Source of the DNA: Bernardetiaceae bacterium | GTDB taxonomy: Bacteria > Bacteroidota > Bacteroidia > Cytophagales > Thermoflexibacteraceae | Direction of reading: 5' to 3' | Assembly (NCBI GenBank): GCA_025056255.1 | Contig: JANWVT010000004.1 | Location: 1 to 64,000 of the forward strand | DNA: 64,000 bases | Part shown: positions 1-64,000 of the stretch, piece after piece | Layout of the letters: the number at the start of each line of letters is the position of its first letter | Position numbering within the stretch: the stretch's first letter is position 1 | Notes under the pieces: generated by a model | The model's database searches: none | Told to the model about the DNA's origin: nothing | What the model saw: only the letters and a program-made list of their open reading frames with translations | Translations under genes and position numbers: made by a program

Positions 1-1387
1 CACACGCATTGGTGGTGGGTCTTACCAGCCGCACTATGAAGCCGTTGGGATGATTTTCTATGTCCCAAATAGGCAAATTCGTTCGACCTGCTTGGAAATT
101 GACAATAATCTGAATGTTTCCATTGGGTACGGGATTGCCATTTCCGTCTAAGCCATTCCATGGCAAGCATTTTGTTTGAGGGGGACCTGAGGTATTGAAA
201 TTCTCCGTAAGGCGCACATCAGCTGTTCCGGGAGTGTAGATCCCATCAGGAGACGACATAGAAGGATGCAGATCGATAATCACTTCCACCTCGCCTTGTG
301 CCTGCGCGGTTACGTTGATGCAATAAGGCTGGTTTTGATCGCATTGTTTCACATTAGCTCCATGCAAGCAACCTATTGTGCCGCTGGGAAATTGATTAAC
401 ATCTGGATTTTGAAGAAAAATGCGGTATAAAGGAGTATGAGGAGGGGCTGCTGTGGAATTTACTGGTGCCCGTGAACGGCGATTAATAATCCAGTTAGAA
501 GCAGGAGTAGCGGGGACAGTGTTAATTCCATCTCGGTTGCAACTTATCACGAAGCCAAAGGGCCGCATGCCATTGAAGTTAATTTCGGTTACTACCCCAT
601 CGTCAGAAATAGGATATACCCTGCCATTGTAAGCAACGCTATTTGAACCCGTACTAAGCGACCATGCCCGCGACCACACTCTCCCGGGAATAGCCGTTGC
701 TGTACCGCTTCCTGATACGCCAGTTACTTGCCCCGTAGTAGCGTCAAAGCTTGAAACTGTACCTCCCGGACCCGTAGCCACTGTAATGTCGAATAATTGT
801 AATAATGCCTTTCTGGGACTACCAGTACCCGTAGCTACTATGTTAGTACCTATAAGATAGGTTTCAAATTCAATTCGATAGTCTCCCGTCATAGTGGGAG
901 TGAATTCTATGGCATAGTAACCCGAAACTCCTACCAGTTGTGCAGGTCCTGCTACGCAACGGTTATAGGCGGCTAAACTTTGATCCCCTATGAAACCCTG
1001 CCCACTCGTGGGAACATTTTGCTCAGGCAAAGCAATAGTATTGTCAGGAGCTACGATTCGAAACCTCAATTCTCTTTGAGTACCCCCGGCCGCACTGGGC
1101 AAAGGTAAATTTTGATTAACCGGGTCAATATCAGCGTTATTGCCCATGTTTACTGTCTTATACCTACCAAAGCCGATATACACGCGTTCATTAGTATTAG
1201 CAATGCGGAAGTAAAGCCTTCGCTCATCGGTGGCTCCGTAGGCAGCAAAATTGTTAGAGTTACTAGGGTCCAAAATGTACAAAAAACCCCCATCGTTGTG
1301 GGTAGGGCGCATCTGAGGCGTGCCCTCGGCTAGTGCCAACAGCGTGTTGAGAAATAATAACCAAGCGGCAAGTAGAAATGCCCTCAT
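1..1387 (-). CDS. Secreted surface protein, N-terminal part (runs off the left edge)
   Basis: An open frame of 462 codons starts with ATG at 1387 and is still open at base 1. It begins with a signal peptide (MRAFLLAAWLLFLNTLLALA) followed by a mature part rich in Asn, Gly, Thr and Pro, with beta-type stretches such as RLYFRIANTNERVYIGFG. Near the visible end there is a segment WNGLDGNGNPVPNG, which resembles the linker of FlgD-like Ig domains found in large Bacteroidota surface proteins. The C-terminus, where a type IX secretion sorting domain would lie, is outside the window. I do not recognise a named family. Export by Sec is clear; type IX secretion is an inference from the neighbouring sprA and gldH genes. 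Confidence 0.75.
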   Translation of the reverse strand, partial: MRAFLLAAWLLFLNTLLALAEGTPQMRPTHNDGGFLYILDPSNSNNFAAYGATDERRLYFRIANTNERVYIGFGRYKTVNMGNNADIDPVNQNLPLPSAAGGTQRELRFRIVAPDNTIALPEQNVPTSGQGFIGDQSLAAYNRCVAGPAQLVGVSGYYAIEFTPTMTGDYRIEFETYLIGTNIVATGTGSPRKALLQLFDITVATGPGGTVSSFDATTGQVTGVSGSGTATAIPGRVWSRAWSLSTGSNSVAYNGRVYPISDDGVVTEINFNGMRPFGFVISCNRDGINTVPATPASNWIINRRSRAPVNSTAAPPHTPLYRIFLQNPDVNQFPSGTIGCLHGANVKQCDQNQPYCINVTAQAQGEVEVIIDLHPSMSSPDGIYTPGTADVRLTENFNTSGPPQTKCLPWNGLDGNGNPVPNGNIQIIVNFQAGRTNLPIWDIENHPNGFIVRLVRPTTNAC

Positions 1388-1667
1388 GATTTCTGTCTAT
1401 TTTTTTCTGATATAGATGCAAAGAAGTGGTTTTTATAATAATCATTGAGCGCGTAAAATTACGCTACTTGAAATTACAAAAAATATTGCTTTTCAGCAAT
1501 AAGCGCAGCATCGGTGTATGATACTTCAAAAAAACATATTACATGCAAATACTTGTAAGGATGCAATGCAATTAAAATCTTGTTTTACAACTTGATGGTT
1601 GCTTGCTAATGCGCTCTATAAACCGTCGCAATTCTTATGCCGTTGCGTGTAGTCATACGCAACAAAA

Positions 1668-1749
1668 TGCTTGTCCGTGAAGATACAAGCAACGGCGGCG
1701 TGCAACGGCGGCGTGCAACGGCAGCGTGCAACGGCAGCGTGCAACGGCA
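1668..1749 (+). repeat. Short tandem-repeat element, copy 1 (13-base unit with flanking hairpin)
   Basis: About five units of consensus GTGCAACGGCRGC (first and last incomplete) occupy 1689-1749. Directly before them is an inverted repeat TGCTTGT / ACAAGCA (1668-1691) around CCGTGAAGAT. The element lies in the 535-base gap between the divergent genes at 1387 and 1923. The same hairpin loop and unit recur at 13731-13822, and the unit also at 60056-60087. The 13-base period excludes a coding repeat. I see no other gene in the gap. Confidence 0.85.
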
Positions 1750-1922
1750 ATAGTATGTAGGAACAGCGCGCACTCTTTGTGTATACTAAACAACAACCCT
1801 GAAGGATTCCACACAAGAAAAAAATTTTTATGGTAGGTTTTTCGAGTTTTTGCCATGTAGTTGTGGTTGGGGCTGCAAGTGTGCAGGCTTTTGTCTAAAT
1901 TCGCAGGCATCAGCATTTGTTT

Positions 1923-3401
1923 ATGAGCATTTCAGAAACAGTTTTATCGCAATACGAGTTGGTTGTGGGGCTGGAAGTACATGTACAGCTTAGTAGCCAA
2001 AGTAAGATTTTCGCAGCAGATGCTAACCGTTTTGGGGATGCCCCCAATACTAATGTAAGCGTGATTACACTAGGGCATCCGGGTACTTTGCCGATGCTCA
2101 ACGCTGCTGTGGTGGAAATGGCAATTAAAATGGGGCTTGCCTGCCATTGTGATATTTCGCGATATAACATTTTTGACCGCAAAAATTACTTCTACCCCGA
2201 TTTGCCCAAAGGTTTTCAGATTACGCAAGAAAAAACCCCGATTTGCAAAGGAGGTTACTTAGACATCAGGGTTCGCAAGGGCAACAGTAAAAATTATTGG
2301 ATAAAACGCATTCGGCTCAATCGCATCCACTTGGAAGAAGATGCGGGTAAGTCGGTACATCCGCCCGATGCAGACTACACGCAGATAGACCTTAACCGCG
2401 CCGGTGCCCCTCTGATTGAAATGGTAACAGAGCCAGACATCCGTCAGCCAGAGGAAGCAGCTGCCTATTTGGCGACCATTCGCCGCTTGGTGCGCTACTT
2501 GGGCATTTGCGACGGCAACATGGAAGAAGGCTCTATGCGGTGCGATGCTAATGTTTCGGTGCGCAAAAAAGGCAACATCCGATTGGGGCAAAAAGTAGAA
2601 ATCAAAAACATGAACTCCATGCGCAACGTACAGCGTGCTATTGAGTATGAATTTGTCCGGCAAGTAACGTTGTTAGAGCAAGGCGAAAGCATACAAGCTG
2701 AAACACGACTGTTCGATGTAGCAAGCGGACGAACTTTTGCGATGCGCACCAAAGAAACGCTTAATGACTACCGCTACTTCCCCGAACCCGACTTAGCCCC
2801 ATTTGTGGTTACAGATGCAGATTTAGCACGTATACAAGCTGCAATGCCCCAACTGCCCGAAGCTCTGATGGAAAGGTTTCAGCAACAATACCAACTCCCT
2901 GAATACGACGCTGCTGTACTCACTGAGGAGCGCGAAACAGCTCTTTTTTTTGAACAAGTTTGTCAGCTTACAAAGCACTACAAAGCTGTTTCAAACTGGT
3001 TAATGGGACCTATCAAGTCATATTTGAATGAAAACGGCAAAACCGCTGATGCTATGCCGCTTACTCCTAGCCAACTGGCAGAGGTAGTAGCCCTTACCGA
3101 AAGTGGCGCCATCAGTTTCTCAGTAGCAGCCAAAGAATTGCTCGCCGCCCTTGCCTATTGCCCTGAGGCACAAGTAAAAGAAGTTGCCCGCAATTTAAAC
3201 CTTATACAAGAAAGCAATACCGATGTATTATTGCCTCTTATTGAGGGCATTGTAGCCAAGTTTCCCCAAGAGGCAGCTGCTTACAAAAAGGGCAAAAAGA
3301 AACTGATAGGCATGTTTATGGGCGAAGTAATGAAAGCTGCACCAGTCAAAATAGACCCCAAAAAAGCCGATGAATTGCTGCGCCAAGTGTTAGAATCGTA
3401 A
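1923..3401 (+). CDS. gatB: Aspartyl/glutamyl-tRNA amidotransferase subunit B
   Basis: The 492-residue product is the GatB subunit of GatCAB, which converts misacylated Glu-tRNA(Gln) or Asp-tRNA(Asn) to the amidated form using ammonia delivered from GatA. The sequence has the GatB N-terminal motif GLEVHVQL, the conserved EEGSMRCDANVS segment, and a C-terminal YqeY-like tail ending in the tRNA-binding helices (KKKLIGMFMGEVMKA). The ATG at 1923 is preferred to an in-frame TTG two codons upstream. gatA and gatC are not adjacent, so the subunits are encoded apart. The gene ends about 115 bases before sprA and is probably transcribed alone. Confidence 0.96.
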   Translation: MSISETVLSQYELVVGLEVHVQLSSQSKIFAADANRFGDAPNTNVSVITLGHPGTLPMLNAAVVEMAIKMGLACHCDISRYNIFDRKNYFYPDLPKGFQITQEKTPICKGGYLDIRVRKGNSKNYWIKRIRLNRIHLEEDAGKSVHPPDADYTQIDLNRAGAPLIEMVTEPDIRQPEEAAAYLATIRRLVRYLGICDGNMEEGSMRCDANVSVRKKGNIRLGQKVEIKNMNSMRNVQRAIEYEFVRQVTLLEQGESIQAETRLFDVASGRTFAMRTKETLNDYRYFPEPDLAPFVVTDADLARIQAAMPQLPEALMERFQQQYQLPEYDAAVLTEERETALFFEQVCQLTKHYKAVSNWLMGPIKSYLNENGKTADAMPLTPSQLAEVVALTESGAISFSVAAKELLAALAYCPEAQVKEVARNLNLIQESNTDVLLPLIEGIVAKFPQEAAAYKKGKKKLIGMFMGEVMKAAPVKIDPKKADELLRQVLES

Positions 3402-3515
3402 TTAAAAGCATGGGGCTATTACACTTGTTAAAATCCGTTGGTTTTTTGTTTATTTTGCAACCCTCCTTTGTGTGCCTATGAAACAAACTCTACTCGATTG
3501 GTAGCATAATCAGGG

Positions 3516-6500
3516 ATGATAGTCGCAAAAAATTTTGTTGCAGGTTTTTGTTGCCTGCTGTGGCTTTGTACATTGACTTGTACAGAGGATGCTTGTGCGC
3601 AAGGAAGACCAAGGCGCACATCGGCCAATCAGCCAACTCGAACAGCTCCCGCCTCTTCCAGTACGGATGTAACCATATCACAGGATACTACTGATGTAGA
3701 CGCACCCGACACTACCCGATTAGGCAGTGGCATCAACCGGCGAGCTGTTACCCGTCCGTTTTCGCTCCGCGACCGCGAGATAGAGCGCTATGCAGGCTTT
3801 TTCACGCCCTATCGCCAGCGCATTTCGCCTTTGTTGGGCAAGCCATTCAATCCCAAAATTGAGTTAGAACCGAACGGACAGTTTTATAAGCTGCAGCAAC
3901 AAATTGGCAATTTTAACTACCGCATTCCTGCCCGCGCTCCGTTTGAACAAGTAGAGCGAGCCAGAAGCATAGAGCTTTCGCGCAACTACTATCGCACGCT
4001 TTCGCGCGCTGCCGACGGCACAGACCCTGTTAAATCGGGAAGATTGATTCCGCCTATTAAGTTGCCTCCTTTGGCAGACCGCCTGTTTGGAGGTAGCACT
4101 CTGGATATTCAGCCCAACGGCAATATTGTGTTAGACCTAGGCGGCAAGTGGCAACGAATTGAAAATCCACAAATTCTGCTGCGACAACAGCGCAACGGTG
4201 GCTTGTTTTTTGACCAGCAAATTCAGCTCAACATGGTCGGAAAAATTGGAACCAAACTCAACCTCAATTTTAATTGGGATACCAAAAGTTCGTTCCAGTT
4301 TGAAAACACGTTTTTAACCGGCTACACCGCGCAGGAAGAAGACATTATCCAAGAAGTAAAAGTGGGCAATGTGAGCATGCCGGTTAGCAACGGACTGATT
4401 ACTGGCGCACAAAATTTATTTGGAGTAAAAACACGCTTGCGCTTTGGCAAACTGTGGATAAACGCCATTGCTTCTCAGTCGCGCGGAACAGTAGAAACCA
4501 TGCGCATTCGTGGCGGTGCACAGGTGCGCCCTTTTGAAATTCGCGCCGACAGTTACGATGAAAACCGCCATTTCTTTCTAGGGCAATTTTTTCGCCACAA
4601 CTACGAGCCCTCGCTGCGCACCATTCCCGTTATTACCTCTGGCGTAGTGATTACGCGCGTAGAAGCCTACGTAACCAACCGAAATAACAACACCCAGACC
4701 TTGCGCAACATTGTAGCGCTATTAGACTTAGGCGAGGGCGAACCCTTCCGCGCCGACAACCCCAGCATTGCGCCGGCTGCTGGAAGAGTGCCAACCGACA
4801 ATGCCGCCAATCGGCTGTTCGCTAACTTGGAAGCTACGCCCGCCGTGCGCGACCCAGACCGCCTGCGCGAGGTGATGGAGCGAAACTTCGGACTCATTAA
4901 AGGTACCGACTACGAAATGCTGCGCGGCGCGCGCAAACTGCAACCCAACGAATTTGTGATACATCCTAACTTAGGATACATTTCGTTAGTTACCCCTTTG
5001 CGCAACGACGAGGTGTTAGCTGTATCGTTTGAATACACCTACAACGGGAAGGTCTATCGCGTAGGAGAATTAACTGAAAACTATCAAAATCGCTCTAATA
5101 ACGACATCATCATCTTGAAAATGTTACGCCCTTCCACTATCCGGAAAGACATTCCCTCTTGGGATTTGATGATGAAGAATATTTACTCGCTGCAAACCCA
5201 ACAGTTAGAACGCACCAATTTTCAATTGCGCATTATTTATCGCGACGATGCCACTGGCATAGACAACCCCAACTTGCAAGAAGGCGCCAACCTGAAAGAT
5301 GTGCCTTTGGTGCAAGTGATGCGCTTAGACTTGCTCAACCAAAACAACGACCCACAGCCCGACGGCAACATGGACTTTATAGAAGGCATTACGGTGGACT
5401 CGCGCAACGGTCGGATTATTTTTCCAGTGTTAGAGCCATTTGGTTCGCATTTAGAGCGGCAATTCATTCCCCAAGTGGAACAGCAACTCATTAACCGATA
5501 CGTATTCAACGAACTGTATCGCGGTACGCGCATGGATGCCATGCTGCTAACCAGCAAGAGCAAGTTTTTTATCAAAGGTAGCTTTCAGTCGGCAAGTTCA
5601 GCAGAAATTCGGCTCAACGGCATCAATATTGCCCGCAACTCAGTACAAATTCGAGCAGGGGGCACCATGCTCATGGAAGGAACTGACTATACCGTTGACT
5701 ATCAGATGGGCACCGTGCGCATCACCAACACGGGCATTCTCAGTTCGGGCAAAGAAATCATTATCCAGTACGAGCGGCAAGATTTGTTCAACTTCCAAAC
5801 CCGCAACTTAGTAGGAACAGATCTGGAATATCGTTTCAGCAAAGATTTTCGCCTGCACACCACCCTGATGCACATGAACGAGCGTCCTAACATTACGCGC
5901 GTTAGCATTGGGGCAGAACCTACCCGCAACACACTGTGGGGCTTCGGGCTGAACTACCGCAAAGAAAGCCGCTGGCTCACGCGCATGATAGACAAACTGC
6001 CCTTAGTGAGTACCAAAGCGCCTTCTACTATTGCTTTAAGTGGCGACTTTGCCCAAATTATTCCGGGTGCCAATCAACTCATTGGTATGAACGGCGGTAC
6101 TTCGTTTATTGACGACTTTGAAGGAGCAGAAGTACCCTATGAACTGGGGCGGCAACCCCAAACTTGGGCATTGGGCAGTGTACCTAACCAGTTCCGACCG
6201 ACTAACCCCAGCAACCCTTTGGAGTACTCCTACCGAAGAGCACGCTTAGCTTGGTACACAGTGGACAACACGGTATTTTTCAACCGCGGACTCGGACAAG
6301 CCCCCCCCTCTAATATCAGTCAGCAAGACCGCTGCAACCATTATGTACGCCCCATTTCGTTTGACGAAATTTTTCGCGGACGCGACCCTCAAATGCTCAA
6401 CAACCCCGATATGACCATGGATTTGGCATTTTACCCCGAAGAGCGCGGCATGTACAATTACAATCCGAACTTGCTGCCCGACGGGCGCTTGCCCAATCCC

Positions 6501-9500
6501 AGACAGAATTTCGGTGCTATTACCAAAGGCATCACTCATGATATAGACTTCGACAATATCAACATTCAATACATCGAGTTTTGGCTGTTAGACCCCTTCA
6601 TTCGCGGCGTCAACGGGCAAATCATCACCAATGTCAATGGCAGAAATGTAGGCATTAATAACACTACCGGCGGGAAACTGTTCTTCAATTTGGGCAATAT
6701 TTCCGAAGATTATATCCCCGACGGGCGGCATGGTTTTGAGAACGGCTTACCTACCAACGACACCGACCGCGATACGGTGCGCACTGCTTGGGGAGTTGTT
6801 ACGCGCAAGCCCTACCTCACCAATGCCTTTGCTGCCGAACCCGGCGCCAGAGCACGACAAGATGTAGGCATGGACGGATTGAACGATGAGCAAGAACGCA
6901 TCTTCTTCCGCAACTACCTCAACCAAGTACGTGCGCGTGTAAGCGGAGCTGCCTATGCCCAAATAGAGCGCGACCCCTCAGCCGATAATTTCGCCTACTA
7001 TTTGTCTGACGAAGCCACTGCCCAAGACCTCAAAGTATTTGACCGATACAAGTTTTTCAACGGCATGGAGGGCAACTCGCCCGAGGGGGCTGGCACGCAA
7101 TCGAATAGTTTTTTGCCAGATAACGAAGACCTCAACCGAGACAATACCCTCAACGATATAGACGCATACTACGAATATGAAATAGACCTTCGTCCGGGAA
7201 GGTTGGAGAGTAATCCCTTCGTTGTAGACAAAGTAGTAACCTCTTCCCGTACCAGTTGCAACGAAGATGTCACTTGGTATCTTTTCCGGATTCCTATTCG
7301 CGACTTTACCCGCAAAGTAGGCGACATCAACGATTTCAAATCCATTCGATTTATTCGTGCATACTTGACCGACTGGGAGCAGCCTGTTGTGCTACGTTTG
7401 GCACACTTTCAGTTAGTGGGTGCCCAGTGGCGTCCTTTTTTGCAAAGCCTCGAACAGCCCGGCTTGCAAGTGCCCCGCGAGCCTGTTCGCACTGTTTTTA
7501 CAGTTTCTTCTGTGAATGCAGAAGAAAACGGACCGGAAAAAACAGAGTCAGGACGCACGCCCTATGTGCTACCGCCGGGCTTCATCCGCGACTTAGACTT
7601 TGCCAGCAACACTCAAGCCCGTCGCAACGAACAATCGCTGCGGCTATGCGTAGATAACCTCGCCGACCGCGATGCCAGAGCTGTCTATAAAAACTACATC
7701 GTGGACATGGTCAACTACGAACGCATCAAAATGTTTGTCCATGTTAGTCCATTCAACCGCCAAACGCCTCTGAATGATAACGACATCAACGTGTTTGTGC
7801 GATTTGGTACTGACTTTACTGAAAACTATTACGAAGTGCAAATGCCTTCGCTGGTAACGCCCTTAGGAACTACTACTGCCGAAGGCATTTGGCCTGAGGA
7901 AAACAGCTTAGATATTGGGGTGATGGATTTAGTAAATGCTAAGGCGGAGCGCAATCGTTTGGGCTTGTCGCTTCGGTTGCCCTATATTACAGAAATAGGG
8001 CGTTTTCGTGTTACTATTGTGGGCAACCCAGACCTGAGCAATGTACAAACCATCATGATTGGCATTCGCAATCCGGAAACACCTGACGGCAGACCGCAGT
8101 CGGCTTGTATTTGGGTCAACGAGTTGCGTGTAGCGGGCTTCAATCGCCGTCCGGGGTGGGCAGCACAAGCGCGGCTGAATGCTACCCTTGCCGATGTAGC
8201 CATTGTGAACGCCTCTTTCCGCTACTCATCACCTTTCTTCGGCGGCATTCAAGACAAAATTTCACAACGCACTCGCGAACATTCCTTAGAGTATGATATT
8301 GCTTCCACTGTACAACTCCACAAGTTTGGTTTAGAGCGCATAGGCTTTAGCCTGCCTATGTTTGCCAGCTATGAGCGCCGACTAATAACGCCCTACTTCA
8401 ATCCCTTAGACCCCGATATGCCGCTGTCGCTTGCTTTGGAAACGCGCCCCAATGCCGACGCCATTGGCTTGCGCAATTTGGTGCGGGAAGATATGATACG
8501 CCGAAGCCTCAACTTCACCAACGTGCGCAAAACCAAAGTAAAAACCAATGCCCAAACGCATTTGTGGGATATTGAAAACCTTGCCTTCAACTTTGCCTAT
8601 TCCGATGCCACCAATACCAACATTCGCACGGCAGAGTACGTGGAGCGCTTTACCAAAGTGGGCTTGCAGTATAATTACAACAATCCTACTGCTACCCCCT
8701 TAGAGCCATTCAAAAACGTAGTTTTTCTGGATGCTCCCTACCTCAAGTTCCTGAAAGATTTCAACATTAACCCAATGCCTGCCAGCATCACCTTTACAGG
8801 CGATATAGACCGGCGATTTATCAAAACCCAGTTGCGCAATGCAGACTTGAACACACTGGGGGTAGCGCCCTTGTACGAAAAAGCCTTTACCTTCAACCGC
8901 GCCTACAACGTGCGCTGGAGCCTGACCAAATCGTTGGGACTGGACTACAATGCGCAGGCATTCAGCATTATTGACGAGCCTGTGGGTGAAATCAACAACG
9001 AACTGGTAGACCCGCGCCGCAACGTAACACGTCGCGACTCGGTAATCAACAACATTCTCCGATTAGGTCGGATGAAAAACTACGTGCAAACCGTAGGGGT
9101 TCAGTACGAAGTACCTTTCAAAATGTTTCCTGCTACCGACTGGCTCAATGCCAATGCGCGCTATCAGGCGGGCTATACTTGGACTGCGGGTGCGGTAGGC
9201 ATTGCCGATACACTGGGCAACTCCATGCAAAACAACAGCGGGCTGCGTGTATCTGGGCAAATGAACATGCGAACGCTGTATAACAAAAGCCGCATATTGA
9301 GAGCGCTGTTGAATCCTAATCGGCAAGGCATTCAACCCGAGCCATGGGGAGAAGCCAAAAAACGCCGCCTCAAAGCTCGCATAGAGCGCAACCAAAAGCG
9401 CAAAAACATTTTAACAGGTGTGGCACCCCTACCAACCACCCCTGCCGAAGGACAGCCTACACTGAGTCCACGGCAGTTGCGCTACCAAGCCAAAATTGAC

Positions 9501-11165
9501 CGCTACGAAGGTAAAATTTTAGACATACAGTTCGATTCGGTGCGCTATGCTAAACGCATTAGCCGCTATCGCAACAAAATTGCTGCATGGAAAATGAAAA
9601 TGAATCCCTCGGCAACTATCCCCATGCAAGACAGTGTGCGCCGACGCACAGCTAAACCTGTGGACTCTGCACGATTGGAGAAAAAAATAGCCCGCATAGA
9701 TGCCCGCATCCAACGCTTGCAAAACAAACTTGCAGAGGTAGAAGCCAAGCAAGCTGCTAAACAATCTACACCTATTAAACCCACTGGTGCATCGGCTACG
9801 GTTGCACGCCTGCTCACTGCTGTTCAAAATGTGCAGTTTAACTACGACGTAACGCGCAATACCATGATTCCGGGCGTACTGACTGTGCCGCGCTTTCTGG
9901 GTATGGACCGCCACTTCAACAATCCGGGTTGGGGCTTTGTATTTGGCAGTCAGGATATTAGTATCAAAGACCGGTTGGCGCAAAGCAATGCCTTGTCTAT
10001 CAGTCCGCTACAGAACAATTCGTTCATGCAAGGTCGCAACAGCAACCTAAGTGTTGTTGCCAATATTTCGCCTGTGAGAGATTTTGACCTTCGGGTAGAT
10101 TGGCGCAAGGTAAGTACTGGCAATTACAGCGAAGTGTTCCGATTCAATCCGAGCATAGGAACACACGAGTCGCAGTCGCCTATGCGCAATGGGCAGTATA
10201 GCATCAGTTTCAACACCTTGCGAACGGCTTTCAGCCGCGACAATGCAGCCAACCAGTCGCCTATTTTTGATACATTCATCCAAAATCGGCAAATCATTCG
10301 CCGCCGATTAGAGACTGAGGTGCCGGGCGCTAACTTCGACCTCAACGGACAAGACGTGCTCATTCCTGCATTCTTATCGGCATATACTGGTAAAGACCCT
10401 GAAAATCAGGCTTTGTCGGCATTTCCGCGCATCCCGCTGCCCAATTGGCAGCTTACCTACACAGGGCTTACACAACTGCCTTTCTTCAAGCAAAACTTCC
10501 GACAAATTCAAATTAAACACAGCTACAAAAATGACTACAACGTGGGCAACTTTACCTCGTCGCTGCTCTACGGACCCGATTTTCTCCGTTTAGACATCCG
10601 CGAGCATGCGCTTCCGTTCCCCATCATAGACCCTGTTACTCAAGCCATTGTGCCGATTTTTGTAATGAATCAGGTAACCATAGATGAAAATTTTGCTCCT
10701 CTTTTGGGCCTAACCATGCGCACTACTAAAAACATGACCATTACACTAAACTACAACAAGCGGCGCACACTGGGGCTTACCCTGAACAATGCACAGATTA
10801 GCGAAATGCGCAACGACGACCTCACCTTAGACGTAGGCTTTACCAAAGCTAATTTGCGCATTCCTTTCAAAATTGATGGCGGCTACGTAGTACTGAAAAA
10901 TGACCTAACCTTCCGCATGTCGTTTACAATTCGCGACACGCGCACTTTGCAACGCCGCATTCAAGATGGCGTGCAAGAAAGCATTGCTACTATGGGCAAT
11001 TACAACTTGCAACTGCGCCCCACTATTAACTACGTAGTCAACCAACAAGTAAGCGTACAGTTGTATTTCGACCGCCAAATCAACAATCCGTTAGTATCTA
11101 ATTCGTTCCGTCGCACCAATACTGCTTTTGGCTTCCAATTGCGCTTCAACTTATCACAGTTGTAA
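3516..11165 (+). CDS. sprA: Cell-surface protein SprA (type IX secretion translocon)
   Basis: At 2549 residues this is the largest gene in the window and has the usual length and architecture of SprA, the giant outer-membrane barrel through which type IX substrates leave the cell and which gliding Bacteroidota need. A signal peptide (to about residue 29) is followed by a proline-rich stretch, repeated SprA-type segments (for example NGNIVLDLGGKWQRIENPQI, and FIDDFEGAE near residue 870), and a C-terminus ending in an aromatic beta-strand (FGFQLRFNLSQL). Around residues 1945-2090 is a very basic, heptad-like insertion (see findings). Together with gldH at 34.9 kb it shows that the cell has type IX secretion/gliding machinery. 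Confidence 0.96.
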   Translation: MIVAKNFVAGFCCLLWLCTLTCTEDACAQGRPRRTSANQPTRTAPASSSTDVTISQDTTDVDAPDTTRLGSGINRRAVTRPFSLRDREIERYAGFFTPYRQRISPLLGKPFNPKIELEPNGQFYKLQQQIGNFNYRIPARAPFEQVERARSIELSRNYYRTLSRAADGTDPVKSGRLIPPIKLPPLADRLFGGSTLDIQPNGNIVLDLGGKWQRIENPQILLRQQRNGGLFFDQQIQLNMVGKIGTKLNLNFNWDTKSSFQFENTFLTGYTAQEEDIIQEVKVGNVSMPVSNGLITGAQNLFGVKTRLRFGKLWINAIASQSRGTVETMRIRGGAQVRPFEIRADSYDENRHFFLGQFFRHNYEPSLRTIPVITSGVVITRVEAYVTNRNNNTQTLRNIVALLDLGEGEPFRADNPSIAPAAGRVPTDNAANRLFANLEATPAVRDPDRLREVMERNFGLIKGTDYEMLRGARKLQPNEFVIHPNLGYISLVTPLRNDEVLAVSFEYTYNGKVYRVGELTENYQNRSNNDIIILKMLRPSTIRKDIPSWDLMMKNIYSLQTQQLERTNFQLRIIYRDDATGIDNPNLQEGANLKDVPLVQVMRLDLLNQNNDPQPDGNMDFIEGITVDSRNGRIIFPVLEPFGSHLERQFIPQVEQQLINRYVFNELYRGTRMDAMLLTSKSKFFIKGSFQSASSAEIRLNGINIARNSVQIRAGGTMLMEGTDYTVDYQMGTVRITNTGILSSGKEIIIQYERQDLFNFQTRNLVGTDLEYRFSKDFRLHTTLMHMNERPNITRVSIGAEPTRNTLWGFGLNYRKESRWLTRMIDKLPLVSTKAPSTIALSGDFAQIIPGANQLIGMNGGTSFIDDFEGAEVPYELGRQPQTWALGSVPNQFRPTNPSNPLEYSYRRARLAWYTVDNTVFFNRGLGQAPPSNISQQDRCNHYVRPISFDEIFRGRDPQMLNNPDMTMDLAFYPEERGMYNYNPNLLPDGRLPNPRQNFGAITKGITHDIDFDNINIQYIEFWLLDPFIRGVNGQIITNVNGRNVGINNTTGGKLFFNLGNISEDYIPDGRHGFENGLPTNDTDRDTVRTAWGVVTRKPYLTNAFAAEPGARARQDVGMDGLNDEQERIFFRNYLNQVRARVSGAAYAQIERDPSADNFAYYLSDEATAQDLKVFDRYKFFNGMEGNSPEGAGTQSNSFLPDNEDLNRDNTLNDIDAYYEYEIDLRPGRLESNPFVVDKVVTSSRTSCNEDVTWYLFRIPIRDFTRKVGDINDFKSIRFIRAYLTDWEQPVVLRLAHFQLVGAQWRPFLQSLEQPGLQVPREPVRTVFTVSSVNAEENGPEKTESGRTPYVLPPGFIRDLDFASNTQARRNEQSLRLCVDNLADRDARAVYKNYIVDMVNYERIKMFVHVSPFNRQTPLNDNDINVFVRFGTDFTENYYEVQMPSLVTPLGTTTAEGIWPEENSLDIGVMDLVNAKAERNRLGLSLRLPYITEIGRFRVTIVGNPDLSNVQTIMIGIRNPETPDGRPQSACIWVNELRVAGFNRRPGWAAQARLNATLADVAIVNASFRYSSPFFGGIQDKISQRTREHSLEYDIASTVQLHKFGLERIGFSLPMFASYERRLITPYFNPLDPDMPLSLALETRPNADAIGLRNLVREDMIRRSLNFTNVRKTKVKTNAQTHLWDIENLAFNFAYSDATNTNIRTAEYVERFTKVGLQYNYNNPTATPLEPFKNVVFLDAPYLKFLKDFNINPMPASITFTGDIDRRFIKTQLRNADLNTLGVAPLYEKAFTFNRAYNVRWSLTKSLGLDYNAQAFSIIDEPVGEINNELVDPRRNVTRRDSVINNILRLGRMKNYVQTVGVQYEVPFKMFPATDWLNANARYQAGYTWTAGAVGIADTLGNSMQNNSGLRVSGQMNMRTLYNKSRILRALLNPNRQGIQPEPWGEAKKRRLKARIERNQKRKNILTGVAPLPTTPAEGQPTLSPRQLRYQAKIDRYEGKILDIQFDSVRYAKRISRYRNKIAAWKMKMNPSATIPMQDSVRRRTAKPVDSARLEKKIARIDARIQRLQNKLAEVEAKQAAKQSTPIKPTGASATVARLLTAVQNVQFNYDVTRNTMIPGVLTVPRFLGMDRHFNNPGWGFVFGSQDISIKDRLAQSNALSISPLQNNSFMQGRNSNLSVVANISPVRDFDLRVDWRKVSTGNYSEVFRFNPSIGTHESQSPMRNGQYSISFNTLRTAFSRDNAANQSPIFDTFIQNRQIIRRRLETEVPGANFDLNGQDVLIPAFLSAYTGKDPENQALSAFPRIPLPNWQLTYTGLTQLPFFKQNFRQIQIKHSYKNDYNVGNFTSSLLYGPDFLRLDIREHALPFPIIDPVTQAIVPIFVMNQVTIDENFAPLLGLTMRTTKNMTITLNYNKRRTLGLTLNNAQISEMRNDDLTLDVGFTKANLRIPFKIDGGYVVLKNDLTFRMSFTIRDTRTLQRRIQDGVQESIATMGNYNLQLRPTINYVVNQQVSVQLYFDRQINNPLVSNSFRRTNTAFGFQLRFNLSQL

Positions 11166-11215
11166 GATGGATGCTTCAATAAAAAAATATAATTTTGTAT
11201 AAAAATTGATTTTTC

Positions 11216-13687
11216 ATGGAGCAACACAGCGGACAGATGCAAGAAGTGCTGCCTGTTTCGGGCATGTACGAAAATTGGTTCTTAGACTACGCTTCGTATG
11301 TCATTTTAGAACGAGCCGTACCAGCTGTAGAAGACGGACTCAAACCCGTGCAAAGGCGCATTCTGCATGCCATGAAAGAAATGGACGACGGACGCTACAA
11401 TAAAGTAGCCAACATCATCGGGCAAACCATGCAATACCATCCGCATGGCGATGCTTCTATTAGTGATGCCATCGTAAACTTGGGGCAAAAAGAACTGCTG
11501 ATAGACACACAAGGTAACTGGGGCGATATTCGCACTGGCGACGGTGCTGCTGCCGCCCGTTACATAGAAGCTCGCCTGAGCAAGTTTGCCTTGGAAGTGG
11601 TCTTCAATCCGCAAACAACCGAGTGGCAAGCCTCTTACGATGGGCGCAAAAAAGAACCCGTTACCTTGCCAGTCAAGTTTCCGTTGCTATTGGCACAAGG
11701 CGTAGAAGGCATTGCCGTAGGGCTCTCTACTCGTATTCTGCCGCATAATTTTTGCGAGCTCATTCGTGCTTCCATTAGCTTGCTCAAAGGCAAACCCATA
11801 GAAATTTATCCCGACTTTCCCACAGGTGGGCTCCTAGATGTGAGCGACTACCGGCAAGGGCGCAAAGGTGGCAAAGTACGCGTACGTGCCCGCATTGAAG
11901 AGTTAGACAGCAAAACGCTGATTATCAGAGAGATTCCATATGGTACTACCACCGCCTCGTTGATAGAGTCCATTTTAAAAGCCAACGAAGCAGGAAAAAT
12001 CAAAATCAAAAAAGTGGTGGACAATACCGCCAAAGATGTAGAAATTCTCATTCATCTTGAACCTAAAACTTCTCCTGATATCACCATTGGGGCATTGTAT
12101 GCTTTTACTGACTGCGAAGTGAGCATTTCTCCCAATGCCTGCGTAATTGTGGGCAACAAGCCGCAGTTTTTAGGTGTAGATGAGATTCTAAAAATCAGCA
12201 CCGAGCAAACCGTATCGCTGCTGCGCCGCGAGTTAGAAATTAAACGCAACGAGTTGCAAGAAAAACTGCTGTATGCCTCTTTGGAAAAAATTTTCATTGA
12301 AAACCGCATCTACAGGCATATTGAAGAATGTACTACGTGGGAGCAAGTCATCCAAACCATTGATGATGGCATCAGCCCCTACAAGGCACAATTTTACCGC
12401 CCTATCACACGTGACGATATTATTGCACTAACAGAAATCAAAATTAAGCGCATCTCCAAATATGATGCTTTTAAAGCTGACGAACTCATGCGCAAGCTCA
12501 GCGAAGAACTCGCCCAAACTGAGCACCACTTAGCGCATCTGATTGAGTTTGCTATTGACTATTTTAAAAACCTGCTCGCCAAATATGGCAAAGGCAGAGA
12601 GCGCAAAACTGAAATTCGCACCTTCGATACCATTGCAGCCGTTAAAGTGGCTGCTGCTAACGAAAAACTCTACATCAATCGCAAAGAAGGTTTCATCGGA
12701 TTTGGTCTGAAAAAAGACGAAGACGCCGAATATGTATGCGACTGTTCGGATATCGATGACATTGTCGTGTTTTTGCGCAACGGCACATTTAAAGTAGTCA
12801 AAATTGCTGAAAAGGTTTTTGTAGGGAAAGACATTTTGCATGCCGAAGTATTCAACAAAGACGATGAAAGGCGTACGTTCAACATGCTGTATTTAGACGG
12901 AGAGAGCGGCATTACCTACGCTAAACGCTTCCAAATTGGCGGTATTACGCGCGACAAAGAGTACGAGCTCACCAAAGGCACCCCCGGCTCCAAAGTGCTC
13001 TATTTCACTTCTAATCCCAACGGCGAGGCAGAGCTTGTTACGGTTACCCTTACGCCCGGCTGTAAAGCCAAAGTAAAAGTGTTCGACTATGACTTTTCAG
13101 ACCTTGCCATTAAAGGACGCAGCGCACAAGGTAATATTTTAACGCGCTATCCTATCAAAAGTGTGAAGCTAAAAATGGCGGGCGTTTCTACACTTGGCGG
13201 CTTAGATGTGTACTACGACCCCATTGTAGGACGGCTCAATACTGAACAGCGCGGCTATCTGCTGGGAACATTTCACGGCGAAGATACCATATTGGCACTC
13301 TACAAAGATGGCACTTATGAGGTAACAGGCTATGACCTTGCCAACCGGTATGAGCCCAACGATGTAATCAAACTGTACAAATTATCAAAAAATACTATCG
13401 TTTCAGCTATCTACTTCGATGGCGAAAATCAGCAGTATTATGTCAAACGCTTCCAAATAGAGACCAGTTCATTGGGCAAGAAGTTTTTATTTATTTCCGA
13501 CCATCCCAAGTCGAAGCTATTGGCAGCCACTGCCGATGAACAAGCACAAGCAAAAATTCGCTATGTAAAAGCCGACAAGCAAGAAGAAACTACCATTTGC
13601 GACTTAGACCTACTGGCAGAAGTGCGTGGTTGGAAAGCATTGGGCAACCGATTGCCATACACCAAAATCAAGTCGGTAGAGTTGTAG
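11216..13687 (+). CDS. parC: DNA topoisomerase IV subunit A (ParC-type)
   Basis: The 823-residue product is a type IIA topoisomerase A subunit that cuts and rejoins DNA. The catalytic Tyr lies at about residue 116 in AAAARYIEARL, after the conserved DGLKPVQRRIL and YHPHGDASISDAIV segments. The C-terminal half has the beta-pinwheel repeats of this family. The canonical GyrA box (QRRGGKG) is not present; a weak match, IKGRSAQGN, stands in its place. This favours topoisomerase IV (decatenation) over gyrase. parE is not next to it. It follows sprA by 50 bases on the same strand. Confidence 0.9.
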   Translation: MEQHSGQMQEVLPVSGMYENWFLDYASYVILERAVPAVEDGLKPVQRRILHAMKEMDDGRYNKVANIIGQTMQYHPHGDASISDAIVNLGQKELLIDTQGNWGDIRTGDGAAAARYIEARLSKFALEVVFNPQTTEWQASYDGRKKEPVTLPVKFPLLLAQGVEGIAVGLSTRILPHNFCELIRASISLLKGKPIEIYPDFPTGGLLDVSDYRQGRKGGKVRVRARIEELDSKTLIIREIPYGTTTASLIESILKANEAGKIKIKKVVDNTAKDVEILIHLEPKTSPDITIGALYAFTDCEVSISPNACVIVGNKPQFLGVDEILKISTEQTVSLLRRELEIKRNELQEKLLYASLEKIFIENRIYRHIEECTTWEQVIQTIDDGISPYKAQFYRPITRDDIIALTEIKIKRISKYDAFKADELMRKLSEELAQTEHHLAHLIEFAIDYFKNLLAKYGKGRERKTEIRTFDTIAAVKVAAANEKLYINRKEGFIGFGLKKDEDAEYVCDCSDIDDIVVFLRNGTFKVVKIAEKVFVGKDILHAEVFNKDDERRTFNMLYLDGESGITYAKRFQIGGITRDKEYELTKGTPGSKVLYFTSNPNGEAELVTVTLTPGCKAKVKVFDYDFSDLAIKGRSAQGNILTRYPIKSVKLKMAGVSTLGGLDVYYDPIVGRLNTEQRGYLLGTFHGEDTILALYKDGTYEVTGYDLANRYEPNDVIKLYKLSKNTIVSAIYFDGENQQYYVKRFQIETSSLGKKFLFISDHPKSKLLAATADEQAQAKIRYVKADKQEETTICDLDLLAEVRGWKALGNRLPYTKIKSVEL

Positions 13688-13730
13688 GCTGCTTATGCAA
13701 CTATAAGCATTGGAAAAAACAAACTTACAT

Positions 13731-13822
13731 GCTGCCGTTGCACGTTGCCGTTGCACGCGCCGTTGCACGCGCCGTTGCACGCGCCGTTGCACGTCGCCGT
13801 TGTTCATCTCTTCACGAACAAC
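13731..13822 (-). repeat. Short tandem-repeat element, copy 2 (12/13-base units with flanking hairpin)
   Basis: On the minus strand six units related to GTGCAACGGC(R)GC occupy 13805-13731: lengths 13, 12, 12, 12, 13 and 13. They are preceded by the inverted repeat GTTGTTC / GAACAAC (13799-13822), whose loop GTGAAGAGAT matches the loop beside copy 1. After the units comes ATGTAAGTTTGTTTTTT, which resembles the end of copy 3. The element lies between the convergent ends of parC and trmB, in a 338-base gap with no other gene. Confidence 0.85.
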
Positions 13823-14025
13823 CCTTTGTGATGCGTGAGAGCACATCAGCCGACTTTCAGCATCATTGTACATAATTGGCCTGATTAGTGCTTGCAATGG
13901 AGCCAGCAAGCGTGTGGGAATAGAAATGTGCTTGTACAGCTAACCTGTATCGCTAATCTTTTCATTTACAAGCAGCTGATTGCCAGAGTAATTTTCTCTC
14001 GCATGGGTTGTACAAATGCAGTCGG

Positions 14026-14697
14026 CTACCAAAGGCGACACTTCAAGTAGTGAATTTTATGCCCTTTGGCAACAAACATTTCTTCGTATTTGGTGCGGAT
14101 AGGTGCACCGTTGATATCTAAGTGGTCAGCTATTAGCGGCGAGTGGTACAGGTCTTCTGTATAAGACAAATCGGTAATGTTTTCGCTTTGCAACACTTCT
14201 ATTGTGTAGTGAAAAAGCTGGGCGCTGTCAGTGCGGAGGCGCAGCCACATGCCCGGTTTTCCAATATGGCGGTAGTGTTGTAAAAATCGCTGATTAGTGA
14301 GGCGTCGGCGCTCGTCTCCATCTTTGGGGCGCGGGTCGGGGTGAATCAGCCATATTTCACTCACCTCGCCCGGAGCAAAAAACTGCTCAATATTTTGTAT
14401 TTGTGCCCGCAAAAAGGCTGCATTGCGCAAGCCTTTTTGTAAACACAACTGGCTGCCTTTCCACAAGCGTGCTCCTTTGATGTCCACGCCAATAAAATTT
14501 TGCTCAGGAAATTTTTCGGCAAGTGCTACGGTATATTCGCCACGCCCGCAGGCAAGTTCTAGTACAATAGGGTTGGTATTGTGAAAGTAGGTTTGCTGCC
14601 AGTTGCCGCGGATAGTTTCATATTGTGGCTTACCGCGCTGCAAAACGTTGTATGCCACTTGATTGTCGGCAAAGCGTGCTAATTTGTTGCGTCCCAT
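14026..14697 (-). CDS. trmB: tRNA (guanine-N7-)-methyltransferase
   Basis: This 223-residue enzyme transfers a methyl group from S-adenosylmethionine to G46 in the variable loop of tRNA. The SAM-binding motif I is VLELACGRGEY (about residues 45-55), followed by FIGVDIKGARLWKG and the family signature IWLIHPDPRPK (about residues 115-125). Length fits the family. The start ATG at 14697 is clear. It reads in the same direction as dusB, 57 bases upstream, so the two tRNA-modification genes probably form a unit. Its 3' end faces the tandem-repeat element at 13.7-13.8 kb. Confidence 0.94.
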   Translation of the reverse strand: MGRNKLARFADNQVAYNVLQRGKPQYETIRGNWQQTYFHNTNPIVLELACGRGEYTVALAEKFPEQNFIGVDIKGARLWKGSQLCLQKGLRNAAFLRAQIQNIEQFFAPGEVSEIWLIHPDPRPKDGDERRRLTNQRFLQHYRHIGKPGMWLRLRTDSAQLFHYTIEVLQSENITDLSYTEDLYHSPLIADHLDINGAPIRTKYEEMFVAKGHKIHYLKCRLW

Positions 14698-14754
14698 AGT
14701 GCTATAAAGCTCATGTACAAACCCAACATACTGGTTTAAGAAATGCTGTGGGGC

Positions 14755-15759
14755 TTATGCTGCTGTTATATCAAGCGGCACGTCGGCAAAGCGCTCTGCT
14801 ACCTCTTCTAATACAGCACAAACAGCTTCGTAGGTGGTAGCTTCTACTAAGCGCGTGCGATACTCTTTAAAGTGCGGAATAAATCGGAAATAGTTGGTAT
14901 AGTGTCGGCGCATTTCAAAGATGCCCATTTTCGGACCTTTCCAACGTACAGAAAAATCCAAATGTTGACGGCAAGTGTCTATGCGCTCTTGCAGGGTAGG
15001 AGGGGGTAGCTTTTTGCCGGTTTGCATGTAATATTTTACTTCGCGGAAAATCCACGGATAGCCTATTGCAGCTCTGCCAATCATGATACCATCTACGCCA
15101 TAGCGGTTGCGGTATTCTAAGGCTTTTTCGGGGCTATCAATATCGCCATTGCCAAAAATGGGGATATGAATGGAAGGCAAGTTTTTTACTTCGGCAATCA
15201 GTCGCCAGTCTGCTTGCCCCTTATACATTTGCGCGCGGGTGCGCCCGTGAATAGTAAGCGCCTGAATACCAACATCTTGTAGGCGTTGTGCGGCTTCTAT
15301 GATGTTGATGCTGTTTTCGTCCCATCCTAAGCGAGTTTTCACTGTTACAGGGCGCTTGCATATCTTGACGATGGCTTCGGTGATGCGCTGCATTTTGGGC
15401 AAGTCGCGCAGTAAACCTGCACCGGCACCTTTGCAAGCCACATTTTTCACCGGGCAGCCATAGTTGATATCTATCAGGTCGGGATTGACTGAGTCGGCAA
15501 TAGCAGCTGCCTCACGCATCACATCTTCTTTATCGCCAAAAATCTGAATGCCAATAGGGCGTTCATATTCGAAAATATCCAATTTCTGAACGCTTTTGGC
15601 AGCCTCGCGAATCAGTCCTTCGGCAGAGATAAATTCGGTGTACATCAAATCCACGCCGTTTTGTTTACACACGGCGCGAAAAGGCGGGTCGCTTACATCT
15701 TCCATAGGTGCAAGCAACAGCGGAAACTCTCCCAGTTCAATATCACCGATTTTCACCAT
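14755..15759 (-). CDS. dusB: tRNA-dihydrouridine synthase (DusB-type)
   Basis: The 334-residue product is an FMN-dependent TIM-barrel enzyme that reduces uridine to dihydrouridine in tRNA. Diagnostic are LLAPMEDVSDPPFR at the N-terminus, DINYGCPVKNVACKGAGAG with the catalytic Cys (about residues 98-116), the phosphate-binding LTIHGRTRAQ, and GNGDI followed by GIMIGRAAIG. It is divergent from the CPBP protease gene (56-base gap, where the rightward promoter may include TATATTTTGC at 15785) and is followed by trmB on its own strand. Confidence 0.93.
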   Translation of the reverse strand: MVKIGDIELGEFPLLLAPMEDVSDPPFRAVCKQNGVDLMYTEFISAEGLIREAAKSVQKLDIFEYERPIGIQIFGDKEDVMREAAAIADSVNPDLIDINYGCPVKNVACKGAGAGLLRDLPKMQRITEAIVKICKRPVTVKTRLGWDENSINIIEAAQRLQDVGIQALTIHGRTRAQMYKGQADWRLIAEVKNLPSIHIPIFGNGDIDSPEKALEYRNRYGVDGIMIGRAAIGYPWIFREVKYYMQTGKKLPPPTLQERIDTCRQHLDFSVRWKGPKMGIFEMRRHYTNYFRFIPHFKEYRTRLVEATTYEAVCAVLEEVAERFADVPLDITAA

Positions 15760-15815
15760 GCTATTCCGATTCTGAAAGGCTTTTTATATTTTGCCTGCAA
15801 AATTACGGGGAATCT

Positions 15816-16757
15816 ATGTTATTCGAAAAAGAGAATGCTCTGCCGCCCAAAAGCGCACTATGGACTTCACTACTGCTATTTATTCCAGTATTTGCGGCAG
15901 GGTTATTTTTCTTCAATTTTATAGGATTGCTTGTTACATTGCCTCTATTCAACTGGGATATTGACCAAATACTATTTGCCACTGCCGCCCCCAAAGGCAA
16001 CGACCGAATAGGGCTGTTGATTATGCAAGGTGTTATTGCGGTAGGTAGTTTTTTGCTCGTACCAGCCTGGTTTATGAAGCAATGGGATGCTGACAAAAAC
16101 CTGTACAAGCAAACCATAGCCCATATTTGCAAGCCACTTCCTGCAACGGTTTGGCTTGCTGCTATTGGAGTGGTGGTATTGGCACTGCCAATGATCGGTT
16201 GGGCAGTAAAATGGAACGAGGCATGGCAGTTCCCTGCCTTGCTTGCAGAGTTTGAAAACTGGGCAAAGGATAAGGAAGCCGAACTCAAACGATTGACCTT
16301 GCTGTTGTTAGATTTTCAATCTCCGCTGGAGTTGGTTCTTGGGCTACTCGTAATTGCTGTTATTCCGGGTTTTTGTGAAGAATGGCTCTTTCGTGGGTTT
16401 CTGCAGCAGCGCTTGCAACAGCTTTTTGGCAATAAGCACGTAGCAGTTTGGGTAGCAGCCGTTCTGTTCAGTATTTTCCATTTGCAATTTTACGGATTTG
16501 TTCCTCGTGCACTCTTAGGGGCTATATTTGGCTATCTGTTCGTGTTTACAGGCAACTTAGCGCTGCCTATGTTGGCTCATTTCTTTAACAATGCTTACAC
16601 CATGCTACTGATGTATGCCTATCATCAGAAGTGGACAGATATTAATATTGAAGATACTCCCGCTGTGTCGCCTTTGATGGCAATAAGTTCTGCCCTGTTG
16701 GTTATGGGGCTTTTGATGTGGCTGCGCAAGTATGAAAACAACCCTGTTAAACAATGA
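15816..16757 (+). CDS. CPBP-family intramembrane metalloprotease
   Basis: A 313-residue integral membrane protein with about eight hydrophobic segments. The C-terminal half carries the CPBP (Abi/CAAX protease) motifs: CEEWLFRGFLQQRL with the EExxxR signature, FSIFHLQFYGF with the second His motif, and LPMLAHFFNN with the third. In this family such proteins cleave prenylated or other membrane peptides; the substrate here is unknown. ATG 15816 is chosen because the longer frame would overlap dusB from a GTG. The stop overlaps the next start (ATGA at 16754), so it is translationally coupled to the DUF2007 gene and then cdsA. Confidence 0.88.
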   Translation: MLFEKENALPPKSALWTSLLLFIPVFAAGLFFFNFIGLLVTLPLFNWDIDQILFATAAPKGNDRIGLLIMQGVIAVGSFLLVPAWFMKQWDADKNLYKQTIAHICKPLPATVWLAAIGVVVLALPMIGWAVKWNEAWQFPALLAEFENWAKDKEAELKRLTLLLLDFQSPLELVLGLLVIAVIPGFCEEWLFRGFLQQRLQQLFGNKHVAVWVAAVLFSIFHLQFYGFVPRALLGAIFGYLFVFTGNLALPMLAHFFNNAYTMLLMYAYHQKWTDINIEDTPAVSPLMAISSALLVMGLLMWLRKYENNPVKQ

Positions 16758-16969
16758 ACTGGCAAAAAATACACAGCACGGCTACTCTGTTACAAGCCGA
16801 AATTATTAAAGAGCGGCTACAAGCAAATGATATTCAAGCTATCATAGTCAACAAACGCGAAAGTGCCTACAACTTATTTGGCGAAGTAGAAATACATGTA
16901 TTGCGTGAAGATGTGATTAAAGCTCTGCAACTGCTAAAAGATGAACTGGAAACTGAATGGTCTGACTGA
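16754..16969 (+). CDS. DUF2007-family small protein
   Basis: A 71-residue soluble protein of the DUF2007 family (putative signal-transducing protein), with the typical N-terminus NWQKIHSTATLLQAEIIKERL and the segment GEVEIHVLREDVIKALQLL. These proteins have a small alpha-beta fold, are often found beside membrane proteins in Bacteroidota, and have no established function. The start overlaps the stop of the protease gene and its end overlaps the cdsA start by 29 bases, so the three genes form a tight operon. Confidence 0.85.
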   Translation: MNWQKIHSTATLLQAEIIKERLQANDIQAIIVNKRESAYNLFGEVEIHVLREDVIKALQLLKDELETEWSD

Positions 16970-17780
16970 ATTGCAACAACGCGTTATTGCGGCAGCTGTG
17001 GGCGCGTTGATTATTCTGAGCGCGCTAGCTTACAATGAATGGACTTATTTTGCCGTGTTTTTTTTCATTAGCATGTTTACCATGCTGGAGTTTTACAAAC
17101 TGTTGGGCTTAGATGGCAACTTGCCGCTGCGAACTTTTGGTACCACTGTAGGGCTAATTTTGTTTACCCTGACTTTTGTGGTGGAAAAATACAATTTCAA
17201 CCATGAGCTATACTACCTTGTTTTTGTGTTGCTTTCCACTGCTTTTGTGATTAAATTATATTCTAAGCACGACCAGAAGCCCTTCCGCAATGTTGCTTTC
17301 ACTTACCTTGGGATTATCTACGTGGCGGTGCCTTTTGCTTTGCTCAACACTGCTGTATTTATGAAAGGGGTTTACAGCAACCATGTTATAATGGGTTCTC
17401 TGTTCTTAATTTGGGCAAGCGACACAGGGGCTTACTTTACTGGACGTGCTTTTGGCAAACACAAATTATTCTTTCGCATATCACCTAAAAAAACGTGGGA
17501 GGGTAGTATTGGCGGTACGCTACTTGCATTAGCTTTTGCCTATTTGGTTTCGTTGTACTGTACCGACCTGCTACTTTGGCAATGGTTGTGTATTGCTATT
17601 ATCATTGTAATTACCGGCACCTATGGCGATTTGGTAGAGTCGCTTTTTAAACGCAGCATTCACATTAAAGATTCGGGCGATAGTATTCCCGGGCACGGGG
17701 GGTTCTTAGACCGATTCGACAGTTTACTGCTCTCTGCTCCGTTTATTGTTACCTTCGTTAGGTTGGTCAACTTGTTTTAG
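16941..17780 (+). CDS. cdsA: Phosphatidate cytidylyltransferase
   Basis: CdsA makes CDP-diacylglycerol from CTP and phosphatidate, the branch point of phospholipid synthesis, in the cytoplasmic membrane. The 279-residue product has about eight membrane segments and ends with the complete family signature: SLFKRSIHIKDSGD, then PGHGGFLDRFD (about residues 235-265). The ATG at 16941 lies inside the DUF2007 gene; a TTG at 16972 is an alternative start. The 3' end overlaps the end of the convergent gene at 17724 by 57 bases. Confidence 0.94.
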   Translation: MNWKLNGLTELQQRVIAAAVGALIILSALAYNEWTYFAVFFFISMFTMLEFYKLLGLDGNLPLRTFGTTVGLILFTLTFVVEKYNFNHELYYLVFVLLSTAFVIKLYSKHDQKPFRNVAFTYLGIIYVAVPFALLNTAVFMKGVYSNHVIMGSLFLIWASDTGAYFTGRAFGKHKLFFRISPKKTWEGSIGGTLLALAFAYLVSLYCTDLLLWQWLCIAIIIVITGTYGDLVESLFKRSIHIKDSGDSIPGHGGFLDRFDSLLLSAPFIVTFVRLVNLF

Positions 17781-18236
17781 TGTGCTTCGCTCTAAGATGT
17801 AGGTGACTGCACTGTCGAAGTCGGGCATAGACCGAACTGTAAAAGCAGCCATAGAACTAAGAGTTTTTTCTAAATAATCGGCAATCCAACGCTTAAAGGC
17901 ATTGGTATCGTGGGCTTCGCGCAAACCAATCAAAATAAAATCGTTGCCGACGATATTTTTCAGCTGAGAAAACCAAGAAGTAACTAACCAAGCGCGGTCT
18001 TGTATAGAAGAGCCATTGCTTTTGGCTTGGCTGGCAATGCATCCTCGAACAGGGTAGGTTTTTAACACGCCTAACAAAAAAGTGTACAACCGGCGGTATT
18101 CCTGATGTGTAAAAGTGCCAATAATTTCAGTGTACAGTACCTTGTAGGCAGGATAGTAAAGTATTTGCCCGTAGGGTTGGCAAAAAAGTACCTGTGGCTC
18201 TGCTGGATACAAAGTTGATGATGGGAAAGTGTGCAT
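17724..18236 (-). CDS. STAS/SpoIIAA-like small protein, paralogue 1 (function unknown)
   Basis: A 170-residue soluble protein clearly related to the product of the next gene upstream. Shared motifs are YGQILYYP, EIIGTFTH..YR, CIASQ, GSSIQDRAWL, FILIGL and KRWIADYLEKTL. Alternating hydrophobic strands and helices, and a closing amphipathic helix, resemble single-domain STAS or SpoIIAA-like proteins; this is a fold guess, not a family match. The last 19 codons overlap the end of cdsA on the other strand and look unlike the paralogue, so the tail may be a later extension. Gap to the paralogue: 29 bases, so the two are probably co-transcribed. Confidence 0.7.
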   Translation of the reverse strand: MHTFPSSTLYPAEPQVLFCQPYGQILYYPAYKVLYTEIIGTFTHQEYRRLYTFLLGVLKTYPVRGCIASQAKSNGSSIQDRAWLVTSWFSQLKNIVGNDFILIGLREAHDTNAFKRWIADYLEKTLSSMAAFTVRSMPDFDSAVTYILERSTLKQVDQPNEGNNKRSREQ

Positions 18237-18265
18237 ATAAATCTAAGTTTACCTCTATCGTTAAG

Positions 18266-18760
18266 TTACTTGGCTTTCCGATAATCGTTGGTTCGCCATG
18301 AATCGGAAGATAGTCTTTCTTGTATTATCAACATGGCATCATCAAAACTTGTGGCAGACAGCACAGAAAAAGGAGCAAGCAAGCGTAGACTTCTCTCTAA
18401 AAAATCGGCAATCCAACGCTTGGTGTTATTGTTTGAGTCTTTAATTCCTATTATCATAAAATCTGGGGTAGGAAACGCTTGACTCAACAATGGAACTAAA
18501 TGGTTAATCAACCAGCTACGGTCTTGAAAAGAAGAACCAAAACTACGCGATTGACTGGCAATACATGCACACGCCTGCAACTGCACAAGCAACTCATAAG
18601 TATAAGTGTAAACCTGCCGATATTGCATATGAGAAAAAGCGCCAATCATCTCCACAAAAATGGTTTTCATTTGTGGGAAATAAAGTATCTGCCCGTAAGA
18701 CTCATCTAAAAATACCTCTACGGGCTCTTGGGCAAACCATACACTATCGGGGCGCTGCAT
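18266..18760 (-). CDS. STAS/SpoIIAA-like small protein, paralogue 2 (function unknown)
   Basis: A 164-residue protein aligning along its length with the gene downstream: YGQILYFP, EMIGAFSH..YR, CIASQSRSFGSSFQDRSWL, FMIIGI and KRWIADFLERSL. No signal peptide or membrane segment is visible. The start is supported by a strong Shine-Dalgarno (AAGGAG at 18771-18766, five bases before ATG), which is rare in this phylum and in this window. I do not recognise the family; a STAS-like regulatory role is an inference from the predicted strand-helix pattern and size. Confidence 0.72.
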   Translation of the reverse strand: MQRPDSVWFAQEPVEVFLDESYGQILYFPQMKTIFVEMIGAFSHMQYRQVYTYTYELLVQLQACACIASQSRSFGSSFQDRSWLINHLVPLLSQAFPTPDFMIIGIKDSNNNTKRWIADFLERSLRLLAPFSVLSATSFDDAMLIIQERLSSDSWRTNDYRKAK

Positions 18761-18985
18761 ACCTACTCCTTATGCATAAAGATAAGAATATTGTGCCAAT
18801 ATCCGGTTAGCTGCAAGCATCAATTTAACTCATAACCACGCCGTTGTTAGTTTCCTAACAAGCCAGCGTTTGCTGCGCGATGAGTATTTGCCCCAATAGC
18901 ATGAGCAAGAGCAAATGTTCTGAAAGCTGCAAAACTGCTTGTTTGGGTAATTTTTCCTGTAAAAAGCCGACTACCTAAGGCGCTC

Positions 18986-20497
18986 CTAAGCAATTTGCGT
19001 TTTAAGACCAAAATCTTTTGCAACCAAATCAGCGACTATTTTTGCTGAGCAAAGGCTCAGCGGAATGCCTCCGCCCGGGTGTACGCTGCCCCCGCAGAAA
19101 TACAATCGTTGAATGGCATGAGAAAAGTTAGCATGCCGTAAAAATGCTGCATAGCGGTTATTACTACTGTTGCCATAGAGTGCTCCCATGGCTGAGGAGG
19201 TACGCAATTCAATGCTGCGCGGATCTAAAACGGCTTCGGTGGCAATTAGCGGAGCTATATCGGTTTGCAACATGCGGCTTAGCTTAGCGATTACGTGCCG
19301 GCGGGTTTGGGCTATCAGTGCGTCCCAGTCTTGTCCGGTGTTGTTGGGCGCGTTAATCATAACAAACCAATTTTCGCAGCCCGCTGGTGCATCCTCAGGT
19401 TGGTATTTGCTTGTGATGTTAATATAAACAGTTGGGTCAGAGTAGATGGTTTTGTAGTCGAAAATGTGGGTAAACTCCTGCTGGTAATCGGCGCTGAAAA
19501 AGATGTTGTGCAGGTCTAACTGTGGAAAAGTACGGATAATGCCCCAGTAAAAAATCAGGGCAGAACTCGACTTGGGTTGCCGTAGAATTTTGGCAGGTGC
19601 TTTTGCTTGTGGCAATAACTTGCGGTAGGCATTGGTAACATCCATGTTGCAAACTATCACGTCTGCTTCTACCAACTTCCCGTTGACTGCCACTGCTACT
19701 GCCGAGGTTTTGCCGTTAGTTTGCTTGGTAATAATCTGACTAACAGGGCTTTGTAGATAAAACTGCACGCCTTTGCGCTTAGCTAATCGCACAAGGCTCT
19801 GGCTAATTTCGTGCATGCCACCTTTAGGAAAAAATGCCCCCAGATTGTGCTCTAAGTGTGGAATAATATTCATAGTAGCAGGAGTTTGGTAGGGGCTGGA
19901 GCCATTGTACGTAGCATAGCGATTAAACAGTTGAACTAATTTCGGATGCTGCAAAGCTGCCTCATTGGCTTTGTTCATTGTACGGAACAAATCTAACTTG
20001 CCGATTTGTCCGATGGCTTTTAGTATTTTTTTAATAGCAGTAGCGTTTGTAAAGGCATGTAGGCGGTGCAGGGTACTTTTTAAAAAAATATCTGCGGTGA
20101 GCTCGTACTTCTGGCGACTGGCTTGTAAAAAGCGCAAAACCCGCTGCGAATCGATGCCTAATTTTTCAGATAGTTCTGCTGCATAGCGGTGCGGCTCAGC
20201 AAAGGCACGCAAAAAGGTACCATCTTCAAAAAAGTAGTGCGTAATCACCTCTAAACGTGTATAAGCAAAGTGGTCGTTGGGGTTTTCGCCTGCCAGTCGG
20301 AACAAGTCGGTTACCATTTCGGGCAGTGTAAACAGCGAGGGTCCTGCATCGAACCGGTAGCCATCTTGCACAATTTCCGATAATTTGCCACCTGTATAAG
20401 CATTGGCTTCAAAAACCTCTGTTTCAAAACCCATGCATTGCAAACGAATAGCTGCCCCAATACCAGCAATACCTGAGCCAATAACTACCGCTTTCAT
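18986..20497 (-). CDS. crtD: Carotenoid desaturase of the CrtI/CrtD family, probably 1-hydroxycarotenoid 3,4-desaturase
   Basis: This 503-residue FAD enzyme has the N-terminal dinucleotide site VIGSGIAGIGAAIRL, then GGKLSE and the phytoene-desaturase-type segment YRFDAGPSLFTLP (about residues 47-59), and the C-terminal FAD motif YFCGGSVHPGGGIPLSL. The central piece LHNIFFSADYQQEF..IF is, as I recall, typical of CrtD from Bacteroidota, which desaturates hydroxylated carotenoids, rather than of CrtI. CrtD versus CrtI cannot be settled by eye. No other carotenoid gene adjoins it; crtW lies 43 kb away at the right edge. Confidence 0.82.
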   Translation of the reverse strand: MKAVVIGSGIAGIGAAIRLQCMGFETEVFEANAYTGGKLSEIVQDGYRFDAGPSLFTLPEMVTDLFRLAGENPNDHFAYTRLEVITHYFFEDGTFLRAFAEPHRYAAELSEKLGIDSQRVLRFLQASRQKYELTADIFLKSTLHRLHAFTNATAIKKILKAIGQIGKLDLFRTMNKANEAALQHPKLVQLFNRYATYNGSSPYQTPATMNIIPHLEHNLGAFFPKGGMHEISQSLVRLAKRKGVQFYLQSPVSQIITKQTNGKTSAVAVAVNGKLVEADVIVCNMDVTNAYRKLLPQAKAPAKILRQPKSSSALIFYWGIIRTFPQLDLHNIFFSADYQQEFTHIFDYKTIYSDPTVYINITSKYQPEDAPAGCENWFVMINAPNNTGQDWDALIAQTRRHVIAKLSRMLQTDIAPLIATEAVLDPRSIELRTSSAMGALYGNSSNNRYAAFLRHANFSHAIQRLYFCGGSVHPGGGIPLSLCSAKIVADLVAKDFGLKTQIA

Positions 20498-20886
20498 GTG
20501 TCAACAATCCAGTGAATTGAGCAATAAAACTATGCTAAAACAACCTATTTGTAGGCATTCAGTTCTAAGCAAAAGTCATTTTTCCGTTTTGTTACAACTG
20601 AGCAGCCAAGCCAAAAATCATGAACTTAGCAGCTATTACAAACTGGTGTAGGTAAGGCAAATGAGATACAAAGTTCGCCTGATAAATAGCCGAATACTTA
20701 GTGTAAGTTAGCCCCCAAAGTGCTTTGCGCTTGTCAACGCACACTTGCTACTTAGTGCCTGTGGAAATGCAAGCCATACTTACAAGTTTCGAAAGGTAGT
20801 CCTATGCATTAGCAAGTAGTTATTGGTCAAATAGGAAGGGGGCTGATTTTTGCCAGCACTTAGCCGCATAATGCGGGTGTATTATA
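20498..20886. other. Intergenic stretch between crtD and the rplW terminator
   Basis: This gap of nearly 390 bases has no convincing reading frame, tRNA-like fold or repeat that I can see. It must contain the crtD promoter (leftward), but I could not find a good TTG / TAnnTTTG pair; CATAGTTTTATTG on the minus strand just before crtD is a weak candidate. Confidence 0.4.
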
Positions 20887-20924
20887 ACAAAAAAAGCAGG
20901 TTGCTTGTACGAAACAACCTGCTT
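20887..20924 (-). terminator. Rho-independent terminator of the rplC-rplD-rplW operon
   Basis: On the minus strand AAGCAGGTTG and CAACCTGCTT form a perfect ten-base stem around an 11-base loop, followed by TTTTTTGTT. It begins 20 bases after the rplW stop codon. This is the clearest intrinsic terminator in the left half of the window. Confidence 0.9.
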
Positions 20925-20944
20925 ATAATTACCCAAAACGAAAA

Positions 20945-21232
20945 CTACTCTTCGCTGTAGAAGTCAATCATTTCGCCTTCTGCCAATTGTACAATGGCTT
21001 TTTTATACTTAGGCGTGCGTCCAGAAACGAAGCCGCGTTTAGTGAAGCGTGATTTACTTTTGCCGGCTACAATAATAGTCCGAACGTCTTTTACATTTAC
21101 GCCGTACATTTCTTCCACTGCCTTTTTAATTTGGATTTTATTGGCTTTGAGGGCGACTTGGAAGCCGAAAATGCCCTTCTCGCTCTGTAAAGAGAGTTTC
21201 TCTGTGATTAAGGGCTTTATTAAAATATCCAT
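20945..21232 (-). CDS. rplW: 50S ribosomal protein L23 (uL23)
   Basis: The 95-residue product has the L23 N-terminus ILIKPLITEKLS, the helix KIQIKKAVEEMYGVNVKDVRT and the C-terminal strand YKKAIVQLAEG. L23 sits at the peptide exit tunnel and binds trigger factor and SRP. It follows rplD by 39 bases. Unlike the usual S10 operon, rplB does not follow: a strong terminator closes the transcript 20 bases after the stop. Confidence 0.96.
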   Translation of the reverse strand: MDILIKPLITEKLSLQSEKGIFGFQVALKANKIQIKKAVEEMYGVNVKDVRTIIVAGKSKSRFTKRGFVSGRTPKYKKAIVQLAEGEMIDFYSEE

Positions 21233-21271
21233 GTTTTCTTTTGTTTACGTGTTGAAGTATCACCAAGAAAT

Positions 21272-21901
21272 TTATTTGCCAAGCGCTTCATGAATAATAG
21301 GCACGGCGCCCTCACACAAAACAAGTTGGTCGCAGTTCATCACATCGTAGGTATTCAGGCTGTTTACCTGTACTACTTTGGTATTCTGCAAATTTCTAGA
21401 AGACAAGTAGAAATTAGGATTAGGTTCGGGCAGTACCACCAATGTTTTCTTGTCTGCCAGAGAAAGCGCATTCATCATTTTTACATACTCTTTTGTTTTG
21501 GGAGCAGCAAAAACTGGATTTTCCAATATGTGAATGGCATTTTCTCTTGCCTTGTAGGTAAGTGCAGAGCGACGCGCCAGTTGCTTGAGCTTTTTGTTGA
21601 GCTTGAAGCTGTAGTCGCGCACACGCGGTCCAAAAATGCGACCGCCTCCAATGAAAATAGGAGCTTTTCGGCTACCATGACGCGCTCCGCCAGAGCCTTT
21701 TTGTTTGATGATTTTTTTGGTAGAGCCCGCTACTTCGTTGCGCTCTTTGGCTTTATGGGTACCTTGGCGACGGTTTGCCAGATATTGTTTAATGTCTAAA
21801 TAGATGGCGTGGTTGTTTGGCTCGATGCCAAATACAGACTCGGCTAAGGTTACAGTTCTGCCGGTGTCGCCTCCTTGTATGTTTTTTACAGACAGTTCCA
21901 T
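21272..21901 (-). CDS. rplD: 50S ribosomal protein L4 (uL4)
   Basis: A 209-residue L4 protein. The extended tunnel loop is visible as GTHKAKERNEVAGSTKKI..QKGSGGARHGSRKAP (about residues 48-82), followed by GGGRIFGPRVRDY and the globular C-terminal half. In many bacteria L4 also represses its own operon; whether that applies here is unknown. It is 19 bases after rplC and 39 bases before rplW. Confidence 0.97.
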   Translation of the reverse strand: MELSVKNIQGGDTGRTVTLAESVFGIEPNNHAIYLDIKQYLANRRQGTHKAKERNEVAGSTKKIIKQKGSGGARHGSRKAPIFIGGGRIFGPRVRDYSFKLNKKLKQLARRSALTYKARENAIHILENPVFAAPKTKEYVKMMNALSLADKKTLVVLPEPNPNFYLSSRNLQNTKVVQVNSLNTYDVMNCDQLVLCEGAVPIIHEALGK

Positions 21902-21920
21902 GTTCTCAAGTGCATTTTAA

Positions 21921-22541
21921 TTATTTCTCAATCAACACGAACGAGTTTCTTGCTCCCGGAACAGAACCGGAAACGACCAGCAAATTAGCCTCAGGCATCA
22001 CTTTCAGAACTTTGAGGTTCTGCACCTTTACACGGCGACCACCTGTACGACCTGCCATGCGCAAACCTTTAAACACGCGGGAAGGAAAAGAACAAGCACC
22101 TACAGAACCCGGGTGGCGTTGGCGGTTATGCTGACCGTGAGTAGCTTCTCCTACGCCGCTAAATCCGTGTCTTTTTACTACCCCTTGAAAGCCTTTTCCC
22201 TTAGAAGTGCCAACTACGTCTACGTAGTCGCCTTCACTGAAAACGTCGGCTACGCTCAGCGTATCGCCTAAGTTTACCTGGGTAGCAAAGTTGCGGAATT
22301 CCACCAGCTTGCGCTTAGGTGTAGTGTTGGCTTTTTTGAAGTGTCCTAACAGAGGCTTGGTGGTATTTTTTTCTTTTTTCTCACCAAAACCCAATTGAAC
22401 TGCATCGTAGCCGTCTGTTTCCTTCGTTTTTACTTGCGTTACTACGCAAGGACCAGCTTGTATTACTGTGCATGCGACCATTTGTCCATCGGCACCTACA
22501 ACGCTAGTCATCCCGATTTTTTTTCCTATGATACCAGACAT
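21921..22541 (-). CDS. rplC: 50S ribosomal protein L3 (uL3)
   Basis: A 206-residue L3 protein with the N-terminal [25 protein letters not shown], and the peptidyl-transferase-centre extension around [29 protein letters not shown] (about residues 115-150). It is the first gene of its operon: no rpsJ lies upstream, but a divergent gene does. A good promoter is found at 22614-22585. Confidence 0.97.
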
Positions 22542-22584
22542 TGTTGTGAATAGTTTGAACAGCTTACGCCCAAAATTGGGAGCG

Positions 22585-22614
22585 CAAAATTAGCAATTGT
22601 TTTGCTTCCATCAA
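22585..22614 (-). promoter_or_regulatory. Promoter of the rplC-rplD-rplW operon
   Basis: On the minus strand TTG (22614-22612), a 19-base spacer and TAATTTTG (22592-22585) fit the Bacteroidota consensus TTG / TAnnTTTG well. The predicted start of transcription would lie about 37 bases before the rplC ATG. Confidence 0.6.
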
Positions 22615-22635
22615 GTTTTCCTTCCAGTATTTTTG
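22601..22635 (+). promoter_or_regulatory. Possible promoter of the exported phospholipase C/nuclease-like gene
   Basis: TTTG (22601-22604) and TATTTTTG (22628-22635), 23 bases apart, match the Bacteroidota promoter elements, though the spacing is at the long end. The -33 element lies within the divergent rplC promoter region, so the two may influence each other. Confidence 0.4.
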
Positions 22636-22662
22636 TAAATCAGACCGAAAAACTACCTGATT

Positions 22663-23694
22663 ATGAACAGAAGCCTCGCTTTTATTAGCACTTGGCTATT
22701 GTGTAGCCTTATTTGCTCATCTGCCCAATCTTGGGGCTTTTATGCTCATCAGCGCATCAATCGCTATGCGGTGTTTCTACTACCTACTGAAATGATTGGC
22801 TTCTACAAAAAACACATCCAATTCATTACTGAAAAAGCAGTTAATCCCGACAAGCGGCGCTATGCAGTAGTAGGAGAAGCAGAACGACACTACATTGATT
22901 TGGATGTATATGGCGACAGCGCTTTGTACAAAATGCCGCGCCGTTGGGAAGATGCCGTTGCTCGGTACACAGAAGATACCCTACGTACCTATGGCATTGT
23001 TCCTTGGCAAATTAATCGCATGAAATACCAACTTACTGAGGCTTTCAGGCGGCGAGATGCAGCCGAAATTTTGCGGCTCTCTGCCGACTTGGGGCACTAC
23101 ATTGGCGATGCAAACGTGCCGCTACACACCACTGAAAATTACAACGGGCAGAAAACGGGACAGAATGGTATCCATGGGTTTTGGGAGTCGCGCTTGCCTG
23201 AGCTCTTTGCCGACCAATACAACTTTTTCATTGGGCGAGCAAGCTACGAGGCTCATCCGCTCATGCGTGCTTGGCAGGCAGTAGGGGAGGCTCATGTTGC
23301 ATTGGACAGCGTATTGGGCTTTGAGCGCGAACTTACCTTGCGCTTCGGAGACGACCGCAAGTACAGCTATGAAACGCGCAACGGGCTCAATGTACGCGTC
23401 TATTCCAAAGAATTTGCTGCTGCCTATCATCAAATGCTGGCAGGGCAGGTGGAACGTCGCATGAGAGCCTCCATCAAAATGGTAGCCGACTTTTGGTTTA
23501 CTTGTTGGGTAGATGCCGGTCAGCCCGACCTCAACGAACTTGGCAGACAAACGTATGTAGAACCTTCCGAGCCCGAAGCCCCCCAAGGCGAGCCTTTACC
23601 CGTACGCCCCCACGAAGGAATGCCTTTTGGCTGGCGCAAATTCAACGCACAAGGGTGTTGCTACTGGGAAACCGCATGGGCAAATGCAAGGTAA
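22663..23694 (+). CDS. Exported zinc-dependent phospholipase C / S1-P1 nuclease-like protein
   Basis: The 343-residue product starts with a signal peptide (to about residue 22), and the mature protein begins WGFYAHQRINRYAV. The initial Trp and spaced His/Asp residues are those that bind three zinc ions in this superfamily; further ligands lie in LGHYIGDANVPLHTTENYNG (about residues 145-165) and GIHGFWESRLPE. Related enzymes hydrolyse phospholipids or single-stranded nucleic acids; the substrate here cannot be read from the sequence. The C-terminal 45 residues are Pro/Glu rich and end with Cys-Cys. It stands alone, divergent from rplC. Confidence 0.82.
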   Translation: MNRSLAFISTWLLCSLICSSAQSWGFYAHQRINRYAVFLLPTEMIGFYKKHIQFITEKAVNPDKRRYAVVGEAERHYIDLDVYGDSALYKMPRRWEDAVARYTEDTLRTYGIVPWQINRMKYQLTEAFRRRDAAEILRLSADLGHYIGDANVPLHTTENYNGQKTGQNGIHGFWESRLPELFADQYNFFIGRASYEAHPLMRAWQAVGEAHVALDSVLGFERELTLRFGDDRKYSYETRNGLNVRVYSKEFAAAYHQMLAGQVERRMRASIKMVADFWFTCWVDAGQPDLNELGRQTYVEPSEPEAPQGEPLPVRPHEGMPFGWRKFNAQGCCYWETAWANAR

Positions 23695-23782
23695 ACCATG
23701 TGTTTGCCAATAAAGTACTATATTCGTTGTTGAAACATCAACCTAATTGACACATTATTGTGGTATCAACATTTTTCTGAAA

Positions 23783-24682
23783 ATGCAAATTACTGTTTCG
23801 CGTCGTCGTTTTGTAAAAAATAGTGCTTTTGCCGGAGCTGCCTTGCTTGCTTCGCCTGCTATTAGTTTGGCTGAAAGTGCTGGCAAGAAAAATATTAGCA
23901 TTCAGTTATACTCGGTTCGGGAAGACATGAAAAACAACCCATTAGCAACCTTGCAGGCTCTTTCCAAAATGGGCTACAGGCAAGTAGAGCATGCCAACTA
24001 CCGCGACCGCAAGTTTTACGGCTATTCTCCCAAAGAGTTTAAAAAAATCCTTGCCGACTTAGGTATGAAAATGACCAGCGGGCATACCCTCTTCGGCAAA
24101 GAACACTGGAATGCCACTGCTAAACAAGTAACAGACTTGTGGAAAGTAACATTAGAAGATGCTGCCATCGTAGGGCAAAAACACATTATCAGCCCTTGGT
24201 TCCCTTGGGACAAGAAAAATATCGACGAGGTAAAAATAGGCATCGAGGGCTGGAACTACGCCGGCATGGAAGCTAACAAAATGGGCTTGCGGTTTGGGTT
24301 CCATAATCATCACCAAGAATTTGAAGAAAAGTTTGACGGAAAAACCTTGTACGAGATTATGTTGCAAGAAAGCGATTTGAAATATGTGTGCCAACAGTTA
24401 GACATTTGCAACATGTCCATCGCACAAGCAGACCCGATAGAATGGATGAGCAAATATGCCCGATATTTCGAGTCCATTCATGTGAAAGACCTTTCCAAAG
24501 ATAGCAACGAAAGCACTGTACTAGGCGACGGCAGATTGGATATGCCACGTATTTTGGAGTATGCTAAAAATAACTGCCCTGTGAAGTATTGGATTATTGA
24601 ACAGGAAGCCTACGGAAACCGCACCCCTTTAGAATGTGCCGCCCTCAATTTAGACCGCTTGAAAAACCGATTTAAACTTTAA
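23783..24682 (+). CDS. Exported sugar phosphate isomerase/epimerase-like TIM-barrel protein
   Basis: A 299-residue protein of the xylose isomerase-like TIM-barrel family (AP endonuclease family 2 fold). Metal-binding positions are visible in FGFHNHHQEF (about residues 170-180), CQQLDICNM, and ESIHVKDLS, and a Glu in YWIIEQEAYG. The N-terminus SRRRFVKNSAFAGAALLASPA is a twin-arginine-type signal, so it probably works in the periplasm. ATG 23783 is preferred to an upstream TTG at 23747. Substrate unknown; relatives act on sugars or inositols. Confidence 0.85.
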   Translation: MQITVSRRRFVKNSAFAGAALLASPAISLAESAGKKNISIQLYSVREDMKNNPLATLQALSKMGYRQVEHANYRDRKFYGYSPKEFKKILADLGMKMTSGHTLFGKEHWNATAKQVTDLWKVTLEDAAIVGQKHIISPWFPWDKKNIDEVKIGIEGWNYAGMEANKMGLRFGFHNHHQEFEEKFDGKTLYEIMLQESDLKYVCQQLDICNMSIAQADPIEWMSKYARYFESIHVKDLSKDSNESTVLGDGRLDMPRILEYAKNNCPVKYWIIEQEAYGNRTPLECAALNLDRLKNRFKL

Positions 24683-24683
24683 G

Positions 24684-25010
24684 TGATTGCTGAGGTGTTT
24701 TGTCAGGTCAATTTTGCCAAAATCATATTCATGCAGGTAAACTCGCCATTATTCGTTTCCTCATGAATGCCCCTTACTGCGCGTGGAGATACATGCAAAG
24801 ATGAAAAGACTTTGGCGTGTAGAGGAGGGTTAGAAAATTCTGAAATGTGAAAACCTCAATCCAAACTCTTTAAGCTGTTGTTTGTGTCTGGTAGTAAGGT
24901 TGTTTTTCGGTTATTCCATACTTGCCATCTTATTCATTTTGCCATGCTGTTTAAGTGGTGATTGAGGTTTTATTTATCATTTTTGACCCTTGTAAAACCT
25001 AAAATGCTCT
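24684..25010. repeat. Dispersed intergenic repeat, copy A
   Basis: This 327-base copy shares with copies B (37346-37600) and C (45611-45825) a head (GGTAAACTCGCC..CCTCATGAA) and a tail (GTGATTGAGGTTTT..GACCCTTGTAAAAC). With B it also shares CGTGGAGATACATGCAA and AAAAGACTTTGGCGTG; with C it shares AGTAAGGTTGTTTT and CTTGCCATCTT. It holds an inverted repeat of its own, AAAACCTCAATC (24850-24861) and GATTGAGGTTTT (24960-24971). The tail reaches to five bases before moaC. No gene is seen in it. Confidence 0.75.
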
Positions 25011-25014
25011 AAAA

Positions 25015-25503
25015 ATGTTTTCTCATTTAAATGCTTCACAGCAGCCTCATATGGTAGATGTTAGCCAGAAAACTGCTACCTTGCGCATGGCGCGTGCCCA
25101 AGCTCGAGTAGTGGTAGGCAACAACATTTTAGCGCTATTCAACAATGGCGACATTCAAACACCTAAAGGTGCTGTTTTCCAAACAGCTATTATAGCGGGC
25201 ATCATGGCTGCCAAGCGCACCGATGAACTGATTCCATTGTGCCATTCATTGGGCTTAGACGGTTGCGATATTCTCATCACTACACAACCACCCGACCAAG
25301 TCGTAATTGATTGCACAGCACGCGTAACAGGGAAAACAGGGGTAGAAATGGAAGCGCTTACAGGTGCTACTGTTGCTGCACTTACCATTTATGACATGTG
25401 TAAGTCTATTTCGCCTCAAATAGTGATACAAGAAGTTAAACTGATAGAGAAGCGCGGCGGAAAAAGCGATTTTATCTACCAAGAAAACACTCTTCAATCG
25501 TAG
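25015..25503 (+). CDS. moaC: Cyclic pyranopterin monophosphate synthase (molybdenum cofactor)
   Basis: MoaC converts the MoaA product to cyclic pyranopterin monophosphate, the first stable intermediate of molybdopterin synthesis. The 162-residue protein has MVDVSQKTATLRMARA at its start, GAVFQTAIIAGIMAAKRTDELIPLCH (abbreviated here: KRTDELIPLCHSLGLDG carries substrate-binding residues) and GVEMEALTGATVAALTIYDM with the catalytic region. No other moa gene is close, which is unusual. The gene is followed five bases later by the ABC permease. Confidence 0.95.
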   Translation: MFSHLNASQQPHMVDVSQKTATLRMARAQARVVVGNNILALFNNGDIQTPKGAVFQTAIIAGIMAAKRTDELIPLCHSLGLDGCDILITTQPPDQVVIDCTARVTGKTGVEMEALTGATVAALTIYDMCKSISPQIVIQEVKLIEKRGGKSDFIYQENTLQS

Positions 25504-25508
25504 CTGTT

Positions 25509-26765
25509 ATGTGGCTTACCCTCAAACTGATTTACCAAAGCTTTTTGTTTGCCTTAGGTGCATTGCGCGAAAATCTCTTGCGAACTATCTTATCGTTGTT
25601 AGGTATTACTGTTGGCATTTTTGCCATCATTGGCGTGCTGACAATGGTAGATGCTATTGAGAAAGGCATTCGCCAAAGTTTGGCGTTTATGGGCGACAAG
25701 GTTATTTATGTAGACGTGTTTCCGTGGAACTTCACCAACCGCGACTATCCTTGGTGGAAATATTTTCAACGCCCCAACCCTACATATAACGAGTTCAAAT
25801 TTTTAGAACGCAACCTGACAGAGGCAAGTGCTGTAGCTGTTTTTGCTGTGCGGACTGGCAATACCGTCAAATTTAAAAATAACAGCTTAACCGGTGTTAA
25901 CATATTGGGTGTTTCGCAGCAGTACAACCAAGCAAGCAAAGTAGATATAGAGCAAGGGCGCTACTTCACCCCTCAGGAAAATGAACGCGGGCGCAACGTT
26001 GTTATTCTGGGCTATACGGTTGCCAAAGAACTCTTCGGCAATATAGACCCCATTGGGCAGCAAATATCGCTTAGGGGTAACAAATTCAATGTAATTGGTG
26101 TGATGAAACGGCAAGGCAGTACGCTGCTGAATACCCCCAGCACCGACAACGTGTGCATGATTCCCTATACGGCTATGACTAAAATGTTCAGCACCGGACG
26201 ACGCCGCGGCGTGCGCCCTCAAATTATGCTGAAAGGCTATGAGCACGACGCCGGGCTGGTCATGTTAGAAAATGAAGCACGCGGGTTGCTGCGCGCTTAT
26301 CGCGGACTCAAGCCTCGTGAAGAGGACAACTTTGCCCTTAACCGACCCGAGGCTTTTGCTGCTCTTTTAGATAGCATTATCGCCGTTATGACCTCTGCCG
26401 GCTGGTTTATCAGCATTTTTTCGATGTTGGTAGGCGGTTTTGGTATTGCCAATATTATGTTTGTATCTGTAAAAGAGCGCACTAACCTAATTGGTATTCA
26501 AAAGTCGCTTGGCGCCAAAAACTTCTTTATTCTTTTTCAATTTCTGTACGAAGCTATTTTGTTGTGCATTATTGGTGGTATTGCAGGGCTTGTGTTAGTT
26601 TCGCTGCTTAGCTTATTTTCTACTGAAAGTTTCGAAATCAGCCTAAGTATAGGGCGAGTTATACTGGGTCTGTTGTTGGCATCGGTTATTGGCATTCTCT
26701 CTGGCATCGTACCAGCAATAGTTGCTGCTCGTTTAGACCCCGTGGTGGCTATTCGCTCTAAGTAA
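25509..26765 (+). CDS. ABC transporter permease (MacB/FtsX type)
   Basis: A 418-residue membrane protein with an N-terminal transmembrane helix (about residues 22-44), a long periplasmic MacB-PCD domain and three C-terminal transmembrane helices with the FtsX domain (SIFSMLVGGFGIANIMFVSV, then KERTNLIGIQKSLGAK). Proteins of this type move lipids, peptides or drugs mechanically rather than through a pore and need an ATPase partner; none is adjacent. It starts five bases after moaC, so the pair is probably co-transcribed, without an obvious functional link. Confidence 0.9.
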   Translation: MWLTLKLIYQSFLFALGALRENLLRTILSLLGITVGIFAIIGVLTMVDAIEKGIRQSLAFMGDKVIYVDVFPWNFTNRDYPWWKYFQRPNPTYNEFKFLERNLTEASAVAVFAVRTGNTVKFKNNSLTGVNILGVSQQYNQASKVDIEQGRYFTPQENERGRNVVILGYTVAKELFGNIDPIGQQISLRGNKFNVIGVMKRQGSTLLNTPSTDNVCMIPYTAMTKMFSTGRRRGVRPQIMLKGYEHDAGLVMLENEARGLLRAYRGLKPREEDNFALNRPEAFAALLDSIIAVMTSAGWFISIFSMLVGGFGIANIMFVSVKERTNLIGIQKSLGAKNFFILFQFLYEAILLCIIGGIAGLVLVSLLSLFSTESFEISLSIGRVILGLLLASVIGILSGIVPAIVAARLDPVVAIRSK

Positions 26766-26915
26766 TGCAAATCTATGCAATAACAACAAGGGAAAAACAT
26801 GCCACTGTGTGCCTGCTGGGTAGCAGACCTTGCAGGGATTGAAAACTTTTATGGGCAGTTAGGCAAGTGTGTGGCTCGTGGGTCATTTATTGTGGCACAA
26901 GGAAATTACCTTACA

Positions 26916-28226
26916 TCATTCATCTTCGTTCAAGGCTGCTCTGTAGGCTTTTATGGCACGTTGGCGGGCAAACTCATGTTGCACAATGGGTTGGTAACTG
27001 GGGCTGCCAATTTCTGGTACCCATTGGCGTACATATTGCAGGTTGGGGTCGAACTTTTGTGTTTGCAGTGTTGGGTTGAAAATGCGAAAATAGGGGGCGG
27101 CATCACAACCGCTGCCTGCTGCCCACTGCCAGCCGCCGTTGTTGGCAGCAAGGTCAAAATCGAGCAGTTTTTTGGCAAAATAAGCCTCGCCCCAGCGCCA
27201 GTCTATCAGCAAATGTTTAGTTAAGAAACTTGCCGTAATCATGCGTACGCGGTTGTGCATAAAGCCAGTTTGATTCAGCTCGCGCATACCTGCATCTACA
27301 ATAGGGTAGCCAGTCTTGCCATTGCACCATGCTTCAAATTCTTGTTCGTTGTTGCGCCAGCAAATCCGCTCATAAGCAGGTTTGAAAGCACTGGTTGCCA
27401 CGTGCGGAAAATGATGGAGAATCATCATGTAAAAGTCGCGCCAGATAAGTTCGTTCAGCCAAGCCTCGCTTAGGGCAAGTCCTCGCCGTGCCAATGCCCT
27501 GATGCTAACCGTTCCAAAACGCAGGTGGACGCTCAAGCGCGACGTGCCAGCAATAGCGGGAAAATCTCGTTTTGCCCCATATTGTTGCAAAACTTGGTCT
27601 GCTACTTCTTTGGGAGGAAAGGCTACCTGTATTGGTATAAAGTCCATATCTGCCAATGTTGGCACGGGTAGCGGTTCGGTTTTTAGGAAATGGTGAAACA
27701 GCGAAACCGTATCGTACATTGCCACGTGCGTATTGGTGAGCAATTTCTTCCATTTGCGGCTGTATGGTGTAAAAACAGTGTAGGGTGTACCATCGTCTTT
27801 GAGTATCTCGTCGCGGTCAAAGATGCATTGATCTTTGTAGTCGTAGAACGGAATGTTAGCAGCAGCAAGCAGCTTAGCTACTTTGGCATCGCGTTCTTTG
27901 GCATAGGGTTCGTAGTCGCGATTAGCAAAAACTGCCTTTACCTCATAAGTACGCAAAATTTCCTGCCATACTTCCTCGGGCTTTCCGTAGTGTACCAACA
28001 AGGTGCTACCCATTTGCCGCAATTGTTCAGACAGGTGCATAACTTGCTGGTGAATAAATGCTACGCGCTTGTCACAGCGGTCTTCTAAGGCATCTAATAT
28101 GTGGCGGTCGAAGATAAATAGCGGCAGCACTGGTAAGCCCGACTGTAGGGCATAAAAAAGACCTGCATTATCTTCCAAACGCAGGTCGCGACGGTACCAA
28201 AATATGGCAATGTTACTTTTTTTCAC
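26916..28226 (-). CDS. phrB: Deoxyribodipyrimidine photolyase / cryptochrome family
   Basis: The 436-residue flavoprotein has the photolyase N-terminal motif IFWYRRDLRLEDN, the antenna-domain segment, and the FAD domain with NELIWRDFYMMILHHFP, DAGMRELNQTGFMHNRVRM (about residues 310-328) and the C-terminal WQWAAGSGCDAAPYFRIFNP. It repairs UV pyrimidine dimers with blue light, in the pattern of class I CPD photolyases. The GTG start at 28226 overlaps the rhomboid gene by 14 bases and is the only one that keeps the N-terminal motif. A cryptochrome role cannot be excluded. Confidence 0.92.
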   Translation of the reverse strand: MKKSNIAIFWYRRDLRLEDNAGLFYALQSGLPVLPLFIFDRHILDALEDRCDKRVAFIHQQVMHLSEQLRQMGSTLLVHYGKPEEVWQEILRTYEVKAVFANRDYEPYAKERDAKVAKLLAAANIPFYDYKDQCIFDRDEILKDDGTPYTVFTPYSRKWKKLLTNTHVAMYDTVSLFHHFLKTEPLPVPTLADMDFIPIQVAFPPKEVADQVLQQYGAKRDFPAIAGTSRLSVHLRFGTVSIRALARRGLALSEAWLNELIWRDFYMMILHHFPHVATSAFKPAYERICWRNNEQEFEAWCNGKTGYPIVDAGMRELNQTGFMHNRVRMITASFLTKHLLIDWRWGEAYFAKKLLDFDLAANNGGWQWAAGSGCDAAPYFRIFNPTLQTQKFDPNLQYVRQWVPEIGSPSYQPIVQHEFARQRAIKAYRAALNEDE

Positions 28227-29124
28227 TGTATTTAAAAAGCATTTGTTTTTCTTCGGTGGTTAAACTTTCATAACCAGATTCGGATATTTTGTCTAATATC
28301 CGGTCAATTTCTTCTTGCGAAGGCATAGCACGCGAGCCTGCTCCGCTACCGCGCTGGTTACGAGACGCATCTTTATATGAAACACGAATTTTAGATTTTG
28401 GTTTGGTAATACTGTTCCAAAAGTTAGGAAGCACCCACAACAGCCGGTTTAGCGGCACAGACATATCCTTGCCGTTTTGCAATAGTTTCACAAAAATGTA
28501 ACCTATGAGGGCACCGCCTAAATGCGCAATGTTGCCCCCAGCATTAGAGCCTGATGAGCCAATAAATGAAAGGAAAATAGTGATGGCTGCCAAGTATTTA
28601 AGCCTAATTGCACCAAAAAGCAATAAGTGGATGCTATATTCAGGCAAAAGGGTAGCAATGCCTGTGATGATGGCATAAACACTTGCCGAGGCACCAATCA
28701 TACCAGCAGCAGGCATGTTGTTGTAGAAAAACGGGATAGTATTATACACCAGCAAGTATAATAGTCCACCAAACACACCACCATATATGTACAAGGCAAT
28801 TGTCCGTTTGCTGCCCATGTATTGGTCAGACAACATGCCAAACCAATAAAGCATGAGCATGTTAAAGAGAATGTGAAAAAAATTTTGATGAGTGAAGAAA
28901 TAGGTTACCAATGTCCATGGGCGTATCAGAAATTCTTCTACGGGTGCGGGGATGTAAAAAACAGTGTATAGAAAATGCGCCAACGTACCTAATTCAAATA
29001 TTTGTGCTGTCCACATAGCCAAATTGAGCACGACAAAAATGGCTACGTTGATAATGATTAGCCTGCTGAGTCCGCTGTTTTGTTTGTTCCAAGCTATTTT
29101 AAAATCTTGCACAAAACTATTCAT
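28213..29124 (-). CDS. Rhomboid-family intramembrane serine protease 1
   Basis: The 303-residue protein has six or so membrane helices of the rhomboid fold. The catalytic Ser is in GASASVYAI (about residue 145) and the His in AHLGGALIG (about residue 205); the helix-2 motif HILFNMLMLYWFG is also present. A hydrophilic tail of about 80 residues, basic and Ser/Gly rich, ends KYSEKK. It overlaps the photolyase start downstream and follows a second rhomboid gene (45-base gap), so four genes from rlmB to phrB likely share a transcript. Confidence 0.9.
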   Translation of the reverse strand: MNSFVQDFKIAWNKQNSGLSRLIIINVAIFVVLNLAMWTAQIFELGTLAHFLYTVFYIPAPVEEFLIRPWTLVTYFFTHQNFFHILFNMLMLYWFGMLSDQYMGSKRTIALYIYGGVFGGLLYLLVYNTIPFFYNNMPAAGMIGASASVYAIITGIATLLPEYSIHLLLFGAIRLKYLAAITIFLSFIGSSGSNAGGNIAHLGGALIGYIFVKLLQNGKDMSVPLNRLLWVLPNFWNSITKPKSKIRVSYKDASRNQRGSGAGSRAMPSQEEIDRILDKISESGYESLTTEEKQMLFKYSEKK

Positions 29125-29169
29125 AACCCTAAAAGCGATATGTTGATGGTATAAATATACATAACTTGG

Positions 29170-29952
29170 CTAAATTTCGCCACGTTGCCGCCACCTACGG
29201 ATTAGAATAAATGCGAAAAACATGCCTCCCAAATGTGCAAAATGAGCTACGTTATCAGTTGGAGCTGCTCGCATAACCGAGTAAATCTCATATATGCCGT
29301 AAAAAAGTACTAAATATTTGGCTTTGACGGGAATCGGCGGGAAAAGCAATATCAGTTCTACATTAGGGAACATCATACCAAATGCCATCAAAATGCCAAA
29401 AACAGCCCCAGAGGCACCTACCATTGGTATGTTGGTTTTATTTTCATACATATCCATCACTATCTGCTTGCTGGCAGCTATCAGTTCGTAGCTATCCGGA
29501 TTGTTACTGAAATCATCCAAAAATGCTGATAAACGACCACTGTGGATGCCGCCAAAATCTGCTACCAAGCGGTCGAAGGCTGCAAAATGTGGATTTTGCA
29601 AATATGTTTCTACTGCATTTTGAAACTGATAAAGTTCTATGGCTTCAACAGCCAGATAGCAAGCGCTTGCTCCCAAGCCACAAATCAAATAAAATAGCAA
29701 AAAACGTCTGCCGCCCCAGTACATTTCCAGTGCAGGTCCGAATACGATTAATGCCAGCATATTGCTGAAAATATGCCCAAAACCTGCATGAACAAACATG
29801 TGAGTCAATATTTGATAAAACTCAAACTGGCTTGAACCGGGAAATCTCAACCCCAATACGCTGGCAATATTCACCTCTAAGAGTGCACCCATGGCAAATA
29901 CTGCTATGTTCAGCAGTAATAAATTGCGGACGACAGGCGTAAGCTGAAACAT
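29170..29952 (-). CDS. Rhomboid-family intramembrane serine protease 2 with large loop insertion
   Basis: A 260-residue rhomboid protease: HIFSNMLALIVFGPALE, catalytic Ser in GASGAVFGI (about residue 185), and His in HFAHLGGMF. Between the fourth-segment region and the catalytic helix lies a soluble insertion of about 70 residues (EAIELYQFQ.. to ..DMYENKTNIP), absent from paralogue 1. ATG 29952 is chosen over an in-frame TTG that would overlap rlmB. It is 52 bases after rlmB and 45 before the other rhomboid gene. Confidence 0.88.
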   Translation of the reverse strand: MFQLTPVVRNLLLLNIAVFAMGALLEVNIASVLGLRFPGSSQFEFYQILTHMFVHAGFGHIFSNMLALIVFGPALEMYWGGRRFLLFYLICGLGASACYLAVEAIELYQFQNAVETYLQNPHFAAFDRLVADFGGIHSGRLSAFLDDFSNNPDSYELIAASKQIVMDMYENKTNIPMVGASGAVFGILMAFGMMFPNVELILLFPPIPVKAKYLVLFYGIYEIYSVMRAAPTDNVAHFAHLGGMFFAFILIRRWRQRGEI

Positions 29953-30004
29953 TGAATTATTCGGAAAATAATTGTTAACATTACCATTAAAAAACGCAAC
30001 CAGT

Positions 30005-30748
30005 TCAAGAATGTTGTTCTTGTCGCTGGCGCAGTGCTTCAAAAAGGCAAATACCAGCAGCTACCGACACATTGAGCGAAGCTATTTTGCCTACCATTGG
30101 AATAAAAGCTTGCACATCGGCAAGGGCTAACAGTTCGGTACTGATGCCATCTTCTTCCGAACCCAACAGCATGGCAGTAGGAGCGGTAAAATCCACTCGA
30201 TAGATATTGGTAGTGCCTTTTTCGGTGCAAGCTACTACTTGTAAACCGTTATTTTTCAAGAAATGCAACGCACCGCGCAGGCTTTTTTCGCGACAAACGG
30301 GCAAATGACTCAACGCGCCTGCCGAGGCTTTGAAGGCATCGCCGCCCAAACGCGCTGTACCGCGCTCTGGTAATACAAGCGCCTGAGCACCTGCACACTC
30401 TGCCGAGCGGGCAATTGCCCCCACATTGCGTACATCTGTAACGCGGTCTAAGGCAACCAAAAGTGGCAGTTTGCCAGTGGCATACGTTTGGCTAATGATA
30501 TGGTCTAATGAGGCAAAAGTAACCGCAGAAAGCAAGCAAATAACCCCCTGATGATTCTTGCGCGTAATGCGGCGCAATTTTTCTTCCGGCACTTGCACTA
30601 CTGGTATGTGCCTTTGCCTACAAGATTGCACCAACTCAGCAATAGACTGGTTTTGAATTCCTTTTTGAATGAGCAGTTTGTCAATTTCCTTGTCCGATTG
30701 CAATATTTCCTGTACAGGACGGATGCCGAAAACAAAATCTGTTGTCAT
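30005..30748 (-). CDS. rlmB: 23S rRNA (guanosine-2'-O-)-methyltransferase RlmB / TrmH family
   Basis: A SPOUT methyltransferase of 247 residues that methylates ribose in rRNA (G2251 in E. coli 23S rRNA for RlmB). The N-terminal substrate-binding domain begins FVFGIRPVQEIL; the knotted SAM domain has ALDRVTDVRNVGAIARSAEC (about residues 105-124), MLLGSEEDGIS and IPMVGKIASLNVSVAAGICL. ATG 30748 is preferred to an upstream TTG. It is first of the leftward set rlmB, two rhomboid genes, phrB. Confidence 0.9.
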   Translation of the reverse strand: MTTDFVFGIRPVQEILQSDKEIDKLLIQKGIQNQSIAELVQSCRQRHIPVVQVPEEKLRRITRKNHQGVICLLSAVTFASLDHIISQTYATGKLPLLVALDRVTDVRNVGAIARSAECAGAQALVLPERGTARLGGDAFKASAGALSHLPVCREKSLRGALHFLKNNGLQVVACTEKGTTNIYRVDFTAPTAMLLGSEEDGISTELLALADVQAFIPMVGKIASLNVSVAAGICLFEALRQRQEQHS

Positions 30749-30846
30749 GTGAGAAAAAGCAGGTGCAAATATAGGCAAGCATACCGAGGTTTGTGAAAGG
30801 TTTTGCTACCTAAGCCATGTACAATTGTGGCTAAACGGCAAAATAA

Positions 30847-31950
30847 TTACACCTTCTTAGTGCGATATTTGTTGCGTCTGTAATCTTCAAAAATCAGGTT
30901 GCCCAGCCCTTCTAAGCTGCTGAAGTAGGCATTTCCGCCGTTCACTTTGGTAAACTCTCGTACAAATTCTTGCAAATAGGTATCTGAAGCTATCATGAAT
31001 GTAGTAATCGGAATGTTAAGCCGACGGCACTGGGCAGCAAGATTGAGGGTTTTCATCATAATTTTGCTGTCTAGCCCAAAGCTGTTTTTGTAGTAGCGCA
31101 CTCCTTCTTTTAAACAAGTAGGTTTGCCGTCGGTAATCATGAAAATTTGCTTGTTTTTGTTTTTGCGACGGCGCAACAAATCCATGGCTAGTTCCAAACC
31201 GGCTACGGTGTTAGTATGATAGGGTCCTACTTGCAAGTAGGGCAGGTCTTTTATTTCAATTTGCCATGCGTCGTTGCCAAACACAATGATGTCTAACGTA
31301 TCTTTTTTGTACTTAGTGGTAATTAGTTCGGCAAGTGCCATGGCTACTTTTTTAGCAGGTGTAATGCGGTCTTCTCCGTAGAGAATCATAGAGTGGCTAA
31401 TGTCTATCATCAGCACGGTAGAAGTTTGGGTTTTATATTCCTTTTCTACCACTTCCAAATCTTGCTCGGTGAGCATAAACTCCCCTAATCCGTGATTGAT
31501 TTGCGCATTTCGGATGGTTTCTGTCATTGAAATTTGGTCTAATTCGTCGCCAAAGCGGTAAGGACGCAGGTCGGCACTCAGCTCATCTCCTGTTCCGCTA
31601 AAAACAGTTTGGTGATTTCCCCCTGCCGATTTTTTCAACTTGCCGAAAATTTCCTCTAATGCTTGCCGCCGAATGGTTTGCTCAGTTTTAGGGGTGATGT
31701 GAATGGTGCCCTCTATGGTGTTTTCTTCTATGTAGCCTTTCTGCTTGAGGTCTTCAAAAAAATCACCAATTCCATACTCGCTGTTTGTCAGCCCGTAGCG
31801 GCGGTCTAAGTTAGTAAGCCAACGCATAGCTTCACCCACGTCGCCCGAGGTCATATTGAGCAGTTGGATGAAAATGTTGAGCAATTTTTCAAAGGTTGCC
31901 TTTTGTTTGGTTTCCTCAGGATTGAATCGGGTAAAACGGTAACCTATCAT
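30847..31950 (-). CDS. von Willebrand factor A (VWA) domain protein
   Basis: The 367-residue protein has an N-terminal helical part of about 165 residues and a C-terminal VWA domain with the metal-ion-dependent adhesion site MIDISHSM (about residues 190-197), TVAGLELAMDLL and MITDGKPT. In this group (CoxE- or BatA-like, no signal peptide, cytoplasmic) the protein usually works with a MoxR-type AAA+ ATPase as a metal-insertion or chaperone complex. No AAA+ gene lies in the window near it. The hydrolase gene 12 bases upstream is co-directional. Confidence 0.85.
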   Translation of the reverse strand: MIGYRFTRFNPEETKQKATFEKLLNIFIQLLNMTSGDVGEAMRWLTNLDRRYGLTNSEYGIGDFFEDLKQKGYIEENTIEGTIHITPKTEQTIRRQALEEIFGKLKKSAGGNHQTVFSGTGDELSADLRPYRFGDELDQISMTETIRNAQINHGLGEFMLTEQDLEVVEKEYKTQTSTVLMIDISHSMILYGEDRITPAKKVAMALAELITTKYKKDTLDIIVFGNDAWQIEIKDLPYLQVGPYHTNTVAGLELAMDLLRRRKNKNKQIFMITDGKPTCLKEGVRYYKNSFGLDSKIMMKTLNLAAQCRRLNIPITTFMIASDTYLQEFVREFTKVNGGNAYFSSLEGLGNLIFEDYRRNKYRTKKV

Positions 31951-31962
31951 ATGAATTTGTTT

Positions 31963-32763
31963 TTAGGAAGAGAAAGCAACAGAAGCGTTAGCAGAATAGC
32001 GCTGCATAAACTCTATGGAATAACGATTGAACAATTCTGGTTGTTCTACGTTGCAGACGTGTCCACAATTTTTTAACACTTTAAGAAAAGCATTTTTATG
32101 CTGTTTAACAAGATTTTTGACTTGGGGTAAAAACATGTAGTCCTCATCGCCCATCAGGTAGAGCGTGGGAATAGGTAATTCTTTTTCGCGGAAGTAGCGC
32201 AGCAGTGGGTTAATGCTTGCCGTGAGAGTAAACCAGCGCAAAAATTCAGACTGCCGCAGCTTTTTAGCATCTTCTATAAACAGATTGCGCGACTCCCGAT
32301 TGCGGGCACGGGGCATTAGGATATATGCGCAAATGGTATAGATCCAAATGAAAGGCACAAAAGGTTTTACTACATCTGCTAGCCACACCAAAAAGCGCGA
32401 ACGAATGTTGAGGCGCGTAATAGCTCCTCCTAAAACCATCGTTTGAATTTTAGACTGGTCTATTTCAGCAATGGTGCGAATGATGAGCGTTCCCAATGAA
32501 ATGCCAACAAAATGTGCTTTTTCAACCCCCACGTGTTTCATTACTTCCAATACGTCGCGGCTCACATCGGTAAAAGAATAGTTCCGGTGCGCAAAAATGT
32601 CTTTTGACTTGCCATGACCGCGCAAATCGAGCAACAGCACGTTGAAATGTGCCACATAGTCGCGCAATTGGCGAAACCAAATAGAAGAACTTCCGCCTGC
32701 TCCATGAATTAATACTACCCAGTCTTTGGCTTCTGGATGTTTGTATACCTTATGGTAGAGCAT
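31963..32763 (-). CDS. Alpha/beta hydrolase
   Basis: A 266-residue hydrolase: oxyanion-hole motif VLIHGAGGSSSIW (about residues 17-29), LLDLRGHGKS, nucleophile elbow FVGISLGT with the catalytic Ser (about residue 94), acid in YLMGDEDYMF, and His in KNCGHVCNVEQPE. The lid region between strands 6 and 7 is hydrophobic (FVPFIWIYTICAYIL) and may touch membrane lipid. Substrate unknown. It reads into the VWA gene (12-base gap) and is divergent from the sensor gene. Confidence 0.88.
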   Translation of the reverse strand: MLYHKVYKHPEAKDWVVLIHGAGGSSSIWFRQLRDYVAHFNVLLLDLRGHGKSKDIFAHRNYSFTDVSRDVLEVMKHVGVEKAHFVGISLGTLIIRTIAEIDQSKIQTMVLGGAITRLNIRSRFLVWLADVVKPFVPFIWIYTICAYILMPRARNRESRNLFIEDAKKLRQSEFLRWFTLTASINPLLRYFREKELPIPTLYLMGDEDYMFLPQVKNLVKQHKNAFLKVLKNCGHVCNVEQPELFNRYSIEFMQRYSANASVAFSS

Positions 32764-32821
32764 GGGACATCAGTTTTTTACCTTAAATTTATGCAAAAAA
32801 CAAGGTAGATAATTTTTTTGA

Positions 32822-32851
32822 TTGGGCTTCGTTGAATAATTGTTATTTTTG
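32822..32851 (+). promoter_or_regulatory. Promoter of the sensor-gldH operon
   Basis: TTG (32822-32824), a 19-base spacer and TATTTTTG (32844-32851) match the Bacteroidota promoter consensus; the sensor ATG follows 36 bases later. Confidence 0.55.
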
Positions 32852-32887
32852 AGCAAGTCATCAAACCATATTAGTAAAGTCGATTTG

Positions 32888-34846
32888 ATGCAAACGCTAA
32901 GCCTTCGCCGTGCACTCACCCTTTACTTGGCAATCAGTATATTTTTGATTGTAGTAGGTGGATTTTTTTTACGCCAATCTTGGATCAATCGCGTACAAAG
33001 TGAAAACCTTTTCCGCAGACGCATTTTGCAACAAGCCTCTACAGTATTGTTTGAATGTAGCTACTTGGCATTTGCAGTCATGCGCAATCCTCAAGACGAC
33101 AACCTGCGCAATCAGCTGAGTATATCCAAAGTTAAGATGGAAAATATTTTGCGCATATTGATACAAGGCGGCGTTTATGGTGCTGCTGATAACAGCTCCG
33201 ACAATATGAATTTGCAGCCCGCAGAGGGACAAGACTTGATAAACATGCAGCAGCTGGCTGCCGAGTGGCAATCGATGCGTAAGGTGATTGACCGCTTAGA
33301 AAGCAACGCGATGGCTGCCAATATGAACAACCTCAACCCAATAGAGTACCGCAACCAAATGAACGCCATAGCCGACTTTCTCTATCAGAACGTTACTAAA
33401 ATGAATCGCAATATAGAAATAGATATTGCCATTGCTAACGTAAAAGTCAATGCAGAGGAGCGCAACGCTTTCATTTGGCTGTATGTCTATAGCTTTGTCA
33501 TGCTCATAAATAGCATAGTAGGGTTTGTATACTTCCGCGACTACGTGGTTACGCCACTTGAGAAGATAGGCGAAAAGGTGCAATTAGTAGCAGATGGCAA
33601 GCAAACCCAAACAATTGAGCTATCCAAAAATAGCCCCCCTGAAATAGCACAACTCAATAATGGCATTAATGAGTTGAGCGAGATTCAAAACACGATGGCT
33701 GTTTTTGCCTCAGAGGTTGGAAAAGGGAACTACAACTACCAATTTACAGCGCGCAGCGAAGCCGATACACTGGGTATTGCCTTGCTTGCTATGCGAGACA
33801 ACTTGATGCGCGCCGACCGTGAAGATACTATCCGCACGTGGGCTAACGAAGGACAAGTTAAATTTGGGGACATTTTTCGGCAATATGCAAACGATTTGGA
33901 AGCTTTTGCTTATCACTCAGTAGCAGAGTTAGTGAAATACGTAGGTGCTAACCAAGGCTTCTTTTTTGTGCTCAGAGACCAAGATAAGGAAAAGCCTTAC
34001 TTAGAACTAATAGCTGCCTATGCCTATGAAAAACGAAAATACCTCCACAAACAAGTGCCTGTAGGCTCCGGACTGTTGGGGCAGGCTGTTTTGGAAAAAC
34101 ACTCGCTTTATTTTACCGATATTCCACAAAACTACGTATACATTACCTCGGGTTTAGGAGAGGCAACTCCGGGTTGCTTGATGATTGTACCGTTGATGAT
34201 TAACGATGTTGTTTACGGTGCTATTGAAATTGCCTCTTTTGAACCCTTCGAGCACTATAAAATTGACTTTATTGAAAAAATTGCTTCTAATATTGCCGGC
34301 ACCCTTGCCTTTGCGCAAAATAGTGAACAAACCCAGCGCCTACTGGCAGAAACCCAATCGTTTGCCGAACAGCTCAGAGCACAAGAAGAGGAAATGCGGC
34401 AAAATATGGAAGAGTTGGTAGCAACCCAAGAAGAAATGCAGCGCGTTCAAGCCGAAATTCGCAAAAAAGAAGCAGGGCTCACCAGCTTGATTAACAACAC
34501 CGATACCTACATTTTCTCAATAGATAAGGGTTTCAATCTGTTATTAGCAAACGATGCGTTTAAGAAATACATCAAAATTACTTATGGTATCGAGCTGCAA
34601 GTAGGTATGAACATGCTCTATGACATTGTGCCGGAAACCAACCGCGCTTTGCGGCGCAAACAATACGAGCGTGCACTTGCTGGTGAATCGTTCACCGTTA
34701 TTGAAAACCACAAAGGCAAAGACCACTCCGATAACTACTACGAAATATCTTTCCAACCTATTTTTAACCAAGCCAATCAAGTAGAGGGGCTCTCGGTGTT
34801 CATGCGTAACATTACACATCTCAACCCCATTCGTTGGGAGTCATAG
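32888..34846 (+). CDS. Membrane sensor with HAMP, GAF and PAS domains, no output domain
   Basis: The 652-residue protein has a transmembrane helix at about 10-29, a helical extracytoplasmic domain, a second helix at about 194-216, a HAMP-like linker, a GAF domain (about 345-490, with GSGLLGQAVLEK and CLMIVPLMINDVVYGAIEI), a coiled coil (about 490-540, EEEMRQNMEELVATQEEMQR) and a PAS domain to the end. Neither histidine kinase, GGDEF, methyl-accepting nor effector domain follows. ATG 32888 is used; the frame extends upstream only to a TTG. It ends seven bases before gldH, so both are likely transcribed together. Confidence 0.85.
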   Translation: MQTLSLRRALTLYLAISIFLIVVGGFFLRQSWINRVQSENLFRRRILQQASTVLFECSYLAFAVMRNPQDDNLRNQLSISKVKMENILRILIQGGVYGAADNSSDNMNLQPAEGQDLINMQQLAAEWQSMRKVIDRLESNAMAANMNNLNPIEYRNQMNAIADFLYQNVTKMNRNIEIDIAIANVKVNAEERNAFIWLYVYSFVMLINSIVGFVYFRDYVVTPLEKIGEKVQLVADGKQTQTIELSKNSPPEIAQLNNGINELSEIQNTMAVFASEVGKGNYNYQFTARSEADTLGIALLAMRDNLMRADREDTIRTWANEGQVKFGDIFRQYANDLEAFAYHSVAELVKYVGANQGFFFVLRDQDKEKPYLELIAAYAYEKRKYLHKQVPVGSGLLGQAVLEKHSLYFTDIPQNYVYITSGLGEATPGCLMIVPLMINDVVYGAIEIASFEPFEHYKIDFIEKIASNIAGTLAFAQNSEQTQRLLAETQSFAEQLRAQEEEMRQNMEELVATQEEMQRVQAEIRKKEAGLTSLINNTDTYIFSIDKGFNLLLANDAFKKYIKITYGIELQVGMNMLYDIVPETNRALRRKQYERALAGESFTVIENHKGKDHSDNYYEISFQPIFNQANQVEGLSVFMRNITHLNPIRWES

Positions 34847-34852
34847 TTGGTC

Positions 34853-35323
34853 ATGAAGCGTTCTGTTTTATTAATCGCCTGTTTTACTGCACTACTGGCT
34901 TGTAGCGATGCTGTATTTAAACAAAAACAAGATTTGCCACAAAGCCAATGGTTGCGAAACCAGCCACTTACCTTTCGTTTTGAGATTAAAGATCATATCC
35001 CTGCCTATCAAATCAGTTGTGCTGTTCGTTACAGCCCCGCTTATCCGTTCTATAATCTATATCTGCAATCTGAGCTGAAAGATGAAGCAGGAAACAGCTT
35101 ACAGAAAACATTGAAAGAGGGAAACCTTTTTGAACCTGAAACAGGCGAGCCCTTAGGCAACGGCATCGGCGACTGGTATGAGCAGGAATGGGTACTGGTT
35201 CCGTCTTATCGGTTTGCGGCAAACGGTAAGTATGAGCTGTCGATTGGGCAATACATGCGCCCCGACACTTTACCTGCTATTGCCTCGGTAAGCATTGTGA
35301 TTCGCCCGCTTAGCGAAGAGTAA
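34853..35323 (+). CDS. gldH: Gliding motility lipoprotein GldH
   Basis: A 156-residue lipoprotein: signal peptide with lipobox LLAC (Cys about residue 17). The GldH pattern is seen in FRFEIKD, YPFYNLYLQSELKDEAGN, GEPLGNGIGDWYE and NGKYELSIGQYMRPDTLP. In Flavobacterium johnsoniae GldH is needed for gliding and surface chitin use. It starts six bases after the sensor gene's stop codon. Function in gliding is known for the family; a sensory link here is inference from the operon. Confidence 0.87.
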   Translation: MKRSVLLIACFTALLACSDAVFKQKQDLPQSQWLRNQPLTFRFEIKDHIPAYQISCAVRYSPAYPFYNLYLQSELKDEAGNSLQKTLKEGNLFEPETGEPLGNGIGDWYEQEWVLVPSYRFAANGKYELSIGQYMRPDTLPAIASVSIVIRPLSEE

Positions 35324-35330
35324 ATCATCA

Positions 35331-35678
35331 CTATTGGTGAATGCTAAAACCGTATTGTTCAATCTTAGGGCGGTCTTCCACAGGTATTTTGCCAATAATG
35401 ATGCGTCCCGAAGGACAGTTGCAAGCCAAGCAAACAATCAGATTGGCTGGAGCAGGCACAATGCTGCTTCCAGAAAAGCGGATACCTCTTTCGCGTAAGA
35501 AATGCTCTACATGGCGCAGTGTTTCCTCGTCGCTAGCCCCTCTTTGCCATGGGTCGGCACATTGTGTTTCGTTGTAAGCAACATGTATCAGTTGAGAGTC
35601 CTCTGGCATCACAGATTTTCTGCACTGAAAAGCACCAACGGTTAGCAGTAAGATAATTGCACCTAAGTAAGCTTTCAT
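35331..35678 (-). CDS. Small exported protein or lipoprotein, hypothetical
   Basis: A 115-residue protein with an N-terminal hydrophobic segment ending at Cys (MKAYLGAIILLLTVGAFQC). The sequence before the Cys (GAFQC) is not a classic lipobox, but Bacteroidota lipoproteins deviate. The mature part contains CADPWQRGASDEETL and three closely spaced Cys in LIVCLACNCPSGRIIIGKIP, which could bind metal or form disulfides; I do not recognise a family. ATG 35678 is chosen as the start that gives the signal peptide. It converges on gldH with an eight-base gap. Confidence 0.7.
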   Translation of the reverse strand: MKAYLGAIILLLTVGAFQCRKSVMPEDSQLIHVAYNETQCADPWQRGASDEETLRHVEHFLRERGIRFSGSSIVPAPANLIVCLACNCPSGRIIIGKIPVEDRPKIEQYGFSIHQ

Positions 35679-35832
35679 ACGTGTTATTTGGTTGTTGCAT
35701 AGCTCTTTACGTTGTAGAGTTGCCAGCAGTTGCATTGCTGAGAAAATTCTCTCATTGTCGGTAGTGTTTGCAATAATTTGCCTATTTTTGGAAAGCGAGC
35801 GGTTAGCTGTACCTTTTAAGGTTCGAAGCACT

Positions 35833-36129
35833 ATGAAAAATAAAATTAAGCAATGGGTAAGTCGGCTAAACAATTTCTACGTTATTTTTGCCGGCGCATT
35901 TATACTTTGGATGGCATTTTTCGACGGCAACAATCTTTACAACCAGTACGAGCAGCGCCGCCGAATAGAGCAACTTCGTCAGGAGCGTCATTTTTACAAA
36001 ACAAGTGTTGAAAAACTGCAAAAAGAAATTGCAGAGCTGAATCGAAATCCTAAAATGCTGGAAAAATTTGCCAGAGAGAGGTTTTTAATGAAAAAACCGA
36101 ACGAAGATATCTACGTTGTTGAGGAATAG
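35833..36129 (+). CDS. Septum formation initiator family protein (DivIC/FtsB-like)
   Basis: A 98-residue bitopic membrane protein: short basic cytoplasmic N-terminus, one transmembrane helix (about residues 15-34) and a periplasmic coiled coil (QYEQRRRIEQLRQERHFYKT..VEKLQKEIAELNRN), ending in the family tail EKFARERFLMKKPNEDIYVVEE-like motif. Such proteins bridge FtsL and FtsQ in the divisome. A -7 element TATTTTTG lies at 35783-35790. The gene is nine bases before the transketolase half. Confidence 0.87.
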   Translation: MKNKIKQWVSRLNNFYVIFAGAFILWMAFFDGNNLYNQYEQRRRIEQLRQERHFYKTSVEKLQKEIAELNRNPKMLEKFARERFLMKKPNEDIYVVEE

Positions 36130-36138
36130 CGTTCGCCC

Positions 36139-37101
36139 ATGAGAAAGTTCACCTATACAGAGAAAAAAGATACGCGCTCAGGTTTTGGAGCAGGCTTATT
36201 AGAGGTAGGTAAGCAAAATCCCAATGTAGTAGCCCTCTGTGCCGACCTTACGGGTTCTTTGAAAATGAACGACTTTGAAAAGGCTTTCCCAGAGCGCTTT
36301 TTTCAGGTTGGCATTGCCGAAGCTAATATGATGGGGCTGGCTGCTGGTATGACTATCGGCGGAAAGATTCCCTACACGGGCACTTTCGCTAACTTCTCTA
36401 CAGGCAGAGTATATGACCAAATTCGCCAATCTATTGCTTACTCGGGGAAAAACGTGAAAATATGTGCCTCACATGCAGGCATTACACTGGGCGAAGACGG
36501 CGCCACTCATCAGATTTTGGAAGACATGGGCATGATGCGCATGCTGCCTCATATGACTGTTATCAACACTTGCGACTACAACCAAACCAAAGCAGCAACT
36601 ATTGCCATTGCCCATCATCACGGACCAGTGTATTTGCGCTTTGGCAGACCCGTAGTGCCTGTATTCATGCCCGCCGACATGCCTTTTGTGATTGGAAAAG
36701 CCATTGTGCTCAATCAAGGAACCGACGTCTCTATTTTCTGTACAGGGCATTTGGTATGGGAAAGCATTGTAGCGGGCGAAATACTTGCCGAACAGGGAAT
36801 AGACGCTGAAATTATCAACATCCACACTATCAAACCCTTAGACGAGCAGGCAATTTTGACCTCGGTTAGAAAAACTGGCTGCGCAGTAACCGCCGAAGAG
36901 CATCAGATTAACGGGGGATTAGGTGACGCCATTGCACAAGTACTGGTGCGCAACTTACCTGCACCAGTAGAAATGGTAGCTGTTCGCGACCGATTTGGCG
37001 AAAGTGGAACCCCAGACCAACTAATGGAAAAGTATGGACTTAAAGCAAAAAACATTGTAGAGGCTGTTCATGCCGTTTTGCGTCGTAAAAACAATCACTA
37101 A
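36139..37101 (+). CDS. Transketolase C-terminal section (split transketolase, pyrimidine-binding half)
   Basis: The 320-residue protein covers the pyrimidine-binding and C-terminal domains of transketolase/DXS-type enzymes: ADLTGSLKMNDF, GIAEANMMGLAAGMTIGGKIP (shown in part: the Glu is the thiamine activator), THQILEDMGMMRMLP, YLRFGRP and EEHQINGGLGDAIAQVL. The diphosphate-binding N-terminal half must be a separate protein; it is not adjacent. Split transketolases occur widely in bacteria and act as heterotetramers. The gene runs close behind divIC. Confidence 0.9.
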   Translation: MRKFTYTEKKDTRSGFGAGLLEVGKQNPNVVALCADLTGSLKMNDFEKAFPERFFQVGIAEANMMGLAAGMTIGGKIPYTGTFANFSTGRVYDQIRQSIAYSGKNVKICASHAGITLGEDGATHQILEDMGMMRMLPHMTVINTCDYNQTKAATIAIAHHHGPVYLRFGRPVVPVFMPADMPFVIGKAIVLNQGTDVSIFCTGHLVWESIVAGEILAEQGIDAEIINIHTIKPLDEQAILTSVRKTGCAVTAEEHQINGGLGDAIAQVLVRNLPAPVEMVAVRDRFGESGTPDQLMEKYGLKAKNIVEAVHAVLRRKNNH

Positions 37102-37118
37102 CCACATGCTCATGTGGT
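37101..37118 (+). terminator. Possible terminator hairpin after the transketolase gene
   Basis: ACCACAT GCTC ATGTGGT forms a seven-base stem starting at the stop codon. It lacks a following T-run, so it may be a stabilising hairpin rather than a true intrinsic terminator. Confidence 0.35.
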
Positions 37119-37345
37119 GCAGGAAGTAACAAATTGGATGTGTAGCTTACACTTGTAATATTTATTTTCCTACCAGCAAACCTTTTGGGTTAGTTCCCAT
37201 GCAGATGCACGCCAACAAAAGCTTTCCAAGTCTGCTAATTGCAAACGTATGCAGTAGTGCGTCTTTTTGATGCACCATTGCAAGCCTATGCTGGAAAAAT
37301 ACAATTCAAAGTACGCTTTTTTCTGTACTCTTGTAATTAGGATAA

Positions 37346-37600
37346 GTTGTTTGGGTCTTTGTAGGGTTGATTTTGTCCAATGCGTATTTGTGAAGGCAAC
37401 TTTGCCGTTGTTGGCTTGCTCATGAACGACCCTTACCGCACGTGGAGATATATGCAAGGGCGAAAAGATTTTGGCGTGGCAGAGGGTTGGAAAATTCCGA
37501 AATCCAAAATCCGAAATCCTGTTCATCCTGCCTAAGTAGTGTGATTGAGGTTTTTATCCATCATTGTTACCCCTGTAAAAACTAAACGGACTCTAAGCAT
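37346..37600. repeat. Dispersed intergenic repeat, copy B
   Basis: A 255-base relative of copy A: CTCATGAACGACCCTTACCG, CGTGGAGATATATGCAAG, AAAAGATTTTGGCGTGG, AGAGGGTTGGAAAATTCCG and the tail GTGATTGAGGTTTTTATCC..ACCCCTGTAAAA. Identity with A is roughly 80 percent in the best stretch. The middle section present in A and C is missing here. It fills most of the 505-base gap before the glycosyltransferase; the rest (37119-37345) shows nothing recognisable. Confidence 0.72.
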
Positions 37601-37606
37601 TTTGTG

Positions 37607-39313
37607 TTACTTTAAATAATTCGCATCATCCTGCTTACTTTTTTGCCGTTTGTAAAATACAAAGCCATTTTGTTCATACAAGAACCGCAAAGTGGGGATG
37701 GTGTCTAACTCAGCACGGCTGAAAATTTTGCAAGAAACATACACATCTCTGTCTACCGCCCCTTGGAATAAATAATCTTGCCAAGCTTGCCCGTCGTCGG
37801 TAGTGGGGCGAGTATGGGGTTTGGTTTTAGCATAGAACCAGTGGACGTAGCTTCGGTAGCCATAGGTGTGTACATAGCAATCTTTGCCTTCGAGTTGCCG
37901 AAAAAAGGCTACAGGAGCGCCTTGTGTATATTCTACAATTTTAGGCAGGTAGAGATACATCACCATGGTTACCATTAGCGCTGTGGCACCGAATAGGGCT
38001 GCTATGCCTTGCAGTGCGGTTGATGAATTGTTTAATTGGCGAATACCCCAAACTGTTCCAACAAGAAAAATGATGCCTGTAATACCCTCCCAGCCGTACC
38101 AATGCACTACTGCATCTAAGTTGGCTTGTGCAAAAGGGTCAGCAGCTAGCAATGGTTTGAGTGCAGCCGCATTTTGTGCCAGTGAGGGCACTACTATCAG
38201 CACCAATGCCCACACCGAACCAATGGCTAGTAATCCGCTGCGCATCCATTTGTTAAAGGCAATGTTGCCTTGTACAATCGCTTCCATTGCCAAAGCTGCC
38301 AGATATGTTAGCGGGAAGTAACACATGGAAGAGTAATGCACGATTTTGGATTTTACAATCGTAAATAAAATTAGCACTACCCAAAATAAAATTGTCATCC
38401 AACGTTTAAAATCGGTTTGAGCCGTCTTTTCCCCTGCTGGAGGCGCTAGGACCATGGCGCGAATGGCAAAAACGGAAGCAGGAAAGCAACCTATTAGCAG
38501 TACTACAAAGTGATAACCCGGGAAACCTGCATGACCTGCATCGGGCGTACTAAACAGCCGGTACTGGTATTTGGTAAATTCTATTGCCAGCCAAAAACCA
38601 TTGTTAAGGGCATCAATGCCATACCAAACTAACATTGCCGAAGTACTGATGAGCACATAAACAGCAAAATGCCCTATATGTGCATACCAACGGAAGCGTT
38701 CTAACACCCAGTAAATCCCTAAACAAAGCCCTACAATAAGCAGTGCTACAGGACCTTTGGTCAGAATGGCAACAGAAAGCCATAGCCCACCTATAATGAG
38801 GTAATACCATGCGCCACGCCGCAACGAAATGCCTTTGATGCCATCCTTGCGCCAGTAGAACAATATAAAAAAGTACAACCCCAGAAAAATCAACAGATTG
38901 AACCATGGGTCGATAATGCCGGAGCGAAAATACAGGTGCGATAGAATAGAACCAAAGTAAGCACCTGCCCACAGCAAGCCAAAGCGCGTACCGTTTAGCT
39001 TCGCCCCTATTTGAAAAAGCAACACGAGTGTTACAACTCCGCACACGGCATTCGGAAAGCGAGCGGCATATTCACCAATGCCAAATATGTGCATTGCAAG
39101 GGCTTGTAGCCAAAAGAAAAACGGGGGCTTTTCCCAAAATGGTTGGTAGTTGATATGTACGTGCAGATAGTCGCCTAACTCAATCATTTCGCGGGCACAT
39201 TCGGCAAAATTTACCTCGTCCCAATCGAACAAACTGATGCCGCCCAGAAAGGGCATGAACGTAGCTGTTGCAATTAGAGCAATAAGCCATGAAATTTTTC
39301 TATGAGCAGACAT
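37607..39313 (-). CDS. ArnT-like membrane glycosyltransferase (GT39/GT83 type)
   Basis: The 568-residue protein has about 12 membrane helices. The first periplasmic loop has the family's catalytic Asp pair in SLFDWDEVNFAE (about residues 27-38), followed by NYQPFWEKPPFFFWLQ, and the third conserved site ILTKGPVALL. Such enzymes move a sugar from a polyprenyl phosphate carrier to lipid A or a protein in the periplasm. A C-terminal soluble domain of about 110 residues follows. The acceptor is unknown. It is divergent from the arsR-type gene. Confidence 0.87.
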   Translation of the reverse strand: MSAHRKISWLIALIATATFMPFLGGISLFDWDEVNFAECAREMIELGDYLHVHINYQPFWEKPPFFFWLQALAMHIFGIGEYAARFPNAVCGVVTLVLLFQIGAKLNGTRFGLLWAGAYFGSILSHLYFRSGIIDPWFNLLIFLGLYFFILFYWRKDGIKGISLRRGAWYYLIIGGLWLSVAILTKGPVALLIVGLCLGIYWVLERFRWYAHIGHFAVYVLISTSAMLVWYGIDALNNGFWLAIEFTKYQYRLFSTPDAGHAGFPGYHFVVLLIGCFPASVFAIRAMVLAPPAGEKTAQTDFKRWMTILFWVVLILFTIVKSKIVHYSSMCYFPLTYLAALAMEAIVQGNIAFNKWMRSGLLAIGSVWALVLIVVPSLAQNAAALKPLLAADPFAQANLDAVVHWYGWEGITGIIFLVGTVWGIRQLNNSSTALQGIAALFGATALMVTMVMYLYLPKIVEYTQGAPVAFFRQLEGKDCYVHTYGYRSYVHWFYAKTKPHTRPTTDDGQAWQDYLFQGAVDRDVYVSCKIFSRAELDTIPTLRFLYEQNGFVFYKRQKSKQDDANYLK

Positions 39314-39372
39314 TTCTGGGCTTTTTGTTGCAAAGCTAAGGCAATTTCAATTTTTTGATGAACCAAACTTGT

Positions 39373-39380
39373 TATATTTG
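39373..39380 (+). promoter_or_regulatory. Promoter -7 element of the ArsR-type gene
   Basis: TATATTTG fits TAnnTTTG, 17 bases before the ATG. The nearest TTG (39355-39357) is only 15 bases upstream, shorter than usual. Confidence 0.4.
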
Positions 39381-39397
39381 CCTAAACGCATAATCAA

Positions 39398-39787
39398 ATG
39401 AAAGTAAAACACTTTAATCTCACTGTTGGAGAACAGTTCTTCAAAGCCTTAGGCGATGAGTCGCGACTGCGGATTCTGTTTTTACTGTATAAAAATAAAG
39501 AAATGTGCATTTCTGACTTAGAAATGGTGTTAGATTTTACACAGACTAAAATTTCGCGGCATTTGGCATACTTGCGCAATGCAGGCTTGGTAAACTTTAG
39601 GAAAGTAGACCAATGGGTTTTTTACAGTATCAAAGACGAGCTGAGCGAGTTTGTAGACCAAATTTTTAAATATTTAAATAAGGATGCCGACCTACAAAAG
39701 GACTTGAAAATTTACAACACGCTTCTTTCTAACCGCGAACTGGCGGCTAACCGCATTTTGCTAGGGCAAACGCACCGCTGGCGATAA
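39398..39787 (+). CDS. ArsR-family winged-helix transcriptional regulator
   Basis: A 129-residue regulator. The winged helix spans about residues 10-85: FKALGDESRLRILFLLYKN, then ISDLEMVLDFTQTKISRHLAYLRNAGLV as recognition region, and VDQWVFYSIKDEL as the wing. The classic metal site of ArsR (ELCVCDL) reads EMCISDL here, so only one Cys remains, and no Cys/His pair follows in the helix. It may sense something other than a metal, or act like SdpR. No obvious target operon is adjacent; the divergent glycosyltransferase gene is the nearest candidate. Confidence 0.87.
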   Translation: MKVKHFNLTVGEQFFKALGDESRLRILFLLYKNKEMCISDLEMVLDFTQTKISRHLAYLRNAGLVNFRKVDQWVFYSIKDELSEFVDQIFKYLNKDADLQKDLKIYNTLLSNRELAANRILLGQTHRWR

Positions 39788-39916
39788 ACCTCAATACGCC
39801 TTTGTGATTGAATTTAAAAACATTCATTTGCGCTGTTATTGGGCTTTGAGCACTTGTGCCAGCAACAGCAGTGTGCCAGTTGCATTATTCAAATGCTTAA
39901 TTGCATCATTGGTGTG

Positions 39917-41086
39917 TTATTTCATCAGCACGCTGCCTTCGCGATTCTCTATGGCAATACTGCGTTTAGGATTACCCTCCGTCCAAACAATACGCACATG
40001 CCCTTTGGCAGCTTCAAAGGGTTGCCGTTCTTGTCGGAGCAGTCGCTCTGGTGCTTGCCATTTTTCAGGTCGCACTACAAGGTCGTAGCGGGTGTCGGGA
40101 AGCAGTTGCTCTAAGCGAACATCGGTTGAACGTGCCATGATGTCTAACGTGGAAAGCGAGGGAAGCAGGCGTACAAACTGCAAACTGCCAAATTGCGTTT
40201 CTAAGTTAGTCTCTATACTAAGTTGTTGCACGGCTAGCTGAGTGAAGTGCGCCTTGCCATTGAGTTTGCCTGTTTTTTTGAGGGTGATATCATCGTTGCG
40301 GGCATCTAACAATAAATTGGCTACTGAGTCTATTTCTACGGTAGTGCTGTTAGAAATGAGGCTTAATTCGCCGACGCGCTCCAATTTGAGGCTGCCTTGG
40401 CGCAACATTACTGTACCTTTAACTAACTGACGGATGAAAACCTCGCCGTAGCTAAGGTCTAATTGTGCGGCGTGTAGGCGTTCGGCTTTAAAATCGCCGT
40501 AAAACAGTCCAGCAGTTACTTTGTTGGTAAAATTGCCTATCAGTTCGGTATTGCCATAGCGGTTGTCTATTGTAGGAAAGGAAGTTTGGGGCAATCGAAT
40601 TTTTAGGACAACTTTCAAGTTGTTTTGGTCTATGTTAATACTGGAAGACGAGCTGATGTGGTTGCTGCCCGAAAAAGACTGCACCAAACCGCTCATGATG
40701 TTGCTAAAACTGTTATTCTCTCCTTTTTTAGCAAGCGCTTGTTCCTGAGCAATATCTAAGCGCATGTTCAAATTTTGTGGGGTATGGTCGTATTGGAGTG
40801 TTACACGTTCTAAAATCTTGTTGGCTTCTGTTAAGTTTGAGCCATTGGCAGTAATTTCAGCCTCTACTTTTACTGAATCTTTAGCCCAACTAGTCAGTAT
40901 GATGTGCGTGTATTTGAATTGGAGCCGAGCAGTAAGGTCGGGTTGAGCCTTAAAGTCGAAGGTTAATTTTTTAGATACACGCACTTCCTTAGTATCGGTA
41001 TAAGGAGGTGTTGCAAAAGCAGTTTTCAGCAGCAAACCCCAACAAATCATCAATACCCACTTACAATTGCACATCAGCTTTTTCAT
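39917..41086 (-). CDS. Exported adhesin-like beta protein (DUF4097-type), last gene of a sigma factor operon
   Basis: The 389-residue protein has a signal peptide (cleaved near FATPPY) and a repetitive beta-strand body with alternating hydrophobic residues (LDLSYGEVFIRQL, LKLERVGELSLISN, VEIDSVANLLLDARNDDITL), the pattern of a right-handed beta solenoid seen in DUF4097/DUF2807 proteins. Such genes commonly follow sigma/anti-sigma pairs in Bacteroidota. It overlaps the anti-sigma-like gene by 26 bases. Function unknown; envelope stress sensing is a guess from context. Confidence 0.75.
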   Translation of the reverse strand: MKKLMCNCKWVLMICWGLLLKTAFATPPYTDTKEVRVSKKLTFDFKAQPDLTARLQFKYTHIILTSWAKDSVKVEAEITANGSNLTEANKILERVTLQYDHTPQNLNMRLDIAQEQALAKKGENNSFSNIMSGLVQSFSGSNHISSSSSINIDQNNLKVVLKIRLPQTSFPTIDNRYGNTELIGNFTNKVTAGLFYGDFKAERLHAAQLDLSYGEVFIRQLVKGTVMLRQGSLKLERVGELSLISNSTTVEIDSVANLLLDARNDDITLKKTGKLNGKAHFTQLAVQQLSIETNLETQFGSLQFVRLLPSLSTLDIMARSTDVRLEQLLPDTRYDLVVRPEKWQAPERLLRQERQPFEAAKGHVRIVWTEGNPKRSIAIENREGSVLMK

Positions 41087-41606
41087 GGTTTTGCTTTTTT
41101 TCTATTTCTTGTAGAATTCGCTCTAAGAGTTGCAAGCGGCTACGATAGTTTTCTACCATTGCTTTAACAATTTGGCGATTGTCGGCATTGTCGCGCAAGT
41201 CTTTGGCAAGGGTTTCATAGTCTTGCTCCAACAAGGCGAGGTCTTGTAGCAAGGCATCGGTGAGCGCTTTGTCGCCAATTTGTTCTAAACGCCGCACCTT
41301 AGCTATTATCATAGGACGAAAACGGGCTTCTGCCTCTTGTAGTTCAGGATAGCGACTCCAAAAAGCTTGCTGCGATGCAGTATTTTCCCATTGTTGCCTT
41401 ATAAGTAAGGTAGCGACTATCATTAGTAAAGCAACGGCTGCTGCCCGCAACATAGGCTTTGTCCATAAGCGGCGTATGGGAGTTGCCGCTTTGTTTTGCT
41501 GTTTATCTAAGTCAGCTGCTATGCGCTCCCACAAGAATTCGGGCGCTTGCAGAGTATCTATTTCCTGCTGGTGCAGTTGCACCATTTTTTTTAGTTTATC
41601 TTCCAT
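41061..41606 (-). CDS. Putative anti-sigma factor (single-pass membrane protein)
   Basis: A 181-residue protein with a cytoplasmic N-terminal region of about 50 residues, one transmembrane helix (about 53-70, MLRAAAVALLMIVATLLI) and a helical periplasmic part ending in a coiled coil (NYRSRLQLLERILQEIEKKQ). It lacks the HxxxCxxC zinc motif of ZAS-type anti-sigma factors. The role is inferred from its position: it overlaps the ECF sigma gene by 16 bases and the adhesin-like gene by 26. Confidence 0.75.
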   Translation of the reverse strand: MEDKLKKMVQLHQQEIDTLQAPEFLWERIAADLDKQQNKAATPIRRLWTKPMLRAAAVALLMIVATLLIRQQWENTASQQAFWSRYPELQEAEARFRPMIIAKVRRLEQIGDKALTDALLQDLALLEQDYETLAKDLRDNADNRQIVKAMVENYRSRLQLLERILQEIEKKQNHEKADVQL

Positions 41607-42178
41607 AGCGTTGTTTTTTCCTGCATGAGCATTTCGCGCAGGCGTTTGCGCGCCTTGCTGTATTGTGCCTTAGAGGTAGCCTCAGTAATATTGAGTATTT
41701 CGGCAATTTCTGCATGGTCGTAGCCCTCAAACAAATACAGGTTGCACACAATTCGCGCGCCTTCGGGTAGTTTGTCCATGCAGCGGCGTACTTTACTAAT
41801 TTCCCATTCTATTTCGTCTTCGTGCATATCGGCAGGCTCATCATCAGGAAGATGTGCCAGTTTTTTTTCTTCTACATGGATAGTCAGCAATTTGCGCTTT
41901 TTTAAGGCATTAACGCACCGATTAATCACAATCCTCTTGAGCCAAGAGCCAAAAGGAGCGTCAAATCGGAAAGTGTGCAATTTGGTAAAAGCATCTACAA
42001 ATGCCTCTTGCAGCACATCTTGTGCGTCTGCTTCGTTTTTCAGCATCCTACAGCAAACGTTGTACATGGCATCTGCATAGAGCTTGTATATCTGAAACTG
42101 CGCCTTGCGGTCATTTTCCAGACATCGCTCAATCAGATATCGGTGTATGTCGGCTGTAATAGGTTCCAACGCACTCAT
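41591..42178 (-). CDS. ECF-type RNA polymerase sigma factor
   Basis: The 195-residue protein has sigma region 2 (QIYKLYADAMYNVCCRMLKN, with DAQDVLQEAFVDAFTKL, about residues 30-70) and region 4 (LPEGARIVCNLYLFEGYDHAEIAEIL-type helix-turn-helix, about residues 140-185, with ITEATSKAQYSKARKRLREM). Length and lack of regions 1 and 3 place it in group 4 (ECF). It heads a three-gene operon with an anti-sigma-like and an adhesin-like gene; these sigma factors usually activate their own operon. Confidence 0.93.
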   Translation of the reverse strand: MSALEPITADIHRYLIERCLENDRKAQFQIYKLYADAMYNVCCRMLKNEADAQDVLQEAFVDAFTKLHTFRFDAPFGSWLKRIVINRCVNALKKRKLLTIHVEEKKLAHLPDDEPADMHEDEIEWEISKVRRCMDKLPEGARIVCNLYLFEGYDHAEIAEILNITEATSKAQYSKARKRLREMLMQEKTTLWKIN

Positions 42179-42457
42179 TTGTGTTTACTTAACAGACAAT
42201 ACATGCTGCAAAAGGTTGCCCAACCACAAGGAAAATTTTTTTGGATTCGGTTAGGGGCAGTACTCAACAAGTCAGCTTACTCCCACTTGTTTGCTACAAT
42301 AGCTACTCGCCACAGCGGTGTGCAACAGCATTTTTACCAGACTGCATTGACAGCAATAGGTTCAAAGCTGTCAAATTGTTGTTTTTGAAGACGCAAGCAA
42401 CAGCAACTTGCCGGGGCAGAGTGGAAGAGAATGTTTAATGGCATAACCTGTGTTCAA

Positions 42458-43642
42458 TTAGGCATGTTTCAACTCTTCTATTGCCAGCCAGCTCATTAGT
42501 CCACAACCAAGTATCAGAGCCGACTCGTCGATATCAAAAGTAGGCGTATGCACACCTGAAACAATGCCACGTGCTTCGTTGCCAGTGCCCAAGCGATAAA
42601 AACACCCCGGAATGTGTTGAGTATAAAAAGCAAAATCTTCACCTGCCATCCATAGGTCTAAGGCTACTACATTGTCTTTGCCCACGTAAGCCTGTGCTGC
42701 ATGGCGCATTCTTGCAGTAAGAGCAGGATTGTTAATTAAATAGGGATAGCCTTTGCGAATTTCTATTTCGCAAATACCGCCCATGCTGCTTACCAACTCG
42801 GTAGCAAGTTTGCCAATTCGCCGATGTGCTTCTTCGCGCCACTCTTCGTCCATAGTACGAAAAGTTCCTTGTAGGAACACTTCGTTGGGAATCACATTGG
42901 TTATCCCTTCTGCAATGAATCGCCCAACAGAAAGCACGGAAGGAATGCGCGGTGGTGCCATGCGACTTACTACCTGCTGCAAACTAACAACCAAATGTGC
43001 GGCTATGTAGACAGGGTCTATCAGCCGGTCGGGCATCGCTGCATGTCCGCCTTTCCCTACTATGCGTATATATAGCTCGTCGGTGCTAGCCATATACATG
43101 CCCTCTCGGAAGCCAATTTTCCCAACTGGTAACTGAGGCATTACGTGCTGCCCGATAATGTGGGAAGGTGCTGGATTTTGCAACACGCCTTCTTGAATCA
43201 TCAGCGAAGCCCCTCCGGGGATTTTTTCTTCGCCGGGTTGAAAAATGAGTTTCACGGTTCCCTCAAATTCGTGGCGCAACTGTTGCAAAATGTACGCTGT
43301 TCCCAGTAGCGAGGCGGTGTGTGCATCGTGTCCACAAGCATGCATAACCCCTTCATGCACCGATTTATAAGGCACCTCATTCATTTCCTTAATAGGCAGA
43401 GCATCTATATCGGCACGCAAAGCAACTGTTTTTTTCTCCGGATGGCGCCCCTCTATTAGAGCAACTACTCCTGTTGTCGCCATCTTTTGAGGTGCTAGCC
43501 CCATATGGGTCAGCTCTTGGGCAATGTAGGCTGCTGTTTGGAATTCCCAGAAAGACAGCTCAGGATAAGTATGCAAATGGCGCCGATGAGCCACTACTTG
43601 CTCTGCAATGCTTTGGGCTAAGTGCTGAATTTGTGTTAGCAT
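42458..43642 (-). CDS. M20-family amidohydrolase (N-acyl-amino acid hydrolase type)
   Basis: A 394-residue cytoplasmic metallopeptidase. The two-metal site is shown by MHACGHDAHTASLLG (about residues 98-112), GEEKIPGGASLMI and GKGGHAAMP, with the final ligand in LWMAGEDFAFY. The dimerisation domain lies in the middle. Relatives cleave N-acetyl or other N-acyl amino acids, hippurate or indole-acetyl conjugates; the substrate cannot be told. No Shine-Dalgarno is seen. It is a single gene between the sigma operon and a divergent exported protein. Confidence 0.9.
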   Translation of the reverse strand: MLTQIQHLAQSIAEQVVAHRRHLHTYPELSFWEFQTAAYIAQELTHMGLAPQKMATTGVVALIEGRHPEKKTVALRADIDALPIKEMNEVPYKSVHEGVMHACGHDAHTASLLGTAYILQQLRHEFEGTVKLIFQPGEEKIPGGASLMIQEGVLQNPAPSHIIGQHVMPQLPVGKIGFREGMYMASTDELYIRIVGKGGHAAMPDRLIDPVYIAAHLVVSLQQVVSRMAPPRIPSVLSVGRFIAEGITNVIPNEVFLQGTFRTMDEEWREEAHRRIGKLATELVSSMGGICEIEIRKGYPYLINNPALTARMRHAAQAYVGKDNVVALDLWMAGEDFAFYTQHIPGCFYRLGTGNEARGIVSGVHTPTFDIDESALILGCGLMSWLAIEELKHA

Positions 43643-43743
43643 ATGGCAATTTTGGTTTCATTTTTGTTAATGTCGTTACAGACTAGGATGCAATTTTTGC
43701 TACCTTCGCATAAATTGCAACGTATTATTTAAATGCATATTCT

Positions 43744-44253
43744 ATGAAGAAAAGACTGAGTTTCTCCCTCTTATTGTCGTTGTTTGCTGTTGCCTTGTGC
43801 TATGCACAAACGGAAACCCCTGAAACCCGTGCTAAGAAAAAAATGGAGCAAACCATTAAGTACATTGACTCCAAAATTACAGATGCAACTAAAAAACTGA
43901 CCGCCGCTCAGAAAAAAGAACTCATTGAAGCACGCATTGCTTACGAGCAAGGACTCGACAGCATTCCGCTAATTAAATCGGAAATTGCCAAAGAGGCAGA
44001 GGCGATTAAAGCCAAAGCGGCAGAACTGAATGCAAAAGTAGCTTCCAGTGATGAAGAAGCTGAGCAAATCAATGCAGAGAAAGCAGCGCTTGCCAAAAGA
44101 ACAGAAGAGTTGAAAGACAGACAAGAAGATCTAAAAACCATGCCAGAACGCCTAAAAAATACCTTCGATGAAGCTGTTAAAAAAGTGCTTAAAGGCGATC
44201 AACTCAAGATATACAATGAAATGCTTGCCGCTCAAAAATCTAAGAAAAGCTAA
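43744..44253 (+). CDS. Exported coiled-coil protein, hypothetical
   Basis: A 169-residue protein: signal peptide to about residue 21 (ALCYAQ), then a charged, Ala/Lys/Glu-rich helical body with heptads (KEAEAIKAKAAELNAKVA, EEAEQINAEKAALAKRTEEL) resembling Skp/OmpH chaperones in shape though not in motifs. It begins with an acidic-basic helix ETRAKKKMEQTIKYIDSKI. Periplasmic, probably oligomeric; I do not assign a function. A strong terminator follows 27 bases after the stop, so it is transcribed alone. Confidence 0.72.
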   Translation: MKKRLSFSLLLSLFAVALCYAQTETPETRAKKKMEQTIKYIDSKITDATKKLTAAQKKELIEARIAYEQGLDSIPLIKSEIAKEAEAIKAKAAELNAKVASSDEEAEQINAEKAALAKRTEELKDRQEDLKTMPERLKNTFDEAVKKVLKGDQLKIYNEMLAAQKSKKS

Positions 44254-44279
44254 CTAACCGACTGAGTAATAAAGTTGAG

Positions 44280-44313
44280 GTTGTCACTCTGCAAAGGGTG
44301 ACAACTTTTTTTT
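44280..44313 (+). terminator. Rho-independent terminator after the coiled-coil protein gene
   Basis: GTTGTCAC (44280-44287) pairs with GTGACAAC (44298-44305), a ten-base loop, and is followed by eight T. Confidence 0.9.
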
Positions 44314-44357
44314 CTTAAAAATTAGTTCTGTATAGCTATTGCCTGTTTTGAGCGGCA

Positions 44358-44365
44358 TAATTTTG
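44358..44365 (+). promoter_or_regulatory. Promoter -7 element of tgt
   Basis: TAATTTTG fits TAnnTTTG; TTG at 44339-44341 lies 16 bases upstream. The tgt ATG is 29 bases downstream. Confidence 0.4.
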
Positions 44366-44393
44366 CATTTTTGATTGACAAGTTTAAAGCAAC

Positions 44394-45533
44394 ATGCCAC
44401 GCCTATCCTTTCAACTGCAAGCTACTGACACTACTACCGCTGCCCGTGCAGGAGAAATCACAACCGACCACGGTAAAATTCAAACGCCTATATTTATGCC
44501 CGTAGGTACGGTGGCAACCGTGAAGGCTGTACATACCCGCGAGTTAGAACATGACGTAAAAGCACAGATTATTCTGGGAAATACCTATCATTTGTATCTG
44601 CGTCCTGGACTTTCTATTTTGGAACAAGCCGGCGGACTGCACCAATTCAATGGTTGGAACAAACCCATCTTAACCGACAGCGGCGGCTATCAGGTGTTTT
44701 CCCTTGCCGACCGCCGCAAGATAAACGAAGAAGGTGCAATGTTCCAGTCGCACATCGATGGCTCTCGCCATTTGTTCACACCCGAAAAAGTAATGGATAT
44801 TCAACGCATCATTGGCGCTGACATTGTGATGGCTTTCGACGAGTGCCCCCCCTATCCTTGCGACTACAGCTATGCTAAAAAGTCAATGGAACTGACTCAT
44901 CGCTGGCTGCGACGCTGCATCAAGCGCTTCGACAGCACCGAGCCGCGCTATGGTTATGAGCAAACCCTCTTTCCTATTTTGCAAGGCAGCGTTTTTAAAG
45001 ACTTGCGCAAAGCCTCTGCCGAAGAAATTGCTTCATTAGACCGCGCAGGCAATGCCATCGGTGGACTCTCAGTAGGCGAGCCCGCTGAGCAGATGTATGA
45101 AATGACTGGCTTGGTTTGTGAAATCCTACCCAAAGACAAACCCCGCTACCTTATGGGGGTAGGCACACCTGCCAACATCTTGGAGTGTATTGCCCTTGGC
45201 GTAGATATGTTCGACTGTGTCATGCCCACTCGAAACGGACGCAATGGCATGTTATTTACCTCAGAAGGCATCATCAATATCAAAAATGAAAAATGGAAAA
45301 GTGACTTTTCCCCGCTCGACCCACAAGTAGGCGGATACGTAAACACCTTCTACAGCAAAGCCTACTTGCGCCACCTGATTGTTGCCGGTGAACTACTAGG
45401 TGGACAAATTGCTAGTTTGCAAAACCTCAGCTTTTATCTTTGGCTGGTAACTCAAGCACGCCAGCACATTTTAGCTGGCACTTTCGGCGCGTGGAAAAAG
45501 CAAATGATGGAAAAAGTAACGCGTCGGTTGTGA
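44394..45533 (+). CDS. tgt: Queuine/preQ1 tRNA-ribosyltransferase
   Basis: The 379-residue enzyme exchanges guanine 34 of GUN anticodon tRNAs for a queuosine precursor. Visible are TPIFMPVGTVATVKAV, the substrate Asp in ILTDSGGYQVFSL (about residues 92-104), FDECPPYP, GGLSVGEP, and the nucleophile region MFDCVMPTRNGRNGMLF. The C-terminal zinc site, normally CxCxxC plus His, is degenerate: the segment before FYSKAYLRHL reads VGGYVN, so all three Cys are missing while the His remains (see findings). Otherwise length and motifs are standard. Confidence 0.95.
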   Translation: MPRLSFQLQATDTTTAARAGEITTDHGKIQTPIFMPVGTVATVKAVHTRELEHDVKAQIILGNTYHLYLRPGLSILEQAGGLHQFNGWNKPILTDSGGYQVFSLADRRKINEEGAMFQSHIDGSRHLFTPEKVMDIQRIIGADIVMAFDECPPYPCDYSYAKKSMELTHRWLRRCIKRFDSTEPRYGYEQTLFPILQGSVFKDLRKASAEEIASLDRAGNAIGGLSVGEPAEQMYEMTGLVCEILPKDKPRYLMGVGTPANILECIALGVDMFDCVMPTRNGRNGMLFTSEGIINIKNEKWKSDFSPLDPQVGGYVNTFYSKAYLRHLIVAGELLGGQIASLQNLSFYLWLVTQARQHILAGTFGAWKKQMMEKVTRRL

Positions 45534-45575
45534 TAGCTCCAATCTTTCCTTAGCTACTGCAGTAACCCAAAAAAC

Positions 45576-45606
45576 AACCTAACGGGTTTTAAAACCCATT
45601 TGGGTT
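45576..45606. repeat. Palindromic REP-like sequence after tgt
   Basis: GGGTTTTAAAACCC (45584-45597) is a perfect palindrome. It lies within a longer imperfect one, AACCTAACGGGTTTT and AAAACCCATTTGGGTT. Single in this window, but its make-up resembles palindromic intergenic repeats of Bacteroidota. It may also act as a two-way transcription stop. Confidence 0.5.
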
Positions 45607-45610
45607 TAAG

Positions 45611-45825
45611 TAGTTGTGGAGGTTTTTGTAAGGTTTGCTTTGCCGAATGTCTATTTATAAAGGCAAACTCGCTACCGTTTGTGTCCTCATCAACAACTCT
45701 GTTGCCCCCTTAGCTCGGGCGCTACTGTGTAGCAAGGTTGTTTTCAGCTACTTGCGATCATCTTGCCATCTTGTCGCAGTAGTGATTTAGGTTTTTGCCC
45801 CTGTAAAACCCACACATGCTCCAAT
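45611..45825. repeat. Dispersed intergenic repeat, copy C
   Basis: A 215-base relative of copies A and B: head GGAGGTTTTTGTAAGGTTTGC with AAAGGCAAACTCGC and GTCCTCAT, middle AGCAAGGTTGTTTT and CTTGCCATCTT as in A, and the tail AGTGATTTAGGTTTTTGCCCCTGTAAAACC. It lacks the CGTGGAGATA block shared by A and B. No gene is seen in it; 45826-45923 holds nothing recognisable. Confidence 0.65.
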
Positions 45826-45923
45826 TTCCTACTCGAGCCAATTGCTTACTACCCCAACTAGGCATTAACGCAACACACAAGCATACCGTTTGGCTATCAT
45901 ATGCATATTGATATCAATTATGC

Positions 45924-46058
45924 CTATTGGTACTGAATGCGGTTATAGTAGTTCCACTTCTTTTTGTAGCCCTTTCGATTGACAGCACAACCCGACTTAG
46001 CACAAGAAGCAGCACCCATCCCTAAAAGAACGAGCCCAATTAACAACAGTTTTCTCAT
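45924..46058 (-). CDS. Very small lipoprotein (44 residues), hypothetical
   Basis: An ATG at 46058 opens a 44-codon frame: a lysine-tagged hydrophobic signal (MRKLLLIGLVLLGMG), the lipobox AASC (Cys 19), then a short very basic mature peptide with one more Cys and many Tyr/Lys/Arg (KSGCAVNRKGYKKKWNYYNR). Such tiny basic lipoproteins occur in Bacteroidota, but I cannot name the family. It is divergent from the TPR protein gene. The good lipobox and conserved layout make it likely to be real despite its length. Confidence 0.68.
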   Translation of the reverse strand: MRKLLLIGLVLLGMGAASCAKSGCAVNRKGYKKKWNYYNRIQYQ

Positions 46059-46224
46059 TGATGGTTTTCCTCCAATAGTTAGTTATTCTACAACAATGAC
46101 TCAATAAAATCTGTACAAAAGAAACGTGATTTAGGAAAAATTTTACATGCGGCAGACAGCAAAAAACAAATAATTAATCTAACTTTCTATGGCTATTCCA
46201 AAAACTCATAATCACTTCTTTACT

Positions 46225-47562
46225 ATGAAACGAGCATTATTTTTTATTTGTTTCGTAGCCTGTATATGGAAAGTGCATATTTCTTCAGCTCAAAAAGGCA
46301 GCGGTATTGAATATTATGTGAACGCCCAGAATCTGCACAAAGCGAAGCGATACGATGCCGCCTTACAACAGTATAATAAAGCTATACAAGCCGAGCCACA
46401 AGTGCCAGACTATTGGTATGGCATGGCAGAGTGTTGGTGGGATATGAAAAACCCTGCCAAAGCACTGGAAACATTAGCTAAGTGCACCGAAGTGAAAAAA
46501 GAATATGCAAAAGCCTATGAACTGGCAGCTAAGATATACGAAACTGCTAAAGCTTTCGATAAAGCTGGTGCGCAACACGAACAAGCTTTTGAGTATCAAA
46601 AAGACCCAGTAAAAAAAATAGCGGCTGCTGTTGCCAGTGCTACTGCCTATATCAAAGTCCGCTCGTACGACCGAGCACTTGCTATCATAGAAAAAGGTAA
46701 AAGCTTGCAAGCGAACAATCCTGATTTGAACTATTTAGAAGCAAAAATATACAACCAGCAAAAGCAATATCAGAAAACCATTGGTGCATTAAATACCTTT
46801 ATCCCCAAACTACCTTCCAGTATTGCCCCTAAAGACCTTGCCAGATACTACTTTGAACTGGGCTATGCTTACTATTGTTTAGAAGATTATTCCAAAGCCA
46901 ACGAGTTTTTGCAGAAAGCCGATATTGGTATATTCAAGCCGCGTGTTTATGAACTCTCTGCTGAGTATTTTTTCAAAACAGCTGACGCATATGCAAAAGT
47001 TTACGAATACGAAAAAGCTCGTGAATTTGCTAGTCAAGCTATCAAAATCAGACCGAACTACAAGGAAGCCAATGAGTTATTGAGAGATATCAACGAGTCG
47101 AGTGAGGAAATTATGAAGCGGATACGTGCACAAATGGACTCAATTAACAAAGAAAAAAATCCCGAAAAACGCTCTAAAATGCACTGTGAGCTGTGCCGTA
47201 ACCAATTCAAAGCCGGTGAATACGCTGCTGCTATTGTTTCTGCTGAAGAATGCTTGCGTACTAATCAGAAAAACATTGTATTTGTTTTCTACAAGTCCAT
47301 TGCCCAATATAAAAGTGGGAACCACACTATGGCTATTTTTGAAATGGACAAAATCTCCAAGGTGCCTACTTTGCCGCCTGAAACCAAAGCCATGATGCTA
47401 TTTGCCTTAGGACTGATGTACAAAGAAGACAAACAGCCACAAATGGCAGCCAGTTATTTCAAGCGCATGAATGGGACGCCTTTTGCCGAAGCCGCTCGAA
47501 TAGAGCTAAAAGCCCTTCGAAAAGTCGAGAGTGCTTCTGCTGATGAAGAGGAAGATAGTTAA
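46225..47562 (+). CDS. Exported TPR-repeat protein
   Basis: A 445-residue protein with a signal peptide (to about residue 23, KVHISSAQ) followed by about eight tetratricopeptide-like helical pairs (KAKRYDAALQQYNKAIQAEP, AKALETLAKC, YEYEKAREFASQAIKIRP, MAASYFKRM). The tail is acidic (SADEEEDS). The ATG at 46225 gives a normal signal peptide; an ATG 36 bases upstream is the alternative. Probably a periplasmic scaffold, as in peptidoglycan-linked or type IX-associated TPR proteins; no OmpA or WD40-like domain is present. Confidence 0.82.
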   Translation: MKRALFFICFVACIWKVHISSAQKGSGIEYYVNAQNLHKAKRYDAALQQYNKAIQAEPQVPDYWYGMAECWWDMKNPAKALETLAKCTEVKKEYAKAYELAAKIYETAKAFDKAGAQHEQAFEYQKDPVKKIAAAVASATAYIKVRSYDRALAIIEKGKSLQANNPDLNYLEAKIYNQQKQYQKTIGALNTFIPKLPSSIAPKDLARYYFELGYAYYCLEDYSKANEFLQKADIGIFKPRVYELSAEYFFKTADAYAKVYEYEKAREFASQAIKIRPNYKEANELLRDINESSEEIMKRIRAQMDSINKEKNPEKRSKMHCELCRNQFKAGEYAAAIVSAEECLRTNQKNIVFVFYKSIAQYKSGNHTMAIFEMDKISKVPTLPPETKAMMLFALGLMYKEDKQPQMAASYFKRMNGTPFAEAARIELKALRKVESASADEEEDS

Positions 47563-47585
47563 ATTTTTACTCTTACTTTGCAAAC

Positions 47586-48452
47586 ATGTTTGCACCCTCC
47601 GAACTCATTCTGAACCCTGACGGAAGTATCTACCACCTGCATTTGCAGCCCGAACACCTATCCACTACTGTGATAGTAGTCGGCGACCCTGACCGTGTAG
47701 CTAAGGTAAGTCGCCACTTTGACCGCCTCGACTTTCAAACCCGCAAGCGTGAGTTTGTGACTCATACAGGCAGCATAGGCAGCAAGCGCATCACTGTTAT
47801 TTCCTCTGGCATAGGCACGGATAACGTAGAAATCTTATTAACAGAACTCGACGCACTTGCCAACATAGACTTACTTACCCGCACCATCAAGCCGCAACAT
47901 ACCTGTCTAAATATTATTCGCATCGGCACTTCTGGTGCCCTGCAAGCAGATATTCCAGTAGGCAGTCGCTTAATTTCTATTGCTGCCGCAGGTTTAGATA
48001 ACCTAATGAATTTCTACGATTTGCAGCAGTCGCATCAGCAGCGAGCTTTCTGTGTAGCCCTACAACAGGCTACTGGGCTGCCTTTTACTCCCTACCGCGT
48101 AAGCGCCGATGCTGGATTAGTTCGTTTGTTTGCCGAAGGTAGCTTGCAAGGGATTACGCTAACTACTCCCGGATTTTACGCGCCGCAAGGCAGGCACTTA
48201 CGCGCCGCTCGACTATTGCCACGCTTTTTAGAACAATGTGCTCATTTTCAATGGAATAGTGAGCGGCTCGCCAACTTTGAAATGGAAACAGCTGCTTATT
48301 ATGCTTTTGCCGAGCTGCTGGGGCATCGGGCTGTATCGCTAAATGCCATCCTTGCCAATCGTATTTTGCAGCAATTTGACGAAAATCCTCAAGCTACTGT
48401 GGATAGCCTGATTCAATTTGCATTAGCAAAAATTGTTGCTTCCGACTTATAA
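47586..48452 (+). CDS. Nucleoside phosphorylase (uridine phosphorylase-like)
   Basis: The 288-residue enzyme has the PNP/UDP family pattern: VIVVGDPDRVAKVS for phosphate binding (about residues 29-42), ITVISSGIGTDNVEILLTEL, IIRIGTSGALQADIPVGS with the signature (about residues 110-127), and the nucleoside-binding FEMETAAYYAFAELLGH (about residues 232-248). It cleaves nucleosides with phosphate to base and ribose 1-phosphate; uridine is the likeliest substrate given the family. The gene begins 24 bases after the TPR gene and is followed at 12 bases by a small exported protein. Confidence 0.88.
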   Translation: MFAPSELILNPDGSIYHLHLQPEHLSTTVIVVGDPDRVAKVSRHFDRLDFQTRKREFVTHTGSIGSKRITVISSGIGTDNVEILLTELDALANIDLLTRTIKPQHTCLNIIRIGTSGALQADIPVGSRLISIAAAGLDNLMNFYDLQQSHQQRAFCVALQQATGLPFTPYRVSADAGLVRLFAEGSLQGITLTTPGFYAPQGRHLRAARLLPRFLEQCAHFQWNSERLANFEMETAAYYAFAELLGHRAVSLNAILANRILQQFDENPQATVDSLIQFALAKIVASDL

Positions 48453-48463
48453 CCTTCTTTACA

Positions 48464-48916
48464 ATGCATTTTTGCTTAACTGTTAGTTGGCTATTGATGG
48501 TGTTATTACCCGTAGGAACAACGCTTGCGCAGTCAGACAAGGACGATGCCATCATTCGTGCTGCTTTGCAAGCACAGGCTATTGCCTGGAATAACGCAGA
48601 CTTAGATGGGTTTATGTCTTACTACTTGCGCTCCGACAAATTAAAATTTGTCAGTAAAAATGGTGTACAGTATGGTTGGCAATCTCTTTATGAGCGTTAT
48701 CAAAAAAACTACTCGGGCAAGGAAGGTATGGGCAAACTGCAATTTGATGTTGTTGAGAATGAACGACTTGCCTCAGATGTTTTCCAAACTATTGGCAAAT
48801 GGGAACTAAAACGCATTACCAAAGATGGCAAAGAAGAAATGCTTGGTGGCTACTTTACCCTCATATGGCGCAAAATCAAGGGCAAATGGCTTATTGTAGC
48901 CGATCACACTAGTTAG
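48464..48916 (+). CDS. Exported NTF2-like protein (DUF4440/SnoaL type)
   Basis: A 150-residue protein with a signal peptide (to about residue 22) and an NTF2-like cone fold: helix DAIIRAALQAQAIAWNNADLDGFM, strands SDKLKFVSKNGVQYGW, and the C-terminal FTLIWRKIKGKWLIVADHTS. Such domains bind small ligands or act as enzymes; no catalytic residues are certain here. It follows the phosphorylase by 12 bases. Confidence 0.85.
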   Translation: MHFCLTVSWLLMVLLPVGTTLAQSDKDDAIIRAALQAQAIAWNNADLDGFMSYYLRSDKLKFVSKNGVQYGWQSLYERYQKNYSGKEGMGKLQFDVVENERLASDVFQTIGKWELKRITKDGKEEMLGGYFTLIWRKIKGKWLIVADHTS

Positions 48917-48997
48917 ATGCTACATTTCGGAATCGTGTGTGCAGATTTTGGTTGTGAACTATCTTTTAAACAAAATTTTCCAACTTGAAATAAATCA

Positions 48998-50176
48998 TTA
49001 CTGAATCACTGTTGGTTTGCGGAAAGATTGGTTGGGGTTGAACAGATAGCGATAGGTAGTATGTACCTTTGCAACTTCACTGCCAAGCATTTGCGCTACT
49101 TTTATCATTTTGGGGTTAAAGTCGCCTATCCAATTCATTTCCAAGTGTTTATAGCGGAAGTTTTTTACATTCGTAATCTGGCGAGCATATCCTACAATGG
49201 CAGACTCTACCCCTCTGCCTTGAAATTCAGGGACAACACCAAATACTAGCCCAACCATTTTGTCAAAGTCTTTGGTAAGTTTGAACCAAAGGAAGCGGAT
49301 AATGCCTAATAAATTAAACTTGCCAGTGTTCATCACTTTTAGCGCCTGGTTTAAATCTGGGATATTGATGTAGAAGGCAATAGGCTCTTCTTTGTAGTAG
49401 GCAAAGTAAATGATTTTGGGGTCTAAAATTGGTGCCATCTGTTTAATGAGGTTTTGTGCCTGCTCTCGGGTCATTTCACTTACGCCCTCATGTTTTGTCC
49501 ATGCCTTGTTGTAAATAGTGCGAAAATCTTCGGCATATTTCATCAGGTTCTTTTTATCTATGCACTCAAACCGATAGTCGGGGTTGCGATAGATGCGCTC
49601 GGCACGTGCTTTCAATACGGGAGATAGGTCTTGGTCCACAGGGCGATAAAAGGTAAACTGCCGAAAATATTCGCGAAAACCATAAGCCTCGAATAAATCT
49701 TTGTAGTACGGATGGTGATAAAACATGCCATAGTTGGGGATTCTGTCGAATCCCTCAGTGAGTAAGCCCCACCAAGAGTCGCGCTCGCCAAAATTAATAG
49801 GACCGTCCATAGCTTCCATGCCTTGCTGTTGCAACCAGTTTTTACAGGTATCGAAGAGCTGGAAGGCGGCAGCTTGGTCGTTAATACATTCAAAAAAGCC
49901 CATGCCGCCGGTCGGTTGGTCGTTGTCTTGCATAATAGTTTTATTGTTTACAAAAGCTGCAACCCTTCCTACAACTTCACCTCTGTCATTTTCCAGTAAC
50001 CAGCGAATACATTTGCCGTGAGCGAAAAACTTATTTTTTGTGGGGTCAAATACTTTTTCAATATCGGCGTCTAAGGGACGTACCCAATATGGGTTATTTT
50101 GGTACAATTTTACAGGCAGCATCAGAAAAGCTTTGCGATGTGCTGCCGTAGTAACTTCTTTGAGGTGATAGTGCAT
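48998..50176 (-). CDS. GNAT-fold acetyltransferase-like protein
   Basis: A 392-residue protein of a Bacteroidota family with a tandem N-acetyltransferase-like fold. Visible are NPYWVRPLDADIEKVFDPTKN near the start, DGPINFGERDSWWGLL in the middle and an acetyl-CoA-binding-like loop VVPEFQGRGVESAIVGYA (about residues 312-329). No acceptor can be predicted. ATG 50176 is chosen over an upstream TTG. It is monocistronic by position. Confidence 0.8.
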   Translation of the reverse strand: MHYHLKEVTTAAHRKAFLMLPVKLYQNNPYWVRPLDADIEKVFDPTKNKFFAHGKCIRWLLENDRGEVVGRVAAFVNNKTIMQDNDQPTGGMGFFECINDQAAAFQLFDTCKNWLQQQGMEAMDGPINFGERDSWWGLLTEGFDRIPNYGMFYHHPYYKDLFEAYGFREYFRQFTFYRPVDQDLSPVLKARAERIYRNPDYRFECIDKKNLMKYAEDFRTIYNKAWTKHEGVSEMTREQAQNLIKQMAPILDPKIIYFAYYKEEPIAFYINIPDLNQALKVMNTGKFNLLGIIRFLWFKLTKDFDKMVGLVFGVVPEFQGRGVESAIVGYARQITNVKNFRYKHLEMNWIGDFNPKMIKVAQMLGSEVAKVHTTYRYLFNPNQSFRKPTVIQ

Positions 50177-50353
50177 AGTGTGGTTAGCAGTGGTAGGCGT
50201 TTGCAAATTAATGAAAGTAATGCGAGTGATGCAGTTAATTATTAAAAAAATGCCCTTGCCATTGTTTAGTTCTGCACAAACAACCTACTAACTGGGTATG
50301 TGGATTAGTTACATGTGTAGATGCATGCAATGGCATGGTTTTGCTCTGCATAC
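50177..50353. other. Intergenic stretch between the acetyltransferase-like gene and the remnant
   Basis: No gene or repeat is recognised here. It should contain the promoter of the leftward acetyltransferase-like gene. Confidence 0.3.
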
Positions 50354-50524
50354 TTAGTAGGTGTTAACTTTTACAACTGCAAACGAGTATGAGAGGTGCA
50401 TCAGTTTTTTTTGAAAAGCACACAATGCTTTTGAGCAAATCTTTATTAGGGCATATGAGCGACGCCCCACCAAGTCGAGAATTTGCGTTTTGATGAGGTT
50501 TTTGAATAACTGAACGTTGCTTTG
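50354..50524 (-). pseudogene. Possible gene remnant, transposase-like C-terminus
   Basis: A stop-free minus-strand frame of 56 codons follows an in-frame TAA and ends at TAA. Its translation includes LFKNLIKTQILDLVGRRS, YALIKICSKALCAFQKKL and MHLSYSFAV, a pattern of alternating aliphatic and basic residues like the C-terminal helix of insertion-sequence transposases. No start codon, inverted repeats or target-site duplication were found. Low confidence: it may be chance. A second overlapping frame (50364-50552) is less protein-like. Confidence 0.3.
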
Positions 50525-50746
50525 TTAATACATTTCTGTTGAGTTGTGCCAAATCAACTTGGCAATCAGCTACTTAGGATAGAAAAAACAAAAAGGTAGA
50601 GAAGCTAAAAAAGTAGGACGCTGTTTTCATTTGCTGAAAAAAATACTTGCTGCCATGCTAATGAGGTTGCTGTTAGAAGCTTGTGTTACAAAGCTTTGGT
50701 GGCATAAATTGCATTTTTATTTAACTTGGCTTGTTTTTCAAGGAGA

Positions 50747-51178
50747 ATGGAAGTCAAAATTATCAATCGTTCGGGGCATCCGTTGCCGACTTATCAAACT
50801 GCTTTTTCGGCAGGCATGGATATTTACGCACACTTGGCACAACCTGTTGTACTAGCACCTCTGCAACGGGCACTGATTCCCACAGGGTTGTATATTGAGT
50901 TGCCAGCAGGTTTTGAGGCTCAAATTCGCCCGCGCAGCGGGTTGGCATGGCAACATGGTATCAGCATTGTAAATGCGCCCGGCACTATCGATGCAGACTA
51001 TCGCGGCGAAATTAAAGTGTTGCTCATTAACTTAGGTGAACAATCTTTTACGGTTGAAAACGGCACACGCATTGCCCAAATGGTCATTGCGCGTCATGAG
51101 CGTGTTGTTTGGCAACCGGTAGAGAGTCTGTCGGAGACTGAACGCGGTGCAGGTGGCTATGGTAGCACAGGGGTTTGA
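50747..51178 (+). CDS. dut: dUTP diphosphatase
   Basis: The 143-residue enzyme hydrolyses dUTP to dUMP and so keeps uracil out of DNA while supplying dTMP synthesis. All five trimeric dUTPase motifs are present: SAGMDIYA (I), [11 protein letters not shown] (II) and [14 protein letters not shown] (III), RIAQMVI (IV) and [10 protein letters not shown] (V). The start is ATG 50747; AGGAG lies only one base upstream, too close for normal Shine-Dalgarno use. It is followed by a convergent lipase gene. Confidence 0.96.
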
Positions 51179-51211
51179 CAAGCTGTATTAGCTCAGAATA
51201 AGGTTTTTACA

Positions 51212-52054
51212 TCAGTTTATTTTGCTGTCCAACCAGTTGATAATCAGGTTAATTACTTGTTCTTTCTCTGTTTCGTTGTGCAGTTCGTGGCGCATGTTTT
51301 CCCAGTAGTGTTCAGTGAGATAGTCGGGCTTGATGCGTTGTGCAAACTGTTGCGTAGCTTCTACACTGGTAATTTTATCGTCTAAGCCGTGCATCAACAG
51401 CAAGGGCAGTGCAATTTTGTCGGCGTGGCGAATGGCAAAGCGCCCTGCTTGACTGACAAGGGTAAACATGCCGGCTGATATAGCACGCAAAATGAGTGGG
51501 TCGGTAGCATAGGCCTGTTGTACGGAAATATCTTTGCTCAGGTGGGTAACATCGAGTTTTGTCGGATTCATCAGCTGCGGGAACACCCAGTAGGCTAAGT
51601 GAGCAATGATTTTAAGCGCCAGAGGGGGTTCTTGCACAAGCCGCAGCCAAGGACTGGTAATGATGACACCTTTAAGATAATTAGGTTGATGGCGAATAAT
51701 ATAATTGGCAACTAAGTTGCCTCCCATGCTATGCCCATAGAGAAACAGCGGCACGCCCTGAAATTTTTCCGCAGCCAGTGCCAGCATTTCACGGATATTT
51801 TCCAGTAGGTCTTCATAGGAAGGAGTATGTCCACGTCTTCCCTCTGAAAGTCCATGCCCACGGAGGTCGAAGCCTATGAAGCCATAATTTCGGGCGTTGA
51901 GTGCAGCAGCTACGTGTGTGTATCGCCCGATGTGTTCAGCAAAACCATGTACCAAAGCAACCAATGCTTGAGGTGAATGGGGCAAGTAGCAGCGACCGCG
52001 CAGCATCAATCCGTCCTGAGTTTGCCATTCAAAGGAAAAGTGGTGCGCAGTCAT
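51212..52054 (-). CDS. Alpha/beta hydrolase, monoacylglycerol lipase/lysophospholipase type
   Basis: A 280-residue hydrolase of the serine aminopeptidase S33 group: VALVHGFAEHIGRY (oxyanion loop, about residues 32-45), FDLRGHGLSEGRRGH, nucleophile in LFLYGHSMGGN (Ser about 110), acid in MHGLDDKIT and His in WENMRHELHNE. The pattern matches monoacylglycerol lipases. No signal peptide, so it acts inside the cell or at the membrane surface. It is 14 bases after the DUF3467 gene. Confidence 0.9.
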   Translation of the reverse strand: MTAHHFSFEWQTQDGLMLRGRCYLPHSPQALVALVHGFAEHIGRYTHVAAALNARNYGFIGFDLRGHGLSEGRRGHTPSYEDLLENIREMLALAAEKFQGVPLFLYGHSMGGNLVANYIIRHQPNYLKGVIITSPWLRLVQEPPLALKIIAHLAYWVFPQLMNPTKLDVTHLSKDISVQQAYATDPLILRAISAGMFTLVSQAGRFAIRHADKIALPLLLMHGLDDKITSVEATQQFAQRIKPDYLTEHYWENMRHELHNETEKEQVINLIINWLDSKIN

Positions 52055-52068
52055 ATGTCTGTGTTAGG

Positions 52069-52389
52069 TTATGCTTCGCCCATGGTGCCACCAAAGTTGA
52101 TTGGAAAGCGAACAGGCTCTTCGGCTAATCTGATTTTGCCGAAGGTATCTTCGTATTTTTCAATGTTGTCTTTTAATGCCATTAGAAACCTTTTGGCATG
52201 TTCAGGGGTGGTGATGATACGAGAACGTACTTTTGCCTTCGGCATGCCCGGTAGCATGCTAATAAAGTCAATTACAAACTCTGTATGCGAGTGCGCAATC
52301 ATTGCCAAATTAGCATAGATGCCCTCTGCAATTTCTTCGGAGAGTTCAATATTTAAGGGTTGGTTTTCTTCCAATTCTTCGTTTCTCAT
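52069..52389 (-). CDS. DUF3467-family protein
   Basis: A 106-residue soluble protein with the family pattern: LNIELSEEIAEGIYANLAMI, HSHTEFVIDFISMLPG and AKVRSRIITTPEHAKRFLMAL, ending EEPVRFPINFGGTMGEA-like residues. DUF3467 proteins are common in Bacteroidota, often near RNA polymerase or ribosomal genes, and have no established role. ATG 52389 is used, since upstream residues of the longer frame look non-coding. It reads into the lipase gene. Confidence 0.9.
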   Translation of the reverse strand: MRNEELEENQPLNIELSEEIAEGIYANLAMIAHSHTEFVIDFISMLPGMPKAKVRSRIITTPEHAKRFLMALKDNIEKYEDTFGKIRLAEEPVRFPINFGGTMGEA

Positions 52390-52792
52390 TTGATAGAGGT
52401 TGTTTTGAGTGCAACCACAAAGTAACATTTTTTTCACGTTTGCACAGGCAGATTTTAGATGAAAATATTAGTTGCCAAATATCTGCAAGAGCGATTTTCA
52501 CAGTGCATTGTCATCTGTAAAAGCTGTATTTGAAAAATGTAAATTCCACATATGGTTGTACTCCACCTGTTTTTGACAGGGATGTACATACTGAAAAAGT
52601 GCAATTCAAAAATATATCGCGCCAATTCTTCACTTTTGGCATAAAACACTCTGATTATCAGTTTTGTAGCGAATAGAATGGTGCTGGGTGCACAGCAAAC
52701 TTATGTACATTTGCGTATGTAACTTTATAAAGTGCAAAACAGGAAGAGAAATTACATTTTTACAGTGCTTAATTGCACAACTTGCGTGCAAA
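52390..52792. other. Intergenic stretch upstream of DUF3467
   Basis: About 400 AT-rich bases with no convincing gene. Several near-repeats of the type GTGCAATTC/GTGCAAA occur, and GAAAAAGTGCAATTCAAAA (52592-52610) partly resembles GGAAAAATACAATTCAAAG at 37291-37309. No further structure is seen. Confidence 0.35.
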
Positions 52793-53785
52793 TCAAGAGA
52801 GTTGGTCTCGCAAAATTTGGAACTCTACAATCGGTGAGATTTTTTCATATAAGATATTGTAAACCGCCTCTGTAATCGGCATTTTGACCTGATGCTTCTT
52901 CATAATCGGGTAGATACAAGCAACGGCATAATAACCTTCTGCCACCATCTGCATTTCGAACTGTGCCGATTTGACCGAGTACCCGCGCCCAATCATGCTG
53001 CCAAAAGTGCGGTTGCGGCTGAATTGCGAATAAGTGGTTACAAGCAGGTCGCCAAGGTAAGCGGAGGCATTCAAGTCGCGTTCCATTGGCGCTACTGCAT
53101 CCAGAAAGCGGCGAATTTCCTGCATGGCATTGGCAACAAGCACCGCCTGAAAATTATCTCCATAGTTCAAGCCATGTGCAATGCCACAAGCAATAGCAAT
53201 GATATTTTTCATAACGGCACAGTATTCTGCACCTGCCAAATCTTCGATAGTAGTAGCTTTCAGATACCGGCAGCTAATGAGGGCGGCAAAAGCTTTGGCT
53301 TTAGCGATGTTTGCCCCGCAGATGGTCAGGTAAGAAAGTTTTTCCAGTGCAACTTCTTCAGCATGACAAGGTCCGGCAATGGCAAGCAGGTCGTCGGCTG
53401 TAACCCCAAATCGTTTGCTGACATAGTCAGTAACCAGTATATTTTCGTATCGAATCATGCCTTTAATGGCAGATACAACCACTTTGCCTTGTAGAGCCTT
53501 GTCGGGTAACTGATGGAGCACGTCTTGCACAAAAGCTGAAGGAACGGCTAACAGCACAATGTCGGCAGGAGCTACGGCTGCTTGTAAATCTGGCTGAGGC
53601 TTTATTTTTTTCAGATTTAAATGTACGCTGCTCAGGTAGCGCGGGTTGTGTCCGTAATTGATAATATGATTCAAATCGGCTTTGGAGCGCAGCCACCAGT
53701 TAATTACCACCGCATTTTCAGATAGTAATTTTACCAGTGCAGTTGCCCAACTGCCACCGCCGATAACTGCTACGATAGTCTCCAT
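52793..53785 (-). CDS. gpsA: Glycerol-3-phosphate dehydrogenase (NAD(P)+)
   Basis: The 330-residue enzyme reduces dihydroxyacetone phosphate to sn-glycerol 3-phosphate for phospholipid synthesis. The Rossmann motif is VIGGGSWATALVKLL (about residues 7-21); VVSAIKGMI, AGPCHAEEV and the catalytic Lys in AVMKNIIAIACGIAHGL (about residue 190) follow, then the C-terminal DLLVTTYSQFSRNRTFG. ATG 53785 is preferred over the longer frame, which would overlap the DUF4159 gene. It is 14 bases after that gene, in one leftward run with rsmE. Confidence 0.96.
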   Translation of the reverse strand: METIVAVIGGGSWATALVKLLSENAVVINWWLRSKADLNHIINYGHNPRYLSSVHLNLKKIKPQPDLQAAVAPADIVLLAVPSAFVQDVLHQLPDKALQGKVVVSAIKGMIRYENILVTDYVSKRFGVTADDLLAIAGPCHAEEVALEKLSYLTICGANIAKAKAFAALISCRYLKATTIEDLAGAEYCAVMKNIIAIACGIAHGLNYGDNFQAVLVANAMQEIRRFLDAVAPMERDLNASAYLGDLLVTTYSQFSRNRTFGSMIGRGYSVKSAQFEMQMVAEGYYAVACIYPIMKKHQVKMPITEAVYNILYEKISPIVEFQILRDQLS

Positions 53786-53799
53786 TGGTAAATGGTTGT

Positions 53800-54471
53800 T
53801 TAATTTTGAGTGAAGGCATACATGATAATATTCGCCCCCATCTGCAAGGCTTGCTGACGTATTTCTTCGGGGTCGTTGTAAATGATTTGGTCTTCCCAGC
53901 CATTGCCCAAGTCGCATTCGTAGGTATAAAATACTACTAAACGACCTTCGTAAATCAGCCCGAAACCTTGCGGCGGCTTGCCGTCGTGTTCATGCACTTT
54001 GGGCAACCCGTTGGTAAAAATATACTTCTGTCTGTAAATCGGGTGGTTGAAAGGCAGTTCTACCAGTTCTAATTCGGGGAAGATTTTTTTCAGTTCCGGG
54101 CGAATGAATTTATCCATGCCGTAGTTATCGTCTATGTGCAAAAAGCCGCCCGAAATGAGGTATTTGCGTAAGTTTTGTGCTTCTGACGGGCTGAAAACCA
54201 CGTTCCCGTGCCCGGTCATGTGGATGAAAGGATAGGAAAATATTTCAGGACTGCCCGGTTCCACAACCTCTTCTTCGGGGGCAATATTTGTCCCCAGATT
54301 GCGATTACAGAACGCAATCAGGTTGGGTAATGAGGTTTTATTAGCGTACCAATCGCCGCCACCGTTGTATTTCAATTTGGCAATTTTGAGCGGTCGCTCT
54401 TGGGCAAGGGAGAGCAGGCTTGCCAACAAGCAAATGCTAAGCAATATCAGGTGTTTAATCATAGCTGCCAT
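53800..54471 (-). CDS. DUF4159-family exported protein
   Basis: A 223-residue protein with a signal peptide (to about residue 23) and a ThuA/class I amidotransferase-like fold: LKYNGGGDWYANKTSLPNLI, YPFIHMTGHGNVVFS (about residues 82-96) and GGFLHIDDNYGMDKF. DUF4159 proteins often occur with MoxR/VWA genes in other bacteria, but here the neighbours are rsmE and gpsA. The start ATG overlaps the rsmE stop (TAATG), so translation is probably coupled. Function unknown. Confidence 0.88.
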   Translation of the reverse strand: MAAMIKHLILLSICLLASLLSLAQERPLKIAKLKYNGGGDWYANKTSLPNLIAFCNRNLGTNIAPEEEVVEPGSPEIFSYPFIHMTGHGNVVFSPSEAQNLRKYLISGGFLHIDDNYGMDKFIRPELKKIFPELELVELPFNHPIYRQKYIFTNGLPKVHEHDGKPPQGFGLIYEGRLVVFYTYECDLGNGWEDQIIYNDPEEIRQQALQMGANIIMYAFTQN

Positions 54472-55184
54472 TACTTTACTTCATTCAACAAATGTAGTGC
54501 ATGGCAGCCTAAAACGGCTGCTGTTTCGGTGCGGAGGCGCGTATTGCCTAAACCTACCACCTGAAAACCGGCTGCCTTTGCTGCTTCCAACTCGGCAGGG
54601 GTAAAGTCGCCTTCGGGGCCAATGAGCAGGCAAACATCTGTAGCGGGCTGTGCCAGTTGGAACAAGTGCAGCGGCTTTTCCTTGTCTGCATGGGCAATGA
54701 AACGAGCCGTCTCATTCACTTTTTGCAGAAAATCGGCAAAGGGCAAGGGGGCACTCACTTGCGGCAGCCAGCATTGTAGCGATTGTTTCATGGCAGCCAG
54801 CGCCTTCTTTTCTATGCGTTCCAAGTTGAAATGTGCCCGTTCAGTCCGGTCGGTCAGTAGAAAACTGATGCGGTCAATGCCCATTTCGGTACATTTTTCT
54901 ACCATCCACTCCATTCGTTCGGCATTTTTGGTAGGCGCAACCGCCAAGTGGATGCTGCCCGGGTAGGGCTTAGGCTGCATGATTCGCTTCACAATGCCTA
55001 CTTTGCAGCGTTTCGGATGTGCATCAGTAATCATCGCTTCGGCAAGTGTACCTTTCCCATCGGTGAAATGGACGGCATCGCCCTGTGCCATGCGGAGCAC
55101 GCGCACACAGTGCTTAGATTCTTCTTCGGAAAGCACAAACTCTTGATGAACGGGCGGAATTTGCGCCGCATAGAACAATTGCAT
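54471..55184 (-). CDS. rsmE: 16S rRNA (uracil-1498-N3)-methyltransferase
   Basis: RsmE methylates U1498 in the decoding-site helix of 16S rRNA. The 237-residue SPOUT protein has an N-terminal PUA-like part (EESKHCVRVLRMAQGDAV), HLAVAPTKNAERMEWMVEKCTEMGI in the middle, and the SAM knot CLLIGPEGDFTPAELEAA plus VVGLGNTRLRTETAAV at the C-terminus. It begins a leftward run rsmE-DUF4159-gpsA. Confidence 0.95.
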   Translation of the reverse strand: MQLFYAAQIPPVHQEFVLSEEESKHCVRVLRMAQGDAVHFTDGKGTLAEAMITDAHPKRCKVGIVKRIMQPKPYPGSIHLAVAPTKNAERMEWMVEKCTEMGIDRISFLLTDRTERAHFNLERIEKKALAAMKQSLQCWLPQVSAPLPFADFLQKVNETARFIAHADKEKPLHLFQLAQPATDVCLLIGPEGDFTPAELEAAKAAGFQVVGLGNTRLRTETAAVLGCHALHLLNEVK

Positions 55185-55231
55185 GGCTCAAATTTGCACA
55201 TAAATCTTTAACTTAGTAAAAACTTAGTGCT

Positions 55232-55669
55232 ATGAAAGTTCTGCCGACTTGCCTGTTCAGCTTTTTTATTTTCCTTGTTTGCACAATAGCAGCGCCTCAT
55301 TCTGCCACTGCTCAAAACCCGACGAAACACCGCGTAGTAATGCAATTTACCACAAGTGACACGGCGGCTCATCGGGCATTGATGAACCAATTGAAAAACG
55401 TAATAGAAGGCTTTGGGCAGGAAAATCTGGAAATGGAAGTGATATGCCACAACAGAGGATTGGATTTGCTGATGAAAAACAGCCCTTTTGCTGATAAAAT
55501 TGCTGAATTTCAGCAAAAAGGAATTAAGTTTTATGCCTGCCGACAAACTTTGATACAACGAAACATCAAAGAGGAAGACTTAGTAACCTGCCCGATTGTA
55601 CCACGTGGTTTGGTCTGGATTATAGAGCGACAAGAGCAAGGTTGGAGTTACATTAAAGGTGGGTTTTGA
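55232..55669 (+). CDS. DsrE-family exported protein
   Basis: A 145-residue protein with a signal peptide (to about residue 28) and the DsrE/YchN fold: RVVMQFTTSDTAAHRALMNQL, ENLEMEVICHNRGLDLL and IKFYACRQTL, where the conserved Cys may carry sulfur. The final segment is GLVWIIERQEQGWSYIKGGF. Exported DsrE proteins are common in Bacteroidota; their function is unknown. The stop is one base before the GTG start of the glycerate kinase gene. Confidence 0.85.
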   Translation: MKVLPTCLFSFFIFLVCTIAAPHSATAQNPTKHRVVMQFTTSDTAAHRALMNQLKNVIEGFGQENLEMEVICHNRGLDLLMKNSPFADKIAEFQQKGIKFYACRQTLIQRNIKEEDLVTCPIVPRGLVWIIERQEQGWSYIKGGF

Positions 55670-55670
55670 G

Positions 55671-56762
55671 GTGCGAATACTGATAGCGCCTAATGCTTTC
55701 AAGGGCACGCTCGAGGCTGACCATGCTGCACAAATCATTGCGGAGGTGTTGCAAGCCAAATACCCGCAGGCTGTCCTCAGCCTATGCCCTATTGCCGACG
55801 GCGGCGACGGCACTTGCCGGTTGTTGGGCGAGGTGTTGCAATGGCAACCGCATACCGTTGTGGCAACCGATGCACGCGGACGCAACATAGCTGCTACTTA
55901 TTACTATAATGCTGCCTGTGGCGTAGCTTGTACCGACGTTTCCTCTGCTTCGGGCATTCGCCATCTTTCGGGTACAGACAAGGACGTATGGAGTGCTTCC
56001 ACATTCGGTACAGGGCAATTGGTAGCCGATGCGCTCAAAAAAGGAGTGCAGCACATCATGTTGGGTTTGGGCGGCAGCGCAACCGTAGATATGGGACTTG
56101 GCATTTTGCAGGCACTGGGGCTTGAATTGTATGATGCTGATAACCAACTAATACAACCTTTCAGTTACCGATGGTTGGAGCGAATAGTCCGCCTGTCAGC
56201 CGATAACTTGCTGCCCATCAAAAAAATTACCTGCCTTTGCGATGTGGACAACCTGTTTTTTGGCAAACAAGGTGCTATCCCTGTTTTTGCGCCACAAAAA
56301 GGACTGCAAGATGCTGATATGCCTGCTTTTACGGCAAATGCCGAGCGACTTTTTCAGTTATTTCACCAACTCAATCCTTCTATTACCGACCAGCCCTGCT
56401 TTGGTGCGGCAGGAGGCATTGCCTTAGGATTGTCCGTTTTTTATTCGGTAGCAATTTGCAGCGGAGCAGCTTATTTTTTTGATGCGGTGCAAATGGAGCA
56501 GCGCGTTGTTCATAGCGACTGGATTATCACAGGCGAGGGGCGCTATGATTTCCAATCGGAAAGCGGCAAAGGCTGCCATGCCTTGCTGCTATTGGCAAAA
56601 AAGCACGGCAAACGCATCAGCCTGATTAGTTCCGGCAGTGTAGAAATGCTTGCGAATACCGGTTTTGATGATGTGTATTGGTTGCCACCGTTGGATTTCG
56701 GAGTAGTTGACGTACAACGAAAAGCTGTGGAGCATTTTTACAAAGTGGTATCTACCATATAA
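55671..56762 (+). CDS. Glycerate kinase (GarK/GlxK type)
   Basis: The 363-residue enzyme phosphorylates D-glycerate. Family motifs are ILIAPNAFKGTLEADHAAQII (shown by its core APNAFKGTL), CPIADGGDGT, SASGI, MLGLGGSATVDMGLGILQALG (core GLGGSATVD), FGAAGGIALGL and WIITGEGRYDFQSESGKG. The GTG at 55671 is chosen as start because related proteins begin at this point; GTG 55659 would overlap the DsrE gene. The close spacing suggests co-transcription with DsrE. Confidence 0.93.
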   Translation: MRILIAPNAFKGTLEADHAAQIIAEVLQAKYPQAVLSLCPIADGGDGTCRLLGEVLQWQPHTVVATDARGRNIAATYYYNAACGVACTDVSSASGIRHLSGTDKDVWSASTFGTGQLVADALKKGVQHIMLGLGGSATVDMGLGILQALGLELYDADNQLIQPFSYRWLERIVRLSADNLLPIKKITCLCDVDNLFFGKQGAIPVFAPQKGLQDADMPAFTANAERLFQLFHQLNPSITDQPCFGAAGGIALGLSVFYSVAICSGAAYFFDAVQMEQRVVHSDWIITGEGRYDFQSESGKGCHALLLLAKKHGKRISLISSGSVEMLANTGFDDVYWLPPLDFGVVDVQRKAVEHFYKVVSTI

Positions 56763-56939
56763 GCGCAGCCGTGAATCGGTTCAACATCTTTATCGACTCT
56801 CTCCAATTGAGGCTGCTTCCTCCCCAAAAGCTACTGATAAAACTATCCGTTTGCTCCCAATATTTAGTTGACAAGATTGATTAGCACTTGCAGAAGCACT
56901 TTTCTGTCGGAGCTGTTTTCTGTAAATTATGCTGCATTA

Positions 56940-56971
56940 TTTGTAGGAAACAATGTTACGCTCTATTTTTG
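56940..56971 (+). promoter_or_regulatory. Promoter of atpD-atpC
   Basis: TTTG (56940-56943), a 20-base spacer and TATTTTTG (56964-56971) match the Bacteroidota consensus very well. Transcription would start near 56978, leaving a leader of about 54 bases before atpD. Confidence 0.65.
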
Positions 56972-57010
56972 CGCAACTTTTGGCTTATGCCTGAAAAACA
57001 AGGATTTTAG

Positions 57011-58540
<1,530 letters not shown>

Positions 58541-58545
58541 CACAA

Positions 58546-58803
58546 ATGCCCATGCAAGTCGAAATTATCACTCCCGACAAAAAAGTATTTGAAGGCGCTG
58601 CCTCAGGTATTCAAGTACCGGGCACTGCAGGTTCTTTTGAGGTGCTGGAAAACCATGCTCCTATTATCAGTGTGTTGGAGAAAGGAAAAGTACGCGTGCG
58701 CATCCCAGATGGTAGCTATCAATACTTTGCAATAGACGGCGGAGTTATTGAGGTGTTGAAAAATAGAGTCATTGTACTGGCTGAATCAGCAGTAGCTGTT
58801 TAA
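58546..58803 (+). CDS. atpC: ATP synthase F1 subunit epsilon (short form)
   Basis: An 85-residue epsilon subunit consisting only of the N-terminal beta-sandwich (EIITPDKKVFEG, GSFEVLENHAPIISVLEKG, YFAIDGGVIEVLKNRVIVLAE). The C-terminal helical hairpin that inhibits ATP hydrolysis in many bacteria is absent, as is usual in Bacteroidota. ATG 58546 is five bases after the atpD stop; a second in-frame ATG lies two codons later. A perfect terminator follows. Confidence 0.95.
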   Translation: MPMQVEIITPDKKVFEGAASGIQVPGTAGSFEVLENHAPIISVLEKGKVRVRIPDGSYQYFAIDGGVIEVLKNRVIVLAESAVAV

Positions 58804-58840
58804 AGATGTGGTTTTGGAAACCTGTTGCGAATCAATACAA

Positions 58841-58876
58841 GGGAAGTTGTCTGGTAAACAGCAACTTCCCTTTTTT
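58841..58876 (+). terminator. Rho-independent terminator after atpC, in front of carA
   Basis: GGGAAGTTG (58841-58849) and CAACTTCCC (58862-58870) form a nine-base stem with a 12-base loop, followed by six T. The carA ATG is only 34 bases after the T-run, so the hairpin may lie in the carA leader. Confidence 0.92.
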
Positions 58877-58909
58877 ACAAAATACTCCCATTTTATCCGT
58901 TCTAATCCA

Positions 58910-60016
58910 ATGAATACCAAAGTGGCTTCCCGCAAAAGTGCTGTGCTTATGTTGGCTGACGGCACCGTTTTTACAGGACAATCTATCGGCAAAGAAGGTA
59001 CCTCCGGAGGCGAAATATGCTTCAATACGGGTATGACGGGCTATCAGGAAATTTATACTGACCCTTCTTATTATGGTCAAATTATTGTAAATACCACTGC
59101 ACACATTGGTAACTACGGCGTTAAGAAAGAAGAGGTAGAGTCCAGCAGGGTACAAATCAAGGGTTTAGTAGTCAAAACTTTTTCCGACGTGTACTCGCGC
59201 CACAGCGCTGATGCTGCTTTGCAACAATACCTCGAGCAAGCTGGTATTGTAGGCATTTGTGGCATCGATACGCGCGCATTGGTGCGCCACTTGCGCAGCA
59301 AAGGTGCTATGAACGCTGTTATTACCACCGAACTAACCGACCAAGAGGCTATTCGCCATTTCCTTGAAACAGTACCCGATATGAATGGATTAGAACTTTC
59401 TTCGGTGGTAAGTACTCAGGAACCTTATTTGATGGGAAACAGCCATGCCCCCTTCCGTGTAGCAGTGCTCGATTTGGGCGTCAAAAGCAGCATCATCAGC
59501 CATTTAGCACGACGTGGTTGTTATTGCAAAGTATTTCCTGCCAAAACCACTTTTTCTGAAATGGAACAATGGGAGCCACACGGCTATCTAATTTCTAACG
59601 GTCCGGGAGACCCTGCTGCCATGCCTTACGCTATTGAAACTGTACGGCAAATACTGGCTGCCGACAGACCTTTGTTTGGTATTTGCTTAGGGCATCAACT
59701 GCTTGCCTTAGCAGCTGGGGGTAAAACCTTCAAAATGCACCATGGGCATCGCGGTTTGAACCATCCGGTCAAAAACTTACTCACTGGAAAAGGAGAGATT
59801 ACCTCCCAAAATCATGGCTTTGCTGTTATTATGGAAGGTTTAGAGAACCACCCGCAAATAGAGCTGACTCATATCAACCTTAACGACAATACCGTAGAAG
59901 GTATCCGAATTAGGGGCAAAAAGGCTTTTTCGGTACAATATCACCCAGAATCCTCTCCCGGACCGCACGATTCGCATTATCTCTTCGACGAGTTTATTGC
60001 CCTGATGAAAAAATAA
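58910..60016 (+). CDS. carA: Carbamoyl-phosphate synthase small (glutaminase) subunit
   Basis: The 368-residue subunit supplies ammonia from glutamine to CarB for arginine and pyrimidine synthesis. N-terminal domain: LADGTVFTGQSIG, CFNTGMTGYQEIYTDPSY; class I amidotransferase triad: Cys in LFGICLGHQLLALA (about residue 260), His and Glu in FSVQYHPESSPGPHD. ATG 58910 is chosen because the longer frame would contain the atpC terminator. carB is not adjacent. A tandem-repeat hairpin follows the stop. Confidence 0.96.
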   Translation: MNTKVASRKSAVLMLADGTVFTGQSIGKEGTSGGEICFNTGMTGYQEIYTDPSYYGQIIVNTTAHIGNYGVKKEEVESSRVQIKGLVVKTFSDVYSRHSADAALQQYLEQAGIVGICGIDTRALVRHLRSKGAMNAVITTELTDQEAIRHFLETVPDMNGLELSSVVSTQEPYLMGNSHAPFRVAVLDLGVKSSIISHLARRGCYCKVFPAKTTFSEMEQWEPHGYLISNGPGDPAAMPYAIETVRQILAADRPLFGICLGHQLLALAAGGKTFKMHHGHRGLNHPVKNLLTGKGEITSQNHGFAVIMEGLENHPQIELTHINLNDNTVEGIRIRGKKAFSVQYHPESSPGPHDSHYLFDEFIALMKK

Positions 60017-60045
60017 ATTGCAAACCACAAAGCACTCGAAAAATT

Positions 60046-60105
60046 CAACTTATACAGCAGCGTGCAACGGCAGCGTGCAACGGCAGCGTATAAGTTGGAT
60101 TTTTT
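60046..60105 (+). terminator. Terminator of carA with a tandem-repeat loop (repeat element copy 3)
   Basis: CAACTTATAC (60046-60055) and GTATAAGTTG (60088-60097) are perfect inverted repeats, followed by GATTTTTT. The 32-base loop is AGCAGC plus two exact copies of GTGCAACGGCAGC, the unit also seen at 1.7 kb and 13.7 kb. The right arm and T-run resemble the end of copy 2. It starts 29 bases after the carA stop. Confidence 0.8.
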
Positions 60106-60145
60106 GTTAAATGCCCTCGTAGCATCGGCGCAACCATTAATAAAC

Positions 60146-60164
60146 TATGCAACTAAGTTGCATA
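60146..60164. promoter_or_regulatory. Nineteen-base palindrome, probable Fur/Zur-type operator
   Basis: TATGCAACTAAGTTGCATA has two perfect nine-base arms around a central A. It ends 43 bases before the MerC-like ATG. TTG inside it (60158-60160) and TAATTTGC (60182-60189) are 21 bases apart and may be the -33 and -7 elements, so a protein bound here would block the promoter. The layout suggests a metalloregulator of the Fur family; the identity is inference. Confidence 0.6.
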
Positions 60165-60207
60165 ATTAGGGTAAATTTCTCTAATTTGCAGCCTATTTAT
60201 TTTGTTC

Positions 60208-60573
60208 ATGCAAGCTAAACGCATTCTGGTTCCTGCTATATTTACCACGCTGTTGTTGCATTCGCTATGCTGTTTGTTGCCATTTCTACCCTTGGCAATA
60301 GGGGCAAGTAATGCCATGCTTGCACTTGCAAGCACGGTTGCCGGTTATCAAACTTGGCTTATTGCCCTACAACTTATGCTACTGGGCGTAGCTTTTTACA
60401 GAGCCTATCGCAGGGGTGCCAAGCGCAGCGACCGCATAGCTTTTTGGCTGCCTTTGCTGTTGAGTGCAGTAGTTGCCATTTATACGTGGTCGCAACACAG
60501 AGCAGTACAACAGGTGCAGCAGCAACCAGCAACATTTGGGGTAAAAAGATTGCAAAACATTGGGGTCAAATGA
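60208..60573 (+). CDS. MerC-like small membrane protein
   Basis: A 121-residue protein with four hydrophobic segments. The first holds HSLCCLLPFL, a His-Cys-Cys motif in a membrane helix like that of MerC/MerT mercury or zinc carriers. ATG 60208 is used, though TTG 60202 is in frame. The stop overlaps the next start (ATGA at 60570), so it is coupled to the His-rich lipoprotein. A palindrome upstream (60146-60164) suggests control by a metal-sensing repressor. A zinc role is inference from motif, operator and partner. Confidence 0.7.
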   Translation: MQAKRILVPAIFTTLLLHSLCCLLPFLPLAIGASNAMLALASTVAGYQTWLIALQLMLLGVAFYRAYRRGAKRSDRIAFWLPLLLSAVVAIYTWSQHRAVQQVQQQPATFGVKRLQNIGVK

Positions 60574-61046
60574 GAAATCTCTTGTTTTCTGTAATGGCTA
60601 TGGCTGCATGCTTGCTTGCATGCGGTCCGAGCGAGAAAGAGCAACAGCAACTTGCTGAGGCTATGCAGTATCATCAGCAAGCAATGGAATACGAAAAACA
60701 AACCATGGCTTTGCTCAAACAAGTCAAACAAGCAGTGCCTTTGTGGCAATCACGTGCCGACAGCCTTTCCAAAGCTGGCGCCGACTCGTTGGCAGCCTCC
60801 ATGCGCTCCTGGTTGGCAGAAGCTGAGCAAGTAGAAAAAGCCTTGCAAGAGTGGGGCAAAACAGTAGTAGAAGTCCCCGGCTATGAACACGACCACTCGC
60901 ACGACAAAGAAGGCGAAGCTCATCATCATGCTCATGAGCGCATAGAAACTACTCCTGAGCAAATGATAGCCATCCAGAAAGATTTGCGCGACAAGGTAGA
61001 GGCTATTAAAAACCGTGCACAGGAATTAGTGAATCAAATAAAGTAA
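60570..61046 (+). CDS. His-rich coiled-coil lipoprotein, probably metal-binding
   Basis: A 158-residue lipoprotein: lipobox LLAC (Cys 18), then a long helical coiled coil (QQLAEAMQYHQQAMEYEKQT) and a cluster of seven His among acidic residues, YEHDHSHDKEGEAHHHAHE (about residues 107-125), followed by another helix. The His cluster resembles metal-binding loops of zinc transporters and chaperones. It overlaps the MerC-like gene by four bases. I infer that it gathers or buffers a transition metal, probably zinc, at the outer or inner membrane. Confidence 0.78.
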   Translation: MRNLLFSVMAMAACLLACGPSEKEQQQLAEAMQYHQQAMEYEKQTMALLKQVKQAVPLWQSRADSLSKAGADSLAASMRSWLAEAEQVEKALQEWGKTVVEVPGYEHDHSHDKEGEAHHHAHERIETTPEQMIAIQKDLRDKVEAIKNRAQELVNQIK

Positions 61047-61067
61047 ATCTTTTCTGCACAAAACCCT

Positions 61068-61075
61068 TAAATTTG
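61068..61075 (+). promoter_or_regulatory. Promoter -7 element of the GNAT gene
   Basis: TAAATTTG fits TAnnTTTG and is followed directly by the hairpin at 61076. Transcription would begin within the hairpin. No clear TTG at -33 was found. Confidence 0.35.
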
Positions 61076-61100
61076 GCGGCATACACAATGCCGCTTTTTT
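61076..61100 (+). terminator. Rho-independent terminator abutting the GNAT start codon
   Basis: GCGGCAT, loop ACACA, ATGCCGC and six T (61095-61100) form an intrinsic terminator for the lipoprotein gene. The ATG of the next gene begins at the very next base, 61101. Confidence 0.85.
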
Positions 61101-61520
61101 ATGTTTAAAGTTCGACTGATTCCTACCGAAGAGATACATACCATTTTACCGCTGGTAAAAATAACCAACCCCGACCTGCCTGAGGAAGTGCTGCGTGAGC
61201 GCTTAGAGCAAATGTTGCCACTAGGCTACCAATGCGTGGGTGTCTACGACGACGACCGCCTCATTGCTATTTCCGGCATTTGGGTGCTGGTCAAATTTTA
61301 CGTAGGTAAACACATTGAGCCCGACAATGTGGTTGTACATCCCGACTATCGCAGCAAAGGAGTAGGCGAACTAATGATGAACTGGATTTTTGACTATGCT
61401 CGCTCGATTGGCTGCGTGGCTTCGGAGTTGAATGCCTATGTAACCAATTATCGCGGGCATAAGTTTTGGTTCAATCAAGGCTACAAAGTATTAGGTTTTC
61501 ACTTTCAAAAACTGCTGTAA
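61101..61520 (+). CDS. GNAT-family N-acetyltransferase
   Basis: A 139-residue acetyltransferase with the acetyl-CoA-binding motif VVHPDYRSKGVGELMMNWI (about residues 76-94) and the later strand-helix NYRGHKFWFNQGYKVLGFHF. Substrate unknown. The ATG at 61101 directly follows the T-run of a terminator, so the leader is very short or absent. The stop is three bases before holB. Confidence 0.9.
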   Translation: MFKVRLIPTEEIHTILPLVKITNPDLPEEVLRERLEQMLPLGYQCVGVYDDDRLIAISGIWVLVKFYVGKHIEPDNVVVHPDYRSKGVGELMMNWIFDYARSIGCVASELNAYVTNYRGHKFWFNQGYKVLGFHFQKLL

Positions 61521-61523
61521 GCT

Positions 61524-62660
61524 ATGCGTTTCAGCGATATCATCGGCTTTGAAGAACTGAAACAAACGCTTGTGGCGGCAGTTCGAAAAGGACATATCCC
61601 ACATGCACAGCTTTGGTTAGGACGAGAAGGTAGCCCTCACCTCGCTCTGTCATTAGGGTATGCTACTTTCCTAAACTGCGAAAGCCGCAGTGAAACCAGC
61701 ACCGACTCTTGTGGAACCTGTGCCTCGTGCTACAAATACGACCGCTACATTCATCCCGACTTACACTTTGTTTTCCCTACTGCCACTACCAAGCAGGTCA
61801 CTAAGCGCGAAGACGCTGTAAGTAGTGCATTTTTAAAAGAATGGCGCGAATTTTTGAAAAACAAACCCTACGGCAACTTGGCAGATTGGGCAGCTGAATT
61901 GGGTGTGGAAAACAAGCAGTGCATCATTCCTGTACAAGAAGGGCGCAACATTATTAAAAGTCTCTCACTCAAATCTTTTGAAGCTAACTATAAAGTAATG
62001 CTTATTTGGCTACCAGAACTGATGAATGCCAGTGCAGCCAATTCCATCCTGAAAATATTGGAAGAGCCGCCCGAAAAAACAATCTTCTTGTTAGTAGCCC
62101 AACAAATAGAGCAGGTATTGCCAACTATTTTATCACGCACGCAATTAGTCAGTGTTAGACCTTATACCGATGCAGAGTTAGTAGCTACTTTAACACAACA
62201 CTACAAACTACCCTCAGAAAAAGCGCATCAAACAGCATTATTGGCAAATGGCAACCTCAATCAAGCACTACGCCTGTTAGAAGCTGCCGAACAAACGGGG
62301 CAGCATGCTTTTCGCCATTGGATGCGCCTGTGTGTTAAGCCCGACATAACAGCACTCATTAAAGAAGCAGACCGTTTTGCAACATTAGACAAAGAGTCGC
62401 AAAAAGGGGTTTTACAATATGGGCTCACTATTTTGCGCGAAACCTTGACTTTTCAGTATGTAGGCGAAGAGCAAACACGACTGATGCCAGAAGCTATGGA
62501 ATTTGTTCAGCAATTTTCAAAGGTTATCAACGAAAGAAACCTTGTGGCGTTGAGCAGTATTTTTAATCGGACATATTATGAGATTGAACGCAATGCCAAT
62601 CCGCGCATGGCGTTCCTAAGCCTTTCATTAAGAATAGGCAACTTGTTGAAAATGAAATGA
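61524..62660 (+). CDS. holB: DNA polymerase III subunit delta prime
   Basis: The 378-residue clamp-loader subunit has the AAA+ layout with a degenerate P-loop (LWLGREGSPH), the zinc finger CGTCASCYKYDRYIHPDLHF (about residues 64-83), and SANSILKILEEPPEKTIFLL with SRTQLVSV (sensor 1). Missing P-loop residues are expected for delta prime, which does not bind ATP. It is three bases after the GNAT gene and is probably in its operon. The following 978 bases hold no intact gene. Confidence 0.93.
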   Translation: MRFSDIIGFEELKQTLVAAVRKGHIPHAQLWLGREGSPHLALSLGYATFLNCESRSETSTDSCGTCASCYKYDRYIHPDLHFVFPTATTKQVTKREDAVSSAFLKEWREFLKNKPYGNLADWAAELGVENKQCIIPVQEGRNIIKSLSLKSFEANYKVMLIWLPELMNASAANSILKILEEPPEKTIFLLVAQQIEQVLPTILSRTQLVSVRPYTDAELVATLTQHYKLPSEKAHQTALLANGNLNQALRLLEAAEQTGQHAFRHWMRLCVKPDITALIKEADRFATLDKESQKGVLQYGLTILRETLTFQYVGEEQTRLMPEAMEFVQQFSKVINERNLVALSSIFNRTYYEIERNANPRMAFLSLSLRIGNLLKMK

Positions 62661-63070
62661 TTGCATTATGCAGACACCCAATCCGATATGCAACATAGCG
62701 GTTAACTACTTAATGGAGGACAACAAGGGTGGCGCGCCTCTTTTTGTCGGCTTTGTTAGGCAAGGAAATAGTTGAGTTGCAGTTGTAGCCGCAAGAGATT
62801 AGCACGGACTTTGGTAGCAAGAGGCATGAGCGTTTAGCACTGCCCTAACGTGCTATTAGTTAGGTTTTTCAACTCGGGTTTGCAAGGAGCAGCCAATCAT
62901 CATCGAATTGTAAAAAGCCAAGAACAATACGATTCGTTTGCAGTCATACGTGGGCAAGCCATACACGAATGCAGCATTATTTCGTTGGGTTATGGGTTGC
63001 TAGGGTCGGCTATACAAGGCAAGCATACCGATGCGTTCATTTTAGGAAGGGCTTATAGGGATATTCAGAT
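62661..63070. other. Intergenic stretch after holB, no recognised gene
   Basis: More compositionally gene-like than other gaps. A 92-codon plus-strand frame at 62850-63128 has no recognisable family and overlaps the remnant that follows. I treat it as non-coding or decayed. Confidence 0.3.
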
Positions 63071-63622
63071 ATGCCTGTTTCAAAGTTGGAGCTACCGGTT
63101 TGCGACAATCACAGCGGGGAGGTTGTAGGCACGAAGGGAGAATTTGTGCCGTCGTTGTTTCACGAGGGGTTAATTGTTAATATTGCTGCATGGAGCCGTC
63201 GTCGTTGGAACGAGTTGGATATTGAGCATATTTGACCGAGAGTAGAAGACGAGAGCCCTCATTTGTAAATTGAGGAAAAATTTCCTGAGCGGTATCGCCC
63301 TACGACTCGTTGTTTGCGGTCTGCAGCACAGAGCAAGGAAAGGCGAACCAAGAGGATAATTGGGGTTGAACATGATGAGTTTAAGCAGTAGAAAAGCGAG
63401 CAGCAGAGGGGCAAAAGCAGAGGCAGCAAGCCGGTTAGGATTGCTAAGCAGCAAGTAGAGCAAGAGCCTCTGGAGCGACTTCAGTTACAAGCGACTTTGG
63501 TGAAGTTGCTGCATGGTCGGGCAAACAGTTTGTCCAGACAACAGCCGCCTGACAGGCTTGCCCGTAGTTGGGCAAGTTTTGAGCTTTTGAAAAAAACAAA
63601 TGTGATTTACATCGGTTATTAG
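63071..63622 (+). pseudogene. Probable decayed gene between holB and crtW
   Basis: One reading frame runs for 184 codons with only three internal stops: TGA at 63233, TAA at 63266 and TAG at 63389. Its translation is protein-like, for example GTKGEFVPSLFHEGLIVNI, AAWSRRRWNELDIEHI, IEEKFPERYRPTTRCLR and KQQVEQEPLERLQLQATL. A C-to-T change could explain each stop (CGA, CAA, CAG). I could not identify the parent family. Chance is possible, since about nine stops would be expected at random but variation is large. Confidence 0.35.
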
Positions 63623-63638
63623 CCATAAAATACGCACT

Positions 63639-64000
63639 ATGTCAAACGAAACAGTTGCCAATTATGCCACCCAAACTTCCTTTCGGCAGCAAGTCAAATC
63701 AGGGAAAGGGGTATGGATTGCCATGCTGATTATTGCCTTGTGGTCACTGGTGATGGTTTATGCCGTAGGTTTTCATCAGCTCGATTTCTACTCACCCATT
63801 ACCTATATACTGTTTTTACTGTTGACACACCTGTACACAGGACTATTTATCACTGCTCATGATGCAATGCACGGGGTGGTTTCCACCAACAGAAAACTCA
63901 ATGAATGGATTGGACGGATTTGCTGTATCTTGTTTTCATTCAATTTCTATGATAACCTGAACAGAAAGCACCACTTGCATCACCGTTTTGTAGGAACAGA
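63639..64000 (+). CDS. crtW: Beta-carotene ketolase / fatty acid desaturase-like protein, N-terminal part
   Basis: ATG 63639 opens a frame of 120 codons still open at the window end. Two membrane segments (IAMLIIALWSLVMVYAVGF and the next) are followed by the histidine boxes of the di-iron family: HDAMHG (about residues 81-86) and HHLHHRF (about residues 110-116). The spacing and flanking residues (TGLFITAHDAMHG, NRKHHLHHRF) point to CrtW, which adds keto groups to carotenoid rings, rather than an acyl desaturase. The rest lies beyond the window. Confidence 0.85.
   Translation, partial: MSNETVANYATQTSFRQQVKSGKGVWIAMLIIALWSLVMVYAVGFHQLDFYSPITYILFLLLTHLYTGLFITAHDAMHGVVSTNRKLNEWIGRICCILFSFNFYDNLNRKHHLHHRFVGT

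Follow-up and report, generated by a model that had tools for sequence, protein, structure and literature searches.

A palindromic operator shared with zinc-type genes precedes a MerT-like protein and a His-rich lipoprotein, a probable Zur-controlled gene pair in Bacteroidota

Two overlapping genes in a 64,000-nucleotide stretch of Bernardetiaceae DNA (hereafter the window) encode a MerT-like membrane protein and a His-rich lipoprotein, and are preceded by a palindrome that recurs beside zinc-type genes of relatives. We read the pair, with a probability of roughly 0.7, as a zinc-starvation operon that would be repressed by zinc-loaded Zur, the lipoprotein capturing zinc and the MerT-like protein importing it. 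Control of the pair by Zur is well supported by sequence comparison; we infer its metal response, its role in transport and the direction of transport. Since the same switch stands in front of relatives' zinc-shortage genes, the two genes most likely form a module for scavenging zinc. For a large phylum in which a literature search turned up neither, the analysis offers a candidate Zur-box sequence and a list of targets, and it suggests that a mercury-named protein group serves zinc uptake. It also delineates a lipoprotein family, recognisable by an EVPG motif, a His loop and the invariant residues H35 and W95, for which both a metal and a partner are predicted.

Operator and candidate promoter

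The palindrome TATGCAACTAAGTTGCATA, at 60146-60164 of the window, reads TATGCAACT-A-AGTTGCATA. A sequence-only reading of this DNA had described it as a 19-base palindrome with perfect nine-base arms, and the sequence, read directly, bears this out: the two arms flank one central base. This 9-1-9, Zur-box-like operator has the core TGCAAC-N3-GTTGCA at 60148-60162, which ends 45 bases before the start of the 121-aa membrane protein gene (60208). Within the window TATGCAACTAAGTTGCATA is the sole match at up to three mismatches (0.05 expected from shuffles). A motif search of the whole 3.39-Mb genome found the exact core once, at 60148-60162, and 31 further one-mismatch cores, many of them intragenic.

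A possible promoter on the plus strand (60158-60188) comprises TTG at 60158-60160 and CTAATTTG at 60181-60188, which could serve as −33 and −7 elements. The proposed overlap of palindrome and −33 element holds in so far as the TTG lies inside the palindrome; the paired −7 element is an imperfect form of the consensus TAnnTTTG. Farther upstream, 3′ of carA, a hairpin with a T-run (60037-60107; z-score −5.5) is most likely the carA terminator. A sequence of about 13 bases that includes GTGCAACGG is directly repeated on its loop side, giving two TGCAAC half-sites.

The MerT-like membrane protein

The first gene of the pair (60208-60573, plus strand) encodes a 121-aa protein, assigned here from its open reading frame, family scores and alignment. 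As had been claimed, HSLCC lies within the first helix (residues 18-22). C21 and C22 are the only cysteines, and H18, C21, C22, P25 and Q55 are invariant across 11 aligned MerT-like homologues. MerT and MerTP are the best-scoring families, at scores below the cut-offs of the MerT models (23.6 against 32.9 for Pfam PF02411; 38.7 against 130 for NCBIfam). The MerTP fusion model matches 10 of the 11 homologues and CopZ models match two. The earlier description as MerC-like is better replaced by MerT-like. Membership of MerC (PF03203) was rejected, with 16.7 bits against a cut-off of 27.6 and one of the 11 homologues matched at E 0.01.

The protein had also been called four-helical, which is uncertain: the predicted model, of low confidence (pLDDT 66.9) and too weak to serve as a fold-search query, has three long helices, a short helix after the first and another at the C-terminus. 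In three other loci (L105, L093 and L094) the MerT-type protein is extended at its C-terminus by what resembles an HMA domain lacking CxxC; of this the window's protein retains a short FGVK tail. Given these extensions and the CopZ and MerTP matches, the ancestor of the short form may have been a MerT-HMA fusion.

The His-rich lipoprotein

The second gene (60570-61046, plus strand) encodes a lipoprotein of 158 aa, delimited by its open reading frame, an alignment and a predicted structure. The four-base overlap reported earlier is indeed present, as ATGA at the end of the first gene and the start of the second. The lipobox LLAC places the lipid-anchor cysteine, Cys18, at codon 60621-60623 (plus strand); Cys18, H35, W95, E101-G104 (EVPG), H109 and Q136 are invariant in 23 aligned members. 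The AlphaFold model is a three-helix bundle (mean pLDDT 89.8) with a low-confidence His loop. This loop between two helices, residues 97-128 (60858-60953, plus strand), holds EVPG and seven His and is the proposed metal site. The count of seven His given earlier was correct, and their span is shorter than the 19 residues then stated, namely 16 (107-122). The lipoprotein scored above the cut-off of no Pfam or NCBIfam family, named zinc lipoprotein and chaperone families included, and a fold search with its model returned no solved structure at E 0.001 or better.

The pair and its box in relatives

Of 39 relatives, 14 have a MerT-like homologue (E 0.01 or better), a count that includes the window's own genome; five weak matches without a locus were left out of the comparison. 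The MerT-like gene is followed directly, on the same strand, by the lipoprotein gene in L099, L076/L100, L077/L101, L103, L104, L105 and L106, and after about 580 bases in L102. An exact core lies 5′ of the pair in L099, L076/L100, L103, L104 and L106 and a one-mismatch core in L102 and L105; in L077/L101 the pair begins at a contig end. L077 belongs to Bernardetiaceae bacterium SKYG34, of the window's genus, and its match coordinates and scores are identical to those of L101, from the same genus. The joint occurrence of the two genes, which the earlier reading had set as a test of its proposal, is therefore seen in relatives of the genus and the family, where they stand together behind the box. 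The gene upstream of the pair varies, being by reading carA in the window and coaE-like in L099 and L076, which indicates that box and pair have remained linked. A ZigA-like GTPase gene comes after the pair in L076 (3.6e-172; 572.6 bits, cut-off 600). One further locus with a weak MerT match, L107 (E 1.2e-4), has no adjoining lipoprotein gene and was placed among the box controls.

The lipoprotein family was also followed on its own. Four members, used as queries against the genome collection, found 23 loci; together with others, and omitting L100, L101, L035 and L036 as second copies of L076, L077, L089 and L096, 31 loci were tallied, not all of them independent (L096 and L098 are close, as are L080 and L081). 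The core, at up to one mismatch, is present in 24 of the 31, L093 and L094 of Dyadobacter among them, with 31 sites against 0.58 in 100 shuffles; exact cores occur in 13 loci (14 sites against 0.02). Seven loci lack a core site, one of them being cut at a contig end. A MerT- or MerC-type gene is a neighbour in 19 loci (MerT in 11, MerC in 8). Other neighbours are a small CFFCGG protein (12 loci), CobW and Zur (6 each), and more rarely FolE and HisI (3 each), ZIP and HupE (2 each).

These neighbourhoods bear on the strongest competing explanation, that the pair is controlled by Zur and imports nothing, the lipoprotein being a zinc sponge or a chaperone for an envelope enzyme and the MerT-like partner loading or anchoring it. 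Twelve of the 31 loci have no MerT or MerC gene in the stretch fetched, the lipoprotein accompanies a ZIP gene in L095 and L097 and HupE/UreJ in L096 and L098, and the predicted model of the MerT-like protein is weak, all of which would suit such a role. Set against this are the 19 loci that do have a MerT or MerC gene, the ATGA overlap, retained in L099, L076 and L077 (L104 and L106 lack it), and the invariance of H18, C21, C22 and P25 in 11 homologues, which points to a metal path. We consider a sponge or chaperone unlikely and favour zinc import.

The box searched by DNA alone

A 14-base form of the box, TGCAACTNAGTTGCA, was found in 17 of 395 genomes of the class, against 3 of 395 for a reversed control. 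Sixteen loci outside the window's own genome were read (site G210 C17:68802 was left out). They hold a Zur-like FUR gene in eight cases, a CobW-type GTPase gene in five, MerC in two, HisI in two and FolE in one, so that 12 of the 16 have at least one of Zur-like, CobW (ZigA), MerC, HisI and FolE. None of these genes is found in the other four. One of them, L071, has an adjoining flavin oxidoreductase gene whose product shares 61-64% identity with an oxidoreductase of the CobW/HisI loci L065 and L066; in L075 the box adjoins what looks like a TonB receptor gene; and L060 and L064, as read, have no zinc link.

At the family level, exact cores number 23 in 11 of 13 genomes (control: one genome). 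The surroundings of all 23 were read, and zinc-type genes adjoin 22. They comprise the MerT-like/lipoprotein pair in G000, G396, G397, G402, G405 and G406; MerC in G398 (twice) and G400; CobW in G397, G399, G400, G404, G405 and G406; Zur in G402; FolE in G401; TonB receptors in G404 and G405; and a lipoprotein of about 400 aa in G400, G402 and G404. The site excluded from the zinc-linked count, G405 C268:2807, has the end of CobW on one side and an ABC-permease-like gene on the other. "LolD-like" ABC matches in the tallies are generic ABC matches and were not counted as evidence. The 400-aa lipoprotein, AztD-like and behind exact boxes in these three genomes (L124:2069-3274, L110:263-1528 and L131:368-1630), matches the zinc chaperone AztD in its G400 copy at 1.3e-29, under the cut-off, and the other two copies are 66-71% identical to that copy.

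MerC genes were collected without reference to the box, giving 17 in 16 of 99 class genomes. Thirteen of these loci carry the core at up to one mismatch, nine of them exactly, against a mean of 0.3 loci in shuffles that were crude (dinucleotide blocks, 20 rounds). Because the box is this frequent at MerC, MerC and the MerT-like protein look like alternatives within one regulon. The four loci without a core at up to one mismatch are L132, L133, L135 and L143; L133 is a CobW-MerC-FolE cluster, and in its genome the box precedes CobW. No core at up to one mismatch was found in 50 kb at any of 16 MerT/MerTP-type loci without zinc context.

Further copies of the palindrome near metal genes had been named as a test of the proposal, and they turned up beside genes for Zur-like regulators, CobW/ZigA, MerC, FolE and ZnuD-like receptors. 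The site is common to the zinc-shortage genes of the lineage (12/16, 22/23, 24/31 and 13/17 in the four sets above), which supports the view that TGCAAC-N3-GTTGCA behaves like a Zur box.

Regulator and other zinc genes of the genome

A Fur-family operator had been suspected and a search for a zur gene advised. The genome has two FUR-family genes, on contigs C107 (product of 141 aa) and C74, and the Zur-like C107 protein is the likely regulator, supplying a Zur-type regulator in the same genome as the box. On a profile built from the FUR proteins of box loci (14 sequences), the C107 protein scored 143.5 bits and the C74 protein 41.3; the box-linked proteins form one group that includes the former and excludes the latter, which is Fur-like. 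By sequence, the nearest solved relative of the C107 protein is a zinc uptake regulator, FurB, and the C74 protein is nearest to Fur. With the NCBIfam Zur model the C107 protein reached 32.2 bits, short of the 167-bit cut-off. The 12 kb surrounding this zur gene (L056), a place where a box is frequent, not required, gave no core within two mismatches.

The earlier reading advised a search of the genome for the palindrome before TonB receptor, CobW or ZIP/ZnuABC genes. A TonB receptor gene on contig C9 is preceded by twin one-mismatch cores spaced by 27 bases; its product matches ZnuD at 1.6e-26 and heme-receptor models better (2.1e-46), all under cut-off. The single ZIP gene has no box upstream, and a ZigA search of the genome gave no match. 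Nor did the genome show a clear ZnuB: its sole ABC-3 (ZnuB-type) match sits at threshold (20.2 against 20.1 bits), and the gene concerned looks like a FecCD-type permease.

One-mismatch cores also lie upstream of two MbnP genes (PF20243), at C52:97272 (L048, L057) and C63:225696 (L051, L058). The second MbnP gene is followed by that of an MbnH-like peroxidase and starts near that of a small protein with CGGKCHLMKQ. These cores are possibly part of the regulon and possibly due to chance. The MbnP family is linked with copper.

These two MbnP sites, and the varied metals of FUR-family regulators, would agree with an operator that answers to iron, copper or manganese, its FUR-family regulator then being something other than a zinc sensor. 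Such an operator is improbable given that the box is common to CobW/ZigA, FolE, HisI, ZIP, AztD-like and ZnuD-like genes, the Zur set of other phyla, and that the box-linked FUR group holds the C107 protein and excludes the Fur-like C74 protein.

Discussion

Box sharing and conservation of the pair, both seen at the sequence level, support the earlier proposal of a zinc-controlled uptake or buffering pair, of which we favour uptake. In the mechanism that we propose, zinc-loaded Zur (C107, 141 aa) would bind the palindrome and block the promoter, and zinc shortage would release it. Both overlapping genes would then be translated together, the lipid-anchored lipoprotein would bind Zn2+ in its flexible His loop in the envelope, and would hand the ion to the HxxCC of the MerT-like protein for passage across the inner membrane. 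Passage of zinc through the outer membrane would fall to a ZnuD-like TonB receptor encoded behind the twin boxes on contig C9. MerT passes Hg2+ across the inner membrane, and it is by resemblance that transport, and the metal and direction of transport, would extend to the MerT-like protein. Import is proposed on a single ground, that genes released by zinc shortage should gain zinc.

The arrangement resembles the Zur regulons of Bacilli, proteobacteria and cyanobacteria, which, as far as the excerpted texts go (PMC2770081, PMC6103462), likewise combine a palindromic box with a FUR-family regulator and include CobW/COG0523 GTPases and paralogues of zinc enzymes among their targets; 9-1-9 palindromes count among Zur-box forms (PMC6103462, in excerpt). 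It differs in the box sequence, TGCAAC-N3-GTTGCA, and in its targets, which include a His-rich lipoprotein besides MerT-like and MerC proteins. The excerpts of both papers name no Bacteroidota site, and the putative Zur sites in the available part of the COG0523 paper come from Bacilli, proteobacteria and cyanobacteria. Zinc homeostasis genes of Riemerella are described as previously unstudied in the portion seen of a paper on that organism. Among the titles and abstract openings listed in a search of open-licence literature, none reported a Zur box from Bacteroidota or Zur control of a MerT or MerC.

With MerT and MerTP (PF02411, NF033556, NF033560) the 121-aa protein shares a vicinal cysteine pair and a proline in helix 1. 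MerT has a second cysteine pair, in a cytoplasmic loop. The 121-aa protein, by contrast, has the one pair, C21 and C22, lacks an HMA domain, falls under all cut-offs, and has a box and neighbours of zinc type. MerC differs by its family score, yet in other genomes this small membrane protein of metal-transport type stands where the MerT-like protein does, next to the lipoprotein and the box. A mercury-resistance or mercury-uptake remnant, which would account for MerT and MerTP being the best-scoring families, is barely credible, and mercury resistance was rejected, because the scores lie far below the curated cut-offs, merR, merP and merA were not recognised among the open reading frames read (54-64 kb), the next two genes (GNAT and a DNA polymerase III subunit) do not make a mer-operon setting, and the box common to zinc-type genes is absent from the 16 MerT/MerTP-type loci.

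For a zinc-scavenging lipoprotein there are parallels among envelope proteins of zinc shortage. ZinT is a Zur-controlled zinc-binding envelope protein. AztD is another parallel, with an AztD-like lipoprotein behind the same box in relatives, as is ZrgA of Vibrio, Zur-controlled and zinc-binding according to the part of the source available (PMC9817125). Unlike these proteins, the window's lipoprotein has a predicted three-helix bundle with a His loop, and it exceeds the cut-off of no named family. A broader proposal seems to us evenly poised between right and wrong: that the chromosomal MerC and stripped-down MerT proteins of Bacteroidota collectively import zinc under Zur control, receive it from a new family of His-rich three-helix lipoproteins and, in genomes such as this one, do the work of ZnuABC.

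Two neighbours of the lipoprotein genes deserve a brief description. The small secreted protein of the CFFCGGxG(P/L)E type, which adjoins the lipoprotein in the 12 loci counted above (copies at L085:3511-3993, L078:2787-3251, L083:3576-4007, L115:1530-1967 and others), was presumed to be DUF3299, a name that was dropped when Pfam and NCBIfam gave no family for it. A second lipoprotein, of about 187 aa, is encoded 3′ of the genome's own TonB receptor gene (L055:6605-7168), in a copy that matches nothing, and also 3′ of the MerT/His-lipoprotein pair at L104:2382-2951 and L106:2484-3053, where the L106 copy matches the Riean_0653 model at 0.0013, under the cut-off.
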